DNA of 64,000 nt from Spiroplasma litorale. Lineage in GTDB: Bacteria; Bacillota_I; Bacilli_A; Mycoplasmatales; Mycoplasmataceae. The DNA lies in NCBI RefSeq assembly GCF_001267155.1, contig NZ_CP012357.1, forward strand, positions 372,001-436,000, written 5' to 3'. Made by a program: the position numbers and the translations under genes. The notes beneath the pieces are model-generated. The model was not told the DNA's origin. It saw nothing but the letters and a program-made list of their open reading frames with translations, and did not search any database. Shown here in pieces: positions 1 to 64,000 of this stretch; position 1 is the first letter of the stretch; the number at the start of each line of letters is the position of its first letter.

Positions 1-726
1 GAAGAAAAAATGGCAAGAGATATCGCTAAGGCACAATTTGAAAAACAAGCAAATGATTCAAGAAACAAAAACTCTGCATTTACATTGGATTCTATCAAAA
101 ACCAAATTGAAGCAGGTGAACTTAAATCAATTAATATTATTTTAAAAGCCGACGTTCAAGGAACAGTTGAAGCCGTTAGAAATGCTATGTTAAAAATTAA
201 TATTGAAGGAGTAAGAATCAATGTAATTCGTTCAACAGTTGGTGCTATTTCAATTAGTGATATTACATTAGCGCTTGCCTCAAATGCAATTGTTTATGGT
301 TTTAATGTAAGACCAAATGCTCAAGTTAGACAAAAAGCTGAAGAAGACGGTGTTGAAATTAGATTACATAATATAATATATAAATTATTAGAAGAGATTC
401 AAGAAGCTGCAACAGGATTGTTAGATCCAGTTTATGAAGAAAAACAATTAGGTGAAGCTGAGGTTAGACAATTATTTAGACACTCACAAGTTGGAACTAT
501 TGCTGGATGTAGGGTAGTAAGCGGAAGTGTCTTAAGAGGCTCAAAAGTTCACGTTATTAGAGATGGTATTGTTATATATAGTGGAGAAATGGCTTCGTTA
601 AGAAATAATAAAGATGATATCAAAGAAGCTAGAACAGGCCAAGAATGTGGTATTACAATAAAGAACTTTAATGATTTAAAAGAAAATGATATTATAGAAG
701 CATATAAGATAGAAGAGGTGAAATAA
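1..726 (+). CDS. infB: Translation initiation factor IF-2, C-terminal part (5' end outside window)
   Basis: The reading frame is open from base 1, so the window holds only the last 241 codons. IF-2 is the GTPase that brings initiator tRNA to the 30S subunit. What is visible is the end of domain II and the C-terminal domains: 'ILKADVQGTVEAV' and 'GAISISDITLA' belong to the IF-2 core domain III, and 'GTIAGCRVVSGSV' with 'GQECGITIKNFND' to the last beta-barrel, which binds fMet-tRNA. The P-loop and G motifs lie upstream of the window. It ends one base before the rbfA start, the usual infB-rbfA order of Firmicutes and Mollicutes operons. Identification is firm. Confidence 0.97.
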   Translation, partial: EEKMARDIAKAQFEKQANDSRNKNSAFTLDSIKNQIEAGELKSINIILKADVQGTVEAVRNAMLKINIEGVRINVIRSTVGAISISDITLALASNAIVYGFNVRPNAQVRQKAEEDGVEIRLHNIIYKLLEEIQEAATGLLDPVYEEKQLGEAEVRQLFRHSQVGTIAGCRVVSGSVLRGSKVHVIRDGIVIYSGEMASLRNNKDDIKEARTGQECGITIKNFNDLKENDIIEAYKIEEVK

Positions 727-727
727 T

Positions 728-1075
728 ATGCCAAAAGATGTAAAAATAGAGCGTGCTCAATCAACAATACTTAGAGAACTAAATCTAATTTTGCAAAGAG
801 AATTTCACGATTGCGAATATATTAAATTTTTATCAATTCATGAAGTTAGGCTATCTAACGATATGAGCCATGCAAAAATATACTATTCATTTTTGAACCC
901 AAATTTTGATCTTGAAGATGTAAAAAATGAAATAAAAGAAAATTTAAAAGAAATAAGAATGCTTCTTGCAAATAAAGTTGAAATGAGAAGTGTTCCAGAT
1001 CTTACTTTTGAATATGATGAAGCACTTGAAAATGCAAATAATATTGAAAAAATATTAAAAGATATTAAAAAATAA
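728..1075 (+). CDS. rbfA: 30S ribosome-binding factor A
   Basis: A 115-residue protein of normal RbfA length, with the KH-like fold signatures 'ERAQSTILRELNLILQRE' near the N-terminus, 'VRLSNDMSHAKIYYSFL' in the middle and 'RSVPDLTFEYDEALENA' near the end. RbfA binds 16S rRNA and helps late maturation of the 30S subunit. The gene follows infB with a one-base gap and has its Shine-Dalgarno (gaggtg) inside the infB end, so the two are translated from one transcript. A strong stem-loop follows, so this is the last gene of the infB operon. Confidence 0.96.
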   Translation: MPKDVKIERAQSTILRELNLILQREFHDCEYIKFLSIHEVRLSNDMSHAKIYYSFLNPNFDLEDVKNEIKENLKEIRMLLANKVEMRSVPDLTFEYDEALENANNIEKILKDIKK

Positions 1076-1087
1076 TTTAACAAAAAA

Positions 1088-1118
1088 ATTCAGTATAAAA
1101 CATACTGAATTTTTTTTA
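1088..1118. terminator. Bidirectional Rho-independent terminator between rbfA and the symporter gene
   Basis: A nine-base-pair stem (1088-1096 with 1102-1110, loop AAAAC) is followed by a T run and preceded by an A run, so it can terminate rbfA transcripts on the plus strand and the convergent symporter transcript on the minus strand. The symporter stop codon lies inside its T run. Confidence 0.88.
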
Positions 1119-2792
1119 TTTTTTAATTGGATTTTTATTTTCTTTGTATTCTTTTAATTTTGTAACATAATTTTCTTTTAAAGTCTTTTTGTTTTCGTTA
1201 AACTCTTTTTTTAAATTATTTTTGTCTTCAATTGAAAGTTCCTTTTGTTTTAAATTAACAATAAGTTCTTTTCTTTTAGACTCTATAGTTCTTTTTAATT
1301 CATCTTTTTGATTGTTATGAAATAAAATATCTTTTTGTTTTTCTAAACCTCGAATTGTTAGTAATCCTGAATCCTCTCCAATGAGACCCTCAGATTTTGC
1401 GACAATCGTTGCAGTTGATACTCCACCAAGAACGTTCGCACCAGTTCTTCCCATATCAAATAAACCATCTAATGGAGCAATTACAGCAAGAACACTACCT
1501 ATAAATTCAGAAAACCCTATACCTCCAATTACACCAACAGTAACAACAGTAGCAGTACCTGGGACTCCTGCAATACCTAGAGACGCTACAATTGTAACAA
1601 ATAAAGAAATTATAAAGTATGTAAATAAACCCATAGAATGAGGAACATCAGAACCTGTTCAAAGGATACTAGTTGCAAGTCCTGATTGAATTCCTGCACA
1701 AGCTATTAAACCCATTGTTGTAGAAATTGGGGTTATACTACTTACAACCTTGTCTGAAATTTTCATTTTTTCAAGTGTGTTCATTGATACTGGTAATGTT
1801 GCATTTGATGATTGTGTTGCAAAACCTTGTATTAATGGTCTTCAAGATTCTTTTCATCATGCACCAATTTTAATTCGAGCTAAAAATATTTGCAGTGATA
1901 ATCAAATTATGGCAATAATAATTGCTAAGTATCCTATACCAATTACTTTACCAATATTTGCAAGCTCACCAATTGGTCTTGAAGTAATTGATGTTGATAA
2001 CATTGACATAACAGCTAAAGGCATTATTTTCATAAAATTAGTTAACATTGAAGATGTTACTTTTCAAGCTGTATTAGCAGCCTTAACTATCGCTTCCATT
2101 TCAACTTTATTTCTTTTTGCTAAAATCTTAACTGAAAATCCAGCAAGGGCTGCAATAACCATTACTGGTATTATAGAATTAGATGCTAATGCTGCAAAAA
2201 AGTTAATCGGAATGTAACTTCATATTATTTCTGGTAATGGTACGTTATCTTTACCCTTTGGAATATCACCATCATTAACTCCAAGAACTCCGCTACCTAC
2301 CTTTGTTACAACTCCAAGAAAAAATGTAATTGTAAACATTACTGCAACATTTATCAATAATATAGCAATACCTTTTCCTGTTATTCTTGCTAAACCTGTT
2401 TCACCGGGTTTAGCTGTTATTTTGAATATAGCAATAAATACAATAGGAATTGTAAGTAGATAAACACCTCTAATGAAAATGTTTTTAAAGAATTCAGATC
2501 AAATATTTAATTCATTAACTCAATATAAACTACTATCACTATCTTTAAAACCACTGTCAAGTTGCTCTTTGTTTGGAAAACCTATTATTGATTGAATTAT
2601 TATCCCAAATATCAAACCAATTAGCATACCAATAATTACTCTATACATAAAACTGATTTTTATTTTTTTTAGAAAAATATAAAATCCAATTTGTAGCAAA
2701 GCAAAAACTAATATTGCAACAGCTGATTGTCACTTACTAATTGCTAAAAAATCTCTTAATATATCATTTTTATTATCAGCTAAAAAATACAC
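1116..2792 (-). CDS. Dicarboxylate/amino acid:cation symporter (DAACS family, TcyP-like)
   Basis: 558 residues from a GTG start preceded by 'gagaaggtg'; the nearby upstream ATG is out of frame. The protein is highly hydrophobic with about eight to ten membrane segments. DAACS signatures are visible: 'FATQSSNATLPVSM', the glycine-rich 'GIAGVPGTATVVTVG' and 'PLDGLFDMGRTGANVLGG', corresponding to the substrate and cation sites of GltP/TcyP-type carriers. This family imports glutamate, aspartate, dicarboxylates or cystine with Na+ or H+; substrate cannot be assigned. The last roughly 90 residues form a Lys/Glu-rich coiled-coil tail in the cytoplasm, an addition absent from typical family members. 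It lies downstream of a flavin oxidoreductase on the same strand. Confidence 0.88.
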
Positions 2793-2834
2793 TTTTTTCA
2801 CCTTCTCTCATAATAATTTATTTTAGCACTAAAA

Positions 2835-4157
2835 TTAACTTATAATTTTAGAAAGTGCAATATGTATTATGTCGAATGTTCTTGAAAATGGAGGCGAGTA
2901 GGGAAGGTCTATTTGTTCAATTTCTTCATTTAACTTTGTTTTATTTCAGATTAATGTTGCTATAGAATAAAATCTTAAAATTGAGTTTTTATTAGAGTAC
3001 ATTTGAGCACCAATTAATTCATTTGTATCAACATTTTTAATTAGTTTTAAATAAATATCACTTTGACCATCTAAATAATGTGTATGATTTTTATCTTTTA
3101 TAAATACTGTTTTTATATTTATGTTCAAATCTTTTGCTTCTTTTTCAGTTAAACCTGCTCTTGCTACTCCGCTATCAAATAATTTAATTATCGAACTTTG
3201 TATACTACCATAAAATTTAGAATTAATATTTGATATATTATTTGCAATTACTTTAGCTTGTTTAGAAGCAACTGTTGCTAAAGGTGAGTAACAATGATTA
3301 TTGGTTATTTTGTTTTTTATAACACAACAATCGCCCCCAGAATAGATATAATCAATGTTGGTTTTTCCATAATCATCAACAATTATCGCATTATTTGCAG
3401 ATAGTTTTAATTCTGTGTTTTCAAATAATCTTGTATTTGGTCTAAAACCTGAAGCAACAACAACTAAATCAACTTTAATATCTCTATCCATTAATTTAGC
3501 AATAATTTTATTATCTTTCTTTATAAATTCTTTAACACTATTATTTAAAAATAAATTTATTTGATTTTGTTCTAAATTATTTTTAATTAAATCAGATACT
3601 TCTTCATCATAAATTTTTGAAGCAATTCTTGAATCTAATTCAACAATGCTTACGTTTTTATTAATATTTTTTAGATTCTCAGCTAATTCCATGCCAATAA
3701 ATCCAGCTCCAATTATTAAAATATTATTAATTTCTTTTTTTTCAACAATTGCTTTCAAATTAATCCCATCTTCATATTTTGTTAACTTATAAAAATCAAT
3801 AGTATCAAGACCTTTAATAGAGGGAATAAATGCTTCTGCGCCAGTAGCAATTACTAATTTATCAAAATTGATCTCTTTATTTTTAACTATTAACTTTTTG
3901 TTTTTTATATCTATTTTTTCAATTGAAGAATTTAAATGTATTTCAATTCCAGATTCGTTAAATTTCTCAACTGACCTTGCAAAAAGTTTCTTTGAGTCCT
4001 TAAATTCGTCTCCAACATAATAAGGAAGACCACAAGCTCCTAGTGAGACATAGCTGCCATTTTCAATAACAGTTACTTCAATATTGTTATTATTTCTTTT
4101 TATTTTGGATGCCACACCCATACCGGTTGCTCCACCACCAATTATGACTACTTTCAT
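2835..4157 (-). CDS. FAD-dependent NADH oxidase / CoA-disulfide reductase
   Basis: 440 residues, the usual size of the NOX/CoADR branch of pyridine nucleotide-disulfide oxidoreductases. Residues 4-16 carry the FAD Rossmann motif (VIIGGGATGMGVA). Cys42 in 'SLGACGLPYYVGD' is the single redox cysteine of CoADR and H2O-forming NADH oxidases. A second dinucleotide motif 'ILIIGAGFIGMELAENL' sits near residue 150 for NAD(P)H. The C-terminal 'DLPYSPPFS' matches the dimerisation segment of the family. The last part of the gene is reached only by reading TGA at 2946-2948 as Trp. Start ATG has 'gaaagg' upstream. It probably regenerates NAD+ and protects against oxygen; CoADR versus NOX activity cannot be separated by sequence alone. 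Confidence 0.9.
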
Positions 4158-4280
4158 TTCACATTTCCTTTCGTAAGTTTAAACAAACTTTTATAAATGC
4201 TATAATCAACTTGGTTATAACAATTTAATTATAATTCATAAAATTGATAACCTAAAGCAATTATAAAAATAGAGGTAAAA

Positions 4281-4802
4281 ATGAAAAAATGAGTTACTAC
4301 TAAAAATATTGCAACTTGTGGAGTATTAACAGCAATTATGTTTGTGATGGGTGCAATTGTATCAACAATTGCATCTATGACTGGTAAATCAATTATTCAA
4401 TTTTCAGATATTATTTATTTAATTTTATTTGGAAAAGTTAATTTATTTACATTAATTTTAAGTGCTGTCATTGCTGGTTCGATGATCGATTTATATTCCG
4501 GTGGAGCAATTTTTATACCAATAACAATCCTTGTAAAGATTTTAATAGGTCTTACATATAAGTTATTAAATAAAAAACTTAATATACATTTAATATATAT
4601 AATAAGTTACTTATGAGTATTTATATATAATTTATATTCTTATATATTATGAGACACTTCTGTGCTAATTGTAGAATTAATAGTTAACTCAATACAATAT
4701 TCTGTTACAGTAGGAGGAGCTTGTTTAATTATTCTAACAAGTTCACTAAATATTTTTAATAAAAACGAGGCAACGGATTATAAAGTTGAAAATAAGAGTT
4801 AA
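4281..4802 (+). CDS. ECF transporter S component (substrate unknown)
   Basis: 173 residues with about five hydrophobic segments and a Shine-Dalgarno 'agaggt' eight bases before the ATG. 'GVLTAIMFVMGAIVS' at the N-terminus and 'SMIDLYSGGAIFIPITI' in the middle are typical of substrate-binding S components of energy-coupling factor vitamin transporters, which dock on a shared EcfA-EcfA'-EcfT module encoded elsewhere. A second S component lies convergently downstream. Substrate could be a vitamin or cofactor precursor; nothing here decides which. Divergent from the NADH oxidase gene across 123 bp. Confidence 0.75.
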
Positions 4803-4805
4803 TAT

Positions 4806-4829
4806 AAAAAACCGCTAAAGCGGTTTTTT
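4806..4829. terminator. Bidirectional terminator between two convergent S-component genes
   Basis: Perfect stem A6-CCGCT with AGCGG-T6 and a tiny loop, with A and T runs on either side. The stop codon of the minus-strand neighbour (4828-4830) lies at its right edge. Confidence 0.9.
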
Positions 4830-5499
4830 AATAATTTAAGGTTTTTGATAATATCATTTGAATTCTATTTGTAGTGAGTGTGAATAATATAATTGCAAAT
4901 AAATCAAAAATCATAAAACTAACCCATGCTTTAAAAAATGCAATTATTCCATAAGCTGCACCTAATTCAACATAAGTTTGGAATGCTTTTAATATAGCAG
5001 AAAATAAAGGTGCTATTATAAAAACAAGAACTGAACCAGCTAATAGTCCAGTAATTCTCCTAAAATTGTTTTTTACTTTATATACATTAAATAATCGGCT
5101 AAAGAATAATCAAAATAAGAATACTCATAGCATCAATCCAATACTTGAAATCGCTCTAAAAAGAGGACTTTGACCTCAAATAATAAATTGTAATAAACCA
5201 TCTAACAAACCTACTATCATACCCCAGTATAAACCGACTACTTGAAAGCTTATAGCAATTATATAATATTTTAGTGCAAATCCAAGATTTACCATTGTCC
5301 ATCCAAGTGGCAATAAAATATCAATAAAACTAACAGCCGTAGACATACTTAGTAACAAACTGACAAGAGTTATTTTTAGAGTCTCACTCTTAATTCTTGC
5401 ATGCTTGTTTGTTTTGTTAAGTTTGCTGATTTCATAATCCATATCAATTTCATCTTTTACAGAATCTTTTTTATAAAGATTATCATCAACTTCTTTCAT
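4828..5499 (-). CDS. ECF transporter S component, larger type
   Basis: 223 residues: a charged N-terminus of about 45 residues, then about six hydrophobic segments, including 'ITLVSLLLSMSTAVSFID', 'FQVVGLYWGMIVGLLDG' and 'ITGLLAGSVLVFIIAPL'. The pattern (TxxAlxxAlsxv... then GmxvGxlxDl) is that of ECF S components of the folate/riboflavin type, although no single substrate signature is clear. Start ATG at 5499 has 'gagagaaa' upstream. The short region to rsmE (5500-5589) must hold both divergent promoters. Confidence 0.7.
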
Positions 5500-5589
5500 T
5501 TTCTCTCCAATCTAAACAAACTTGTATTTAGAATTCAAAAATTATTCACCTCTTAAGTATTATAATATAAAGTATTAGGGGAAATTAAA

Positions 5590-6315
5590 ATGTATCAATA
5601 TTTTGCAACTAAAAAGTATGGTGAAAAATTTATATTAAAAGACAATGACTTTCATCATATAAAAAATGTAATTAGATTAAAAGAAAATGAAAAAGTAACA
5701 ATTGTTTATATGAATGATAAGTATATATGTAAAATTTTAAATTTTGATCAAAACCAATGTAACTTAAAAATATTAGAAGTTCTAAATATAACTAAATCTA
5801 ATAAACCAATAGTAAATTTATTTTGTGGAATTATTAGAGAGCAAAAATGAGATTATTTATTGCAAAAAACCACTGAACTCGGGGTCAATAATATATATCC
5901 AGTCATTTTTAAAAGAAGTATAATAAAAATAGAACCTAAAGATGAAGTTAAAAAAATTACAAGATGACAAAATATTGTTTTAACAGCATCAAAACAAACA
6001 AAAAGTACAAATATACCAACAGTTATGCCTATAATAAGAAATTTAGATGATGTCATTTGTAAAAATGCAGATTTAAATATAATATGTTATGAAAATGAAA
6101 AAAATACTACTTTAAAGTCTTTGATAAGTAATAAAAAAGACTCATTTAACTCTATAAATATATTAATAGGTCCAGAAGGTGGTTTTGAAAATTATGAGGT
6201 AAAATTATTAGAAGAAGCAAATTATAATATAGTTACACTTGGTAGCAACATATTAAGAGCAGAGACTGCACCATTATTTGTACTCAGCTGTTTAAATTAT
6301 GAATTTGAAACTTAA
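5590..6315 (+). CDS. rsmE: 16S rRNA (uracil(1498)-N(3))-methyltransferase RsmE
   Basis: 241 residues, normal RsmE size. The N-terminal PUA-like part contains 'FHHIKNVIRLKENEKV'; the SPOUT catalytic domain ends with the family hallmark 'ILIGPEGGFENYEV' and 'LGSNILRAETAPLFVL', which make the trefoil knot that binds S-adenosylmethionine. RsmE methylates N3 of U1498 in the decoding centre of 16S rRNA. A -10-like TATAAT lies at 5561-5566, and 'agggg' precedes the ATG. The next gene begins 12 bases after the stop, so they are likely co-transcribed. Confidence 0.94.
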
Positions 6316-6327
6316 TAGAGGTGTTTT

Positions 6328-7509
6328 ATGAATAAAATTGAGCAAAATAATAATATGATTAAAGAAATGTCTATTATAAATGAACAACTTGATAAAGTAA
6401 AATTAGATACAGAGTTGGTAAACTTCATCAAAAAAAATATGTTTTTAATAAAAAATAAGCTTAAAGGTTTTTTGGATATTAAAACTCATGGCAGTTATTC
6501 AATCAACAATTTTTACAATTTCGATGATTCAATAACAATTGATTTATTAGCAATTAAGTATGTTAGTAAAAAAACATATAATAAATACCAAAGAGAATTT
6601 GTTACAAATGATCACTTCGTTAGTTGTATTATATGCTCGCTCAATAACCAATTAATGAAAAAATTGTCAACTTTATACCTAAAGGATAAAATGACGAAAG
6701 TAAGTTGAAAAGAAAAAAATTATAAATTACCTACTTCATCTGAAATAATTAAGTTTACAGACTCAATTTTAGTAAATTTTCAGGAAATAAAAGATAAAGT
6801 TCTAAAATTTAATATTAGAACTGTTATTAAATTTAAAGAATACCCAGTAATAATTTGTAGTAAAACAATGTATAAAAGATCTTTTACATTAGAATTTGCA
6901 AAAATGTATAAGACACTTAATAAATTAACACTAAAAAAAGTACAATTATTATTTTTTTATATAAGAGTAAAATTTAGAAATAAGTTAAATAAGAAAAGGC
7001 AGCTAATATTAAAATTGGAAGTATTGCAAGATATCCAATTGCAACTTTCTAAAAATAAATACTTTCAATTATGGCTTGATAAAACTTTTGATAATGTTTT
7101 TAAATCCAAAAAAGAAGTTGAAAATTTATTAGAATCAAGACAAATATATTATAAAAAATTTAAAAAAACAAATAAATTATATAATTTAATAAAATTAAAA
7201 AATTTAAAATGAGTTTTTATTAAATCTTATAATTCTGTAAAAAAATTTTTAGATTTTTATTTAGGTTTCTGCAAAGATTATTCAGAAAACTTACCAGACA
7301 TCGAAAGTGAAAATTTATATTTTTGATATGATTCAGTTGCTTATCTAAAAAATGAATTTGATACAAGCAATTTTACTGTTAAAAAAGACAACAAAAAGTA
7401 TGATGAAATTGAAGATTTTAAAATTATAACTAAAACCGTATATCCTTTCGACAAAAATAATGGTTTATTTCTTGTATTTTTAAAATATTTTAATTTTGAA
7501 GTTATATAG
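6328..7509 (+). CDS. Unknown protein, nucleotidyltransferase-like N-terminus (first of a tandem pair)
   Basis: 393 residues, not a family I can name. It follows rsmE with a good Shine-Dalgarno (agaggtg). After an N-terminal helix, residues about 53-76 read 'HGSYSINNFYNF' followed by 'DDSITIDLLAI', which resembles the GS...DxD part of polymerase-beta-type nucleotidyltransferases, with the first Asp of DxD replaced. The next gene shows the same layout (helix, G-D-F-A, then an acidic beta strand). The rest is Lys/Asn/Phe-rich and mostly helical, without membrane segments. Function is unknown; the nucleotidyltransferase relation is my inference from motif spacing. Confidence 0.6.
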
Positions 7510-7519
7510 AAAGGTATTT

Positions 7520-8860
7520 ATGAAATTAAATTACGAAATTAACAAGTTTAACGATTCAATTAAAAAATTAACTTTTAAAAGAAAAGATTTAAAAACATTT
7601 ATTAATGAAAATTTTAAAATGTTGAAATCTGAAGTTAATAAATTTAATATAGATATAAAAAAAATGGGGGATTTTGCATATGAAACTTATACTTCTAATA
7701 ATAAAATCCTTAATTTTGACCTTTCAATAATAAGTTATAACAGTAAAAAAAATAATAGTCATGATTTGTTAAAAGATCAGTTTATTGAAATATTAAAAAA
7801 CATAAATTCAATTTCTGAAATTCACACTCATAAAAAGAATAGTTATATAAATATTATTTATAAGTATAAAAATGTAACAATAAATTTCAGGGTAATAAGT
7901 ATATTATACAAAAAGTATAAAACTGGATCTTTTTACGTAATAGATAAAAATGGCGAAAATTTTGAAGAAATGGCAATACAATTGCAAAAAGATTTTATTT
8001 ATGCAAACAAAATTAGTTCGGGATTATTATTTTCTTTAAAAAGATTAATCAATTATATAATTAAGAAAGAATTTGAGTACACTTATAACATTGATATGAT
8101 TATATTAAGATGATTTTATGAGTACATATGTAGATCGATTGATGATTTTGTAAATAAAAACTATAATTCTGATAATAGTCAATTAAATGTGACAAAGTTT
8201 TTATCTCCATCAAGATTAAGGAAATGAATAAAGTTAAACATTAGTTTTCAAGATTTAATATACTTTATATTTGCCAAATGAAATTCAACTAATACTTATT
8301 ATTTTAAATCTAATGGATTTATTGATGAAGAGATGTTTGAAGATATTTCAAGATGAAGTCAAAATACATACTCAACTTTTAGTTTACCAAAAAACTACAT
8401 ATCTAGAATTAAAATTTTTGACGCAAATAATTATAATGAAAAAACATTTATGAGAGATAATTTATCTGAAACTGACGGTTTTTCAGAAGTTATCTGAACA
8501 AAATATAAAGATGAAGGTATGGATTATATTGTCACTCCGGTTATAAAAACTGGAATACCCAATTTTATTCTTTTTAAAAAATGACTAGTGGCAAAATCTA
8601 ACAATCTTTATTTAAAATTAAGTGATAATTTGCAATTAGAAATAAAAACTACAAAAACTAGGGAAGCTATAAATGAATTAAATCATATCGCAAATATTTG
8701 ACTTACAAAATATAATTTAATGTTAAAGTATTTGCAACCTTTTTTTGATAAAAAATACTCATTTTTTAATAGTTTTAAGATCGAAGAGTTAATTGCTTAT
8801 ATTTTAAGTTCCATAGACAAAATAAAGGGTAACGATTGGTTGATTAAAAATTATTTCTAA
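7520..8860 (+). CDS. Unknown protein, nucleotidyltransferase-like N-terminus (second of a tandem pair)
   Basis: 446 residues. The start is the ATG at 7520, which has 'agaaagg' upstream; the frame is open a little further back but that part overlaps the previous gene. Residues about 51-72 read 'MGDFAYETYTSNN' then 'ILNFDLSIISY', and about residue 127 'VTINFRVIS', which could be the three strands of a nucleotidyltransferase core (G-S/D, DxD, third Asp) with the second and third acidic positions changed to Ser and Asn. A helical region follows, then a Trp- and aromatic-rich second half without recognised domain. It starts ten bases after its neighbour, so they form one translation unit after rsmE. 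Confidence 0.6.
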
Positions 8861-9179
8861 AAATGAAATTTATTTCTTGGAATTTTTTTGATTTTTTATT
8901 AAAAATATGGTATTTTTTTATTGAGGAATTAAATCTCATTCCTCATTATCAGTTAATATGGTTTTATAAGTTGAAAAAAACCATTCAAATGTAGTTCACT
9001 ACATTTTAATTAATTACAAATAATAAAATTTTAGATATATGTTTATTCCTTCTAATAAATTCTATAAAAAACAAGATCCCGGTTTTTTATAGTTAAAACA
9101 ATTCAAATAATATTTTAAATGTAATTAATTATTTTCACATATAATTCATAATCAAAAAAAATGCCATCGGCATTTTTTT
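8861..9179. other. Gene-free stretch with a series of stem-loops
   Basis: No ORF of note. Four inverted repeats follow one another: GAGGAAT/ATTCCTC (8923-8929 with 8938-8944), TGGTTT/AAACCA (8959-8983), AAATGTAG/CTACATTT (8987-8994 with 8999-9006) and an 11-bp stem CTATAAAAAAC/GTTTTTTATAG (9062-9072 with 9082-9092). The last could terminate transcription. Whether the series is a transcribed structured RNA, several terminators, or remains of an older element cannot be decided. Confidence 0.5.
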
Positions 9180-9180
9180 T
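9154..9180. terminator. Terminator of the minus-strand gene at 9180-9704
   Basis: Stem AATGCC/GGCATT with loop ATC, A run on the left and T run on the right; it can serve both directions and abuts the stop codon of the minus-strand gene. Confidence 0.82.
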
Positions 9181-9704
9181 TAACTATCTTCGCTTCTTTT
9201 ACTTTTAATAATTTCACTTCTTTTTTTAACATAGTCTTTTTCAGCTGAACCAATATTATGATATAAATCTCTACTTACATTAGTTCTTAATTTTTTAAGT
9301 TCAGCGTCACAGAATATTCATGTTAACCAAACAATATGAAAATATCTTAAATATTTCAACTCTTTTTCTGAATATAAATCATAACTTAATTCACTTGCTT
9401 CTTTTTGAGCGAAGTCAATTCATTTTTGTGGATCGATATCTTCCTTATATGCTTCTTTTGCAAGTCTTTGGTATTCAAAAGCTTTTTTTACAATTATATC
9501 CTCAAGTGATTGCAAAGTATTTGCAATTTCTGTTACTAATGCTTGATCAAAATCATCAAATGAGTTAAACTGGTGTTTTGATAAATAAAACATCTTGGTA
9601 CTTAAGTTACTCATTGCGTTTCCGCCATTACCTAAATGTTCTTTTTCTGAAATTACTTTAAATTCAGCTTCTATTTCTTTATAAAAATCTGATTTAATTC
9701 TCAT
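9180..9704 (-). CDS. Conserved-looking hypothetical soluble protein
   Basis: 174 residues, not recognised. It starts at an ATG with 'agggtg' upstream and ends at a clear terminator, both marks of a real gene. It is charged and mostly helical, with no signal peptide or membrane span. The C-terminal third is aromatic ('LRYFHIVWLTWIFCDAELKK') and then basic. It is divergent from truB across about 110 bp. I can give no function. Confidence 0.65.
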
Positions 9705-9818
9705 ACATTCACCCTTATTTAGTACTAATTATATCATAAAATTATATTAAATATAAGGTATTCTTATGGCCAGCAATATGTATAATAGAATTATATGGTA
9801 ATAAAGGAGCGTATAACA

Positions 9819-10736
9819 ATGAATGAATCTGGTATTTTTTTAATAGATAAACCTAAAGGTATTACATCAAATAATTTAATACAAAAGTTGAAAGCAAAAT
9901 TTAAAATAGATAAAATAGGTCATGCAGGAACGCTTGACCCAATGGCTCGTGGATTAATGGTTGTCTTAGTAAATCAAGCTACCAAAATATCAAATTACCT
10001 ATTAAGCAGCGATAAAAGATATATCGTAACAATGGACTTTTTTACAAAAACAGATACCATGGACATAACTGGAACCGTAGTTGAAACTCAAAACTTTGAA
10101 AAAATTGATAAAAAACTTATAAAAGAAATGATTGAAAAATATGATGGTTATATGTACGAACAATACCCACCAATGTATTCTGCAACAAAATTAGAGGGTA
10201 AAAAACTTTATGAATATGCAAGAGCTGGAAAAGAAGTAGAGATAAAACCTAAAACAGTCACAATAAAAAAATGTACACTAATTGATTTTGATCAAAAAAA
10301 TGGAAAGTTAAGTCTTGATGTTTCATGTAGTAAGGGAACGTATATAAGAAGTTTAATTACTGATATGGCTGAAAGTATTGGTTTTTTAGCTACTATGTCT
10401 TCTTTGAACAGAGTGGAATGTGGTAAGTTTAGCATAAATGATGCAAAAACAATTGAAGAGGTTGAAGAGAAAGATATCATATCAGTATATGATAGTTTAA
10501 TGTTGAATGGTCATAGTTTAGTTGAATATCATAAAAAAAGTGATATTCTTCAAGGGAGAACTATTGAGTTGAACGGCATTAATTTTCCTTTCATTTTTAT
10601 TATTGATAATAATAAAGAAGTTATTGCAATTTATAAACATATTGCTCAAAACATTTACAAGTGTCAAAGAGGACTATGAAGTAATATTGATCAAAGTTTA
10701 TTGACAGATGCTGAAAAAGAAGGATTGAATGATTAA
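9819..10736 (+). CDS. truB: tRNA pseudouridine(55) synthase TruB
   Basis: 305 residues. The ATG at 9819 is chosen because 'aaaggagc' lies nine bases upstream; an in-frame ATG at 9795 lacks such a site. The catalytic motif 'GHAGTLDPMARGLMVV' (Asp40) and 'GTYIRSLITDMAESIG' are diagnostic for TruB, which isomerises U55 in the T-loop of tRNAs. The last 19 codons follow a TGA read as Trp. The end overlaps the start of the FAD synthetase gene (ATG at 10729 within AATGATTAA), the truB-ribF coupling common in Gram-positives. Confidence 0.95.
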
Positions 10737-11547
10737 AATTGAAACTGATTTTAATGTTAAAGACGATTTAAGTATACTAAATAAAAACTATGTTGCGTGT
10801 ATTGGTTTTTTTGATGGAATACATAAATACCATAAAAAAATTATTTTGAAAACAAAGAAATTGGCAAAAAAGTTTAATTATGGATGAACTATAATAACTT
10901 TTTCAAAAAAAATAAGTAATTTCATTCTTAATAGAGATGAATATCTATATAAATCTCATATTAGGTATGATTTTTTTGAAAAAGAGTATAATCCAGACTT
11001 CTTAATTGAAATACAAGTCAACAAAAAAACTATTTTAGTTGATAAAGATGAATTTTGTAATTTTTTATTTAATATTTTACATATAAGAAAAATTGTTATA
11101 GGTGAGGATTTCAAATTCGGACATAATAAAAAAGGTAGTATTGATGATTTAAATAATTTTTTTGGAAAAAACAATATATTTGTATATAAAAGAAATAAAA
11201 AAGTTTCTTCTTCATTAATTAAAGATTATTTAAAAAAAGGTTGTATTAGAAAAATTAATAAAATTTTAGGCGATAAATTTAGAATAACAATAACTTATGT
11301 TAAGAAAACAAATAAGTATTTTATAAGTAGTACGAGTATAAAAATAAAAGATGGGTGATATTTAATATTAATTAATAATATTAAAACAAAAGTGTTTTTA
11401 AAAAATAATTATATATTAAATCAAAATGCAACTTTAGTTGCATTTTTTTATTTCCTAATAAATATTTATATTATTTGATATAATAAAAAAGTGTTTTTAC
11501 ATTGTCTTGATCAAACCCTAAAATCATTACTTTGTATTTACATTTAA
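10729..11547 (+). CDS. ribF: RibF-type FAD synthetase, flavokinase motif missing, 3' end reads through a terminator
   Basis: 272 codons if read to the first in-frame stop. '[15 protein letters not shown]' near residue 24 matches the (G/S)FDGxHxGH adenylyltransferase motif of RibF, and '[12 protein letters not shown]' near residue 160 the end of that domain. The flavokinase signature (LGxPTAN) that should follow is absent, so it probably makes only FAD from FMN. The frame runs without a stop through a terminator-like hairpin (11423-11446) and through the rpsO promoter, so the last 40 or so codons look non-coding in origin. A stop at 11417-11419 exists in the next frame, just before the hairpin; a lost stop or small frameshift is likely. 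Confidence 0.78.
11423..11446 (+). terminator. Terminator-like hairpin inside the annotated ribF reading frame
   Basis: Perfect 11-bp stem AAAATGCAACT/AGTTGCATTTT with a two-base loop and a continuing T run. Position and form fit the end of the truB-ribF unit, although the ribF frame does not stop before it. Confidence 0.8.
11477..11484 (+). promoter_or_regulatory. Extended -10 promoter of rpsO
   Basis: TATAAT at 11479-11484 is preceded by TGA, giving an extended -10 element, about 85 bases before the rpsO start. No convincing -35 box. Confidence 0.55.
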
Positions 11548-11570
11548 TTATAGATAAAAGGGGAAAAAAT

Positions 11571-11837
11571 ATGGTATCAAAAGAGGAAAAAATTGAAATA
11601 ATTAAGAATTTCGGAACTGATAAAAATGACACAGGTAGTGCAGAAGTTCAAATAGCTATTCTTACTAAAGATATTCAAAATCTTACTGAACATTTAAATT
11701 TACATAAAAAAGACATTACTTCAAGAAGAAGTTTATTGAAAAAAGTTGCTCAAAGAAGACACTTGCTTAATTTCTTATTGAGAAAAAATGTAAATAGATA
11801 TAAAAGTATTATTGAAAAATTAAACATAAGAAAATAA
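11571..11837 (+). CDS. rpsO: 30S ribosomal protein S15
   Basis: 88 residues, exactly the family length. '[19 protein letters not shown]' and '[19 protein letters not shown]' are S15 signatures; the protein binds the central domain of 16S rRNA. The start at 11571 has 'aaaagggg' upstream; the longer in-frame version from 11532 would add non-conserved residues. It has its own promoter and a terminator, so it is monocistronic. Confidence 0.97.
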
Positions 11838-11845
11838 TCTATATC

Positions 11846-11874
11846 CTTTGCATTATCATTTGCAAAGTTTTTTT
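11846..11874 (+). terminator. rpsO terminator
   Basis: CTTTGCA/TGCAAAG stem (11846-11852 with 11861-11867), eight-base loop, followed by eight Ts. Confidence 0.85.
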
Positions 11875-12034
11875 ATATAAAATAAATAATTAATGATAAA
11901 ATATTATTGATAAATTTAATTTTATGCTATGAGTGCTATTTAAATGCACAAAAATAGTGTATAATAAATATATGTTTTGGTGTTTATTATGCTTAAACAT
12001 TAAAATTTAATTTATTAGAAAGATGGTGCAAGAA

Positions 12035-12601
12035 ATGGCAAGTTCAAAAAATGGAACTGACAAAGCAGCGATAAAAAGAGCTGCTTCAAATAAAAAAAGA
12101 GTTGAGCATATTCAAACAAGAAAAAAAGTCAGCGACCCAAAACCTGTTAAAATCCCAAGTACAGTAGCTAAATTATCAGAGGGACAAGCTAAATTTATTT
12201 GAGAAAAAACAGATAATGTGTCTGCAACTAATTCTGCTATTTACAGACAAGATGTAGCCGGAGCAATTATTAAAATTAATGAATTTAATCTTGAGTCTGA
12301 ATTTGGTTGAGTTTTCGCATTAATAGACGCAGAAGGTGAAGTTGATGATGTAAACAACATCGTAGCAATGCACTGAATGAACGCAAAAGTTAAACGTAAA
12401 CCTTTTGAACAATGAACAGCTGTAGTAACAGGTGGTAAAGATGTTACTGGTTTATTTAATTACAAAAAAGAAGTAAAAATTCATGGTATGACATTGGCTA
12501 AAACAAGAAAAACTGTTTTATTCCAACCATCAGTGGTTGAACCTAAGAAAATTAATATTGAAATTAGAGATACTATGAATCCAACTCAAACTAAAAAATA
12601 A
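12035..12601 (+). CDS. Unknown protein with degenerate HNH-endonuclease-like domain
   Basis: 188 residues; start chosen at 12035 because 'agaaagatggtg', almost a full anti-16S complement, ends six bases upstream; an ATG at 12023 lies inside that site. The first 45 residues are basic. From about residue 75, 'IYRQDVAGAIIKINEF', 'EFGWVFALIDAEGE', 'DDVNNIVAMHWMNAKVK' follow the plan of HNH nucleases of the kind D.aGA.i..YG..s.fGWeiDHI.P..GG.d...NLq.lHW.NN..K. The catalytic Asp-His pair is replaced by Ala-Leu, so nuclease activity is unlikely. TATAAT at 11960-11965 may be its -10 box and a palindromic terminator follows. It is likely well expressed given its near-perfect ribosome binding site. Confidence 0.7.
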
Positions 12602-12604
12602 TAA

Positions 12605-12632
12605 AAAAATATTTACATATGTAAATATTTTT
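12605..12632 (+). terminator. Terminator of the HNH-like gene
   Basis: Near-perfect palindrome AAATATTTACATATGTAAATATTT followed by Ts, starting three bases after the stop codon; nothing else in the gap explains it. Confidence 0.8.
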
Positions 12633-12638
12633 TTATTA

Positions 12639-12644
12639 TATAAT
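12639..12644 (+). promoter_or_regulatory. -10 box of the candidate structured RNA
   Basis: Perfect TATAAT seven bases before the first hairpin of the RNA candidate. The -35 region overlaps the upstream terminator and is weak (TTTACA at 12612-12617 has too long a spacer). Confidence 0.5.
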
Positions 12645-12650
12645 TATATT

Positions 12651-12779
12651 GTCCGTAAGGACACCAAGAATATTTGTTATTCTTAACGTTTGTGTGAGAT
12701 TTTTTAAAACCGCTCAATAAATAAATATTTCCTTTCTCATGCATTTTATAGCGGGTGGAAGTATTTTTTTTTTTTTTTT
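12651..12779 (+). ncRNA. Candidate structured RNA or attenuator leader upstream of miaA
   Basis: About 120 bases with dense pairing and no ORF. It opens with GUCC-GUAA-GGAC (12651-12662, a GNRA-type tetraloop), then AAGAAUA/UAUUCUU (12666-12672 with 12678-12684), enclosed by ACAC/GUGU. The 3' part has ACCGCU (12709-12714) pairing with AGCGGGU (12750-12756), and a terminator stem AAUAUUUCC/GGAAGUAUU (12724-12732 with 12757-12765) followed by 16 Ts. The two 3' pairings interlock, as in attenuators or pseudoknots. A TATAAT at 12639 would start transcription at its first base. The 5' hairpins remind me of Firmicute ribosomal-protein leaders, but I cannot confirm a known family. Confidence 0.6.
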
Positions 12780-12803
12780 GTTTAAATAAAGTGTGAGGTA
12801 TTT

Positions 12804-13730
12804 ATGAAGCCGATAGTTGTAATTGTAGGACCGACTGCAAGTGGTAAAACTGATTTGTCTATAAAAATAGCAAAAAAATTTAATGGAGAATGTATAAACG
12901 CAGATTCAACACAAATTTTTAAAGGTACTGACATTGCAACAAACAAAATATCAATTGAGGAAATGCAAGGAATAAAACACCATATGATTTCAATAAAAGA
13001 AGTTAATGAAAATTATTCTGTTGCGGAATTTCAAAAAGAAGCAAGAGTTATAATTGATAATTTATTAAAGGAAGACATAATGCCAATTGTTGTTGGGGGA
13101 ACTGGCCTTTACATAAATGCTTTAATAATGAATTATAACTTTAATAATAAAGATCATATAAATAATTATTCAGAACAGTTTAGTAATTTAGATAATGAGA
13201 GCTTATGAAAAGTTTTATATAAAATTGATGAGAAAGAAGCCAATAAAATACATCCTAATAATAGATATAGAGTTTTAAGGGCGTTAGAAATAAACGAATT
13301 AAATAGTAGAAATAAATCAAGTATTATTAAAGATAATAAAAGTTATTATTATAAAAATATTATAATAATTGGATTAGACCCAATTCGAAATGAATTGTAT
13401 GATAAAATTAACGATAGGGTCTTGAATTTGATTGAAAAGGGATTGTTTGAAGAAATTATTGAGGCATATGAAAAATGCTCAAAAAATGAATTATCTCAAG
13501 CCCTTAAATGTATTGGTGGTCCTGAAATAATTAAATACATTAATAATCAAATATCATACCCTGAATCAATTGAATTAATGCAAAAAAATAATAGACATTA
13601 TGCACGAAGACAACTGACTTGATTTAAAAACCAGTTAAAAGATGTTAATTGATTTGAATATACATATGATGATTTTGAAAACATATGTGAAAAAATTTTG
13701 CTTTTTTTAAAAAATAAATTGTTAGATTAG
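12804..13730 (+). CDS. miaA: tRNA dimethylallyltransferase MiaA
   Basis: 308 residues. Residues 9-16 are the P-loop GPTASGKT; 'INADSTQIFKGTDIATNK', 'IVVGGTGLYINAL' and 'NNRHYARRQLTWFKNQ' are MiaA motifs for substrate binding and catalysis. The enzyme adds the dimethylallyl group to A37 of tRNAs reading UNN codons. Shine-Dalgarno 'gtgaggt' lies between the T run of the candidate upstream RNA and the ATG, so miaA expression may depend on read-through of that terminator. The rpiR gene follows nine bases after the stop. Confidence 0.95.
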
Positions 13731-13739
13731 GGGTTTATT

Positions 13740-14489
13740 ATGGTTTCTGTATATGAAAGAATAGAAAATATAGTTAAAGACAATAAAAATACAACTTTTA
13801 AAATAATAGGAAAACAAATATTAAGTGATTGACATTTAGGAATATTTAAAACTCAGTATGAAATTTCAGAGTCTTGTTTTGTTTCGCTTGCAACTGTAAC
13901 TCAGTTTGCTAAAGCTTGTTTATGTGAAGGTTATAAAGAATTAATAATAAGACTTAGAGTTGAATACGAACAAAGAATGCAAACACAACAAGTTGGCGAA
14001 AGCATGCAAGATATTGAGAAATCTAAAATCATAAATGAAATATATTCATGAATTGAAAATAATAATGAATTTATCGAAAAATTAGTTAAAAAAATTAAAT
14101 CAACTAAAAAACTATGAATTTGTCCTTCGTCACAAGCTATTTATTCATGCAAATATCTTGAAGATATTTTAACAAACGCAGGAAAAGATGTAAAGCTTGT
14201 TGATTTATCAGTTAGCTTAGAAATGGCTAGATCTAGAGAATTTAAAGGAGAACTTATCCTTGTTATTTTATCAGGTAGAGATACAGAAACATTAGATAGA
14301 ACAATAGAATACTTATTAAATTTTAAAAATGATCTATTTATAATCACAACACCAAATAATATTTATGAATTATCAGATGAGCAACAAGCAAATTCAATGG
14401 TTATAAATTTCAAAGATAATAATTTTTTATATAAATATAGAGCATACGCACTTATTACATTGTTTTTAAAAGTATCTGAATCATTTTAG
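13740..14489 (+). CDS. MurR/RpiR family transcriptional regulator
   Basis: 249 residues. The N-terminal RpiR helix-turn-helix is seen in 'YEISESCFVSLATVTQFAKA' followed by 'EGYKELIIRLRVE'. The remainder is a SIS-type sugar-phosphate binding domain ('KLWICPSSQAIYSCKYLED', 'GELILVILSGRDTETLDRT'). Such regulators sense phosphosugars and control nearby sugar-use genes, but no sugar gene is adjacent here: miaA lies upstream and tRNA-Gly downstream. Its target is unknown. Confidence 0.87.
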
Positions 14490-14538
14490 TATTTTTACAT
14501 AAATATATATTTTAAATTAAAAATATAAGGATATTTTA

Positions 14539-14567
14539 TTGACATAGTATTGTAGATTATATATTAT
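14539..14567 (+). promoter_or_regulatory. Strong promoter of tRNA-Gly
   Basis: TTGACA (14539-14544) and TATTAT (14562-14567) separated by 17 bases, ending 18 bases before the tRNA. Confidence 0.85.
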
Positions 14568-14585
14568 TATTAATGTGATTGTAAT

Positions 14586-14659
14586 GCGGGTGTAGTTTAA
14601 TGGTAGAACTTCAGCCTTCCAAGCTGACTGTGAGGGTTCGATTCCCTTCACCCGCTCCA
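14586..14659 (+). tRNA. trnG: tRNA-Gly (anticodon UCC)
   Basis: 74 bases including encoded CCA. Acceptor arms GCGGGTG and CACCCGC pair fully; the anticodon stem TCAGC/GCTGA closes a seven-base loop CTTCCAA with anticodon TCC; the T arm has GGTTCGATTCC. U34 could read all glycine codons, as expected for Mollicutes with few tRNAs. Confidence 0.97.
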
Positions 14660-14672
14660 AATAGAAATTAAC

Positions 14673-14697
14673 AACTCTTAGTAAAGAGTTTTTTTTA
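14673..14697 (+). terminator. tRNA-Gly terminator
   Basis: Stem AACTCTT/AAGAGTT, loop AGTA, followed by eight Ts. Confidence 0.88.
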
Positions 14698-14731
14698 TTT
14701 TAAAGTATATAATTATATAAAGGAATTATTT

Positions 14732-15451
14732 ATGAGAATATTCAAAAATTTCAGTGATTGTAAAACACCATTTTTTAAAAGTTTATTATTTATAACTGTT
14801 GAATCTATAATACCAGGACTATTAATATGATTTTTAATAGGATATGACTTTTCATATTCTTTTAAAAACAATCTCCCAAATCCTAAGGCATTATATATAT
14901 TCTTAGTTTTATTTTTTTATTTTATATATTCTTTTGTAACTACAACAATTTTTTATTACTCAAAGTTTCATAAGGCAGATAATTTTACATATTCATTAAC
15001 TATTACAATTTGTTTAATAATGTTATACATTATTGGTATATTCATAGTTAATGAATCTTTTTGAATATTTGTTAAATTCATAATTATTTTTGCAACTGCA
15101 ATTTTATTTTTACCAATTTCAGTTTTTATTACGATGTTTTTTAATAATCTAGTTATCAAGAAAAATGAAGAATACGATCAAATGCTTTTAGCATATAAAA
15201 ATGGTGAAATAATACCTACAAACAAACTTATCAAGGCACAAAGATACAGCAAATTTATAATTAATAGAGAGCAGAAAAAAGAAGAGTTAGAAAAATTTAA
15301 AAAGAGTTTAGAAGAAAAACTTGAAGAAAAAATTAAAGAAAACGAACTCAAAAAAAAAGAAAAGGAAAAAAATATAAATTTAAAACTTGATAAAAAAGAA
15401 GAAAAACAAAGATTAAAAGAAATTGAAAAAAATAGTAAATTTAAAAAGTAA
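14732..15451 (+). CDS. Four-span membrane protein with charged coiled-coil tail, unknown
   Basis: 239 residues, family not recognised. Four hydrophobic segments are predicted around residues 18-38, 52-75, 85-106 and 112-136. The last 100 residues are Lys/Glu-rich, form an almost continuous coiled coil and should lie in the cytoplasm. 'aaagga' precedes the ATG. The gene overlaps the convergent LicA-like gene by 11 bases and no terminator separates them. The architecture (small membrane domain plus long charged tail) occurs several times in this window and is common in Mollicutes. Confidence 0.75.
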
Positions 15452-16256
15452 TAGGTTTTCTATTTTTAAGTCTATCAAATTTATTTGAGTAAATTTCTTT
15501 ATATATTTCATCTCCTTTGTTCTCATACATATAATTAGCTCATAAAGTTCATAATAAATCTTGATATTTAATAACAAAATTTAATTTATCTAATTCGCTT
15601 TTATCAAGCAATATCATTCTTTTTTTTATTAATTGATTTATAAATATTTTTATATTTTCTTCATTATCATTAAGTGTTTCAGTTATAAAACTTGCATAAT
15701 CAAAAAATTTATCATTAAGTGTAATAAAATCATAATCAATTAGAATAAAATCATCGTCTTTGAACATTATGTTTCCAGGAACTAAATCATTGTGAGACAA
15801 AACCTTTTTTAATCCCTTAACAGTGTCAATTTTTAAAACTATATTTTTATAGTATTTATCTAAATTAAAAAAAGGTTTTTTTATTTTTTTATAAAAATAA
15901 TCTAAAGTACTTTTATAATTAAATTGTTTTAATGAGTTAATTCTTTCATCTTTTATTTTGTGAAAAGAATTTATCAATTCAGTTACCTTCCTAACATGAA
16001 AGTCTTCAATTTCTACATTTGATAAATTTAAATATCCTTCTAAAATTTTAAAATAAGAAATTAATTTTGTTTTTTTTAATACCATTTTTTCTGCTTTTAT
16101 TATTACATTTTGGTCAATACTTTTTAAAACATTCAATACTTCAAATTCATTTTTTTTATCTAAGTAATCATTTTTTTTAATTTTGTAATTTTTAATAATT
16201 AAATCATTCTTTACCTTTATTTTGTTTGTTAAACCAATATATGTATTTTTTTCCAT
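15441..16256 (-). CDS. Choline/ethanolamine kinase-like phosphotransferase (LicA type)
   Basis: 271 residues with the aminoglycoside/choline-kinase active site: Brenner motif 'LSHNDLVPGNIMF' (catalytic Asp and Asn) followed by 'DDFILIDYDFITLND' (the DFE-like Mg2+ Asp). This class phosphorylates choline, ethanolamine or similar alcohols, the first step of phosphocholine decoration or phospholipid synthesis. The N-terminal lobe is divergent. It has an ATG start with 'agagga' upstream and lies alone on the minus strand, so its pathway partners (LicC, LicD) are not visible here. Substrate is an inference. Confidence 0.8.
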
Positions 16257-16311
16257 AGTTCCTCTTATGTGATATTATATAAATATTGTATCATTAAAGG
16301 GGTTTTTATAT

Positions 16312-16908
16312 TTGGACATTGTTTTAGCAACTAATAATAAAAATAAAATTAAAGAATTTAAAAGTTTATTAAATGTTAATAATCTATATAGTTTAAAAGA
16401 CATGGGGATTGATGAAGAATTACCCGAAAATGGTAATACATTTATAGATAATGCATTACAAAAAGCAAGGTATGTTGCAAATATTACAAATAAAATTGTT
16501 ATTGCAGATGATTCAGGTTTATCTATTTGTAATTTAAATAATTTTCCAGGTGTTCATTCAGCGAGATGAGCTCTTCCTATAGAAGATTATAAAATAATTA
16601 ATGAAATGATATTAAAAAAAATGTCTAACAATAATTTAAATTCTATTGATCAAAGAAAATCTTATTTCACTTGTGTCATAGCTTTTGTAGATCCGATCAA
16701 TAATGTTGAAAAAACATTTGAAGGTCGATTAAGTGGTTATATATCATTTAAACAAAAAGGTTCACAAGGGTTTGGTTATGATACAATATTTTCTATATGC
16801 AATAGTGATTTAACACTTGCAGAAATGTCTTTTGAAGAAAAAAATAAACTATCCCATAGAAAAATTGCTTGTGATAAATTTATAGATTTTTTTAAAAATT
16901 ATAGTTAA
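16312..16908 (+). CDS. rdgB: Non-canonical purine NTP pyrophosphatase (RdgB/HAM1)
   Basis: 198 residues from a TTG start that sits at the correct distance from 'aaagggg'; there is no ATG in frame nearby. 'VLATNNKNKIKEF' at the N-terminus, 'DDSGLSICNLNNFPGVHSAR' and 'GSQGFGYDTIF' with 'AEMSFEEKNKLSHR' are HAM1 motifs. The enzyme hydrolyses dITP, ITP and XTP to monophosphates to keep them out of nucleic acids. trmL follows after eight bases, so these belong to one operon. Confidence 0.95.
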
Positions 16909-16916
16909 GGATTAAA

Positions 16917-17444
16917 ATGAGAAAAGTTAATATAGTTTTATTTGAACCTGAAATTGCAGCAAATGTTGGTGCAATTATGAGAACTTGCGCACTCATTGAT
17001 GCTAAATTACATTTAATTGAACCATTTGGTTTTATATTTGATAAAAGAAATTTTGCAAGAACAAGTGCTAATAATTTTGAAGCTTGTGAGTATGAAAGAT
17101 ATGATGATTTAAATGATTTTTTTGATAAAGTTAAACCTAATAAATCTTTTTTTTTGACGAGATACGGAAAAAAACCTTTAAGTAGTTTTAATTTTAATGA
17201 AATAAATGAAGAAGTATACTTATTCTTTGGTAAAGAATCTACTGGGCTACCATTAAATTTACTTAAAAATAATATTAATCATTGTTTTAGATTCCCTATG
17301 GTTGATAATGGAAGAAGTTTAAACATCTCAAATTGTGTTGGTATTGCTTCATATGAAGTTTTAAGACAATGAGACTACTTAAATTTAAGTAAAGTTGAAG
17401 TTGAAAAAGGTTCAGATTATATAGAAAAAATAGATAGCAATTAA
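16917..17444 (+). CDS. trmL: tRNA (cytidine(34)-2'-O)-methyltransferase TrmL
   Basis: 175 residues, normal size for this SPOUT methyltransferase. 'VLFEPEIAANVGAIMRTC' is motif 1, 'LFFGKESTGLP' motif 2 and 'RFPMVDNGRSLNISNCVGIA' motif 3, which together make the AdoMet-binding knot. TrmL methylates the ribose of wobble C34/U34 in tRNA-Leu isoacceptors. It is followed 10 bases later by the helicase gene with 'aagaggtg' at the junction. Confidence 0.93.
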
Positions 17445-17454
17445 GAGGTGCGAG

Positions 17455-18816
17455 ATGAGTTTTGAAAAGTTTGGATTTAAAAAATTTATAAATGATGCAA
17501 TTGTCGAAATTGGTTTTAAAGAACCAACAGGAATACAAAATAAAGTAATACCTTTATTAAAAAAATATTCTTCTGTAATTGCTCAATCTCATACAGGTAC
17601 TGGTAAAACTCATGCTTTTTTGTTACCTGTTATAAATAATATAAAACAACAAGAAAAAAAAGTTCAGTGTTTAATAATAACACCAACAAGAGAACTTGCA
17701 AGACAAATTTTTAACAACACAAAAGAATTGTTAAAATTTAATAATGATATAAATGTTTCAATGTTTGTTGGTGGAGAAGATTTTGAAAAACACACTAATT
17801 CTTTATTAGATAAACAACCACAAATTGTAATTGGAACCCCTTCAAGACTTAAAAAATTATATGAAGAAAATTATTTAAAATTAACAACTTCAAATTATGT
17901 AATTATTGATGAATGTGATATGATATTTGACCTTGGTTTTATAGATGAAGTAGATTTTTTATTATCAAAGATCAACAAAGAATGCAATATATCTTTATTT
18001 TCTGCAACTTTAAATAATGAATTAAAACCTTTTTTAAAAAAATATCTAAAAAATGCACACTACATAAATAATTTAGAAAATTTATCAACTAACAAAAATA
18101 TAGAACATATATTAATATGAACTAGAAATAAAGATAATAAGGAAGTTATTAGAATTTTAACAGAAAAAATAAATCCCTATGTTTGTATTATTTTTGTAAA
18201 TAAAAAAGAGGAAATTAAAAGTATTGTAAACTGATTTAAAGAGTTCAAGATTGATAATTTTACAGAATTGCATGGTGATTTAGATCCAAGGCAAAGAGTA
18301 ATAATACAAAAAAGAATAAAAAATATGGATTTTAAATGAATTATAGCAAGTGACGTTGCTGCTAGAGGAATTGACATTGATGGTGTAAGTCACATAATTT
18401 CTGTTAATTTACCAAATGATTTAAATTATTATATTCATCGTAGTGGGAGAACAGGAAGAAATAAATATGAAGGAATAAGTTATGTTCTTCATAATTCTGA
18501 TAACCAAGATAAAATTAATAAATTAAAAACTAAAAATATTTCTTTTACAAATATGAAATTAGTAAACGGTGAATTGATAAAAATCGAACAAAAACAAAAA
18601 AAACAACCCAAAGAAAACTCAGCACTTGCGACTGAGACAAGTAAAATAATAAACAAATATAAATCAAAAAAAATTAAACCAGGTTACAAAAAAAAGCGTA
18701 AACTTGAAATAGAAACATTTAAAAAACAGTTAAAAAGAAAACACATTAAAGAATCAATTGAAAAAATTAAAAAAGCAAAATACATAAAAAGAAGAGAAGA
18801 TTTATTTGAAGAATAA
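17455..18816 (+). CDS. DEAD-box ATP-dependent RNA helicase (CshB-like)
   Basis: 453 residues with all core motifs: Q motif around 'FKEPTGIQNKVIP', motif I 'SHTGTGKT' (45-52), Ia 'PTRELA', Ib 'GTPSRL', motif II DECD at 152-155 instead of DEAD, motif III SAT, and in the second RecA domain 'SDVAARGIDIDGV' and 'HRSGRTGR'. The last 75 residues are a very basic Lys/Arg tail for RNA binding. DECD variants remain active in related enzymes. It probably acts in ribosome assembly or RNA decay and is the last gene of the rdgB-trmL operon. Confidence 0.93.
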
Positions 18817-18881
18817 TAATTTTCATATAGTATTAATGTAAAGTAATTTAATTTATAATATTAATGTTTAAAGGGGTTATT

Positions 18882-20405
18882 ATGGAAATTAGCGAAAGAA
18901 TTGAAAAATTATTGAAGGAAGTATCTTACCAGGTTTATGAAAAAGAAACCATTTTTAAATTAGCAATGTTAGCATTGTTAGGTGAAGAATCAATATTTTT
19001 ACTTGGAAAACCAGGTATTGCCAAATCACTTATTTCACGTAGAATGAAATTTGTTATTTCAGGTGGTACAAATTTTGAGTACTTAATGAGTAAGTTTTCA
19101 ACACCAGAAGAAATATATGGTCCAATTGATTTAAGACTTTTAAAAGATGGTAAATATGTAAGAGTTGTTGACGGATATCTTCCATCAGCAAATATAGGAT
19201 TTTTAGATGAAATTTGAAAAGCAGGACCAAGTATACAAAATACATTACTTACTATAATAAATGAAAAAATATTCAGAAATGGTGGAGTTGATATCAAAGT
19301 TCCACTTAAACTATTAATCTCAGCTTCAAATGAATTACCTGCTGAAGGTGAAGGGCTTGAAGCTCTATTTGATAGATTTTTAATTCGTTATGTTGCAACA
19401 GGACTAACTAATAAAGATAACTTCGAACAATTACTTGATGGGGAATCATCTCTAGATGTAGAAGTTGACCCAAATCTTCAAATTACTTTAGAAGAATTAA
19501 ATGCATGAAGAAAACAGTTAAAAGAAGTTAGATTAAGTAGAAAAGTACTTGATTTTATTCACTACTTTAGAAATAAATTACATAGAGATACAAATGGTGA
19601 AGCTTATATATCAGATAGACGTTGAAAAAAAATATCTGGTTTAATAAAAACAAGTGCATTTTATAATGGTAGAGCACAAGCCGATATACCTGATTTATTT
19701 ATAATTCCATATTGCATTTGAGATAATGTAGATCAAGAAGAAAAGTATAAGAATATATTTACATCTGCATTTCTTGAACAATTTGGTTTAGAATGAAGAA
19801 CTGAAAAAAATAATTTATTAAACCAACTTGATGTAATTAATTCACAAATTGGACAAATTGAAGCTCAATTTTTAAGATTAACACCATTTGACAATCCCTT
19901 CAAAAATAAATTAACTGGGACTTATTATTTAATTAACTTTACTGATGGAGGTAGTGAACATAAATGTTGTTTCATTTCAGCGGCAGATTGAAATAAAATG
20001 CGAAATTTACCTTCAGAGAACTTTCAAATGGATTTACATTTTGGACCTAATCAAATGAAATATGTAGGTACACAAAAAACGTTGGTACGTGCATATAAAG
20101 CAGACCAAATTTTATTTGTTAATGAAAACAAAAAATATCAATTAAATAATGAAAGTTCAATGGAATACAATAATCAAATTAAAAATTTAGGTATGCAACT
20201 AAAAGAATTTGAAGCAAAGTATAAAGAACTATCATTTAAGATGTTATCAGAGTATAAAAAATATACTCAAATGAAATGTATATTTTTTAATGACGAATAC
20301 AATAAAAGAATTGCAGAAGCCTTCGATTCAAAGCTTAAAGAGGATAGTCAACAATTAGATAATTCTCAAATTAATAACAATTCTGAAATGAGTGCTATAA
20401 GTTAA
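18882..20405 (+). CDS. ravA: MoxR-type AAA+ ATPase RavA
   Basis: 507 residues from the ATG at 18882, which has 'aaagggg' upstream. Walker A is GKPGIAKS (42-49), Walker B 'IGFLDEIW' (105-112), followed by 'LISASNELPAEGEGLEALFD' (sensor 1 and arginine-finger region), all closely like RavA rather than generic MoxR. The C-terminal third holds the RavA-specific beta-rich region and a coiled coil. RavA forms hexamers and works with the VWA protein ViaA, encoded directly downstream; in enterobacteria the pair modulates respiratory and membrane complexes. The Mollicutes target is unknown. Confidence 0.9.
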
Positions 20406-20434
20406 AAAATATTGTTTTATTTTAAGGAGCGATT

Positions 20435-22087
20435 ATGAAATTTGATTCTGAAATCCCAATGAGTGAAATTAACAAAGAAATTGAAAAATTACGTCAAAAA
20501 GATTTACACAATAGTGATTTTTTAATGTTTAAAAAGCAAAATGAATTTGCTGCCGAACAATTAGATGATAAAATTAATAATTTTTATAGCGCTTCAAACT
20601 TATCAACCATTAAACAAATTAAATTACCCGAACCAATAAGAAAAGAAATTATTTATTATAACTATATTTCTGATAAATTTGATGAAGTTAGCTTCGCAAA
20701 TAACTTAAGTTTATTAAAGAGTAAATTAATTGAGTTCGATTCACCTTTTTCAACTTATATTGATACAATGGAATGAAAAATAGAAAATGGTTATTTTGAG
20801 TTAAAAGGAAGAGATTGATTAACTGAGTTTTTTAGAACTTGGACTTTTATGCTTACTAAAAGAATCCTAGATTTTAGAATGAAAGCAGTAGAAGATTTAA
20901 GATATAACTATTTAGTTGAAGTTTATTCAATTATAAAAAACTATGGGCGATATGCAAAAATTTATAAAACAATGTATGACGTTTTTGGAAAGTTAGCTAA
21001 TATTGAAGATGAACTTAAAAATCAAAATATTGAATCAATATCTAGGTTTGCTGAATTTTTATATAAAGATCCATCGATATTAAGAATTGCAGAACTTTTA
21101 GGTCGTTTAAATGGTGAAGATGACTTAATGGAAAAAAACATAACAGAACAAATCGTAACTTATCCAACATATAAAAAACTACCATATAACCCTGAAGAAA
21201 TAGTTGGTCTAACAACTTCAAAAGACATTGAAAGATTATTACCAATGGAATTTGCAAGTTTATTTGATGAAGATTTTGAAATTGTTTTTTTTAAAAAGTA
21301 TATAGAATCACAATTACAAACTTTTTTATTTGAATCTAACGAAAGAGTTATTGAGCATGATATTGAAGAAGTCGAATACGAGGCTCCTATACCCTTAGAA
21401 CAAGGTAAATTTATAATTTGCATCGATACATCAGGTTCAATGGAAGGTGCTGGTGAATATATTTCAAAAGCACTTGCATTAGCTGTTTCAAAAGTTGCAT
21501 TAAAAGAAGAAAGAGATCTTTTATTTATAAATTTTGCAAATGAATATGTTGATGAATTTAGTATTAATGCAAAGCATTTAAATATTAAAAAATTACTAGA
21601 CTTTTTATCTAAATCTTTTTATGGTAGAACCAATTCAAAAAAAGCATTTTTAAAAATGGTTGAAAAAATGCATACAGAAGAATTTAGAAGAGCTGACTTA
21701 ATAATGATTTCAGATTTTATGATGGATTCGCCACCAAATTCAATAAGAAAAAAAATTGCAGAGCTTAAAGAAAATTATAATAGGTTTCATTCATTAGTTG
21801 TTGGCACAATGCCGAATGTTGAAACTCAAGAAGTTTTTGATAATGTTATGTATTATGACCCTAATGATCCATATGCTACAACACAAATTGTTAAATCACT
21901 AAATGATACTTTAAGAGATTTAAGGGAACTTAAAGATGAAGAGGTTGCATTCAGGGATGAACAATTTGCAAAACTAAATGCTGTTAGAGACAAAAAAAGG
22001 TTTAGAGAAGTTCAAAAAGAATCACCAAAATTTAAAAAACTAGAAGAGAAAAAACGTAAGTTAAAAGAGCTTGAAAATGAAGCATAG
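20435..22087 (+). CDS. viaA: VWA-domain protein ViaA, partner of RavA
   Basis: 550 residues. The C-terminal von Willebrand A domain has a complete MIDAS: DTSGSM at about 331-336, the Thr-containing loop 'FYGRTNSKKAFLKM' and 'LIMISDFMMDSP'. These and the following 'FHSLVVGTMPNVETQEVFD' follow ViaA closely. The N-terminal 300 residues are helical, as in ViaA. The tail is a charged coiled coil. 'aaggagcg' precedes the ATG 29 bases after ravA; co-expression with RavA is expected. One in-frame TGA would otherwise split the gene at 20774. Confidence 0.9.
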
Positions 22088-22102
22088 AATGTGAGTAGGG
22101 TT

Positions 22103-22465
22103 ATGGAAATTGAAGAAAAATCAAATCAGTTAATAGTTTATTTAGAAAATGATGAGGATCTTTTTGCACAAATAACAGAAATCATAAGACTATATAGGTT
22201 GGTAACTGTTAGGTTGACTGGATATGGTTATTTAAAAAGACTAGAATATGGTGTATTAAGCACAGTTGAACCATTTTTTTTAAATAAGCACCTTATTGAA
22301 GATTTGATAACAGTACCAACAGTTAATGGTATGATTTACAACAAAGATGTTAATTTAATGATTTCATCAGTAGATAAAGACAATAATAAACAAGTTGGTA
22401 GATTAATTAGTGGCGTTGTTGTTGATTCTTTTACTTTATTTTTTGATGTCTTAGCAACAGAATAA
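22103..22465 (+). CDS. PPC/DUF296-like protein lacking the metal-binding histidines
   Basis: 120 residues from the ATG at 22103; a GTG at 22091 is an alternative start. The strand order fits the PPC (PCC, DUF296) domain: 'YLENDEDLFAQITEII', 'RLTGYGYLKRLEYGVLS' and 'VGRLISGVVVDSFTLFFDV'. In metal-binding members a HxH stands before the 'GGHL' turn; here it reads 'VNLMISS' and 'VGRLIS', so the histidines are lost. PPC proteins form trimers and occur in AT-hook DNA-binding proteins. It lies 15 bases after viaA and is probably the third gene of that operon. Role unknown. Confidence 0.65.
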   Translation: MEIEEKSNQLIVYLENDEDLFAQITEIIRLYRLVTVRLTGYGYLKRLEYGVLSTVEPFFLNKHLIEDLITVPTVNGMIYNKDVNLMISSVDKDNNKQVGRLISGVVVDSFTLFFDVLATE

Positions 22466-22546
22466 ACACTTATATTTTTATAAACTAAAATATTTACTTT
22501 AAATGTATTTTTTGAAAATAAGGTAGTTATTTTTTTAAATTTTTAG

Positions 22547-22552
22547 TATAAT
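22547..22552 (+). promoter_or_regulatory. -10 box for the nucleosidase-like gene
   Basis: TATAAT about 80 bases before the start codon at 22629, with only a weak -35 (TAGTTA at 22524-22529, 17-base spacer). It implies a leader of some 70 bases. Confidence 0.5.
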
Positions 22553-22628
22553 CTAATTAATCTTTATGCAATTGAATTTTAAGCATCGCATAGAGGTAAA
22601 ATGAGAAAAAATGAGGTGAAGATAAAAA

Positions 22629-24167
22629 ATGATTGGTATTGTTTCAACAGCATACTTCACAGTAAAAGACCGTCCAGGTATTAAAACAGTGAAAAAATAT
22701 TGATGGCGTAATGTGGTTATTCAACATCTGAAATTTAGAGGAAAAGCATTTATTATAGCTACTACAGGATATGGTAAAGCCAATGCTGCTATGGTAATTA
22801 CTTATTTGATGGAAGAATATCCAAGTCTTGAAACAGTTGTTAATGTTGACTTAGCTTTATCTACAAATGATAAGTTTGATACAACAGACACAGTTCTAGC
22901 AACTAAGTTTATTTATAGAGACGCTGATTTAACTGTTTTTAAAGATATAAAATATGGACAAATCGTACATGAACCAGAAGCATTTTCATTTAATACTGAA
23001 TTTGTAAACCAAGTTAAGAATTTTAAATTAGGTGTTTCTGATGGAATTGTTGGTACAGCAGATATGCTTATCTATAATTCAAAACAATTTAAAGAAATGG
23101 TTGATAAATACGGTCAAACAATTGACGTAATTGATACAGAAGCAGGAGCAATTGCTCAGGTTACTAAAAAATCAAGTGTTAACTTTATTGCTTTAAAAAT
23201 TATGTATAACAATGCATTATCTCCATGAGATAATGATCCACTACATAAATTTAAAATTTATGAAACTACTAACACTTTAAAATATCTTTTAGCAAGATTG
23301 TTTAACTTACTTTCATCAAGACTTGTTTTAGATTTTACAAAAAACAACAATGATGAATTAGAAATTATTAACGAATTATTTGAATTAAGTCATGACGCTT
23401 GACCAAAAATGTTCAAGAAAAACGTTGTTAAACTTGTTTCAGGTTTAGGACCTTCATTGATGTTAATTGATAAAAAAGGAGTTACTCCTGAAGCTCTTGA
23501 CATTGTTGAAGTAATGAAGAAAAAAATTGAAGACGAAGGACCAAGTAAAATTATTCTTGGAGAAGATGAATGAAAAAACGCTCCAAAAAAATGATTACGT
23601 AAATTAATGTTCTTACAAAATATTCATGTTAATGATGATGAATTATTGTGAAATAAATCAGCTAAATATGATTTACAAACTGAAAAAATGTTTTCAATTG
23701 AAGAACTTGCAAAACAAATTGCAAAAGTAATTGCAGATCGTTCACAAGATAAATCATCATATACTTATGATGGTGGAACAGTTATTAAAAAACACTTACT
23801 TGTAGCATTGGATGCTTCTATATCATTCTACATTACTCATAATGAAACACATGAGTTTGTAGAAACTGCAAGTCAAGGTTCACAATTAGTAGCAAATGAA
23901 TTTATGAAATTCTTAAACGAACAATTAGCAGAAGTTGAATCACCATTTTCAAAAATAGTGATTTATATTAAAATACCAGCAATGGGAGCTGCTAAACTAC
24001 CTGTATATATAACTACAAAAAATAAAGTAAACACTCCTATTTCATTCAGTGGTTACTCACAAAAAGATCAAAAAGTATATACAGTTGTTGATATTACTAG
24101 AAATGATTACGACCCATTAAAAGTTGGATCATTTAAAGTAACAATTCGTTTAAAAAACGATAAATAA
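22629..24167 (+). CDS. Nucleosidase/phosphorylase-like protein fused to a large unknown domain
   Basis: 512 residues. The first 200 follow 5'-methylthioadenosine/SAH nucleosidases: 'IATTGYGKANAAMVITYL' (44-60), 'RDADLTVFKDIKYGQIVHEP' (compare DxDVTxFGYxxGQVP) and 'DTEAGAIAQVT' for the DMEAAAIAQV segment. Key positions differ: the TGSAGG loop is 'NVDLALS', the nucleoside-binding Met-Glu has Thr for Met, and the catalytic Asp of 'SD' is missing. The remaining 310 residues have no family I know; they are soluble and rich in beta strands near the end. Shine-Dalgarno 'gaggtga' precedes the ATG, and own promoter and terminator frame the gene. It may be a ligand-binding protein rather than an enzyme. 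Confidence 0.7.
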
Positions 24168-24182
24168 TTTCAAAAAATAATA

Positions 24183-24209
24183 AAAAAGCACCCGAGAAGG
24201 TGTTTTTTT
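24183..24209 (+). terminator. Terminator of the nucleosidase-like gene
   Basis: Stem GCACC/GGTGT, six-base loop CGAGAA-type, preceded by As and followed by seven Ts. Confidence 0.8.
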
Positions 24210-24250
24210 ATTATTTTTAATTTATACTATTTTTATTAGAGGTTTAAAAA

Positions 24251-24664
24251 ATGGGCAAAAGAAAACTTAGTGAAGAAGAAGTTACAAATTCTGCAACTCA
24301 AGCATTTCAAGATTTATTGGATTTGGTTTTCATTGATTTAGAAAAAAAAGATAACAAAAAACAAAAAAATAATGAAATTGATAATTCTAAAAGTATATAT
24401 ATTAAAGCAGTTAATAGCCCAAAAAAAACTTTAGACAGTATAATAAACAATGCAAAAAGTGAAATAAGCAACATAAAAAGTAAATGTCAAAAAAACTATT
24501 TCTTAGACCCTGAAGAAGAAATTATCAAAAAAGCAAAAGATAAGGGTAAATCCCAATATGATTCTGACGTGTTACGAGAATTAATATTAAATAGACAAAA
24601 AAATAAAAGACTTTCAAATAATGGCTTATTGAAAGTAATTGAAAACGCCAAAAAAAATAATTAG
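24251..24664 (+). CDS. Small charged hypothetical protein
   Basis: 137 residues, not recognised. Lys/Asn/Glu-rich, largely helical, no signal peptide or membrane span. 'agagg' precedes the ATG. It lies 26 bases before the YitT-like gene and likely starts the operon that continues through secDF and apt. Nothing in the sequence indicates function. Confidence 0.6.
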   Translation: MGKRKLSEEEVTNSATQAFQDLLDLVFIDLEKKDNKKQKNNEIDNSKSIYIKAVNSPKKTLDSIINNAKSEISNIKSKCQKNYFLDPEEEIIKKAKDKGKSQYDSDVLRELILNRQKNKRLSNNGLLKVIENAKKNN

Positions 24665-24689
24665 TAAATTAAACAAGGTTGAGGAAAAT

Positions 24690-26314
24690 ATGGGAATAGA
24701 TACATTAAATAAGGATGAAACAGAAGTAACTGTTGATTATAATAATCAAGATAATGAAGTTACTGTTGAAGAAACAATAACTCCAATTATAAAGAAAAAA
24801 ATAGATAAAAAGGTAGTTAAAACATTACTAAAAAAAGATGATCAAGAACAATTGTTTTATATTGAAAATAAAATAATATCAAAAAAAGAACAAACATTGC
24901 TTGTTCAAGAATATTTTAAGAAAAAGTTTTGAAAAGAACTTTTGTTATTAATGCTTTCATCTTTATTGATTACAATTGCATTCGACTATTTTGTAACTCC
25001 AACAGGTAGAACAGGACTTTTTCCTGCTGGAATTGGAGCTATGGCAAGATGATTTTCTATTTTAACTTTCCCAATAGATAGACAAATGCAAGGTTCATTT
25101 TACTTTATATATTATTTTTCAATAAATATACCTTTATTTATTTTTGGATACATTAAGTTAGGAAAAAATTTACTTATACAACATTATTATTTATAATATT
25201 TCAAATTGCATTTGACCAGTTTTTCCAAAATATGCCATATATTAACCCCTTAGAGTTTAATTTTATTGTTAATTTTTATGAGGTAAATAGTCTTCCGGGT
25301 GCATTCAATACATCAATTTGACTGTTTATATTTGCTGTAATTGCTGGTTCAATACTTGGTGTTGCATACTCAATTGTATACAGAATTGGTTCATCAACTG
25401 GTGGTAGTGATTTTTTAACAATTTATTATTCAAATAAAACAAATAAATCTATAGGTTCGATAAATAGAAATGTTAACTTAATAATTTTAGGAACAATTAT
25501 TGTCTTAAATACAATAATTTTACCAGTATCGTTAATTAACAGTGATATTAAAATGAGTGTTTTAAAAGGGGTTGGAGTTGAAGAAGCCTATAATTCTGGT
25601 CTACTAGAGCAAATGTGAAATTTTGCAAAAGCAGCTAACAATGAAAGACCAGATTATAATATGACAAATATATTAAATAATTTCAATTCACCATTAAATT
25701 TAATGGATAAAAATACCTATGATTATTTAGTTGAGTATATATGTAAAAATAAGTTTGATGGTGATTTATCAGCCGGATTAGTTGCTAAAATGAAGGTTTT
25801 ATTCATATTTGGTCCTTCTTTATTTTCATCAATTGTGCTTGTTTTAACAGCAGGTATAACAACTAATACTATGTATCCAAAATTTAAAATAAGAACTTTT
25901 ATGATGGCAACTAATAAACCCAAAGACATCAATAAGCTTTTGGTTGAAAAAGGTTATCAAAATGACATATTGAACTGAGATGCAACAAACAGAATAAGTG
26001 GAAATTATTTGCATAGAAGTGTAGTGATGGTTGCGATGACGGTTTTAAACTGACACCAAATTGAGAGAGAAGTTTTTTTAAAGGACCCTGAAATAAAAGT
26101 GACAATATTAAAAACTAAAAAAGTTAAGGGTATTTTTAAATATGATATTAAAAATAACGAACAAAGAGATACTGTTATGCATAAAGTAAGAAATAATGAA
26201 AAAGAGCTTGAAAAAATTAAACAAATTGCCATAGTTAGATTAAATAAAGAAAATGAAAAGTTAAATAAAAGATTAAACAAAAAAACTGGAAAATCTAAAA
26301 AGCAACAAAACTAA
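24690..26314 (+). pseudogene. YitT family membrane protein with an internal -1 frameshift at an A6T run
   Basis: From the ATG at 24690 ('gagga' upstream) the frame encodes a charged N-terminus and the first membrane spans, and then stops at 25194-25196. The -1 frame from about 25163 continues the protein without further damage to 26314 (about 541 residues in total). YitT (DUF161) marks lie on both sides: 'TGRTGLFPAGIGAMARW' before and 'RIGSSTGGSDFLTIYYS' after. The switch falls at A_AAA_AAT (25163-25169), a canonical slippery heptamer in the correct phase. It may be a mutation, a sequencing error in a homopolymer, or real slippage. YitT proteins are multi-span membrane proteins of unknown function. 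Confidence 0.8.
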
Positions 26315-26387
26315 TGTAAATAATTTTAATTATTTAAACATTTAACACATTTTTTGTTTATAATTATTTAGGTAATGGTGATTAAAA

Positions 26388-26666
26388 ATGAATTTTTCAG
26401 AACTAGAGCAAGTAGTTATTAATATGTTCGATTTGAAATTAATAGAGCTAAGAAAAGAAATTCCATCAATTAAATTTTCAGATGTAATAGGTTATTTCAA
26501 TAACATAATATTAAAAAACAACAAAGTTATTGATCTCAATGATATTGCATTTTATATTATGAATATAAAAGTTAATAAAGTTTGTGAATATATAAACTTT
26601 TTAGAAATATCATTAGCAAATAATTCAAATATTAAATTGGATTTAGAAAGCATCTTAGAGGGATAA
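26388..26666 (+). CDS. ComN-like post-transcriptional regulator
   Basis: 92 residues. 'LKLIELRKEIPSIKFSDVIG' and 'DIAFYIMNIKVNKVCEYINF' follow the pattern of the ComN/post-transcriptional regulator family (helical, ending in ...ndIhslkvndYmnyL). In Bacillus ComN acts on competence mRNA localisation and its gene lies close to secDF, which is also the next gene here. The match is by eye and moderate. The gene ends ten bases before the secDF start, suggesting translational coupling. Confidence 0.55.
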   Translation: MNFSELEQVVINMFDLKLIELRKEIPSIKFSDVIGYFNNIILKNNKVIDLNDIAFYIMNIKVNKVCEYINFLEISLANNSNIKLDLESILEG

Positions 26667-26675
26667 GTGATTTAA

Positions 26676-29600
26676 GTGAGTAAAAAGAATAAGAAAAAAA
26701 GTATTAAAAAATCATCAATATTTAAGTTTTTTTCTATCTTTATTATATTAAGTTCATTAATTGTTGGTTTATTTTTCTCGTCAACAGCTTTTGCTGATAA
26801 TTATAAATTAGGCTCAGATTTTAAAGGATACTATTCGGCTCTTGTTAGTGTGGACAATAATAATAATGAAAAAAATAGTGATAATCAACCAAATGGTGAT
26901 GCTAAAGAGGGTGCAAAAGTACTTAATGATAGACTTAACCCAATGGGTAGCAATCAAATAATTATTGAAACAGCAGGAAAAAACTTTTTAAAAGTTATGT
27001 CTCCAATTGACATATATGAAAGTGAGACTGTTTTTGCCAACCAAATTCAAAGAAATGGTGGTATAGTTCTTTTAAATAGTGATAACAAAGATATCCAATT
27101 ATCTGGTGAAGATGATAAAGTAACAAGAAAAGGAATAAATGAGTATTTTAAATCTGCATCTGCAACAACTATAACTGGTAGAACTTCAAAAGAACCTGCA
27201 ATTTCTTATGAATTAAATGGTGATAGTTTTTCATCTTTATTTCCTTCTGATGAAAATAATGCATCTCCACTTAATTTAAAAATCATGATTGATGCAGATG
27301 GTTTTTTCAATGACATTAGAAACTTTTATAAACTAATATCAGGTGATAAAAAAGACCGTGTTAATGCGTTTTTTGATTATATAATAGACCCTTTAAGAAC
27401 AAAATATAAAGGTAGTGATGATGATACAAAAGCTATATTATATGATTTATTTTATGGTAAATGAAAATCTGAAACTTCTGGTGGTATTTCAGATTTTCGT
27501 TACGGATCTTTAATGAACGATACAGAAATTACTAGAACAAGTTTTGTGAATGAAATAGTTGACTCATTTACTTACGAATCAGACACTTCTAAATATGTTT
27601 ATGATGCAAATGCAAAAACTGAAGATTTTACAACTGATGAAGGACAATATAAAAATAAAATTAAAATTTATAAAGAGGGTCAAGGTCATAATTTAGTTGA
27701 TTTTAAAAGAATTGACAGCGCTTTTGGTTTGTTAACTTCAAATTTAGTTAGCTTCTACAACGATAATAAAGCAACAATTCAAAATAAACAAAAAAAATAC
27801 TATACAACAATGGAAAGTTACTTTTTATTTAGTGGTTCTATTATTAAAAATGGTTCTGAAGGTAATGACGGATATATAAAAGATAATAATTTATATACAA
27901 AAGTTGAAAATGATTCTAAAGCAAGAATTGGTGCATCATTATTCAATAGTTCAGGTAAAGGTTATGTATTTAAAGTTAATAGTGTTGCAACCCATAAAGC
28001 AGCAGTTACTAACATAATGCTAATAATTGGTATTGTTTTTATAGCAATTGTAACTTTATCTTTAATTATATACATGTGTTTCTTCTATAGAATTCTTGGG
28101 CTTTTTGCAATGATAATAACTTTATCAATAATAGGAATCACATTAGTAACTTTAACAATGTGATTTGGATTAACAATTGGTCCTGAAACAATAATCGCTT
28201 TATTTATTATTACAGCAATTAATGTCGAAATATTCACGATGATATTTGAAAATATGAAAGAGAGTTACTTCTTAAAACAAAGAGGTATAAAAACTAGTTT
28301 TAATATTTCATTTAAAGAGAATATTTCTTTAATGCTTGATATTTTAGTTTCATTACTTATACCAGCAATAAGTATGTTTTGAATAACTTCAAATACAATT
28401 CAATCATTTGCAATTATCTTGACAATCGGTAGCTTAGCATCAGTTCTTTTAAGCGTTTTAATTGGTTTGATATTATTTAAAGTAACAGTCCATACAAATT
28501 TAATGTCTAAATTCCAAAATTTATTTGCATTAAATACAACTTCAACAAATTATAGTTTTTCAACTTTATTTTTAAATATTAAAATAAACAACATTAAATC
28601 TAAAATTGAAAAAAATATAAATAAAAATAATGAGTCAAGTAATATTACATTAAATGAAAAATTAAAATTACTAGAAAAAAAACTTGATGATAATATTCTG
28701 AAAAAAGAAGAAAAAGCAAAAATAAAAAATGATAAAAAAATAAATAAAATCAACCTTAAATTGGATAAATTAAAGGTTAAAATAAATAAACTAGACAAAG
28801 AAAAAAATGCTTATAGATATCAAAAAATTGAATTCAAAATTAAAGATCTAAATTATCTTTTAGGTAATGAAAATATTGATATTCTTGATAATCAAAATGA
28901 TGTTATAGTAACTTCTACAAAAGAAAAAATAAAAATCAAGTCTTCAGAAAAAATAATTTACACAGGTTTTAAAGCCATACCTTTAATCTCATTGATTTTT
29001 ATAATTTTATCAATCGCTCTTGGTTTTTTAATAGGTGTAAAATATGATAATACTTTTGGTGGAAGAACTGAATATACCCTTTGAGGTGACAGAATTGATA
29101 CTGTTTATGATCAATTCTCGAATAGCGATTTCGATGAAGCACCATCAAATTTAAAAGATAAAGTAAATTCATTAATTAAAGAATATGAAGATTATAAAAG
29201 TGAAAGTCATTCAAATGATGAAAAAACTTTCAAAAAAACAGAAGTTGTTAGCGAATTTTTAAATTACTCATTCCTAAATGAAAGTGTTGTTAACTTCTTT
29301 GCTAATGCAGCTTCTACAAAACAATATAAAAATACAAGTTTTGATGTAACAAACGGTACTTCATTCGCATACAAAAATGATAATACTAATCAACAAAATA
29401 ATGTTAATTGAATTACCTTGAGTGTATTTACAACAGATAATACTCAGTCTTCAATTATTAAAAGATTTTTTAGTAGTTTGTATGTTTCAAAAGAAGATGA
29501 ATCAACTCAAGATTCAGGATTTATTACAAAACGTATTGCGCCATCAACAATGCTTGATCTAACAATACAACTTGCTTATAGTGTTTTAGCAATTGTACTA

Positions 29601-30383
29601 GCATTGATAATATATATAATTATTAGATTTAAATGAACTTACTATGTTGCAATGGCAATTGGTATTGTCTTAGTTCCTTTAGTTTTAAGTGCGGTTATAA
29701 TAGCACTTCAAATACCTTTGGGTAGTTTAACAATTATTGGAATCACTGTATCTATTATCTTTGCAATTACAACATGTTTTGCAATTTTTGGAAAAGTTAG
29801 AGGTTTAATATCTTCTAAAAATGAAAAATCTTTATTTACATACTTTAGCAAAGAAGTTGAGTATGCCTACCAAATTAGAGATAAAAAAAGACAAATAAAC
29901 CATGAAATATTTTTAGAAAAACAAGCAATTAAAATTAAATTAAGTGAAAAAGAGAATACTCGTGAAGAGATGAGAGAACTTAATTTACAGTTTAATAAGT
30001 TTGTTTATGAAAAAAAATTAGAATACAAAAAATTTGCACGTGAAAATAAAGAATTAATTTATAAAGTTGCAAAAGAAAATAATTATTTGTCAGAAGTATT
30101 AGCAAAAACTTTCAAATTTGGTATTAAAAGATTTATGTTAGTTTCATTACTATTTTTATCACTATCTTTATTATTGATAATCGCAATTAATCCAATAATT
30201 TATTTTGGAATATCAATAATTTTAGGAGTTGTATTAGCAAATCTGTTTGTATTATTTGTTTCACTACCAATATTTATTTTCTTAGAAAAATGAAGAATTA
30301 GAAATAATCTTGCAAGAAAAAGATTTATTAATAAGTTAGTGGTTACAAACGAAGAACAAATAATTGAAGGTATTAATGATTAA
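26676..30383 (+). CDS. secDF: Protein translocase SecDF fusion, enlarged
   Basis: 1235 residues from a GTG start, against about 740 in Bacillus. The SecD half has the first membrane span, a 'LGSDFKGYYSALVSV' version of the GLDLRGG motif, a long external domain, and spans 2-6 ending with 'VEIFTMIFENMKE'. The SecF half repeats this from 'LAYSVLAIVLALIIYIII'. Two Lys/Glu-rich coiled-coil segments are inserted on the cytoplasmic side, about residues 635-760 between the halves and about 1055-1140 between SecF spans. Asp of the SecD TM4 motif is Glu here, and the conserved polar residues of SecF TM4/5 (HD, ND) are not seen. SecDF helps late steps of Sec export using the proton gradient. Co-transcribed with apt (ten-base gap). 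Confidence 0.87.
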
Positions 30384-30393
30384 GAGGTTTTAG

Positions 30394-30906
30394 ATGGATC
30401 TAAAAGAATATGTAATTGAAATAAATGATTATCCAATTCAAGGTGTAAATTTTAAAGATATCACACCACTATTAAAAAATTCTCAGTCATTTAAATATGC
30501 AGTTGATAAGATGTCTGAATATGTTAAAAAAGTTGGAGCAACAATAATAGTGGCTCCTGAAGCAAGAGGTTTCTTATTTGCTTCTGCAGTTGCTTATGCT
30601 TCCAATTGTGGTTTTGTAATTATTAGAAAACCAAATAAGTTACCAAGAGAAGTATATGAAGCATCATATGAACTTGAGTATGGGGTGAACAATCTTCAAA
30701 TCCACCAAACAGATTTAAAAAAAGAAGACAAAGTTGTAATAATTGATGATGTATTAGCAACTGGTGGTACAATTCATGCAATAATTGAATTAATTAATAA
30801 AAGTGGTGCAAGCATTTGTGGGATGGCTTTTTTAGCAGATTTAACATATTTGCACGAAGATGAATTATTCTCAGAATACAATAAATTAAGCCTTATACAC
30901 TATTAA
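30394..30906 (+). CDS. apt: Adenine phosphoribosyltransferase
   Basis: 170 residues, normal Apt length. 'YPIQGVNFKDITPLLKN' is the Apt N-terminal signature and 'VVIIDDVLATGGTIHAII' the PRPP-binding motif. It converts adenine plus PRPP to AMP, essential in Mollicutes that cannot make purines. 'aagagg' precedes the ATG. In related genomes relA follows apt; here an IS element lies between them. The stop codon overlaps the left arm of a 19-bp inverted repeat. Confidence 0.95.
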   Translation: MDLKEYVIEINDYPIQGVNFKDITPLLKNSQSFKYAVDKMSEYVKKVGATIIVAPEARGFLFASAVAYASNCGFVIIRKPNKLPREVYEASYELEYGVNNLQIHQTDLKKEDKVVIIDDVLATGGTIHAIIELINKSGASICGMAFLADLTYLHEDELFSEYNKLSLIHY

Positions 30907-30923
30907 TATATAAAAAAATAATC
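30905..30923 (+). repeat. Left arm of a perfect 19-bp inverted repeat flanking the first IS
   Basis: Reverse complement of 32194-32212 without mismatch. It lies 17 bases outside the left IS terminal repeat, almost symmetric with the right arm (16 bases outside), so it looks like a pre-existing hairpin with the IS in its loop. Confidence 0.75.
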
Positions 30924-30940
30924 TTTTTGAAATTGTCAAT

Positions 30941-32177
30941 TAAAATTGACATTAAAAAGATACTTTCTCCATACGAATTTCGTATGGAGTTTTTTTATGT
31001 TTTAATGAAGGTCTAACATAATTATAAAACTCTATATAGTCCGAGATAATTTTATAAATATTTGAATGATGTAGTTCTTTTACTTTATATGTATATATAC
31101 ATTCATTTTTAAAAGTTCCAAAAAAAGACTCACAAGCACCATTATCTGGTGAATTTCCTCTTCGTGACATAGAAATATTTATATTATTAGTTTTACATAA
31201 TCTTTCTCAAGTTTCATTTGTATATGGTGATCCTTGATCTGAGTGGATTATCTTTGGTGCACCTCTTTTTTTAATGGCGCTTATTAAATTTGTATGACAT
31301 AATTTATTATTAGGACTAACCGATAACTTTCAATCAATAATTTCTGAATTAAACAAATCCTTTATAACAGATAGATATACGTTTCCATTAATAGTTTTTA
31401 TATAAGTTACATCTGTTACTCATTTTTCATTTATATTTTTAGATTTAAAGTTTCTATTTAGTAGATTTTCAAATCTTAATGGACCTGATTTATCATAGTT
31501 TGGAACTTTCTTTTTCTTTGCTGCTTTTAAACTCATTATTTTCATATATCTATAAACAACTCAAGGGTTTAATCTTTCTTTAAAGTATTTGTTTAAAAAT
31601 AAAGTTATCATATTATAACAATATCTTTTTTTAAACAAGTAAAAAAGGCATCTTATCTTAATTGCTAAAATTCTATTATAATTTTTATACTTTGGTTTTC
31701 CGTTTTTAAGTCATTTTAAATATCCATACCTTGAAACTTTTAAATATAAACAAGATAATTTCAAAGAAAACATTCTTTTAACATTAAAAATGGCGAAGTA
31801 CTTTTCCTTAGTTGTCTTCGCCAAATGCTTTTTTAAAGCTCTTTCCAGTTTCAAAGCCTCTCTTAATTCTTCAATGCTCATATCATCAGGTTCTTTAAAA
31901 ATTCAATCATGAGATTTAAATTTTTTGATATTTCCTTTTGCTTGTGTTCCGCTACCTCATTCAAGAGCGCTTTCACCTTTAACTTTCACCTCTGATTTTC
32001 ATCTTTTAATTGTGCTAGTACTAATATCAAACTTTAATGCCGCATTTAAAATACCAATTTTTTTTGATTCATTAATTATATAAAGTTTTTCGTTTTTTGT
32101 TCATTGTTTTGCCATATAAAAAGAACACCTTTCAATAAAATTTTAACAATAAAAGTACTTTTTTACTGTCAATTTTA
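30941..32177 (-). mobile_element. IS3-family insertion sequence, complete
   Basis: 1237 bp bounded by 26-bp imperfect inverted repeats, 30941-30966 and 32152-32177, matching at 23 of 26 positions, with one intact transposase gene on the minus strand. I could not find a convincing target-site duplication. The element separates apt from relA and may impose its own terminator or promoter effects on relA. Confidence 0.88.
30952..32115 (-). CDS. IS3-family transposase, single fused ORF
   Basis: 387 residues in one frame, joining what are OrfA and OrfB in most IS3 elements. The N-terminus has a helix-turn-helix ('ALKFDISTSTIKRWKSE'). The integrase core shows 'KWVTDVTYIKTINGNVYLSV' (first Asp), 'IIHSDQGSPYTNETW' (second Asp) and 'GNSPDNGACESFFGTFKNE' (Glu), so the DDE triad is complete. 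A canonical A_AAA_AAG heptamer lies in frame at 31828-31834 (minus strand); a -1 slip there meets a stop seven codons later, giving a roughly 100-residue OrfA-like product. Start ATG has 'aaaggtg' upstream. Probably functional. Confidence 0.93.
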
Positions 32178-32193
32178 TTTTAGATGTTCATTT

Positions 32194-32212
32194 GATTATT
32201 TTTTTATATATT
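32194..32212 (-). repeat. Right arm of the 19-bp inverted repeat flanking the first IS
   Basis: Exact reverse complement of 30905-30923. The rest of the gap to relA (32213-32397) is AT-rich, with no ORF and no clear promoter that I can defend. Confidence 0.75.
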
Positions 32213-32397
32213 TAACTATTAAATAATATTGGGTTGCTTTATTTTACATAGCTCTAAAATTAATATAAAATAATAAAATAAGATTTAATCTTAATTAAAG
32301 CTTTTAAATTTAAATTGCTTATGTTTATTATTTGAATTATATTTTATATTTATTTTTTGTTTATTAGAGAATATATACTTTAATCATTTGAAAGGTT

Positions 32398-34719
32398 GTG
32401 ATTGCTATTACTTCATTAGATTATGAATTTGATTATGTTGAGTGTAGAGATGTCAATATTTTAATTTCTGAAATGCGTAAATACATTAAAAATAAAAAGG
32501 CAATTGACGAAGTTAAAAGAGCATATTTTTATGCTGAAGAAAAACATAAAGAACAAAAAAGAAAAAATGGAGATCCATTTATTATCCATCCACTTTCATC
32601 TGCATATTATCTTGCACAATGACGTATGGGACCAAAAACAATAATTGCTGGTTTATTACATGATGTTATTGAAGATACACCAGTTACATTCTCTGAAATT
32701 GAGGAAATGTGGGGTACTGAAGTTGCTGATATTGTTGAAGCGGTAACAAAAGTTAGCTATTTTACAAAAGAAAATAGAGAGCAAATGAAGGCCAATTACT
32801 TGAGAAAATTATTTCTTTCTATGATCAGAGACATAAGAGTTATAATTGTCAAAATTGCTGATAGAATGCATAACTTGTTAACTCTTAAATATATGAGTCC
32901 TGAACGTCAAAAAGTTATTGCAAAAGAAACTCTTGAAATTTACTCTACTATTGCACATAGAATTGGTATGAAATCAGCCAAAAATATTTTGGAGGACTAT
33001 TCTTTTCATTATTTAAATCCAGCAGAATATGAAAAAATAAAAAACTTACTAGAAGAAGACATTGAATCAAGAAAACAAATCATTGCAGATATGATAAGTG
33101 ACATATATAAAAAATTTAAACTTTATAATTTACCAAACGATACTGTAGTTTTTGGTCGTTCTAAAACAATTTATTCAATATATAGAAAAATGAATCAATT
33201 TGGTAAAGCTTTTTCAGATATAAATGATATTTTAGCTATTAGAATAATAACACCAAAAATTGATGATTGTTATAAAATATTGGGTTGAATTCATGGTATG
33301 TATACTCCTTTATCAGGTCGTTTTAAGGACTATATTGCAACTCCGAAAAATAATTTATATCAATCATTGCACACAACTCTTGCTAATAAAGATGGAATCA
33401 TTTTTGAAGTACAAATACGTACAATTGAAATGGATGACATCGCTGAACATGGTGCTGCCGCTCACTGAAAATATAAAGAGGGCGAAAGAAACGTAAGTAT
33501 AGAAGAAAAACAAAAAGAAATTGACCAAAAAGTTGATATGTTTACAAGACTGATGAACTTAGAAAAACTTGCATATGAAAATTTAGAAATAGAATACAAT
33601 GATGATCATAATTTTGATTTTGAATCAGAACTTGAAGAAACATTTAAAAGTGATTATCTAGCTCCTTTAATATATATTCTTACCCCTGATGGTACTGTTG
33701 TTACAATGCCTTTTGGTTCAACAGTTCTAGATTTTGCGTATAAAATTCATACTGAAATCGGAAACACAACTGTTGGTGGAAAAATTAATGGTGTTTTTTC
33801 ACCATATAATACAATTTTAAATTCCGGAGAAATGGTAGAAATCCAAACCTCAAAAGAAGTTAAACCACAAGAAAAATGACTTAGATTTGTAAGAACTGCA
33901 GCAGCTAAAAAAGCAATTGAATCATATCTTGCAGAACAAAGAGTAAAAGATGAGAAAAAAGAAAAAATAACTAATAAAAAATTAATTCTTAAAACAAAAA
34001 GAGAAATTGATAAATATATTATTGATAACCAATTAAAATGAAAAGTTTGTTCTCATGAAGAAATTCTAAAAAAGCTAGAAGAATTAGATTTTAAAAATAT
34101 TGATGAATTTTTATTAAATGTTGGAAAAGGTCATTATTCAATTGATGAAGCTGTAAAATATGTCTTTGTATCAAAAGAAGAAATAAAAGACATTGAGGTT
34201 ATAAATGATATAAAAACAAGAAAATTCAAATCTTCAAAAGCCCGTAATGACCTAATAATAAATGGAATTGAACAAGTTGAATGTACATTGAGTAGTTGTT
34301 GTTATCCAATACCATATGAAAAAGTTGTTAGTTTTATTACTAAATCAAAAGGAATACAAGTTCATAGAGCTAGTTGTATAAATATAAAAAACACTAAGTC
34401 AACAAAAAACCTTTTAACAACATCATGAAATAAAGAAGTGTCAGATGAGCATAAATATAATACAAAATTAAGAATTGAAACTTATGATAGACCTGCTTTG
34501 TTTTTAGATATTATTACATTAATTTCAAATAGAAGATCAGGAATACAAGAAGTAAGATTAATTGTAAACAATGATACATACACTGTAAATATCGGTTTGA
34601 CAATTCTAATTTCAGATTTGGATGAATTAAATACAATTTTAACAAATTTGACTGAAATTCCAGGAGTGATCAGTGTAAAAAGACTAACAAATGAAAAAGA
34701 TGATCTTAAAAGAATATAA
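32398..34719 (+). CDS. relA: Bifunctional (p)ppGpp synthetase/hydrolase (RelA/SpoT homologue)
   Basis: 773 residues from a GTG start just after 'gaaagg'; the short spacing leaves the start slightly uncertain. The hydrolase HD domain has 'LLHDVIEDT' (His88, Asp89, Glu92, Asp93). The synthetase domain shows '[18 protein letters not shown]' and '[13 protein letters not shown]' with '[20 protein letters not shown]'. TGS ('[20 protein letters not shown]'), a CC/zinc segment ('[10 protein letters not shown]') and an ACT domain complete a full Rel. Both activities should be present, so this is the stringent-response enzyme. It is cut off from apt by the IS. Confidence 0.95.
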
Positions 34720-34878
34720 CTAAATTATATTTTTTTTATTTTATACAAATTGTTATATAATAATTTAAATATATTAAAATTAGTGTTAAACAATATATGT
34801 TTAAACACTTAATTATGTACTAGTAAAGTGTCTTTAATTAAGGTATAATATACATATAAATTTTTGAGGTGAATTTTT

Positions 34879-36141
34879 TTGGAAAATGTTGTTGAATTTA
34901 GAAATTACGTGAAAAAGTTTAAGAGTACTAAAATTGGACCAATTAATTTTGAAATTAAAAAAGGAACAACCACTGCAATATTAGGGGCAAGTGGAAGTGG
35001 AAAATCAGTTGTTATTAAAACAATAATTGGTGCGATTTCTAATTTTGATGGTGATGTATTTGTATCTGGTTTTTCAAAGAAAAAAAGAAAAGCTCATTTA
35101 GCAAATAAAGAAATTAGTTTTTACACTCAAATGGATTTTTCGTTATATGAAATGAACGTTGTAACATATTTAAAAAATATGTGCATTGTTTTAGGAATTG
35201 ATAAAAAATCAATTAATCAAAAAGTTGATTACTGGTTAGATTTTTTTGATTTAAAAAAAGATGCTCATAAAAAAATAAAAAACTTTTCATGAGGTATGCA
35301 AAATAGATTAAGTTTAATTTTATCTCTTATAAAAGATACAGAAATTATTATTCTTGATGAACCAGGAGCAAATTTAGACTCTTCATGAAGAAATAAAATG
35401 AGAAATTTATTAATAGATTATAAAAATAGAAACAGGACTGTTATTATTACTTCTCATAATATTGATGAAATAAATGATTTAATTGATTTTTATGTTGTTT
35501 TAGAAAAAGGTAAACTTGTATTTAAGGGAACAAAGCTTGATTTAAATATGTATGCCAAATATAAAATGTATTTTTATGAGAGATTTGACTATGAGTCATT
35601 CCAAAAATTTTTAAGTGGTAAAAATATAAAGGCATTTAAATATGATGAATTAGAAAACTCAATTGTTTTTGCAACTAATTCAACAAAAGAAATAAATTGA
35701 ATTTTCTTATATTTAATAAAGGAAACAACTCCAATATTAAATCTAATAAAATTACCTGTAAATATGGATTCTATTTATAAAGCTCTTGAAGATAACAATG
35801 AATACAAGAAAGAAATAGAAGACTTAGCAACAGCTCCGGTTGATAAAAAAAGCAAAAAGCTTGCCTTAAAACTTGAGAAGAAGGCGCAAAAAGAACAAAA
35901 GTTACTTGAAGCAAAAGAGAAAGCTGAAAATTTAAAAGAAATAAAAGTTGAAATTAAACCTGAAAATATAGAAAAAGAAACCAAAAAAATCGTAGAACCT
36001 GAAAAACCAATCGATGAAAAAAAAGTTGAAACTAAGTTAGAAAGTTCTGAAAATGATCCAAAAAAAATAATAGAATCTGAAAAACCAACTGAAGATAGCA
36101 AACCTATTTCAGAAGAAAAAGAATCAGAAAAATCTATTTAA
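34879..36141 (+). CDS. ABC transporter ATP-binding protein with acidic repetitive tail
   Basis: 420 residues from a TTG start placed properly after 'gaggtga'. Walker A 'LGASGSGKSVVIK' (about 34-46), Q-loop 'FYTQMDFS', signature 'FSWGMQNRLSLILSL' (degenerate LSGGQ), Walker B 'IIILDEPGANLD' and H-loop 'VIITSHNIDE'. After the ATPase (about 300 residues) come 120 residues of Lys/Glu/Pro-rich sequence with repeated 'EPEKPIDEKK'/'ESEKPTEDSK' units, probably unstructured. No permease adjoins it; the large permease at 43.7 kb is a possible partner but this is speculative. Confidence 0.85.
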
Positions 36142-36274
36142 AATTATTATAAGCAATAGTCAAAGTCTTTTATTTATAAATTATTAATGTAACAAATTTT
36201 ACAATATGATAATTATTTTTTAGTATACTTATTTCTATAATTGTAAAATTTAGCTAAAGTTAGGGATGAAAATT

Positions 36275-36898
36275 ATGTATTATGTTATGTGAGTTAGAGA
36301 TAATATTTTTTATATTTTAGATAAAAATAGATATTTTTGTGGAATGTTCGATAATTTCCAAAAAGCTTTGTCTGTTTGTCAACAAATGAATAACTATGTT
36401 TTATCTGGTGGACCTACAGTTACACCATATCAAATACCTTTTAATAGTTATCCTATTTATCCACCAGTTCCACTAGTTCCTACAAACAATTATGTTGGTT
36501 ATAATTATTACTCTGATTTTAATTTACCTCAATTTAATCCAAAGGCTTATGAAGAACAAAATTTTAATAACATTAATCAAATTAATAACCAAAATAACAT
36601 TAATGATGAATATTTAAGAAAAGCAAGAGCCTACGATCAATTAATAAATAATCAAGCAAATAATTCATCTACAAAAACTGAAAATCTAGATAATAAAGAT
36701 TTAAACCTTAAAACAGAGGATAAATCTTCAGTTAAAGATTCAATTAAAGAAAAAAATGAATCAAAAGATAATAAAAATGAAATTATCAGTACTAAATCCA
36801 AAAATGAAGAATTAATTAATTATGATAATTCAATGGAAGAATGAAACATTGATTCTAAAAAAGTTAATAGTTTTATTGAAAAATTTGCAAAAAAATAA
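36275..36898 (+). CDS. Low-complexity hypothetical protein (Pro/Tyr then Asn-rich)
   Basis: 207 residues, not recognised; good Shine-Dalgarno 'agggatga'. The first 50 residues are folded-looking ('MWVRDNIFYILDKNRYF'); residues about 50-95 are rich in Pro, Tyr and Asn ('PIYPPVPLVPTNNYVGYNYY'), then Asn/Gln and finally Lys/Asp/Glu-rich. No signal peptide. Such sequences in Spiroplasma and Mycoplasma are often cytoskeleton- or tip-structure-related, but I have no direct support here. A terminator follows at 36953-36983. Confidence 0.65.
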
Positions 36899-36952
36899 TA
36901 GAACCCAATGATTTGTTAACTGAAAGTTTATGTGTTTTTATTTATTAAAATT

Positions 36953-36983
36953 AAAAAAAGTCAAAATAATTTTGACTTTTTTT
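36953..36983 (+). terminator. Terminator of the low-complexity gene
   Basis: 14-bp stem AAAAAAAGTCAAAA/TTTTGACTTTTTTT with loop TAA, 55 bases after the stop. Confidence 0.88.
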
Positions 36984-37117
36984 AGTTAATATATATAATT
37001 TGGGTTATAAGTTGTATGTTTAAGAATAAAAAGATATTTAGTTTTTCAATCTCTAGTTTTTTAGTGTACAAATTGTAAACGATTATAATGGTGACTAGAT
37101 TTTGTATCCTAATATAT

Positions 37118-37125
37118 GGTATAAT
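37118..37125 (+). promoter_or_regulatory. Extended -10 promoter before the gene at 37149
   Basis: TATAAT at 37120-37125 preceded by TGG; the start codon follows only about 24 bases downstream with 'aggagg' between them, so the leader is short. Confidence 0.6.
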
Positions 37126-37148
37126 ACTTATTAGTAGGAGGATTTCTT

Positions 37149-37964
37149 ATGAAAAAAGAAATGATCTATTTACCAGTTCAAGAATTCATTCAAGCAAATC
37201 TTGATTTTAATATTGCATCAAACCGTAAGGAATCAGAATGGGATTTTAACTTTACAAGATGAAAAACAATTATTTTTTCAAGTCAAAAACTTAAGTTCAT
37301 TCTTAAATACACTCAATCTGTGTTCCAATGACTAAGTAAAGTTGTAAACGTACAAAATTTTAATATTTCAATTGATACAACTACAGTTGATAGATTTAAT
37401 TTATCTATTTATGAATTTGATAGACATGTATTCAATTGTTCTTTATTTACTAATTTTTATTTAATAGAAGAAAATGATTGAGCAACAAAAGTATTTGAAA
37501 TGCACTTTTCAAAATATGATCTAGCAAATGGAGAATTAAATTTAAAAGATCTTACTAGCTTTTGAAAAGGGGAAGAAGGATTTGAAAAATTTGTAAATAT
37601 ATTATATGCAATTCTTAAAGAACCCTATAAATATGAAAAAATATCTCCAATTCAATGACAAATTGATTTTAAAGATAAAAAAGTATCATCATCACAAATT
37701 AGAATGCAATTAGCTTCTTTGGTTCAAACAGGTAAAAGACCGCAAGACCCTTATCTAACAATTGAGCAAGCAGAGCAAATTGAAAATGGTGCTAACCCTT
37801 ATGCTATCGCTACAAAATTAAAAGAAGAAACAGAAAAAAAAGAAATTATTAACCCAATATGAGATGAAGCAATAGAACAAGAAAAAAGGTATAAAGATTT
37901 AGATTTTGCAATGAGAAAATCTAGAGGTATAGAAATTAAACCAAAAAAAAGAAGAAGACGTTAA
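37149..37964 (+). CDS. Hypothetical protein with basic tail, strong expression signals
   Basis: 271 residues, not recognised. It has a consensus Shine-Dalgarno (aggagg) and an extended -10 promoter, so it is probably well expressed. Seven TGA-Trp codons break it when read with the standard code. It is soluble, aromatic in its first half ('FNISIDTTTVDRFNLSIYEF') and ends with a basic 'KPKKRRRR' tail suggesting nucleic-acid or ribosome contact. A terminator follows directly. Function unknown. Confidence 0.7.
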
Positions 37965-37988
37965 ATAAACCTATGGTTTATTTTTTTT
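37963..37988 (+). terminator. Terminator before the fructose operon
   Basis: AAATAAACC/GGTTTATTT stem with loop TAT and T run, beginning at the stop codon of the preceding gene. Confidence 0.85.
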
Positions 37989-37997
37989 AAATCAAAA

Positions 37998-38045
37998 AAA
38001 ACCAAAAAAAACTAAAAAATGTTATATTTTGGTTTATTTAGGTGT
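37998..38045 (+). promoter_or_regulatory. Possible FruR operator region
   Basis: AAAACCAAAA (37998-38007) and TTTTGGTTT (38037-38045) form an inverted repeat around a -10-like TTATATT, just before fruR. DeoR-type regulators often bind such repeats near their own promoter. Only the repeat is seen; binding is inferred. Confidence 0.4.
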
Positions 38046-38070
38046 ATTATTTAATTGAGGTGAGTAAAAG

Positions 38071-38775
38071 ATGTTTAAAGAAAAAAGGCTCGAGTTAATA
38101 ATAAATTATGTTAATAAACATGGTTATGCAACAAATGAATCAATTTCTAATGAACTTAAAATACCTTTTACCACTTTGAGACGTGATTTAAATGAGTTAC
38201 ATAAAGAGAACTATTTAGTTAAAGTTCACGGAGGAGCAAAAGTTGTTAAGGAAAAATCAATATTAGAAGAAAATTTGACTGAAAAAATGTCTTCTAATAT
38301 TGAAGCTAAAAAAAATATTGCAGAAAAAGCTTTGCATTGCATAAAGCAAAATGAATCTGTGTTTTTAGATGCTGGTTCAACAACATATTTTTTAGCAAAA
38401 ATAATCAAGAAAGAATTAAACAATAAAATTTACACAAACTCCATTTTAAATGCACAAATTTTAGCAAATAATGGAGTTGAAGATATTAATTTATTACCAG
38501 GTAAACTAAAATTAAAAACAAATGCTATTGTTGGTGTGGAAACTATAAATTCATTAAAAAAATATTATTTTGATGTTGCATTCATTGGTACAAATGCAAT
38601 TGACTCAGAATATAATTTTTATACAACTGATGAAGATGAAGCTGAGGTAAAAAGAATTGTCATAAAAAACTCAAATCTAGCATTTGCTTTAGCTGACAAA
38701 AGTAAACTAAAATCTAAATCTTTTGTAAAATATGGTGATAAAACACAACTTGCATTAATTAATGAAGAGGAGTAA
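38071..38775 (+). CDS. fruR: DeoR family regulator of fructose use (FruR)
   Basis: 234 residues. The N-terminal DeoR helix-turn-helix reads 'YATNESISNELKIPFTTLRR' with 'KVHGGAK' closing the winged domain. The C-terminal sensor has 'IGTNAIDSEYNFYTTDEDEA', typical of DeoR/GlpR sugar-phosphate binding. Directly followed by fruK and fruA, so control of fructose uptake by fructose-1-phosphate is the natural role. 'gaggtga' precedes the ATG. Confidence 0.9.
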   Translation: MFKEKRLELIINYVNKHGYATNESISNELKIPFTTLRRDLNELHKENYLVKVHGGAKVVKEKSILEENLTEKMSSNIEAKKNIAEKALHCIKQNESVFLDAGSTTYFLAKIIKKELNNKIYTNSILNAQILANNGVEDINLLPGKLKLKTNAIVGVETINSLKKYYFDVAFIGTNAIDSEYNFYTTDEDEAEVKRIVIKNSNLAFALADKSKLKSKSFVKYGDKTQLALINEEE

Positions 38776-38777
38776 CA

Positions 38778-39719
38778 ATGATATACACTATAACATTGAA
38801 CCCTGCCATTGATCATATTATTCTAGTTGATAAAAATATTAATTTAGGAATGACTAATTATTATTCGAATGATTATGATGTTATTGGTGGTAAAGGTATA
38901 AATGCTGCAATTGTACTAAATAATCTTGAGGATAATGTTGAGGCAATTGGAATATTGGGAAAAGATAATAAAGACATTTTTATAAAAAAATTTAATGAAA
39001 TAGGTTTGAAAAATAATTTTTTTATAAATGAAGGTAGTACAAGAGTTAACTATAAAATTAAAAATTTATCTATTAACCAAGAAACTGAATTAAATGGAAT
39101 GGGATTTAAAACGCAAGAAAGTAATCTATTAAATATTAAAGACTACATTAAAAAAAATGTTAGTGAAAAAGATATTGTAATAGTTACTGGAAGTATTGCG
39201 ATGGGGATTAATGACAATATTTATAAAGAAATTGGTGAAATTGTAGTAAATAAAAAAGCATTATTAGTATGTGATTGTAAAAACGAATTATTAAAAAATG
39301 TTTTAGAAGTAAAACCCTACATAATTAAACCTAATCTGGAAGAAATATGTTCAACATTTAACATTGAATATAAGGATAATTTCTCATTTGATGAAATTGA
39401 GAATCTTATAAATAAATTGAAAATTTTAGGAGCAAGAAACATTTTATTAAGTATGGGATCAGATGGAAGTATGTATTTTTCAGAAGATAATAGTGTTTAT
39501 AAAGTTGGGGTTGCAAAAGGTAAATTAGTAAACTCAGTTGGTGCTGGAGATAGTATGCTTGCAGGTTTTGTTTATGGAATAAATAATAATTTAGATATAG
39601 AAAATACATTAAAATATGCAGCATCATGTGGAGGAGCAACTGCTTTTACAGAATGATTAGCTAATAAAAAAGAAATAATTGATTTATTAGAACAAATTAG
39701 TGTTACTAAAATTAAATAA
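38778..39719 (+). CDS. fruK: 1-phosphofructokinase
   Basis: 313 residues of the PfkB family. 'YTITLNPAIDHIILVD' and 'IGGKGINAAIVLNNL' form the substrate site, and 'GKLVNSVGAGDSMLAGF' the ATP site with the catalytic Asp. It phosphorylates fructose-1-phosphate from FruA to fructose-1,6-bisphosphate. The start lies two bases after the fruR stop with 'gaggag' upstream, so the operon is fruR-fruK-fruA. The end after a TGA-Trp adds 21 codons. Confidence 0.93.
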
Positions 39720-39736
39720 GAAAGGAGGAATTTAAT

Positions 39737-42067
39737 ATGGAATTAAAAGACTTATTTAAAAAAGAAATATCATTTTTTGAAAAAGATTTAAAAACAAAAG
39801 AAGAAGTTATAACATTTTTATCTAATGAACTTTTAAAAAATAAATTTATAAACTCAAAAGAAGAATTTGGAAAAGCAGTTTATAGAAGAGAATCAGAAGG
39901 TTCAACTGGTGTTGGAGATGGTATTGCTATACCGCACGTATTAAATTCTACTGTTAAAGAATCTGCAATTGCATTTGTTAAATTAAAAAATAAAATTGAT
40001 TGACAATCATTGGATGATCAACCAATTGATTTAGTTTTTATGATTATGACAAATGGAAAAGATGGAAATGAACATCTAAGTGCGTTAGCTGATTTATCAG
40101 GATATTTAATGAAATCAAATGTTCAAAAAACTTTAAGAAATGCTAGCAAAATTGATGATGTTAAAAAAGCATTATCAAAAAATGAAACTAAAGAGGATAA
40201 AAAAACAAATAATGATGGAGGATATGATTTAATTGGTATAACAGCTTGTCCAACAGGTATTGCTCATACTTATATGGCTGCTGAAAAACTTGAAGAATAT
40301 GCAAAATCAAAAGGTTTAACAGTTAAAATTGAAACTCAAGGTAGAAGAGGTACTGAAAATAAACTTACTAAAAGTGATATTGAAAATGCAAAAATTATTA
40401 TTTTTGGTCATGATAAAGCTCTTGAAGGACTTTCAAGATTTAATGGAAAAAAAGTATTGGACACTTCTACAAAAGAAGTAATATTTAAAGGTGATAAACT
40501 AATAGAAAAGTTTCAATTAGGAGAAGGATTAAAAACTATTAAAGCAGCAGCAGATACTGATGAAGGTTCAGGAGAATTAACACTTAAAAAATTCCTTGAT
40601 GTAAAAGGTAATTTACTTGGAGGTTTATCAAGAATGTTACCATTTGTAGTTGCTGGTGGTATTGTATTAGGTATCGGATTTTTAATTGATTTTGCAGCAG
40701 GTAATGGTGATGCAAAAGGGTTATTTGGTGTTACAAATCCAGCTGCTGGTTGATTTTCAGCAATAGGTAAGACAGCGATGACTATGATGGTGCCAATTTT
40801 AGGGGCTTACATTGCATATTCAATAGTAGGTTCGCAAGGTTTGATGCCTGGAATGATTGCAGGTTTATTGTCAACAAATGTAATGAAATTTGCGTATGTA
40901 GGAAAGTTTAGTGATGTAAAAGAATGAGATGGATTATTTACAAAATTATTACCATCGAATATTGCAGGGAATGAATCTGGATTTATAGGAGCTTTATTCG
41001 GAGGGTACATAGCTGCATTGCTAGTATTCGGATGAAGTAAAGCGATGAGAAAATTTCCAAAATCATTAACTGGAGTTAGAGACATTGTGTTTATACCAGT
41101 TATATCATTACTATCTATAAGTCTTGTTATGTTTGCAATTAATATACCACTAGGTTATTTGATGAGTTCTATTCAGTCAGGTATACAATGGTTAGCCGTT
41201 AACAATCTACTAGTAGTAGTATCAGTTTTAATTGGATTTATGATGTGTGTAGATATGGGTGGACCCATTAATAAAATAGCCTATGCAATAGGTAATCTTG
41301 CAGTAAGTAGTGAACTTATAAAAGATAGTACTTTAGTTGGTTATGATCAACAAACTATAGTAATGGCATCTGCAATGGTTGCTGGTATGGTGCCTCCAAT
41401 TATGATTGCTGCTTCAACAATTATGTTTCCAAAAGTTTGAACATTAAAAGATAAAGATGCAGCTAAAGCCAATTGATTAATGGGAGCATGTTTTGTGTCA
41501 GAGGGAGCAATACCATTTATGGTTAAAGACCCTAAAAGAGTTGCAGTAAGCGCAATGTTAGGTGGAGCAATTGTAGGACTAGTTATTGGTTTGGGAAAAG
41601 TTACACTTTCTGCTAGTCATGGTGGTATATTTGTGTTTGCGTTATTATCATCAAAAGTAGCTGACTCTTCTGGTACTTTATCAGGGTTGTCAATAGGTGC
41701 AGGAATTGGATTTACATTATTAGGTTTATCAATTGCTGTAGTTGTTAGTGCACTAACTTTAAGTTTTTGAAGATTAATTGACATTAAAAGAGGGGTATTA
41801 ATACTAGATTCTACTAATGGTGTTAAAGAATCATTAAATAATAAATTAAATAGATTTAAAAATTTATTAGAGAAAAATAATAAATATGAAAAAAAAGTTT
41901 TAGATCTAAAAAATAAAATATCTAACTATGAAACTTATGAAAATAAATTAAAAGAAAAACAAAATATTTATTTAGAAAAATCAGAAAAAGCAAAACAAGA
42001 AAAACTATTAAAAATAGAAAAAAATAAAGAGTTAAAACAACAAAAAAAAGAACACAGAAGAAATTAG
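39737..42067 (+). CDS. fruA: PTS fructose transporter subunit IIABC
   Basis: 776 residues. The IIA domain carries the phosphorylated His67 in 'GDGIAIPHVLNS'; IIB the phosphocysteine near residue 171 in 'ITACPTGIAHTYMAAE'; IIC is a ten-span membrane domain with 'GGLSRMLPFVVAGGIVLG', 'CVDMGGPINKIAYA' and 'ACFVSEGAIPFMVKDP'. It imports fructose and yields fructose-1-phosphate. A coiled-coil Lys/Glu tail of about 95 residues follows IIC, which is unusual. 'aaaggagg' precedes the ATG. An IS begins five bases after the stop. Confidence 0.95.
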
Positions 42068-42072
42068 AATAT

Positions 42073-43443
42073 ACAACCCTAAAGAGACCAGAAATATTTT
42101 ATAATATTTGGTTTCTTTTTTTATTATATAAGTAATTTTGCAAGTTATTTCTTTTAATTATAAATTGATCGAATAATAATTTGAATTCTTGAAAATTTTT
42201 AAATTCATTACCGTATTGTGCAAAAAAACATTCTTTATATCAACCATTCAAAGATTCTGTTGGTGCATTATGTTTAAACCCTGACTCAGACATTGATAAA
42301 ACAACATTCGGATATAAATCAATAACATTTTTAACAGCATAAGATGTATTTGCGGTTCCTCTATCAGTTTGAATTATTGAATGGCTAACCTTATGTTTAT
42401 TAATAACTTCTATTACTTCACAAATAGTTTTTTTAACAATTTCTGAATTTTCAGTTAAATCAAAATTATAAGCAATCATTTCCCTGTTATATCAATTGTA
42501 GGCAAACTCTCCTAATATTTTAACTTTTTTTCCTTTAATTATAAGGTCTAAGTAAGAACCATACATTCCAATTTTTTGAAAGTTATATTGTGTGCTAAAA
42601 TCTTTTTTAATTAAGTCTGGTACAACGTTTCCTCTTTGGTGAGTGGTTCTTTTAGAATCTCTTTTAATTTTAACTAGATCAACTAACTTATTTTTTCTTA
42701 ATTCATTTATTATTTTGTAACTAACATTAATATTAAAAACATCTCTAATTCAAGAACTTACATTTCTTGAACCAGAAGATCCATTCTTTTTTGAAAACTT
42801 GTTTATTAAGTCTATCGCTTTATCATTATATTTTCTTTTTAATTCTACTTTTTTATTTTCAGATAGTTCTTTTTGATTTTTATTTTTTCATTTTGCATAG
42901 TTAGCAAAATTAACAAATAAAGCTTTGCATTTATCTTTTATGCTTAATTCAGTAGAATTATCAAAATAAATTATGTTATAGGTGTTATTTTTTCAAACCT
43001 TCTTACTTGTTTCTATCTTCATTTGAGTCTTCGATAAATTCATGCAAGAAGGCATGCGCTTTTCCAAAAAATTTATTTTAGCCTTATCTTTTAGTTTTTC
43101 TTTTTTAAGTTTACTTAATTCTTTTTCAAACTTTTTATTTTCTTCTTTAAGAATCTTGTTTTCAATGTCTTTTTTCATATAAATATTAACCTCACAAGGC
43201 GAATAATCTAATTCGCTTTCTAGTTCATTAATATTATATCTTTTTACTCATTGTTTTATTTGTGGTTGTCCACTTTTTAAATTTAATTCTTCGGCAATTT
43301 TAGAAGCTTTTTCACCAGCAAGAAATTTCTTAATTGCTAATAATTTTATCTTTTTGTCTATTATTTTCGGCATAAAAAAACACCCTTTCTGTAGAAACAA
43401 TTATTTAAAAAAATTTTAAATAATTTGGTCTCTTTAGGGTTGT
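42073..43443 (-). mobile_element. Second insertion sequence, IS3-like, complete
   Basis: 1371 bp with perfect 18-bp terminal inverted repeats (42073-42090 ACAACCCTAAAGAGACCA and its complement at 43426-43443) and one intact transposase. The flanks show no clear direct repeat. It sits between the fruA stop and the likely fruA terminator (43471-43518). Confidence 0.9.
42099..43373 (-). CDS. DDE transposase of the second IS
   Basis: 424 residues in one frame, different from the first transposase. An N-terminal helix-turn-helix ('GEKASKIAEELNLKSGQPQI') is followed by a charged coiled coil and a central HTH_21-like segment ('SSWIRDVFNINVSYKIINEL'). The catalytic core is divergent: I read the first Asp in 'GSYLDLIIKGKKVKIL', the second in 'IIQTDRGTANTSYAV' and Glu in 'HNAPTESLNGWYKE'. 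'agaaagggtg' precedes the ATG. Close in plan to IS3-family integrase cores, but family assignment is less sure than for the first IS. Confidence 0.85.
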
Positions 43444-43470
43444 CTATTTTATTAATATAAAAAATATTAT

Positions 43471-43518
43471 AAAAATAATACAATTTATAGATTTAAATTT
43501 ATAAATTGTATTATTTTT
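43471..43518 (+). terminator. Long perfect hairpin, probably the displaced fruA terminator
   Basis: 19-bp perfect stem (43471-43489 with 43500-43518, loop of ten) ending in Ts, just outside the IS. The rest of 43444-43683 is AT-rich and contains no ORF. Confidence 0.75.
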
Positions 43519-43683
43519 TATATTATTTTATAAAATTTTTAGAGTAAATTTTCCAAATTTTTTTTGTTTTATTACTTTTTAAATTGATATAATCATAAAT
43601 ATAAAATATTATTTATTTTATATTTATGCAAGTTTATTTTTTTTATTTTTATTGTCGAAATAAGAACAGGAAGTTATAAAATA

Positions 43684-46600
43684 ATGAATAAACAAAAACC
43701 TTTTTTTAAAAATTCATTTAAAAACTTAATAAAAAATAAAATACAACTTGTTGCGATATTAGTTTTGGTTTTACTATCGTCTTTTATATTTACAGCAAGT
43801 TTTTCATCAACTAGTAGGATTAAAAAATCATTTGATAATTTTATTTCAGAAAAAAATAGTAATTTACATGATTTTGTAATTGACTTAGAAAATACTACTT
43901 ATGAAAATGATTATTTAAAAGATAATTTTAAATCTATATCTGATGAAAATCAAAAAAACAATATGCTTATATCTTATGTGCAAGATAAACTTTTGAATTC
44001 ACAAAATGAATTTTTATTTGATCGTGTTGAAACAAGAAATTTTAGCTTATCATCAAATAAAAGTATAAAAGCAATTACATTAAATCCATACCAAAATATT
44101 GACAAATTTGTAGTTTCAAAAGGTATGTCGTTAGAATTGTATAAAAACTATACAAGAGCAACAAACGACTACACCAAATCTTGAGTATATATTAATGAAA
44201 ATTTTGCTAATCAAAATGATATAAAAATAAATGACATTGTTAGATTACAAGATGATGAATATGGTGATAGTGTTCTTGTAAAAAATAGTCAAAAACTAAA
44301 AGTTGATTTATCTCAGTATGAAAAAAAAGATATTAATCTTTGAAAACCTGAAAGTAAATACGCTCAACAAAATTGATTCCAAGTAGTTGGATTTGGATCA
44401 TCAGCAGACTTTTCAACACCTGTAATTAGTTCTGAAAAACCTTTGCCCGATACAAAAAATGAGGCTCTTTTTTATTTAAATCCAGAAAATTTTGGGTATA
44501 AGTATTTTTATTATGATGCAATATATCCTAATAATGAATTTAATTTAACAGAACATGAAAATAGACGTATTTGAATAACAAACGCAGAGTTAAAAGCAAA
44601 TGAAAAGTTAAAAGCAAACTCAAATAGTGATATTGAAGTTTATTTTGTTGGTAAATTTAAAAATGATGGAGATATTAATTACTTAAATGAGGTACTTACA
44701 AGTCAAACAAAAGCCGAATCAATTAAACTATATTCATGATTTAGCAATAAATTAATGAGTAGTACTAAAATTGTATATTCAAAAAATGATGCTAACTATA
44801 AGTTTAGTTCAAGAGTTAATTTTATAAACCAAGCGATTAAAATGTTTGAAATAATAGGGTATATAGTTACTGGTATAACATTATTAATTGCAATTGTTAT
44901 GCTTATATTAATGATAAAAAATGACTTAAAAAAATCTTTTCCACAATTAGGAGTTTTGATTTCATTAGGTTATAAAAAATCTTCATTATTACTTTCAACA
45001 AGTTTGTATCCATTTTTTGTTTCGATAATAGGAGGACTGGCAGGTTATTTCATAGGTTCTAGTATACAAGAGGTTGTTGTTGGAATTTTTGATAAGTTTT
45101 TTCAAATTAATATTTTAAGCTTTGATTTTTCATGGGAATCTATTTTAGTAAATATATTTGGTATTTTTATATTATTAGAATTAATAACTTTAGTGACTTA
45201 TTTTTATGTATTGAATTCATATAAACCACTAGAAATGATTCATTATGAAAATAGAAAAATTACTAGTAAATTTAATTTATTACTTAAAAAAATATTTACA
45301 AAAAGAAAAAAATTTGACTCAAGATTTAAAGGAGCAATTTTATCAAGTTCAATAACTAAATTAGCATCTGTCTTTGGAGTTATAGGTACTTCTTCATTTT
45401 TAATTACTTTAGGAACCATAACACCTGGTGTATTAAAAACAAATGTTGATAAAACTTATAACAATACAAAATATGATAATATCACTGAATATGAATCACC
45501 AATTTATAATAGTCCTAAAAGTTTTTTAAAAACTTATAATCCATATTCAGATGTTAAAGATCCTAAAAAACTTAGCTCAGGCGAATTGGCGAATATGATA
45601 ATTGAAAATAATACATCTAATAAAATTTATTCTCCATCAGAAGATTTATCAACACTTAATGATTTGTCATATAAAAATATAGATATAAGTTATTTGCAAA
45701 ATTTTGATTTAAAAATTGATTTTGGAGATATTAAAGATGAAGAACAAATCAAAAATTTTAGCAAAATCACTATAATGAATTTGTGAACTGATCTTAAAAA
45801 CTATAAATTTGATAAATATTGAGATAAAAATGCATTAATTAAAGTTTTAATAAGTGATAGTGAGTCACTTGAAAAAATTGAAGATTTAGAATCTATTAGA
45901 TTATTTTACTTAAAATATAAAAATTCTATAGGTTTAAAAGATATATTTAAAAATGAATCTAGACAAGACTATTTTAGTGAGGGAACTAATTATGTCAAAA
46001 CTGGAATAAATGATGAATTAAGACCAAATATAATAGGTGACAAGGAACTTAAAGTAGTTGGTGCAACTAACCCTTTAATTGAGTTTACAGAAGAGGGTAC
46101 TATTAATAACGATGATTCTTTATCAACAAGTTTATATGATATTAAGGATTCTTTAGTTTGAAAAGATCAAAGAATTAATACTATTGTTTCGATATATAAT
46201 TGATTTCAAGTGCACTTCTACAATAATTTTCAACAAGCTTTTTTACAAGGTATTTATAATAATTCACCAACAAGAGTCAAAGAATATTTATTAAAAAATT
46301 ATAGTGATCCTGATGGTTATTATAATGTAGGATTTGGAACAATCCCTTACAATTATAAAAGTGATGATATTGGTATATTAATAAATTCAACTATAGATAA
46401 TTTGCAAACAAAAGTATATGGTGTAGAAAAAGATAATAAAACATTAAATCTCGTAAATAGAAATGGCGAAAACTTAATTAATAGTGTTTTTGAAGATGAA
46501 AATAACATTTTAGTAAATGAATCACTTGCAAAAAGACTAAACCTAAGTGTTGGTTCTGATTTAAATGTGAATCATTTAATCAATGCACTCAACTATAAAA

Positions 46601-47775
46601 ATCAAGAATTGAGCATAGACAGCTGAGATACTAATTCATTAGATGCTTTTGATAAAACTGGAAATACTTCACCGTGAGAATTATATAATAATTCTATCTT
46701 CTCAAAAGGAGATCAAAAGGTTTCTGACTGAAAAAATAAAACAATTAACGACGAAGGAACTCAAACTGAAGATTATGTTTATAAATCTAACATTGATTTA
46801 ACTTCTGAAAATATGGTTGGACCAACATTAATGTCTGAAGCACTTTCTAATGGTTCTATTAATAAAAAAATTAATAATGTAGAAAAAAAATATAAAGTAG
46901 TGGGTATTGTTGATAAATATGGTGATAACCAAGCTTGAATAAACAATGATACAGCTAAAAAAGTTTCTGGTTTTGATAAAAGTGAAAAACTATTGTTCAA
47001 TCTATTCATGAAAGAATGAGAAAACCCAAAAGATAAAGTAGGTTTAGAAAACTTAATTACTTTTATTAAGGATAATAAAACAAATGCTAATGCCTTTGAA
47101 AGTTTTAAAGAATTTATAAAAGAACCTGAAAACAATAAATTTAATAATTTATTTAAAAATGAATATCCAATTTTTAATTATAAAACTTCACTTGATGAAA
47201 GTATTACAGACATTACAAAAGGTGTTTCAACAATTCAATTGTATGGTGACTATTCAATGTTTGGATTAAATGGGGGAAGCACTAATCAAAAAACGTATAA
47301 TGCTTTCTCTAAGGGATCGATAAATAACCTTTCAGCAGTTAATGAAGCAAAAAAAGTTTTAGAAAGAATTAACAACACAGTAAATTCAATAATATTTTTA
47401 GTAATTTTTGTTTGAACATTGCTTAGTGCTGTAATAATATTGTTAACAATTAATTTAGTTATAAGTGAAAATAAAAAAATAATATCATCTATGAAAGTTC
47501 TTGGTTACAAAGATTTATATATAGCAAAATTATTTATTTTCATATATGTTCCTGTTGTTATTGTAAGTGCTCTTCTTGGTTTTGCATTATGTTATCTTGC
47601 ATTCTATTTTGCTCTTAAAACAATTTATTCTACAATTGTATTACCTTTAGTATTTCAATGATGGTATTTCATTCCTGGAATATTTGGTTCATGATTGTTA
47701 TATGTATTTAGTGTAAATTTGAGCTGATTCTCTTTAAAAAGATTAAATATGCTTCACATTATTTTAGGGGGTTAG
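43684..47775 (+). CDS. Very large ABC transporter permease (FtsX/MacB-like)
   Basis: 1363 residues. One membrane span near the N-terminus (about 22-42), a long external domain, three spans at about residues 386-530 ('GYIVTGITLLIAIVMLILMI', 'LGVLISLGYKK'), another span near 560, a second long external domain, and three spans at the end ('SSMKVLGYKDLYIAKLF'). The duplicated FtsX pattern (LxSxGYkk..., then SMKVLGY) is that of Mollicutes lipoprotein-export or peptide-type permeases. Its ATPase is not next to it. A lipoprotein follows four bases after the stop, so they are co-expressed. Substrate unknown. Confidence 0.85.
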
Positions 47776-47779
47776 GTAT

Positions 47780-48835
47780 ATGAAAAAACTAAAATTAATT
47801 TTAATTTCATTATTGCCAACTTTATCTTTGTTAACCATTGGTTGTGGAACAGGCAGCTCTATAGATGACATTGAACGACCAGATCCAATAATGCCTATTA
47901 GTAAAACAGGGTTTGATAAAATTAATATAGACGATATTGAAATTGATAAATTCTTATATAATGAAGATCTGTTGAAGGTTATAAATACAAAATTAACCAA
48001 TGCAGGATATGACTTAAATAAAATTGATTATAAAGTCTTTAAAAATGAAACTCAAATATCCATGAATGATGATTTATATAGAAATGGGAATTATAGATTT
48101 CTAATAACAAATAAAGATAATTCAAATGATACAATTACCGCTTACATTAAAATTATAAATTCATTGTATTTGCAAGATAATTTTAATATTACTGAAATTG
48201 GTGAAGTTTATGATCATAGACCAAATACGTTATTAAACAGTCTTTTATTTAGAAATACTTCTATGATTAAATATCTTCAAAAAATTGCAGATGAATTAAC
48301 TCTTTTAGAAAACATTACTTATTATAAATCAGAAGTTGAAAATGATGTAACCCCATTTCATGCAAAAATACAAATAAATGATACTATACCAAAAGAAAAA
48401 CCGAAAAACTTTTATGGAATGATTGATCTTTCTTACAACATTAAAACTTTTGATTCGTCACCCGGACAAAATAATATAAATTTTCCAGCAACATTTGAAG
48501 AAATAATTAAAGATGGTGATGATAAATTTAAAATAAAATATAGTCTTGGTAACTTACCAGATACAAGCATTTATACAGTTTTAATGTATTTAATTTCAAT
48601 CAATTCTATAAACTATAATTATTGACCAATAGTTTTAAATGATTTAGACATTAAAAATATAAAACCAGAATACGATAAAGAAAAAAATCAATATAGTATA
48701 AGATTATTTTCGAAAAAATATAATGGAGATCAAAAATTACCTGAATCACCAATAGAACAAAGTGGAGAATACAATAATAGCTCTCATTATATAAACGATG
48801 AGAAAGGTATTTTATTTTACTTTACTGTAATATAA
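47780..48835 (+). CDS. Lipoprotein in operon with the ABC permease
   Basis: 351 residues. Signal peptide of about 21 residues with lipobox 'LTIGC' (Cys22) for lipid attachment. The mature protein is Asn/Asp/Ile-rich without recognised domain. 'taggggg' at the end of the permease gene serves as its ribosome binding site. It probably sits on the outer face of the membrane and may assist the permease. A terminator follows. Confidence 0.82.
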
Positions 48836-48837
48836 TT

Positions 48838-48863
48838 AAAACTACATTGTTATGTGGTTTTTT
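48838..48863 (+). terminator. Terminator after the lipoprotein gene
   Basis: Stem AAAACTACAT/ATGTGGTTTT (one G-T pair), loop TGTT, followed by Ts, three bases after the stop. Confidence 0.8.
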
Positions 48864-48966
48864 AAATTTAAAAATGCTTTTTAATTATTGATTTAATCTT
48901 ATATAATCATAATGTTTATTAAAAATAATAATATTTACTTATTAATTTTATTATAGAGGGGATAAA

Positions 48967-50202
48967 ATGATCCAGAAACCAAGAGGAACTGAAGATATTA
49001 TAAATTCTAAAGCAAAACAATACTTTGCGTTAGAATTTATAATAAGAAATATAGTTGATAATTTTAATTTTAATGAAATCAAAACCCCAGTTTTTGAAAG
49101 TTCAGAATTATTTAAAAATAATGTTGGGGATACAACTGACATTGTAACTAAAGAAATGTATAATTTTCTAGACAAGAAGAATAGGGAATTAACTTTAAAA
49201 CCAGAGGGGACAGTCCCGACTGTTAGAGCAGTAATTGAAAATAAGTTATATACTCAAGAAAATTTACCTTTAAAGTTATTTTATTTTTCAAATATGTTTA
49301 GATATGAAAGACCCCAAAAAGGTAGAATGAGACAGTTTAGTCAATTTGGTGTTGAAGTATTCGGACCTAATTCTCCTGAACTTGATTCAGAACTTATTTC
49401 GCTTTGTTTTATGATATTAAATTCTATCGGTTTAAAAAACTATACTTTAAATATTAACTACATAGTTATTGGTGAACAAAGATTAAAATACATTAATGAA
49501 CTTAAAAAATATTTAGATTCGAAAAATCTTTGTGATGATTGTAAAACAAGAATAAATACTAATCCTTTAAGAGCGCTTGACTGTAAAATCGATAGATCTC
49601 AACTTGAAGATGTAATTGATATGAAATTGTTTTTAGAAGAAAGTGACAAAGAATATTATAATAATATTAAAAAAAACATTAACAATATAGGCATAAATTT
49701 TTATGAGGATAAAAAATTAGTAAGAGGATTAGATTACTACACAGGTTTAGTTTTTGAAATTGTTGATGAAAATGGTTTAACAATAATTGGTGGTGGAAGA
49801 TACAATAATTTGTTTAAAAAAATGTCAAATATTGATATTCCTGCATGTGGTTTTGGATTGGGAATGGAAAGAATAATTTTATCATTAGAAAACCAGCAAA
49901 TAAAATTATTTGAAGATCAGCAACTCGATGCTTTTATAATTGGAATTTCAGAAAAGGCTAAATCATTTTCAAGTATATTATTATTTATGTTAAGAAATGA
50001 AAATTTAAAAGTAGATTTTGAATACATGGGAAAAAATTTAAAATCCGGATTTAAAAACTCTGAAAAGTATAATCCAAAAAATATAATAATTATAGGTGAT
50101 AATGAAATTAAAGAAAAAGTAGTAATAATTAAAAATCAAAAATTAAAAACTGAAAGCAAAATCAGTTTTGATAAAATTGTAGAATTTTTGAAAAAGGAGT
50201 AA
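48967..50202 (+). CDS. hisS: Histidyl-tRNA synthetase
   Basis: 411 residues, normal length. Class II motifs: motif 1 near 'ETPVFESSELFK', motif 2 'FRYERPQKGRMRQFSQFGVE', the HisA signature 'LVRGLDYYTGLVFE' and motif 3 'GFGLGMERIILSL'. Charges tRNA-His. 'gagggg' precedes the ATG. aspS starts three bases after its stop, the classic hisS-aspS operon. Confidence 0.97.
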   Translation: MIQKPRGTEDIINSKAKQYFALEFIIRNIVDNFNFNEIKTPVFESSELFKNNVGDTTDIVTKEMYNFLDKKNRELTLKPEGTVPTVRAVIENKLYTQENLPLKLFYFSNMFRYERPQKGRMRQFSQFGVEVFGPNSPELDSELISLCFMILNSIGLKNYTLNINYIVIGEQRLKYINELKKYLDSKNLCDDCKTRINTNPLRALDCKIDRSQLEDVIDMKLFLEESDKEYYNNIKKNINNIGINFYEDKKLVRGLDYYTGLVFEIVDENGLTIIGGGRYNNLFKKMSNIDIPACGFGLGMERIILSLENQQIKLFEDQQLDAFIIGISEKAKSFSSILLFMLRNENLKVDFEYMGKNLKSGFKNSEKYNPKNIIIIGDNEIKEKVVIIKNQKLKTESKISFDKIVEFLKKE

Positions 50203-50205
50203 AAA

Positions 50206-51930
50206 ATGAAAAGAACACATACTTGTGGTGAGTTGAATATAAGTAATTTAAATGAAAATATAATTTTACAAGGATGAGTTTCAAAAATAAGAAAAATGGG
50301 AGCAATGACTTTCATTGACTTAAGAGACTTGTGAGGCATAACTCAATTGGTGATTGAAGAAAAAGATTTAATTGATATTTCAAATATCAAACCAGAATTT
50401 GTAATTGAAATTAGTGGTGTTGTAATTGAAAGAAAATCAAAAAATTTTGATATCCCAACAGGTGAAATTGAGATAAAAGTATCTAAAATAAATATAATTA
50501 ATAAATCTGACCTGCCACCATTTGAAATTAAAAATAATATTGAAGCCCAAGAAGATACAAGACTTAAATATAGATATCTTGATTTAAGAAGACCTGAAAT
50601 GCAAGAAAAATTTATCATTAGACATAAAGTATATCAGGTTTTAAGAAACTTTTTTTCAGATAATAAATTTATAGAAATTGAAACACCGATTTTTGGTAAA
50701 TCAACTCCTGAGGGTGCAAGAGATTTTTTAATTCCTTCAAGATTAAATAAAAACAAATTCTATGCTTTACCTCAGTCTCCACAATTATACAAACAATTAT
50801 TTATGATTTCAGGTTTTGATAGATATTTCCAAATTGCAAAATGTTTTAGAGATGAAGATTTAAGAATTGATAGACAATTAGAGTTTACTCAATTAGATAT
50901 GGAAATGTCATTTGCAAATCAAGAAGATGTTATAGAAATGATTGAAAACTCTATTAAAACAGTTATGAAAACAATAAAAAACTTGGATTTTAAAGATAAA
51001 TTTATCAGGTTAGATTATAGCGATGCTATAGAAAAATATGGAACAGATAAACCTGATTTAAGATTTGATTTAGAAATTAAAACATTAAATGATTGCTTTA
51101 AAAATACAGACGTAAATTTATTTAAAGACTTAAAAAATAAATCAATTAGATCTATTTGCGTAAGTGGTCTTTTAAATAAGAAAGAACTTGAAAGTCTAAC
51201 TGAAGTAGGTAAGCAAAACTCTGTTGAAATTTTAGGATTTGCAAAATATGATTTAAAAGAATGAACCGGATCAATAGGTTCTAAATTAAATGAATCAGAA
51301 AAAAAACAAATTATAGAAATATTTAATATAAAAAATGAATCAACGGTTCTTTTTGTGATAGAAGATTATGATGTTGCAAGTAAAGCAATGGGTGCAATAA
51401 GAAATGCATGCGCAAATTTAAAAAATTTAATTAATAGAGAAGAATATAAATTTCTTTGAGTCATTAATTTTCCGCTATTTGAGTTTTCTGAAGAAGAAAA
51501 CAGATATGTTGCAGCTCATCATCCATTTACAATGCCTTCCGATGAAAGTATTGATAATTTTGATATTGACTTCAAAAATGCAAAGGCAAAAGCATATGAT
51601 ATTGTTCTTAATGGTTTTGAGCTTGGTGGTGGAAGTCAAAGAATTACTAATAAAGAAATTCAAGAAAGAATGTTCAAAGCAATTGGTTTTGATAATGAAA
51701 AAATCAAATCAAATTTTGGTTGATTTGTAAATGCTTATAATTATGGTGCACCATACCATTCAGGTTGTGCGATAGGGCTCGACAGGCTATGCATGCTTCT
51801 TACAAATAGCAGTTCAATAAGAGAGGTTATTGCGTTCCCAAAAAACTCATCTGGTATTGATCCAATGACAAATGCTCCAGATATTGTAGAATCATCAAGT
51901 TTGGATGAATTAAATATAAAACTAAAATAG
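50206..51930 (+). CDS. aspS: Aspartyl-tRNA synthetase
   Basis: 574 residues. OB-fold anticodon domain ('[20 protein letters not shown]'), then '[20 protein letters not shown]', '[20 protein letters not shown]' (flipping loop), motif 2 '[19 protein letters not shown]', the bacterial insertion domain, and motif 3 '[13 protein letters not shown]'. Single AspRS gene visible; asparagine coding cannot be judged from here. The tail-to-tail neighbour begins its stop one base away and no terminator is visible. Confidence 0.97.
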
Positions 51931-51931
51931 A

Positions 51932-52624
51932 TTAATAAAAATTTTTCATTATATTGTAAGAGAAAAATGAAAATGAGTAATTAAAATTTACAAGTTCTAA
52001 GGTTGATGATGCAATCTTTATATAAATTGCGTCATTAACCTTTTTCTTTCTAAAAAGAGTTTTTGAATACTTTAATAAATTTCCAAGAATGTCGTTTACC
52101 ACAAATATATTTTTGTTTGGTATAGCTACATTATCTAATAATAATTTAATGTAATCATCATTTTCTGTTAGAGTGTACATATTTTTTTTATATATTTCAA
52201 AAAAACTAAATAATGTTTTATTAACAAGATCTAAAAAGTATTCCATTTTATTTGAAACTTCTTTATATTTCAAGTCTTCATAAAATTTGCAAACAATTTC
52301 AATAAATTTTACTCATCCTAAAATATAAGAATAATCACAAAATATTTTATATAATTTTGAATATATTTTAATATCTGATTTTATATCTTTACTTTTTTGA
52401 TTTAAAAAATTATTGTAATTGCTAATTTGTTTTATAAATTCAGGATAATCACCATATTTTTCTGGAACTTCTAATTCAAAATTACTTAAATGTTTAAATT
52501 TGACTTTTCATTTTTTTAACTTATTTATGCTTTTTGATACTTCTTTAGTTCAAAAAGGTCTAACATTTTTTAAATTATTAACATCATTATCAACAATTTT
52601 AAACGTTTTAAAATATTCTATCAT
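51932..52624 (-). CDS. Hypothetical helical protein
   Basis: 230 residues from the ATG at 52624, with 'agaaaga' upstream; two in-frame TGA-Trp codons break it under the standard code. Lys/Asn/Phe-rich, mostly alpha-helical, no signal peptide or membrane span. Divergent from the next gene across 60 bp, and the C-terminal half ('NDAIYIKIASSTLELVN') weakly recalls 'DRHIVLKFVEQAAEII' of that gene. No function can be given. Confidence 0.65.
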
Positions 52625-52684
52625 TTTTCTTATCTTTCTAATTGAATGTTATATATTATTAATATATATTAAAAAGGAATTATT

Positions 52685-53413
52685 ATGTTAGGAAAATATA
52701 ATTTTAATAAAGAACAATATAAAAAATTTGAAGTATTTTTTGAAGAAGTTTTAATTTCGCTAGATGAACTAATGAATTTAATTCATAAAGATTTAAAAGT
52801 TGCATCAATATATAGAAAAAGTTTTGATGATGTATTTGATATTTTAAAAAGTATGTCCTTTATTGATGATTTTAATAATTTAAAAGAAAATTTTAAAATA
52901 TTTTACCAAGACATTCTAAATTCATTGATTGTTGAAAATAAAAATAGAATAGTAGATAGACATATTGTGCTAAAATTTGTTGAACAAGCAGCCGAAATTA
53001 TAAGAATTTCAGATCTGATTGCAAAAATAAGTTATGAAAATATTTTGTCCCAAAAAGAAGTTTTAGAAATAGATGAGATTATATATATTATTTGAGAAGA
53101 AATTAAAAAATACATGTCAAAAATTGACTATTATAACAAAAATTATCCAAAAGTATTTAAGGAAAATTGTAAAAACAAGTTATTTCAATTAAACTCATCT
53201 AAAAATTTATATGATTGAGAAAATTACATCAATGAAATATTAGAAGATTTAGAAGAATACTCATTAACAGATAAAGATTTACACAACATATTTATTGATG
53301 GAACAAGTGAATATTGATATATTGTTGGTGTTTTAAATAAAATTCTAATTTTAGTTCTCTTAATATTAACTCTATTAAAAAAACGTAAATATATTAAAAA
53401 CGCTGAAATTTAG
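52685..53413 (+). CDS. Hypothetical protein with C-terminal membrane anchor
   Basis: 242 residues. Helical soluble part followed by a single hydrophobic segment at about residues 216-233 ('VGVLNKILILVLLILTLL') and a short basic tail, so it looks tail-anchored with the bulk in the cytoplasm. 'aaaagga' precedes the ATG. Shares a 60-bp divergent promoter region with its minus-strand neighbour, suggesting joint control. No known family. Confidence 0.68.
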
Positions 53414-53446
53414 TAAACAGGTATAAGTCCATTTTCATAAGACATT

Positions 53447-53475
53447 CAAAAATTAGCTAATTTTTGGTATAATTA
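53447..53475 (+). promoter_or_regulatory. Palindrome and extended -10 before the gene at 53502
   Basis: CAAAAATTAGCTAATTTTTG (53447-53466) is a palindrome, and GGTATAAT directly follows at 53466-53473. The palindrome may be the terminator of the upstream gene or an operator overlapping the promoter. Confidence 0.45.
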
Positions 53476-53501
53476 TATAAATATCTTTAAGGAGACTTTA
53501 T

Positions 53502-54728
53502 ATGCACGTAAAAAAACTAATAGTTAAAAATTTTGTGACACCAGGTGTTCAAACTTATGAATTTAACAATGAAGGTTTCTTAGTTGGTGGTGATTTCTTA
53601 AATCCATACATTTTAAGAAATATAAATGATTTGGTCAATGGTCTTTGAATTGAAAATACAATTAGTTTCGAGAAATATTACCCAAAATTTGCAAAAAAAC
53701 TTAAAGATGAAGATATGGACCTTCAAATTGATGCTTTATTTGAGGTTACAAAAGAAGAGCTGCAAAATCTAAATAGAATACTTAAAACATTAGGTAATAG
53801 AGTACCTTTGTTATCAAGAGTTTATTACTATTCAATTAAATGTATATATCCTTTTATTTTTCCTATTATAACAATTGTTCCAGCAGATCACCATCACCCA
53901 ACGGATGTTTCTTTTGGTATTGGATTGCATTATGAAAAATTTTTTAGACCAAATATAACTAAAAAAGAAATAATTACCAATACTGGTATTAAGGCAGTTG
54001 GTTTAATAAGAGATAAATATTTTGAATACCTTGAAAGAAAAGTGGATGATGATTATTTAATTGCATATAGGGAGTATCTAGATTTAATAAAATCTATATT
54101 TAGGTTTGATACAGAATTTATTAAAAAACTAGGTAAAATTGTTTATGAAATTAATGATGGGGATATTATTAACTTTGGAGATCAAGAAGGATTTTTCTTG
54201 ACTGTACCAGAATTTAATGATTTTCTAGATTCATTTAAAATATTAAGAGAAAATGAAGAGCTTAAAGAAGACTTTTTATCACTATTATTTGATACGTATT
54301 TGGTCGATTTGCAATGAATTTATTCAGTAAAATCAGCAAACGATATTTATGAAATGAAAAGAAATGTATCCAAAAATTTTTGTGATAGATCTTATTATTC
54401 TAGAGAATTGCTTGATTTTTTCAATTTTTTCTTTGATGTAAATCAAGATTTATTCGATTTTTCAAATATTGTAGAGCTTAATGAATTAAAAGTTGACAAT
54501 TCATTAATTGCAGAAGAAATAGTAAAAGATAGAAAAATAATTACTATTTTTAAAGATGAAGAAGATGTTACTATTGAAAAAACTTTAGAAAAGGACAATA
54601 GAACACTAAAGGTTAAAAAATCAATGGCCGCTAAAAAGAAAAAAGATAAGGCAGTTCAACTTAAAAAAGAAAAACAACAAAGAAATAAAAGAATTAAAGA
54701 ACTTATGACTAGAATTAAAAATAACTAG
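53502..54728 (+). CDS. Hypothetical protein, unknown
   Basis: 408 residues with a strong 'aaggaga' site. Not recognised. A histidine cluster 'PADHHHPTDVSFGIGLHYEK' near residue 130 could bind metal. The middle is acidic and aromatic; the last 70 residues are strongly basic and coiled ('MAAKKKKDKAVQLKKEKQQR'), as in ribosome- or RNA-associated proteins. No membrane span. It is followed after 85 bp by the SEC-C protein gene. Confidence 0.65.
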
Positions 54729-54813
54729 TTATAAGTTTTTATTTTAATGACACAACTTTAATAAATAATATAAAATTAATACTATAAAGCAATCTAAATA
54801 TAGTGGGGTAAAA

Positions 54814-56118
54814 ATGTTAATAAATGATGAAAAGAATTTAAAACTATTAATTGATAAGCAAAAAGTTTACAAAGAAGCATTAAATAATAGAATTTCTGAT
54901 GATGAAGCAAGAAAGTTTGTAGATGCTTTATTTGAAAATTATTTTTTAGACAATGATAATATTAATTTTTTAGTTTCAAATGGAGTTAATTTTTTTAACA
55001 TTGATAATAATGAGCAATGTTTTTGTTTAAGTAATAAACAATTTAAAGATTGTTGTTTTAAAAGTTTAAAAAAAACAAAAAAAAAGGAGTATTTAACTTT
55101 TTTAAAGGCAATTGTAAATAAAGAAGAGTATCCTAAATATTTAGAATATTCGAATAATTTATATTTAAAACACTATAGAGCTCTTGGTAAAGATGAGGTA
55201 TGTCATTTTATTAATTGTGAAAAAAATGCAGTAGAAAATAACTTATATAAAATAAATTTTGAAGAAGAATCTTATTTAAGCACTTATCGTAAAAATGTTT
55301 TTGATAATCACTTTCCTTTTGGAGAAATATTTTTTAATAATGTTAACAATAACACTTTTAATTTTTATGGATTTTGTTCAGAACATTTTAACTATGTAAA
55401 AAACATAGACATTAGAGAAAATAGCTCTGATTCAGATTTAAAACTTGTTAATTACTCGAGTTTATTATTTAAACTATTTAACAATAGAGTTTATTTAAGT
55501 GCGTTAAAAGAAGAATTTTATGAAATATTTAACTCGTTAGATAGTTCACTAAAGCCATTGTATGTATATAATTTAAAAAAAGTTTCTAATAAAGTTTCTT
55601 CTCTATTAAATTTATATTCAAGATATAAAGAGTGTTTACGAGAAGAAAATGACAATTTTAAAATATTAAAATTTTCACTACCTAAATCAAATAACTTTTT
55701 AGTGTTTGATCTTATGTACCCTCAAGTTACTCCTGAGGATTTCAAAATGGTTAATTCAATTAATAATGTATTTCTTGAAGAAAAAGCTGCATTAATAAGC
55801 ATGTTCAAAACAGATAAAGGTATTTTTTCAACAATCATTTATAATAAAAAAGATGAACAATTAAATAGTTATTTTGATCAATATTTAAAAATAATGGAAG
55901 GCAAACAAAAAAACTACGAGTTTTTTATCACAAATTGTGCTTTAATACTTTGCGATAATATAATTTTAAACAAAAGTTTCTTTGAAAAATTTAACGAAGG
56001 AGAACAAATATTCTACTCAGCATTAAATAAATTCAGGTTTGAACACCCCAATATGGGACAAGAATATTTAAAAATGAAATTTTTTGCTGGTTTCATAAAA
56101 GGTAATAATTTTTTTTAA
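54814..56118 (+). CDS. SEC-C zinc-motif protein, unknown role
   Basis: 434 residues. Residues about 67-80 read 'QCFCLSNKQFKDCCFKS', the CxCxSxxxxxxCC zinc motif of SEC-C domains. A second Cys/His region (about 130-210: 'CHFINCEKNAVENN' then 'FYGFCSEHFNYVKN') resembles the CxxxxC...SH...GFCxxHD domain that accompanies SEC-C in other bacteria, again likely metal binding. The remainder is helical. Soluble. 'gtgggg' precedes the ATG. Exact function unknown. Confidence 0.68.
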   Translation: MLINDEKNLKLLIDKQKVYKEALNNRISDDEARKFVDALFENYFLDNDNINFLVSNGVNFFNIDNNEQCFCLSNKQFKDCCFKSLKKTKKKEYLTFLKAIVNKEEYPKYLEYSNNLYLKHYRALGKDEVCHFINCEKNAVENNLYKINFEEESYLSTYRKNVFDNHFPFGEIFFNNVNNNTFNFYGFCSEHFNYVKNIDIRENSSDSDLKLVNYSSLLFKLFNNRVYLSALKEEFYEIFNSLDSSLKPLYVYNLKKVSNKVSSLLNLYSRYKECLREENDNFKILKFSLPKSNNFLVFDLMYPQVTPEDFKMVNSINNVFLEEKAALISMFKTDKGIFSTIIYNKKDEQLNSYFDQYLKIMEGKQKNYEFFITNCALILCDNIILNKSFFEKFNEGEQIFYSALNKFRFEHPNMGQEYLKMKFFAGFIKGNNFF

Positions 56119-56152
56119 AAAAACAGGAAACTAACTAAAGTTTCCTGTTTTT
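56117..56152. terminator. Bidirectional terminator between the SEC-C gene and guaC
   Basis: Stem AAACAGGAAACT/AGTTTCCTGTTT with loop AACTAA, A and T runs on both sides; the guaC stop codon (56131-56133) lies in its loop region. Confidence 0.9.
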
Positions 56153-57096
56153 AAAACTACATAATCGACGTTTTTAATATCTTCAAGCTTTGTTCCGCCT
56201 GCATAAGAAATTGAAGATTGCAAGTCTTCACACATTTCTTTGTAAGTACTCATAATTTTTCCTCTAATTTTAATTAGTTCTTTTTTGCCCTCAACATATC
56301 TTTTTTCACCCTTATTGTATTCACTAGCACTACCATAATATTCTTTATATAAGACACCATCAACTTCAACTGTTTTTCCAGGTGATTCCTCATGTGCTGC
56401 AAAAAGACTTCCAATCATACACATCTTTGCGCCAAATCTAATTGATTTGGCAATGTCACCATTAACTCTAAGACCACCATCTGCAATAATTGGTTTTTGT
56501 GCAGCTTTGCTACACCATTTTATGGCACCTAGTTGTCATCCTCCAGTTCCGAAACCAGTTTTAAGTTTTGTGATACAAACTTTACCAGGACCTACTCCAA
56601 CTTTAGTTGCGTCAGCTCCTCAATATTCAAGGTCTCTAACTGCTTGTGGAGTTGCAACATTACCTGCAATAATAAAAGATTGACCTTTGGTTTTTTCTTT
56701 TATATGAATGATCATATTTTTTACTTGCAATGAATGACCGTGAGCTATATCGATTGTAATAAAATCTGGTATTAAATTTTTTTCAACTAATTCATCGATT
56801 AATTTGAAATCATTTTCCTTAACACCAACACTAATTGAAGTAATTAGTTTTTTTTCTTTCATTTTCTTTACAAACTTTACAGCATCTACATTAAATCTAT
56901 GCATTACATAAAAGTAATTCTCAATTGCTAATTTTTCAGCAAGTTCTTCGTTAATTACAGAAGCCATATTAGCTGGCACAACTGGTAATTTAAATGTAAA
57001 TTTACCAAGTTTTACACTAGTGTCACATTCACTCCTAGATTTTACTTTACAAAAGTTCGGAATTAACTGAACATCTTCATAATCTATTACATACAT
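56131..57096 (-). CDS. guaC: GMP reductase
   Basis: 321 residues. The IMPDH/GMPR fold is clear; '[20 protein letters not shown]' contains the catalytic Cys174 and the segment that separates GMP reductase from IMP dehydrogenase (no CBS domains; length about 320). It converts GMP to IMP with NADPH, so adenine and guanine nucleotides can be interconverted alongside apt. 'gaggga' lies upstream of the ATG; azoR ends 24 bases upstream on the same strand, so they form an operon. Confidence 0.94.
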
Positions 57097-57120
57097 ATTT
57101 GATCCCTCTTTATTTTTCTA

Positions 57121-57723
57121 TTAAAAATTTTTAGATATTTCAGATATTTTATCTATTATTGTATCAATAGCGCTTTTAGCATCCATTTTTGAAATGGGTT
57201 CAGTTTTTGTTCCTGCAAGTAATATCGGCTCATTTACTTTTGCGCCTACAAATTCTCATGTTCCTTTTAAAAATTCTGTATGATTACCAAAAGGGTATCA
57301 ACCTAATGGTGCCCCTTGAGTTGTTAATATTTGAACTTTTAAGTGGTTTAATAATCCAACTGAACCGTCTTTTTTAGCGTATTTGTATGAAAATGAATGA
57401 TCTGCTAATAATACATGATCTAAATAGTTTTTAATTAAACCACTAACATTAAAATTATTCATTGGACTAGATATAATAACTTTATCTACTGATTTTAATT
57501 GTTCGATATATTTTATTGCATCCTCGTCATTGAAATAAATTTGAAAATTTTCTCTTGAAAGAGTTTTTTTTGCCATTTCTTCATTATTTAAGTCTAAGTA
57601 TATAAATTCATCTTCTTTATTTACTTTTTTATATTCTTCAATGAATCTGTTTGTTAATTCAATTGAATAAGATTTATCTTTTGGACTTACTGTTCCATAT
57701 ATAACTAATACCTTATTTTTCAT
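57121..57723 (-). CDS. azoR: FMN-dependent NADH-azoreductase
   Basis: 200 residues of the flavodoxin-like AzoR/AcpD family. 'VIISSPMNNFNVSGLIKNYL' and 'ILTTQGAPLGWYPFGNHTEF' are its FMN-binding loops. Reduces quinones and azo compounds and probably protects against electrophiles. Start ATG has 'ggaggta' close upstream, an ideal site. First gene of the azoR-guaC pair, divergent from udk across about 105 bp. Confidence 0.9.
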
Positions 57724-57829
57724 TTAAGTACCTCCGTATTACATACTATTATTTTAAATAACTTTTACAATAAAATTTTATTTATTTTTATAATTTAATT
57801 TATAATAGAAATATAAATAGGGGTTTTTT

Positions 57830-58456
57830 GTGAAAAAGGTAACAATTATTACTATAGCAGGTGGAAGTGCAAGTGGTAAAACTACATTTGCTCAAACTTT
57901 ATCAGATAAAATTTTTAAAAAACACTCAGTGACTCATTTTTCTATGGATAATTATTATAAAGATTTTAGCGACTTAAAATTAGAAGAAAGAGAAAAACTT
58001 AATTTTGATCACCCTAAATCTCTTGATATTGAATTAATATGTAAACATCTTGATGATTTGTTAAAATTTAAACCAATCAAAGTTCCTTTATATGATTTTA
58101 AAAATCATTGTCAATCTGGTGAATATAAAATTATAGAACCATCAGAAGTTGTTATATTAGATGGTATATTAGCATTACAAATTGATGAAATTAGAAAAAA
58201 AAGTGATATCAAAATATTTATAAGAACTGATGATGATATTCGTTTTATTAGAAGGTTACAAAGGGACGTGAATGAAAGGGGAAGAACATTAGATAACGTA
58301 ATAAATCATTATTTATCAACTGTTAGACCTATGTATAAATTTTTTGTTGAACCTTCAATTGAGCATGCTGATATAATCGTTCCTTACTATGAGGGTAATG
58401 TAATTGCAATGGACTTGGTTGCAGCTAAAATTAACTTACTGTTATCAAATAAATAA
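57830..58456 (+). CDS. udk: Uridine kinase
   Basis: 208 residues from a GTG start after 'aggggt'. P-loop GGSASGKTT (11-19), 'FSMDNYYKDFSDL' and 'NFDHPKSLDIELI' (substrate site), 'IFIRTDDDIRFIRRLQRDV'. Phosphorylates uridine and cytidine for pyrimidine salvage. Confidence 0.95.
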   Translation: MKKVTIITIAGGSASGKTTFAQTLSDKIFKKHSVTHFSMDNYYKDFSDLKLEEREKLNFDHPKSLDIELICKHLDDLLKFKPIKVPLYDFKNHCQSGEYKIIEPSEVVILDGILALQIDEIRKKSDIKIFIRTDDDIRFIRRLQRDVNERGRTLDNVINHYLSTVRPMYKFFVEPSIEHADIIVPYYEGNVIAMDLVAAKINLLLSNK

Positions 58457-58509
58457 TTTATTAAAATATTTTTATATTTTACATATATTTTTAAATATCA
58501 CTTTTTAGG

Positions 58510-58537
58510 TTGATATATCTGTTTTCAAATATATAAT
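58510..58537 (+). promoter_or_regulatory. Promoter of a possibly leaderless gene
   Basis: TTGATA (58510-58515) and TATAAT (58532-58537), spacer 16; the ATG of the next gene lies only six bases after the -10, where transcription should start. Confidence 0.6.
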
Positions 58538-58543
58538 AATGTT

Positions 58544-59281
58544 ATGAAAAAAGAAGAACTATTATGTAATTTACATGAAAAAAACATTAAAAAATTTAAG
58601 TTATTTTATTTACAGATAATAGTTTTTAACTTGATTTTATTAAATTTTAATATAACTACTACATTTTTAACAATGATTTATATTGAAGCATTATTTGTAA
58701 TGGTTTTTATAATAATAAAATTTAAAATCAACTTATTAAATAATGATTTCAGTTTTGATAAAGTTGATGTAAAAAATAAAATCTTATTAAAAATATTAAA
58801 ATTTAATTTATTTGTATTATTTAATTTATTAATATTAATTGCATTTTTTTATAAAATAAACTTTAGTTACAACTTTTTTTTATTTAAAAATTCAATAACT
58901 AACAATCATAATACTGTATTTAAAAATATTATTACTTATTTAAAATATACTTTTTTATTGGTATCAATTCTCCTAGCTTTAATTTCTATTATATTTATGA
59001 TATTTATTTTTAATGTCTATAGTATTTTTATCTATTTATATGCTAGTTTGACTTTATTTTTAAAACTTTTTTATAAATTATTAAAAAATAAACTTTTATT
59101 ACTATATAAATATATAAAAAATATAACCTGAGTAAGTATAAAGTTTATTTGTAATATCAAAGATGTTTTTTTAAAAGAATTTAAAAATAAATTTTTAAAC
59201 TTGGTTTATTTTAAAATGATATTTTTTTTACATTCGAAAAAAGAAAAAATATACCTTTATTATAAAAAAAATAATTTATAA
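58544..59281 (+). CDS. Hypothetical membrane protein, possibly leaderless
   Basis: 245 residues, extremely rich in Phe, Ile, Leu, Lys and Asn, with four hydrophobic segments (about 20-38, 40-58, 88-104, 130-160). No recognised family. There is no Shine-Dalgarno upstream, and the only promoter puts the transcript start at the ATG itself, so translation may be leaderless. It ends 18 bases before the lipoprotein gene and may be in the same transcript. Confidence 0.65.
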
Positions 59282-59299
59282 ATAAAGGAGAAAAAGAAA

Positions 59300-61609
59300 A
59301 TGAAAAAACTAATAAATACACTAACTGCTATAACAATTTTATTATCACCAATAACTTCAATTATTTCATGTGGTACAAAAAAAGATTCAGAAAAAGAAGT
59401 CGATAATAATTACAGTAGTTTAACTGACGTTCAAAAACAAATGTATAATGGTGCTGAGATATTAAGTAAGTTAATAATTGCAAGTAGACATGAGAATTTA
59501 AATTATAATATAAACGAAATATTATCAATGTATTTAGCACCAACACCAACCGCATTAAAAATACCTACAAGCTATACTTATAATAAAAAACAAGTTGATT
59601 TTAGTAATTCAATTGAAATGTTTAAAAGTATATTAATGCCTTCAATCTCAAAAATAGATATAGATAAAAATGCAGGTGTTTATGCCAGTTACATAATGGG
59701 AATGTATGAAGATGGTTTCTATAAAGATTATTTAAAAAATGGATATTTCGAAGATTCATTTAATAAAGAAGGTGGAAAAGGTTTTAATAAATCAAGCAAC
59801 AATGAAATGGGAATACTTGCTGGTTTAGATAAAGAATTAAAACTTTCTAATGAAGAATCAAGAAAAGACCTATCATGAGCAATCCAAGATACAGGCGCAT
59901 TAACAAATTATTTACTTAATAAAGGATATGATGGTTCTTACCCAGGCGATTCAAATGGTACAAAAGGTCCAACTGGCCACCCAACCGATGAAAGAGGTGG
60001 AACAAATAGTGCGGGATATCTTTTTTATAATTCAATAATTTCAAATGGTAAAGGTAGTTATAATGCCTTTCAAAAAGAAGTTACAGTCCAAGATAAGTTA
60101 GACCAAGGTAATAATTTTAAAAAAGGTGATTTTATTAATAAAATATATTCTTCAGAAATAAATGGAATAAATTTTAATAAAATAGGTTCAATGTTTTCAA
60201 ATACTGCTGGTTACTTAAATATAAGTGGTTACATTAATAGTTTTGTAACATTGCTAAAAAATGTATCAGAATCAGATTTTGGATCTGAGTATCTATTAAA
60301 TGCTGCTAATTACTTTACGCCAATGGTAGTTAATGTAAAAGATGAAACAAACTCAAGAGTACAATTAGTAGGATTAAGTCTTTTATATAATGCTCAAGAA
60401 GCAGTTTATAATATTATGAATAAAACAACTAGGGATGGTAAAAGTTTAAAATCATTTTTAAAAGACAATGGATTTAGTGAAGATTTACTTAGTAAAAAAT
60501 ATGAAGATATTAAGTCAATTGGAATTAATGAAGTTCTTACTGATGTTGGTAAAATTGATAAAATTAAAGTTACAAGGATTTATTCGAATAACAATTCATT
60601 AGAATCTTTAAAAAATACTTCATTATTTTTAAAAGAGTTGAAAACCTTTCAAACTAATTTAAAAACAGAAAAGTTAAAAAAAGAGTTCTCACAAACTTTT
60701 TACACAGATGTTACAAGTCCTTTTTACCAAGCTTATAATCTTATAATTAAACCCCCAATTGCTGGAATTGGTGGAATAGGTGAATCTGGTTGAAAAGAAT
60801 TGATGTCTGAAGATGGTTCTGGCGCTGTTAATTTATTGAACTTATTATCAATTGCATATGATAACCTTTCAAATGAAGATACAAAAGAATTATTAGAAAC
60901 AGTTACTTCTAAATTCAATAATGTAAGTATAAACTCTTTGAGTAGAAGTCAAAAACTAGGTTTAATAAATGATCTAGGTTATGATTCATTAAACAAAAAA
61001 TACAAAGAAAATTCATATATGGGTATTTTTTATAACATTATAAAAAACGAAAACATTGCAGGTGTAAGTGAACTAAACTCTTTATTAGACTTTTTAAATG
61101 ATTCAGTAAACAGAGAAATGAAGACACTACATGAAAATGCACTTCAATATATATATGATGATAATTACTGAAAATTAAATAATATAAATCTTAACTCCAC
61201 AGCTCCAAATGAAATTGGTGGAGAAATGGAATTTACATTATCATACACTGGTAATGGTGATGCAGATTCAAATGCAGATCAACAAACTCAGAAAGTAAAT
61301 GTACCAGACAATTTCAACCCTTATCAAACATTGATTAAACATCAAGAAGATTATGCAAATAGTGATTCTTTGAAAAATTCAATTGATAAAAATAAAAAAT
61401 CTGGGATTATTTTGGGTAAAGAACAGTTAAATATGTCTGATGAAGATATATTAAATTATGATGGTAAAGGCGAAAACTACAAAGCTGTTAACCATAAATA
61501 TACTATTAAATGAAAAAATATTAGTGATGACATTGACAATCCATACTGAATAATAGTAGATATGAAATCATTTAACAGTGATGGTAAAGAATTTTACAAT
61601 ATATATTAA
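59300..61609 (+). CDS. Large surface lipoprotein
   Basis: 769 residues. Signal peptide with lipobox 'ITSIISC' (Cys24), preceded by the consensus 'aaaggag' site. The mature protein is Asn/Ser/Lys-rich with regions like 'GGTNSAGYLFYNSII' and no known domain; mostly helical with Gly-rich loops. Typical of lineage-specific Mollicutes surface lipoproteins. Followed by a strong terminator. Confidence 0.82.
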
Positions 61610-61635
61610 AAATAACGCTCAAAAGCGTTATTTTT
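61608..61635 (+). terminator. Terminator after the large lipoprotein
   Basis: AAAAATAACGCT/AGCGTTATTTTT stem, loop CAAA, overlapping the stop codon. Confidence 0.9.
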
Positions 61636-61673
61636 AATATATATTAATAGTTTTATATATAAATAAATTTGTA

Positions 61674-61701
61674 TTGACATATTTATTATTTATATTATTA
61701 T
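61674..61701 (+). promoter_or_regulatory. parE promoter
   Basis: Consensus TTGACA (61674-61679) and TATTAT (61696-61701), spacer 16, about 60 bases before the start codon. Confidence 0.8.
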
Positions 61702-61761
61702 ATAAAAGATATTTATTATAAAATTATAATATTCTAGTTTATTTATGAATGGTGGGGCACA

Positions 61762-63690
61762 ATGGCAAATGAAAATAAATTAAATTATAACGAAGAAAGT
61801 ATTCAGGTTCTTGAAGGTTTAGATGCAGTACGTAAAAGACCTGGTATGTATATTGGTTCAACAGACTCAAAAGGTTTGCATCATTTGGTTTGAGAAATAG
61901 TTGATAATTCAATTGATGAATCATTAGCGGGTGCGTGTAATGAAATTAATGTTTCAATTGAAAAAGATGGTTCAATAACAGTAAAAGATAATGGTAGAGG
62001 AGTTCCTATTGGTAGTTACAGAGGAACTAATAAATCTACACCTGAAATAATCTTTTCAGTTTTGCATGCTGGAGGTAAGTTTGGTGGAGAAGGATATAAA
62101 ACATCAGGAGGACTTCATGGTGTTGGATCTTCTGTTGTTAATGCTTTGTCTAGTAAATTTAAAGTTACTATTTATAGAGATAATAAAATATCTACTATAA
62201 GGTTTGCTAATGGTGGTAAATTAACACAACCATTAAAAGAAACAGGTTCTACAAAACAAACAGGTACAATGGTAAATTTTTTACCAGATGAAACTATTTT
62301 TTCAACTACTAAATTTTCTTTTTCAACAATCTCAGAAAGGTTAAAAGAATCAGCTTTATTAAATTCAGGACTTAAAATCACATTAAAAGATAATAGAAGT
62401 GATAAGTATATTGAGTACAAATATGAAAATGGTTTAATAGAGTTTGTTCATGAGTTAAGAGGTAGTCAAAAAGCTTTAACCTCTCCAATAATTATAAAAG
62501 GTAATAATCAAAGTATTGATGTTGAAATAGCAATGCTTTATACAAATGAATTTTCAGAAACAGTACTAGGGTTTGCAAATAATGTTAAGACTAGCGAAGG
62601 TGGAACTCATGTAGTTGGATTTAAGTCTGGTTTAGTTAAAGCACTTAATGATTATGGTAAAAACCAAGGAATTTTAAAAGAAAGAGATAAAAAACTTGAC
62701 GCATCAGATATAAAAGAAGGTTTAATTGCAGTGGTAACTGTTAAAATACCTGAAAACTTAATTCAGTATGAAGGTCAAACAAAAGGTAAATTAGGAACTG
62801 CAGAAGCAAAAGTGGTTTGTGAAAAGATAACTGAAACTAGTATTAATTTTTGATTACAAGAAAATAAAACTTTAGCGATTTCTTTAATTGAAAAAGCTCT
62901 TTTAGCAAGAAGAGCAAAAGAAGAAGCTAGAAAAGCGAGACAAGCAGTTAGAGATCAAAAAAACAAATCAAAATCAAGAAATATGCTTGGTAAATTAACA
63001 CCAGCTCAAGGTAAAGAAAAAGAGTTAAATGAATTATTTTTAGTTGAAGGTGATTCGGCTGGAGGAAGTGCAAAATCAGGAAGAGATAGAAAATTTCAAG
63101 CTATTTTGCCTCTTAAAGGTAAGGTAATAAATGCAGAAAAATCTAAACTTGTAGATTTATTAAAAAACGAAGAAATAGTTACTATAATGAATGCTATTGG
63201 AGCAGGTGTGGGTAGTGACTTTGATGTAAATGATATAAATTATGGTAAAATTATAATAATGACTGATGCAGATACAGATGGAGCCCATATCCAAACTTTA
63301 TTGTTAACATTCTTTTATAGATATATGAAAGATTTGATTATAAACAAAAAAATCTACATTGCATTACCTCCGTTATTTAAGATAACTGGATCTAATAAAA
63401 AAGATTTCAAATACTTATGAACTGAAGATGAATTAGCTTTATATATGAAAAAAAGCAAATCAAAATTTGAAATTCAAAGATATAAAGGGTTGGGTGAGAT
63501 GAATGCCTCTCAATTATGGGAAACAACAATGGACCCCGAGAAAAGAAAGTTAATTTTAGTAAAAATAGACGATGGACTGGCTGCTGAAAACTCCTTTAGA
63601 ACATTAATGGGAGATAATTCAGACAAAAGAAAAGAATGAATTGAAGAAAATGTCAAATTCACTCTTGAAGAAAACGTTGACTTTATTTAA
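61762..63690 (+). CDS. parE: DNA topoisomerase IV subunit B
   Basis: 642 residues. GHKL ATPase motifs '[15 protein letters not shown]', '[11 protein letters not shown]' and '[20 protein letters not shown]'; the T in YKTSGG favours ParE over GyrB (usually YKVSGG). Toprim motifs '[17 protein letters not shown]' and '[14 protein letters not shown]', C-terminal '[19 protein letters not shown]'. With ParC it decatenates chromosomes. parC is not the next gene, unlike many relatives. Confidence 0.93.
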
Positions 63691-63721
63691 AAAATAAAAG
63701 ACTAGAATCGTGGTGAACAAA

Positions 63722-64000
63722 GTGAGCAAAAAACCATCATATGACAAATTAATAGGTGCAGTATTAAAAAAAATTGATGAGTATAATAAAATTAACTCAG
63801 ATATTAAAAGATATAACATTTTTAATAGTTTTAGCATTTCTTATGAAATTGAAGAAAACTCACTTTATTTCGAAATCCACAATACTGAAGATACAGAGGA
63901 TCTTTCTTTAACATCGCTTTCTTCAGAACAATCAATTAGAATTGATATTGAAAAATTAAATGAAGTTAATTGGTTGATGAAAACAATAAATAGATTTATA
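63722..64000 (+). CDS. Hypothetical protein, 5' part (continues beyond window)
   Basis: 93 codons are visible from a GTG at 63722, for which 'ggtga' gives a ribosome binding site; a GTG at 63713 is also possible. The sequence ('SYDKLIGAVLKKIDEYNKI', 'FSISYEIEENSLYFEIHN') is not the start of ParC and is not recognised. It lies 31 bases after parE and may be in its operon. Confidence 0.6.
   Translation, partial: MSKKPSYDKLIGAVLKKIDEYNKINSDIKRYNIFNSFSISYEIEENSLYFEIHNTEDTEDLSLTSLSSEQSIRIDIEKLNEVNWLMKTINRFI

Follow-up and report, generated by a model that had tools for sequence, protein, structure and literature searches.

The window, by which we mean the whole stretch of 64,000 nucleotides analysed here, carries on its forward strand a compact structured RNA of roughly 120 bases lying between a gene for a 192-aa protein and miaA. 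Genes were called with code 4, in which TGA is read as tryptophan, and the frames are open under that code. An initial annotation, made from the sequence alone, had named the downstream gene miaA, and its product indeed matches TIGR00174 (1.6e-77) and PF01715 (4.2e-71); the start codon in the window sequence is the ATG at 12804. In what follows, g1 is the genus of the window, the other g-numbers are further genera and G-numbers are single genomes. The features of the locus are:

12023..12601, + strand: upstream gene, 192 aa, directly 5' of the RNA in 18 of the 20 g1 genomes, in G175 and in G264
12639..12644, + strand: candidate -10 promoter element TATAAT of the RNA, at a conserved position across copies
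12651..12772, + strand: structured RNA, conserved core (model match 12651-12772, 133 bits)
12651..12662, + strand: P1, 5'-terminal hairpin GUCC-GUAA-GGAC, starting six bases past the TATAAT
12666..12684, + strand: P2, hairpin AAGAAUA-UUUGU-UAUUCUU (arms 12666-12672 / 12678-12684)
12691..12699, + strand: P3 5' strand UGUGUGAGA, partner 12735-12743
12710..12714, + strand: P4 5' strand CCGCU, partner 12750-12754
12715..12722, + strand: conserved unpaired loop CAAUAAAU between P4 and P5, [ACU][AU]AUAAAU in nearly all copies
12724..12732, + strand: P5 5' strand AAUAUUUCC, partner 12757-12765
12735..12743, + strand: P3 3' strand UCUCAUGCA, partner 12691-12699
12750..12754, + strand: P4 3' strand AGCGG, partner 12710-12714
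12757..12765, + strand: P5 3' strand GGAAGUAUU, partner 12724-12732
12764..12779, + strand: 16-T run, with P5 a putative 3' end or partial terminator
12804..13730, + strand: miaA (dimethylallyl-tRNA transferase)

Every element that the initial annotation had listed was found in its place in the sequence, namely the TATAAT, the GUCC-GUAA-GGAC hairpin, the second perfect hairpin, the two interlocking 3' pairings and the 16 Ts followed by miaA. Its list of helices was nevertheless incomplete, as it did not contain the 9-bp helix P3 (12691-12699 / 12735-12743). The RNA fold of the window copy has a z of -2.65, and the longest hairpin in its minimum-energy fold is P5. A search of the own genome for further copies of the RNA returned just short or weak AT-rich matches.

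The addition of P3 defines the topology of the fold. The 5' strands of P4 and P5 lie between the two strands of P3, while P4' and P5' come after P3', so that the strand order reads P3 P4 P5 P3' P4' P5', that is, A-B-C-A'-B'-C'. The ABCABC pattern has been named the pseudotrefoil, a primitive pseudoknot of genus 1C, and was recorded in 51 sequences versus 1688 of the simple ABAB type (PMC3390330). The order of P3, P4 and P5 is identical to this pattern, which denotes a topology and not a family. We infer that all three helices coexist in one molecule, and the linkers, with 2-3 bases between P4' and P5' and 8-10 bases from P4 to P5, pose no obvious obstacle to such an arrangement. As a separate observation, the RNA core of the g8 copies (L065-L078) contains an alternative 10-bp hairpin, UGGGGUUAUU/AAUAACUCUA, which would compete with P3 and P5; it was seen only in g8 and, by eye, is not kept in other genera.

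Covariance models and DNA search were applied to 320 genomes of the order and detected the RNA in 41, namely every one of the 20 g1 genomes, 20 genomes in five other genera of the same family, and one MAG of another family. Within g1, DNA search detected it in the 19 other genomes with 81-98% identity over up to 123 bases. The covariance model R1 extended the distribution to four more genera of the family (g4, g5, g6 and g9), R2 to all 14 genomes of g8, a genus corresponding to the S. citri-type clade, and R3 to G264, the MAG outside the family. The RNA is thus present in every g1, g8 and g9 genome searched. A 42nd match, in G068 (E 0.002), was dropped, as it lies in a coding region and is devoid of the core. 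No genera beyond these carriers came to light in 395 genomes drawn from across the class. Likewise, R3 did not detect the RNA in 20 RNA-less genomes of the family (g2, g3, g7 and g10-g12), its best matches there being, where checked, coding sequence or without the core. Finally, a DNA pattern of the core, run on 84,980 named species, hit 16 loci; three of the records belong to Spiroplasma (S. poulsonii, S. phoeniceum), and the other 13 loci were taken as chance, judging from the organisms in which they occur.

Within the window's genus, unpaired bases are conserved as much as paired ones, and covariation restricted to g1 is uninformative because the RNA is too conserved there. We therefore rely on comparisons across genera. 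In a 22-sequence alignment, 99.3% of the cells in the five helices were paired and 15 pairs were double-changed, against 4.3 +/- 1.6 in shuffles and 0-4 in slid controls. Since this alignment had been fitted to P1-P3, the arms of P3, P4 and P5 were re-registered by script and by hand with g8 and G264 included, which gave 21 distinct rows. After re-registration, 97.0% of the cells were paired and 12 of the 22 pairs were double-changed, it being understood that the arms were partly picked by best pairing, a bias that affects the paired cells more than the double changes. Slid controls reached 35-50% paired cells with 0-5 double-changed pairs, and in 500 shuffles the double-changed pairs averaged 4.9 with a maximum of 9. 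The helices, including the interlocking pairings that the initial annotation had pointed out, are hence kept in relatives; the loss of helix conservation that it had named as a refutation was not observed.

Each of the three predicted, mutually crossing helices is supported by covariation, with double changes at four of eight pairs in P3, two of six in P4 (two cells only) and six of eight in P5. P3 reads UGCGUGAG/CUCAUGCA in g1 and UGUUUGGG/CCCAAGCA in g8, and P5 reads GUAUUUCC/GGAAAUAU in g1, AUAACUCU/AGAGUUAU in g8 and GCGCUUCC/GGGGGCGU in G173. P4 is nearly invariant as CCGCU/AGCGG, with UCGCU/AGCGA in G175, and is therefore the helix for which the evidence is thinnest. Both 5' hairpins vary in a similar manner: the P1 stem GUCC/GGAC becomes GUGC/GCAC in g9, its tetraloop switches between GNRA (GUAA, GCAA, GAAA, GAGA) and UUCG/UUAG types, and P2 is remade as GAUUAA/UUAAUC in g5 and ACGUU/AACGU in g8 in an alignment made partly by eye.

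The Rfam covariance-model search that the initial annotation had proposed, carried out with Rfam 15, gave no match at 12651-12772, the best score at E<=10 being STnc410 with 11.3 bits versus a threshold of 50; the copies of six divergent relatives did not match a family either. Furthermore, we found no description of the RNA in Rfam or in the open-access papers searched. Several known RNAs share some of its traits. The preQ1 riboswitch classes are likewise small pseudoknotted RNAs placed before a tRNA-modification gene, with a terminator-like U-run; the RNA described here is instead larger, has three interlocking helices, persists without the gene and has no Rfam match. The T-box motif is AGGGUGGNACCGCG, and GGGUGGRA beside AGCGG, together with ACCGC, resembles it. 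A T-box leader was nonetheless rejected: the motif order is reversed, the UGG at the start of P5 is absent in g8, Rfam gives no match and, unlike in T-box systems, the gene downstream is not an aminoacyl-tRNA or amino-acid gene. The suggested likeness of the 5' half to ribosomal-protein leaders did not hold either, as no Rfam leader of this kind matches and the downstream gene is miaA.

The MCS4 RNA of Mycoplasma capricolum is 125 nt long and described as U6-like. Close to ours in length, it is a small and stable RNA of a mollicute, a comparison by description only; a difference is that our RNA was undetected in g2, g3, g7 and g10-g12, which may include the group of M. capricolum. The bacterial small SRP RNA is also a short RNA gene of housekeeping type, but identity with it was rejected, as a distinct SRP RNA is encoded elsewhere in the genome (G000:C1:7067-7154, 56 bits). 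Judged against Rfam and the papers searched, we rate the RNA as a new family, of a general kind that is already known but unusual in its fold.

The 42 copies inspected have a -10 element 6-7 bases ahead of where P1 begins; it reads TATAAT or TAAAAT, or GATAAT in G173. The -35 region is not conserved among copies. A promoter scanner returned no -35/-10 pair using the TATAAT at 12639 and nothing above chance; the promoter claim therefore rests on the conservation of the -10 element, which points to a candidate promoter of the RNA's own at a fixed position. We also noticed a palindromic stretch, AAATATTTACATATGTAAATATTTTTTT, at 12603-12636 of the window, a terminator-like hairpin of the upstream gene which overlaps the place of the RNA's -35.

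The 3' end takes two forms. A T-run directly follows P5 in g1, g4, g5, g6 and g9. In g8, P5 is found without a long T-run, and in most copies a separate hairpin with a T-run (for example, CUAACA..UGUUAG-UUUUUU) follows about 20 bases on. Such a separate terminator stands after the RNA in g8 and in G264, while g1 has only P5 and the U-run. Judged by sequence, the RNA would thus have a 3' end independent of the downstream gene in g8 and G264. Moreover, a promoter-like TTGAAA-N16-TAAAAT stands before many g8 miaA genes. The window and its closest relatives, instead, have some 15-40 bases between T-run and miaA start, which is too few for a promoter, and there miaA must therefore be transcribed through the RNA. 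Seven g1 and three g9 genomes (L016, L020, L024-L028, L061-L063) further display a long, nearly pure A/U hairpin that uses the T-run as its 5' arm and extends to just before the ribosome site; g8 and the window's close relatives lack it.

miaA lies directly 3' of the RNA and on the same strand in 38 of the 41 carriers, the exceptions being G194, G175 and G264. The RNA is retained in these three genomes, where it is uncoupled from miaA, and accordingly does not always stand upstream of the gene that a cis-acting miaA leader would regulate; two of the three, G175 and G264, are MAGs of 85% completeness. In G194, the RNA (153703, minus strand) and miaA (200631, plus strand) are 47 kb apart, and the RNA is still 93-95% identical to that of linked close relatives. 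There, the RNA, its terminator and the usual upstream neighbour stand together before a thyA/folA-like pair (names by eye), and miaA lies on the opposite strand behind a transposase-like gene (by eye), preceded by a form similar to the TTGAAA-N16-TAAAAT of g8. At the break between RNA and miaA (L132, upstream of miaA), we observed an IS3-type transposase-like frame, and a short piece of the RNA's terminator remains on the miaA side. In G175, no miaA was detected; the 192-aa gene is still upstream and a tRNA-Gly comes after the RNA, a tRNA whose place in the window is 0.9 kb past miaA. In G264, the RNA with its own terminator precedes a different gene, on a contig of 4.7 kb that could be foreign to the bin, and miaA is on another contig. 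The MiaA of this MAG is divergent (30-38% identical to the others), and its RNA is 88-90% identical to most of the g8 copies compared.

On the other hand, 17 genomes of the family without the RNA, from six genera, were tested for miaA, and none has it. On the 16S tree this joint absence needs only about two joint losses, each of which could be explained by a single deletion. Should g2, g3, g7 and g10-g12 comprise Mesoplasma, the comparison with that genus proposed by the initial annotation would not be feasible, since these genera have neither the RNA nor miaA. In addition, the P4 core CCGCU/AGCGG is intact in every linked copy and mismatched in two of the three uncoupled ones (A-A in G194, A-C in G264), a hint, from two cases, of relaxed selection after the loss of a cis role.

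The tight linkage, the joint absence and the decay of P4 favour the main rival to our preferred reading, in which the RNA would be a cis-acting miaA leader, riboswitch-like or protein-sensing. Its core may then sense a signal (e.g., dimethylallyl diphosphate, an i6A-containing molecule, tRNA or MiaA) and might govern a choice between stopping at P5 and the U-run, or at the g8 terminator, and reading through into miaA. A terminator immediately after the core, the lack of promoter room before miaA in the window's close relatives, and the aptamer-like build of the core, compact, pseudoknotted and conserved in its loop bases, also speak for such a leader. However, the RNA persists in the three uncoupled genomes, inspection by eye showed no core-terminator alternative or antiterminator pairing conserved across clades, and past the terminator miaA in g8 apparently has a promoter to itself. 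We regard such a miaA leader as possible yet rather unlikely.

We instead favour, with moderate confidence, a spiroplasma gene for a structured RNA in its own right, with a second role as the miaA leader in part of the lineages, because the RNA occurs in three uncoupled settings, g8 has a separate terminator, and by eye we saw no switch pairing common to the clades. Where the initial annotation had left the choice between an attenuator and a separate small RNA some 120 bases long, the same uncoupled genomes and the g8 terminator thus lend more support to the latter; the attenuator fares less well, despite the missing promoter room in close relatives and the absence of miaA from 17 of 17 RNA-less genomes. 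According to this model, the RNA would be transcribed from its own promoter with the conserved -10 element, probably starting at the G of P1. P1 and P2 would cap the 5' end as small hairpins, and the 3' two thirds would form a compact core of three mutually interlocking helices, presumably coexisting. The 3' end would be generated by P5 and the U-run in the window's genus or by a separate intrinsic terminator in g8. Where no promoter precedes miaA, as in the window, polymerases reading through a partial terminator would also yield miaA mRNA, so that one transcription unit may supply both the small RNA and a leader. The long A/U hairpin between U-run and ribosome site, found in ten genomes, may offer a cut site for the read-through transcripts. 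The RNA would act in trans, presumably within an RNA-protein particle or as a regulator.

A more specific and still tentative proposal is that this new RNA is tied to tRNA modification, either sensing the isoprenoid/i6A state and controlling miaA, or serving as a trans partner of MiaA or the translation machinery, with the ABCABC core as the binding site.

Two further explanations fit the data poorly. A plain terminator and promoter region before miaA, whose helices have no other role, is very improbable: P5 followed by 16 Ts does look terminator-like, and P5 is the longest minimum-energy hairpin, but this explanation needs neither P1-P4 nor the conserved loop bases nor the genus-wide identity of 81-98%, it is contradicted by the covariation of P3 and P4, and the P5 of g8 is kept by double changes despite having no U-run and a separate terminator. 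A self-cleaving ribozyme or other catalytic RNA is equally hard to credit, for although small ribozymes often have helices that interlock and unpaired bases that do not vary, there is no Rfam ribozyme match and no obvious conserved cleavage site, and P1 sits at the predicted first base.

Few non-coding RNAs are known from bacteria whose genomes are very small, and our findings add to them one that is apparently undescribed and under strong constraint; they also back a rare pseudoknot type by cross-clade covariation rather than by a single structure. Should the RNA respond to a signal on behalf of miaA, we know of no earlier RNA switch on this gene; if it acts in trans, it would represent a housekeeping-like RNA lost together with miaA in two mollicute branches. 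An RNA-seq study of S. diminutum and S. taiwanense speaks against an independent RNA gene in so far as the passages considered list no highly expressed non-coding RNAs other than tmRNA and RNase P RNA (PMC5726471). The same passages do not name SRP RNA either; short RNAs may therefore have been lost in that dataset.

Two minor observations concern the surroundings of the RNA. The 192-aa gene (also at L173:1515-1925) stays with the RNA even without miaA, as in G175 and G264. Its product has a basic N-terminus in g1 and the invariant motifs EFGWV and VNN..A.HW.N, and gave no match in Pfam, NCBIfam or PDB. We considered this protein as a partner of the RNA and, given the lack of a family and a poor model (pLDDT 39.6), drew no inference. 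Lastly, G184 carries a second copy of the RNA (G184:C1:651121-651241, L083) in front of a miaA copy broken over two frames, 11 kb from the intact RNA-miaA pair.
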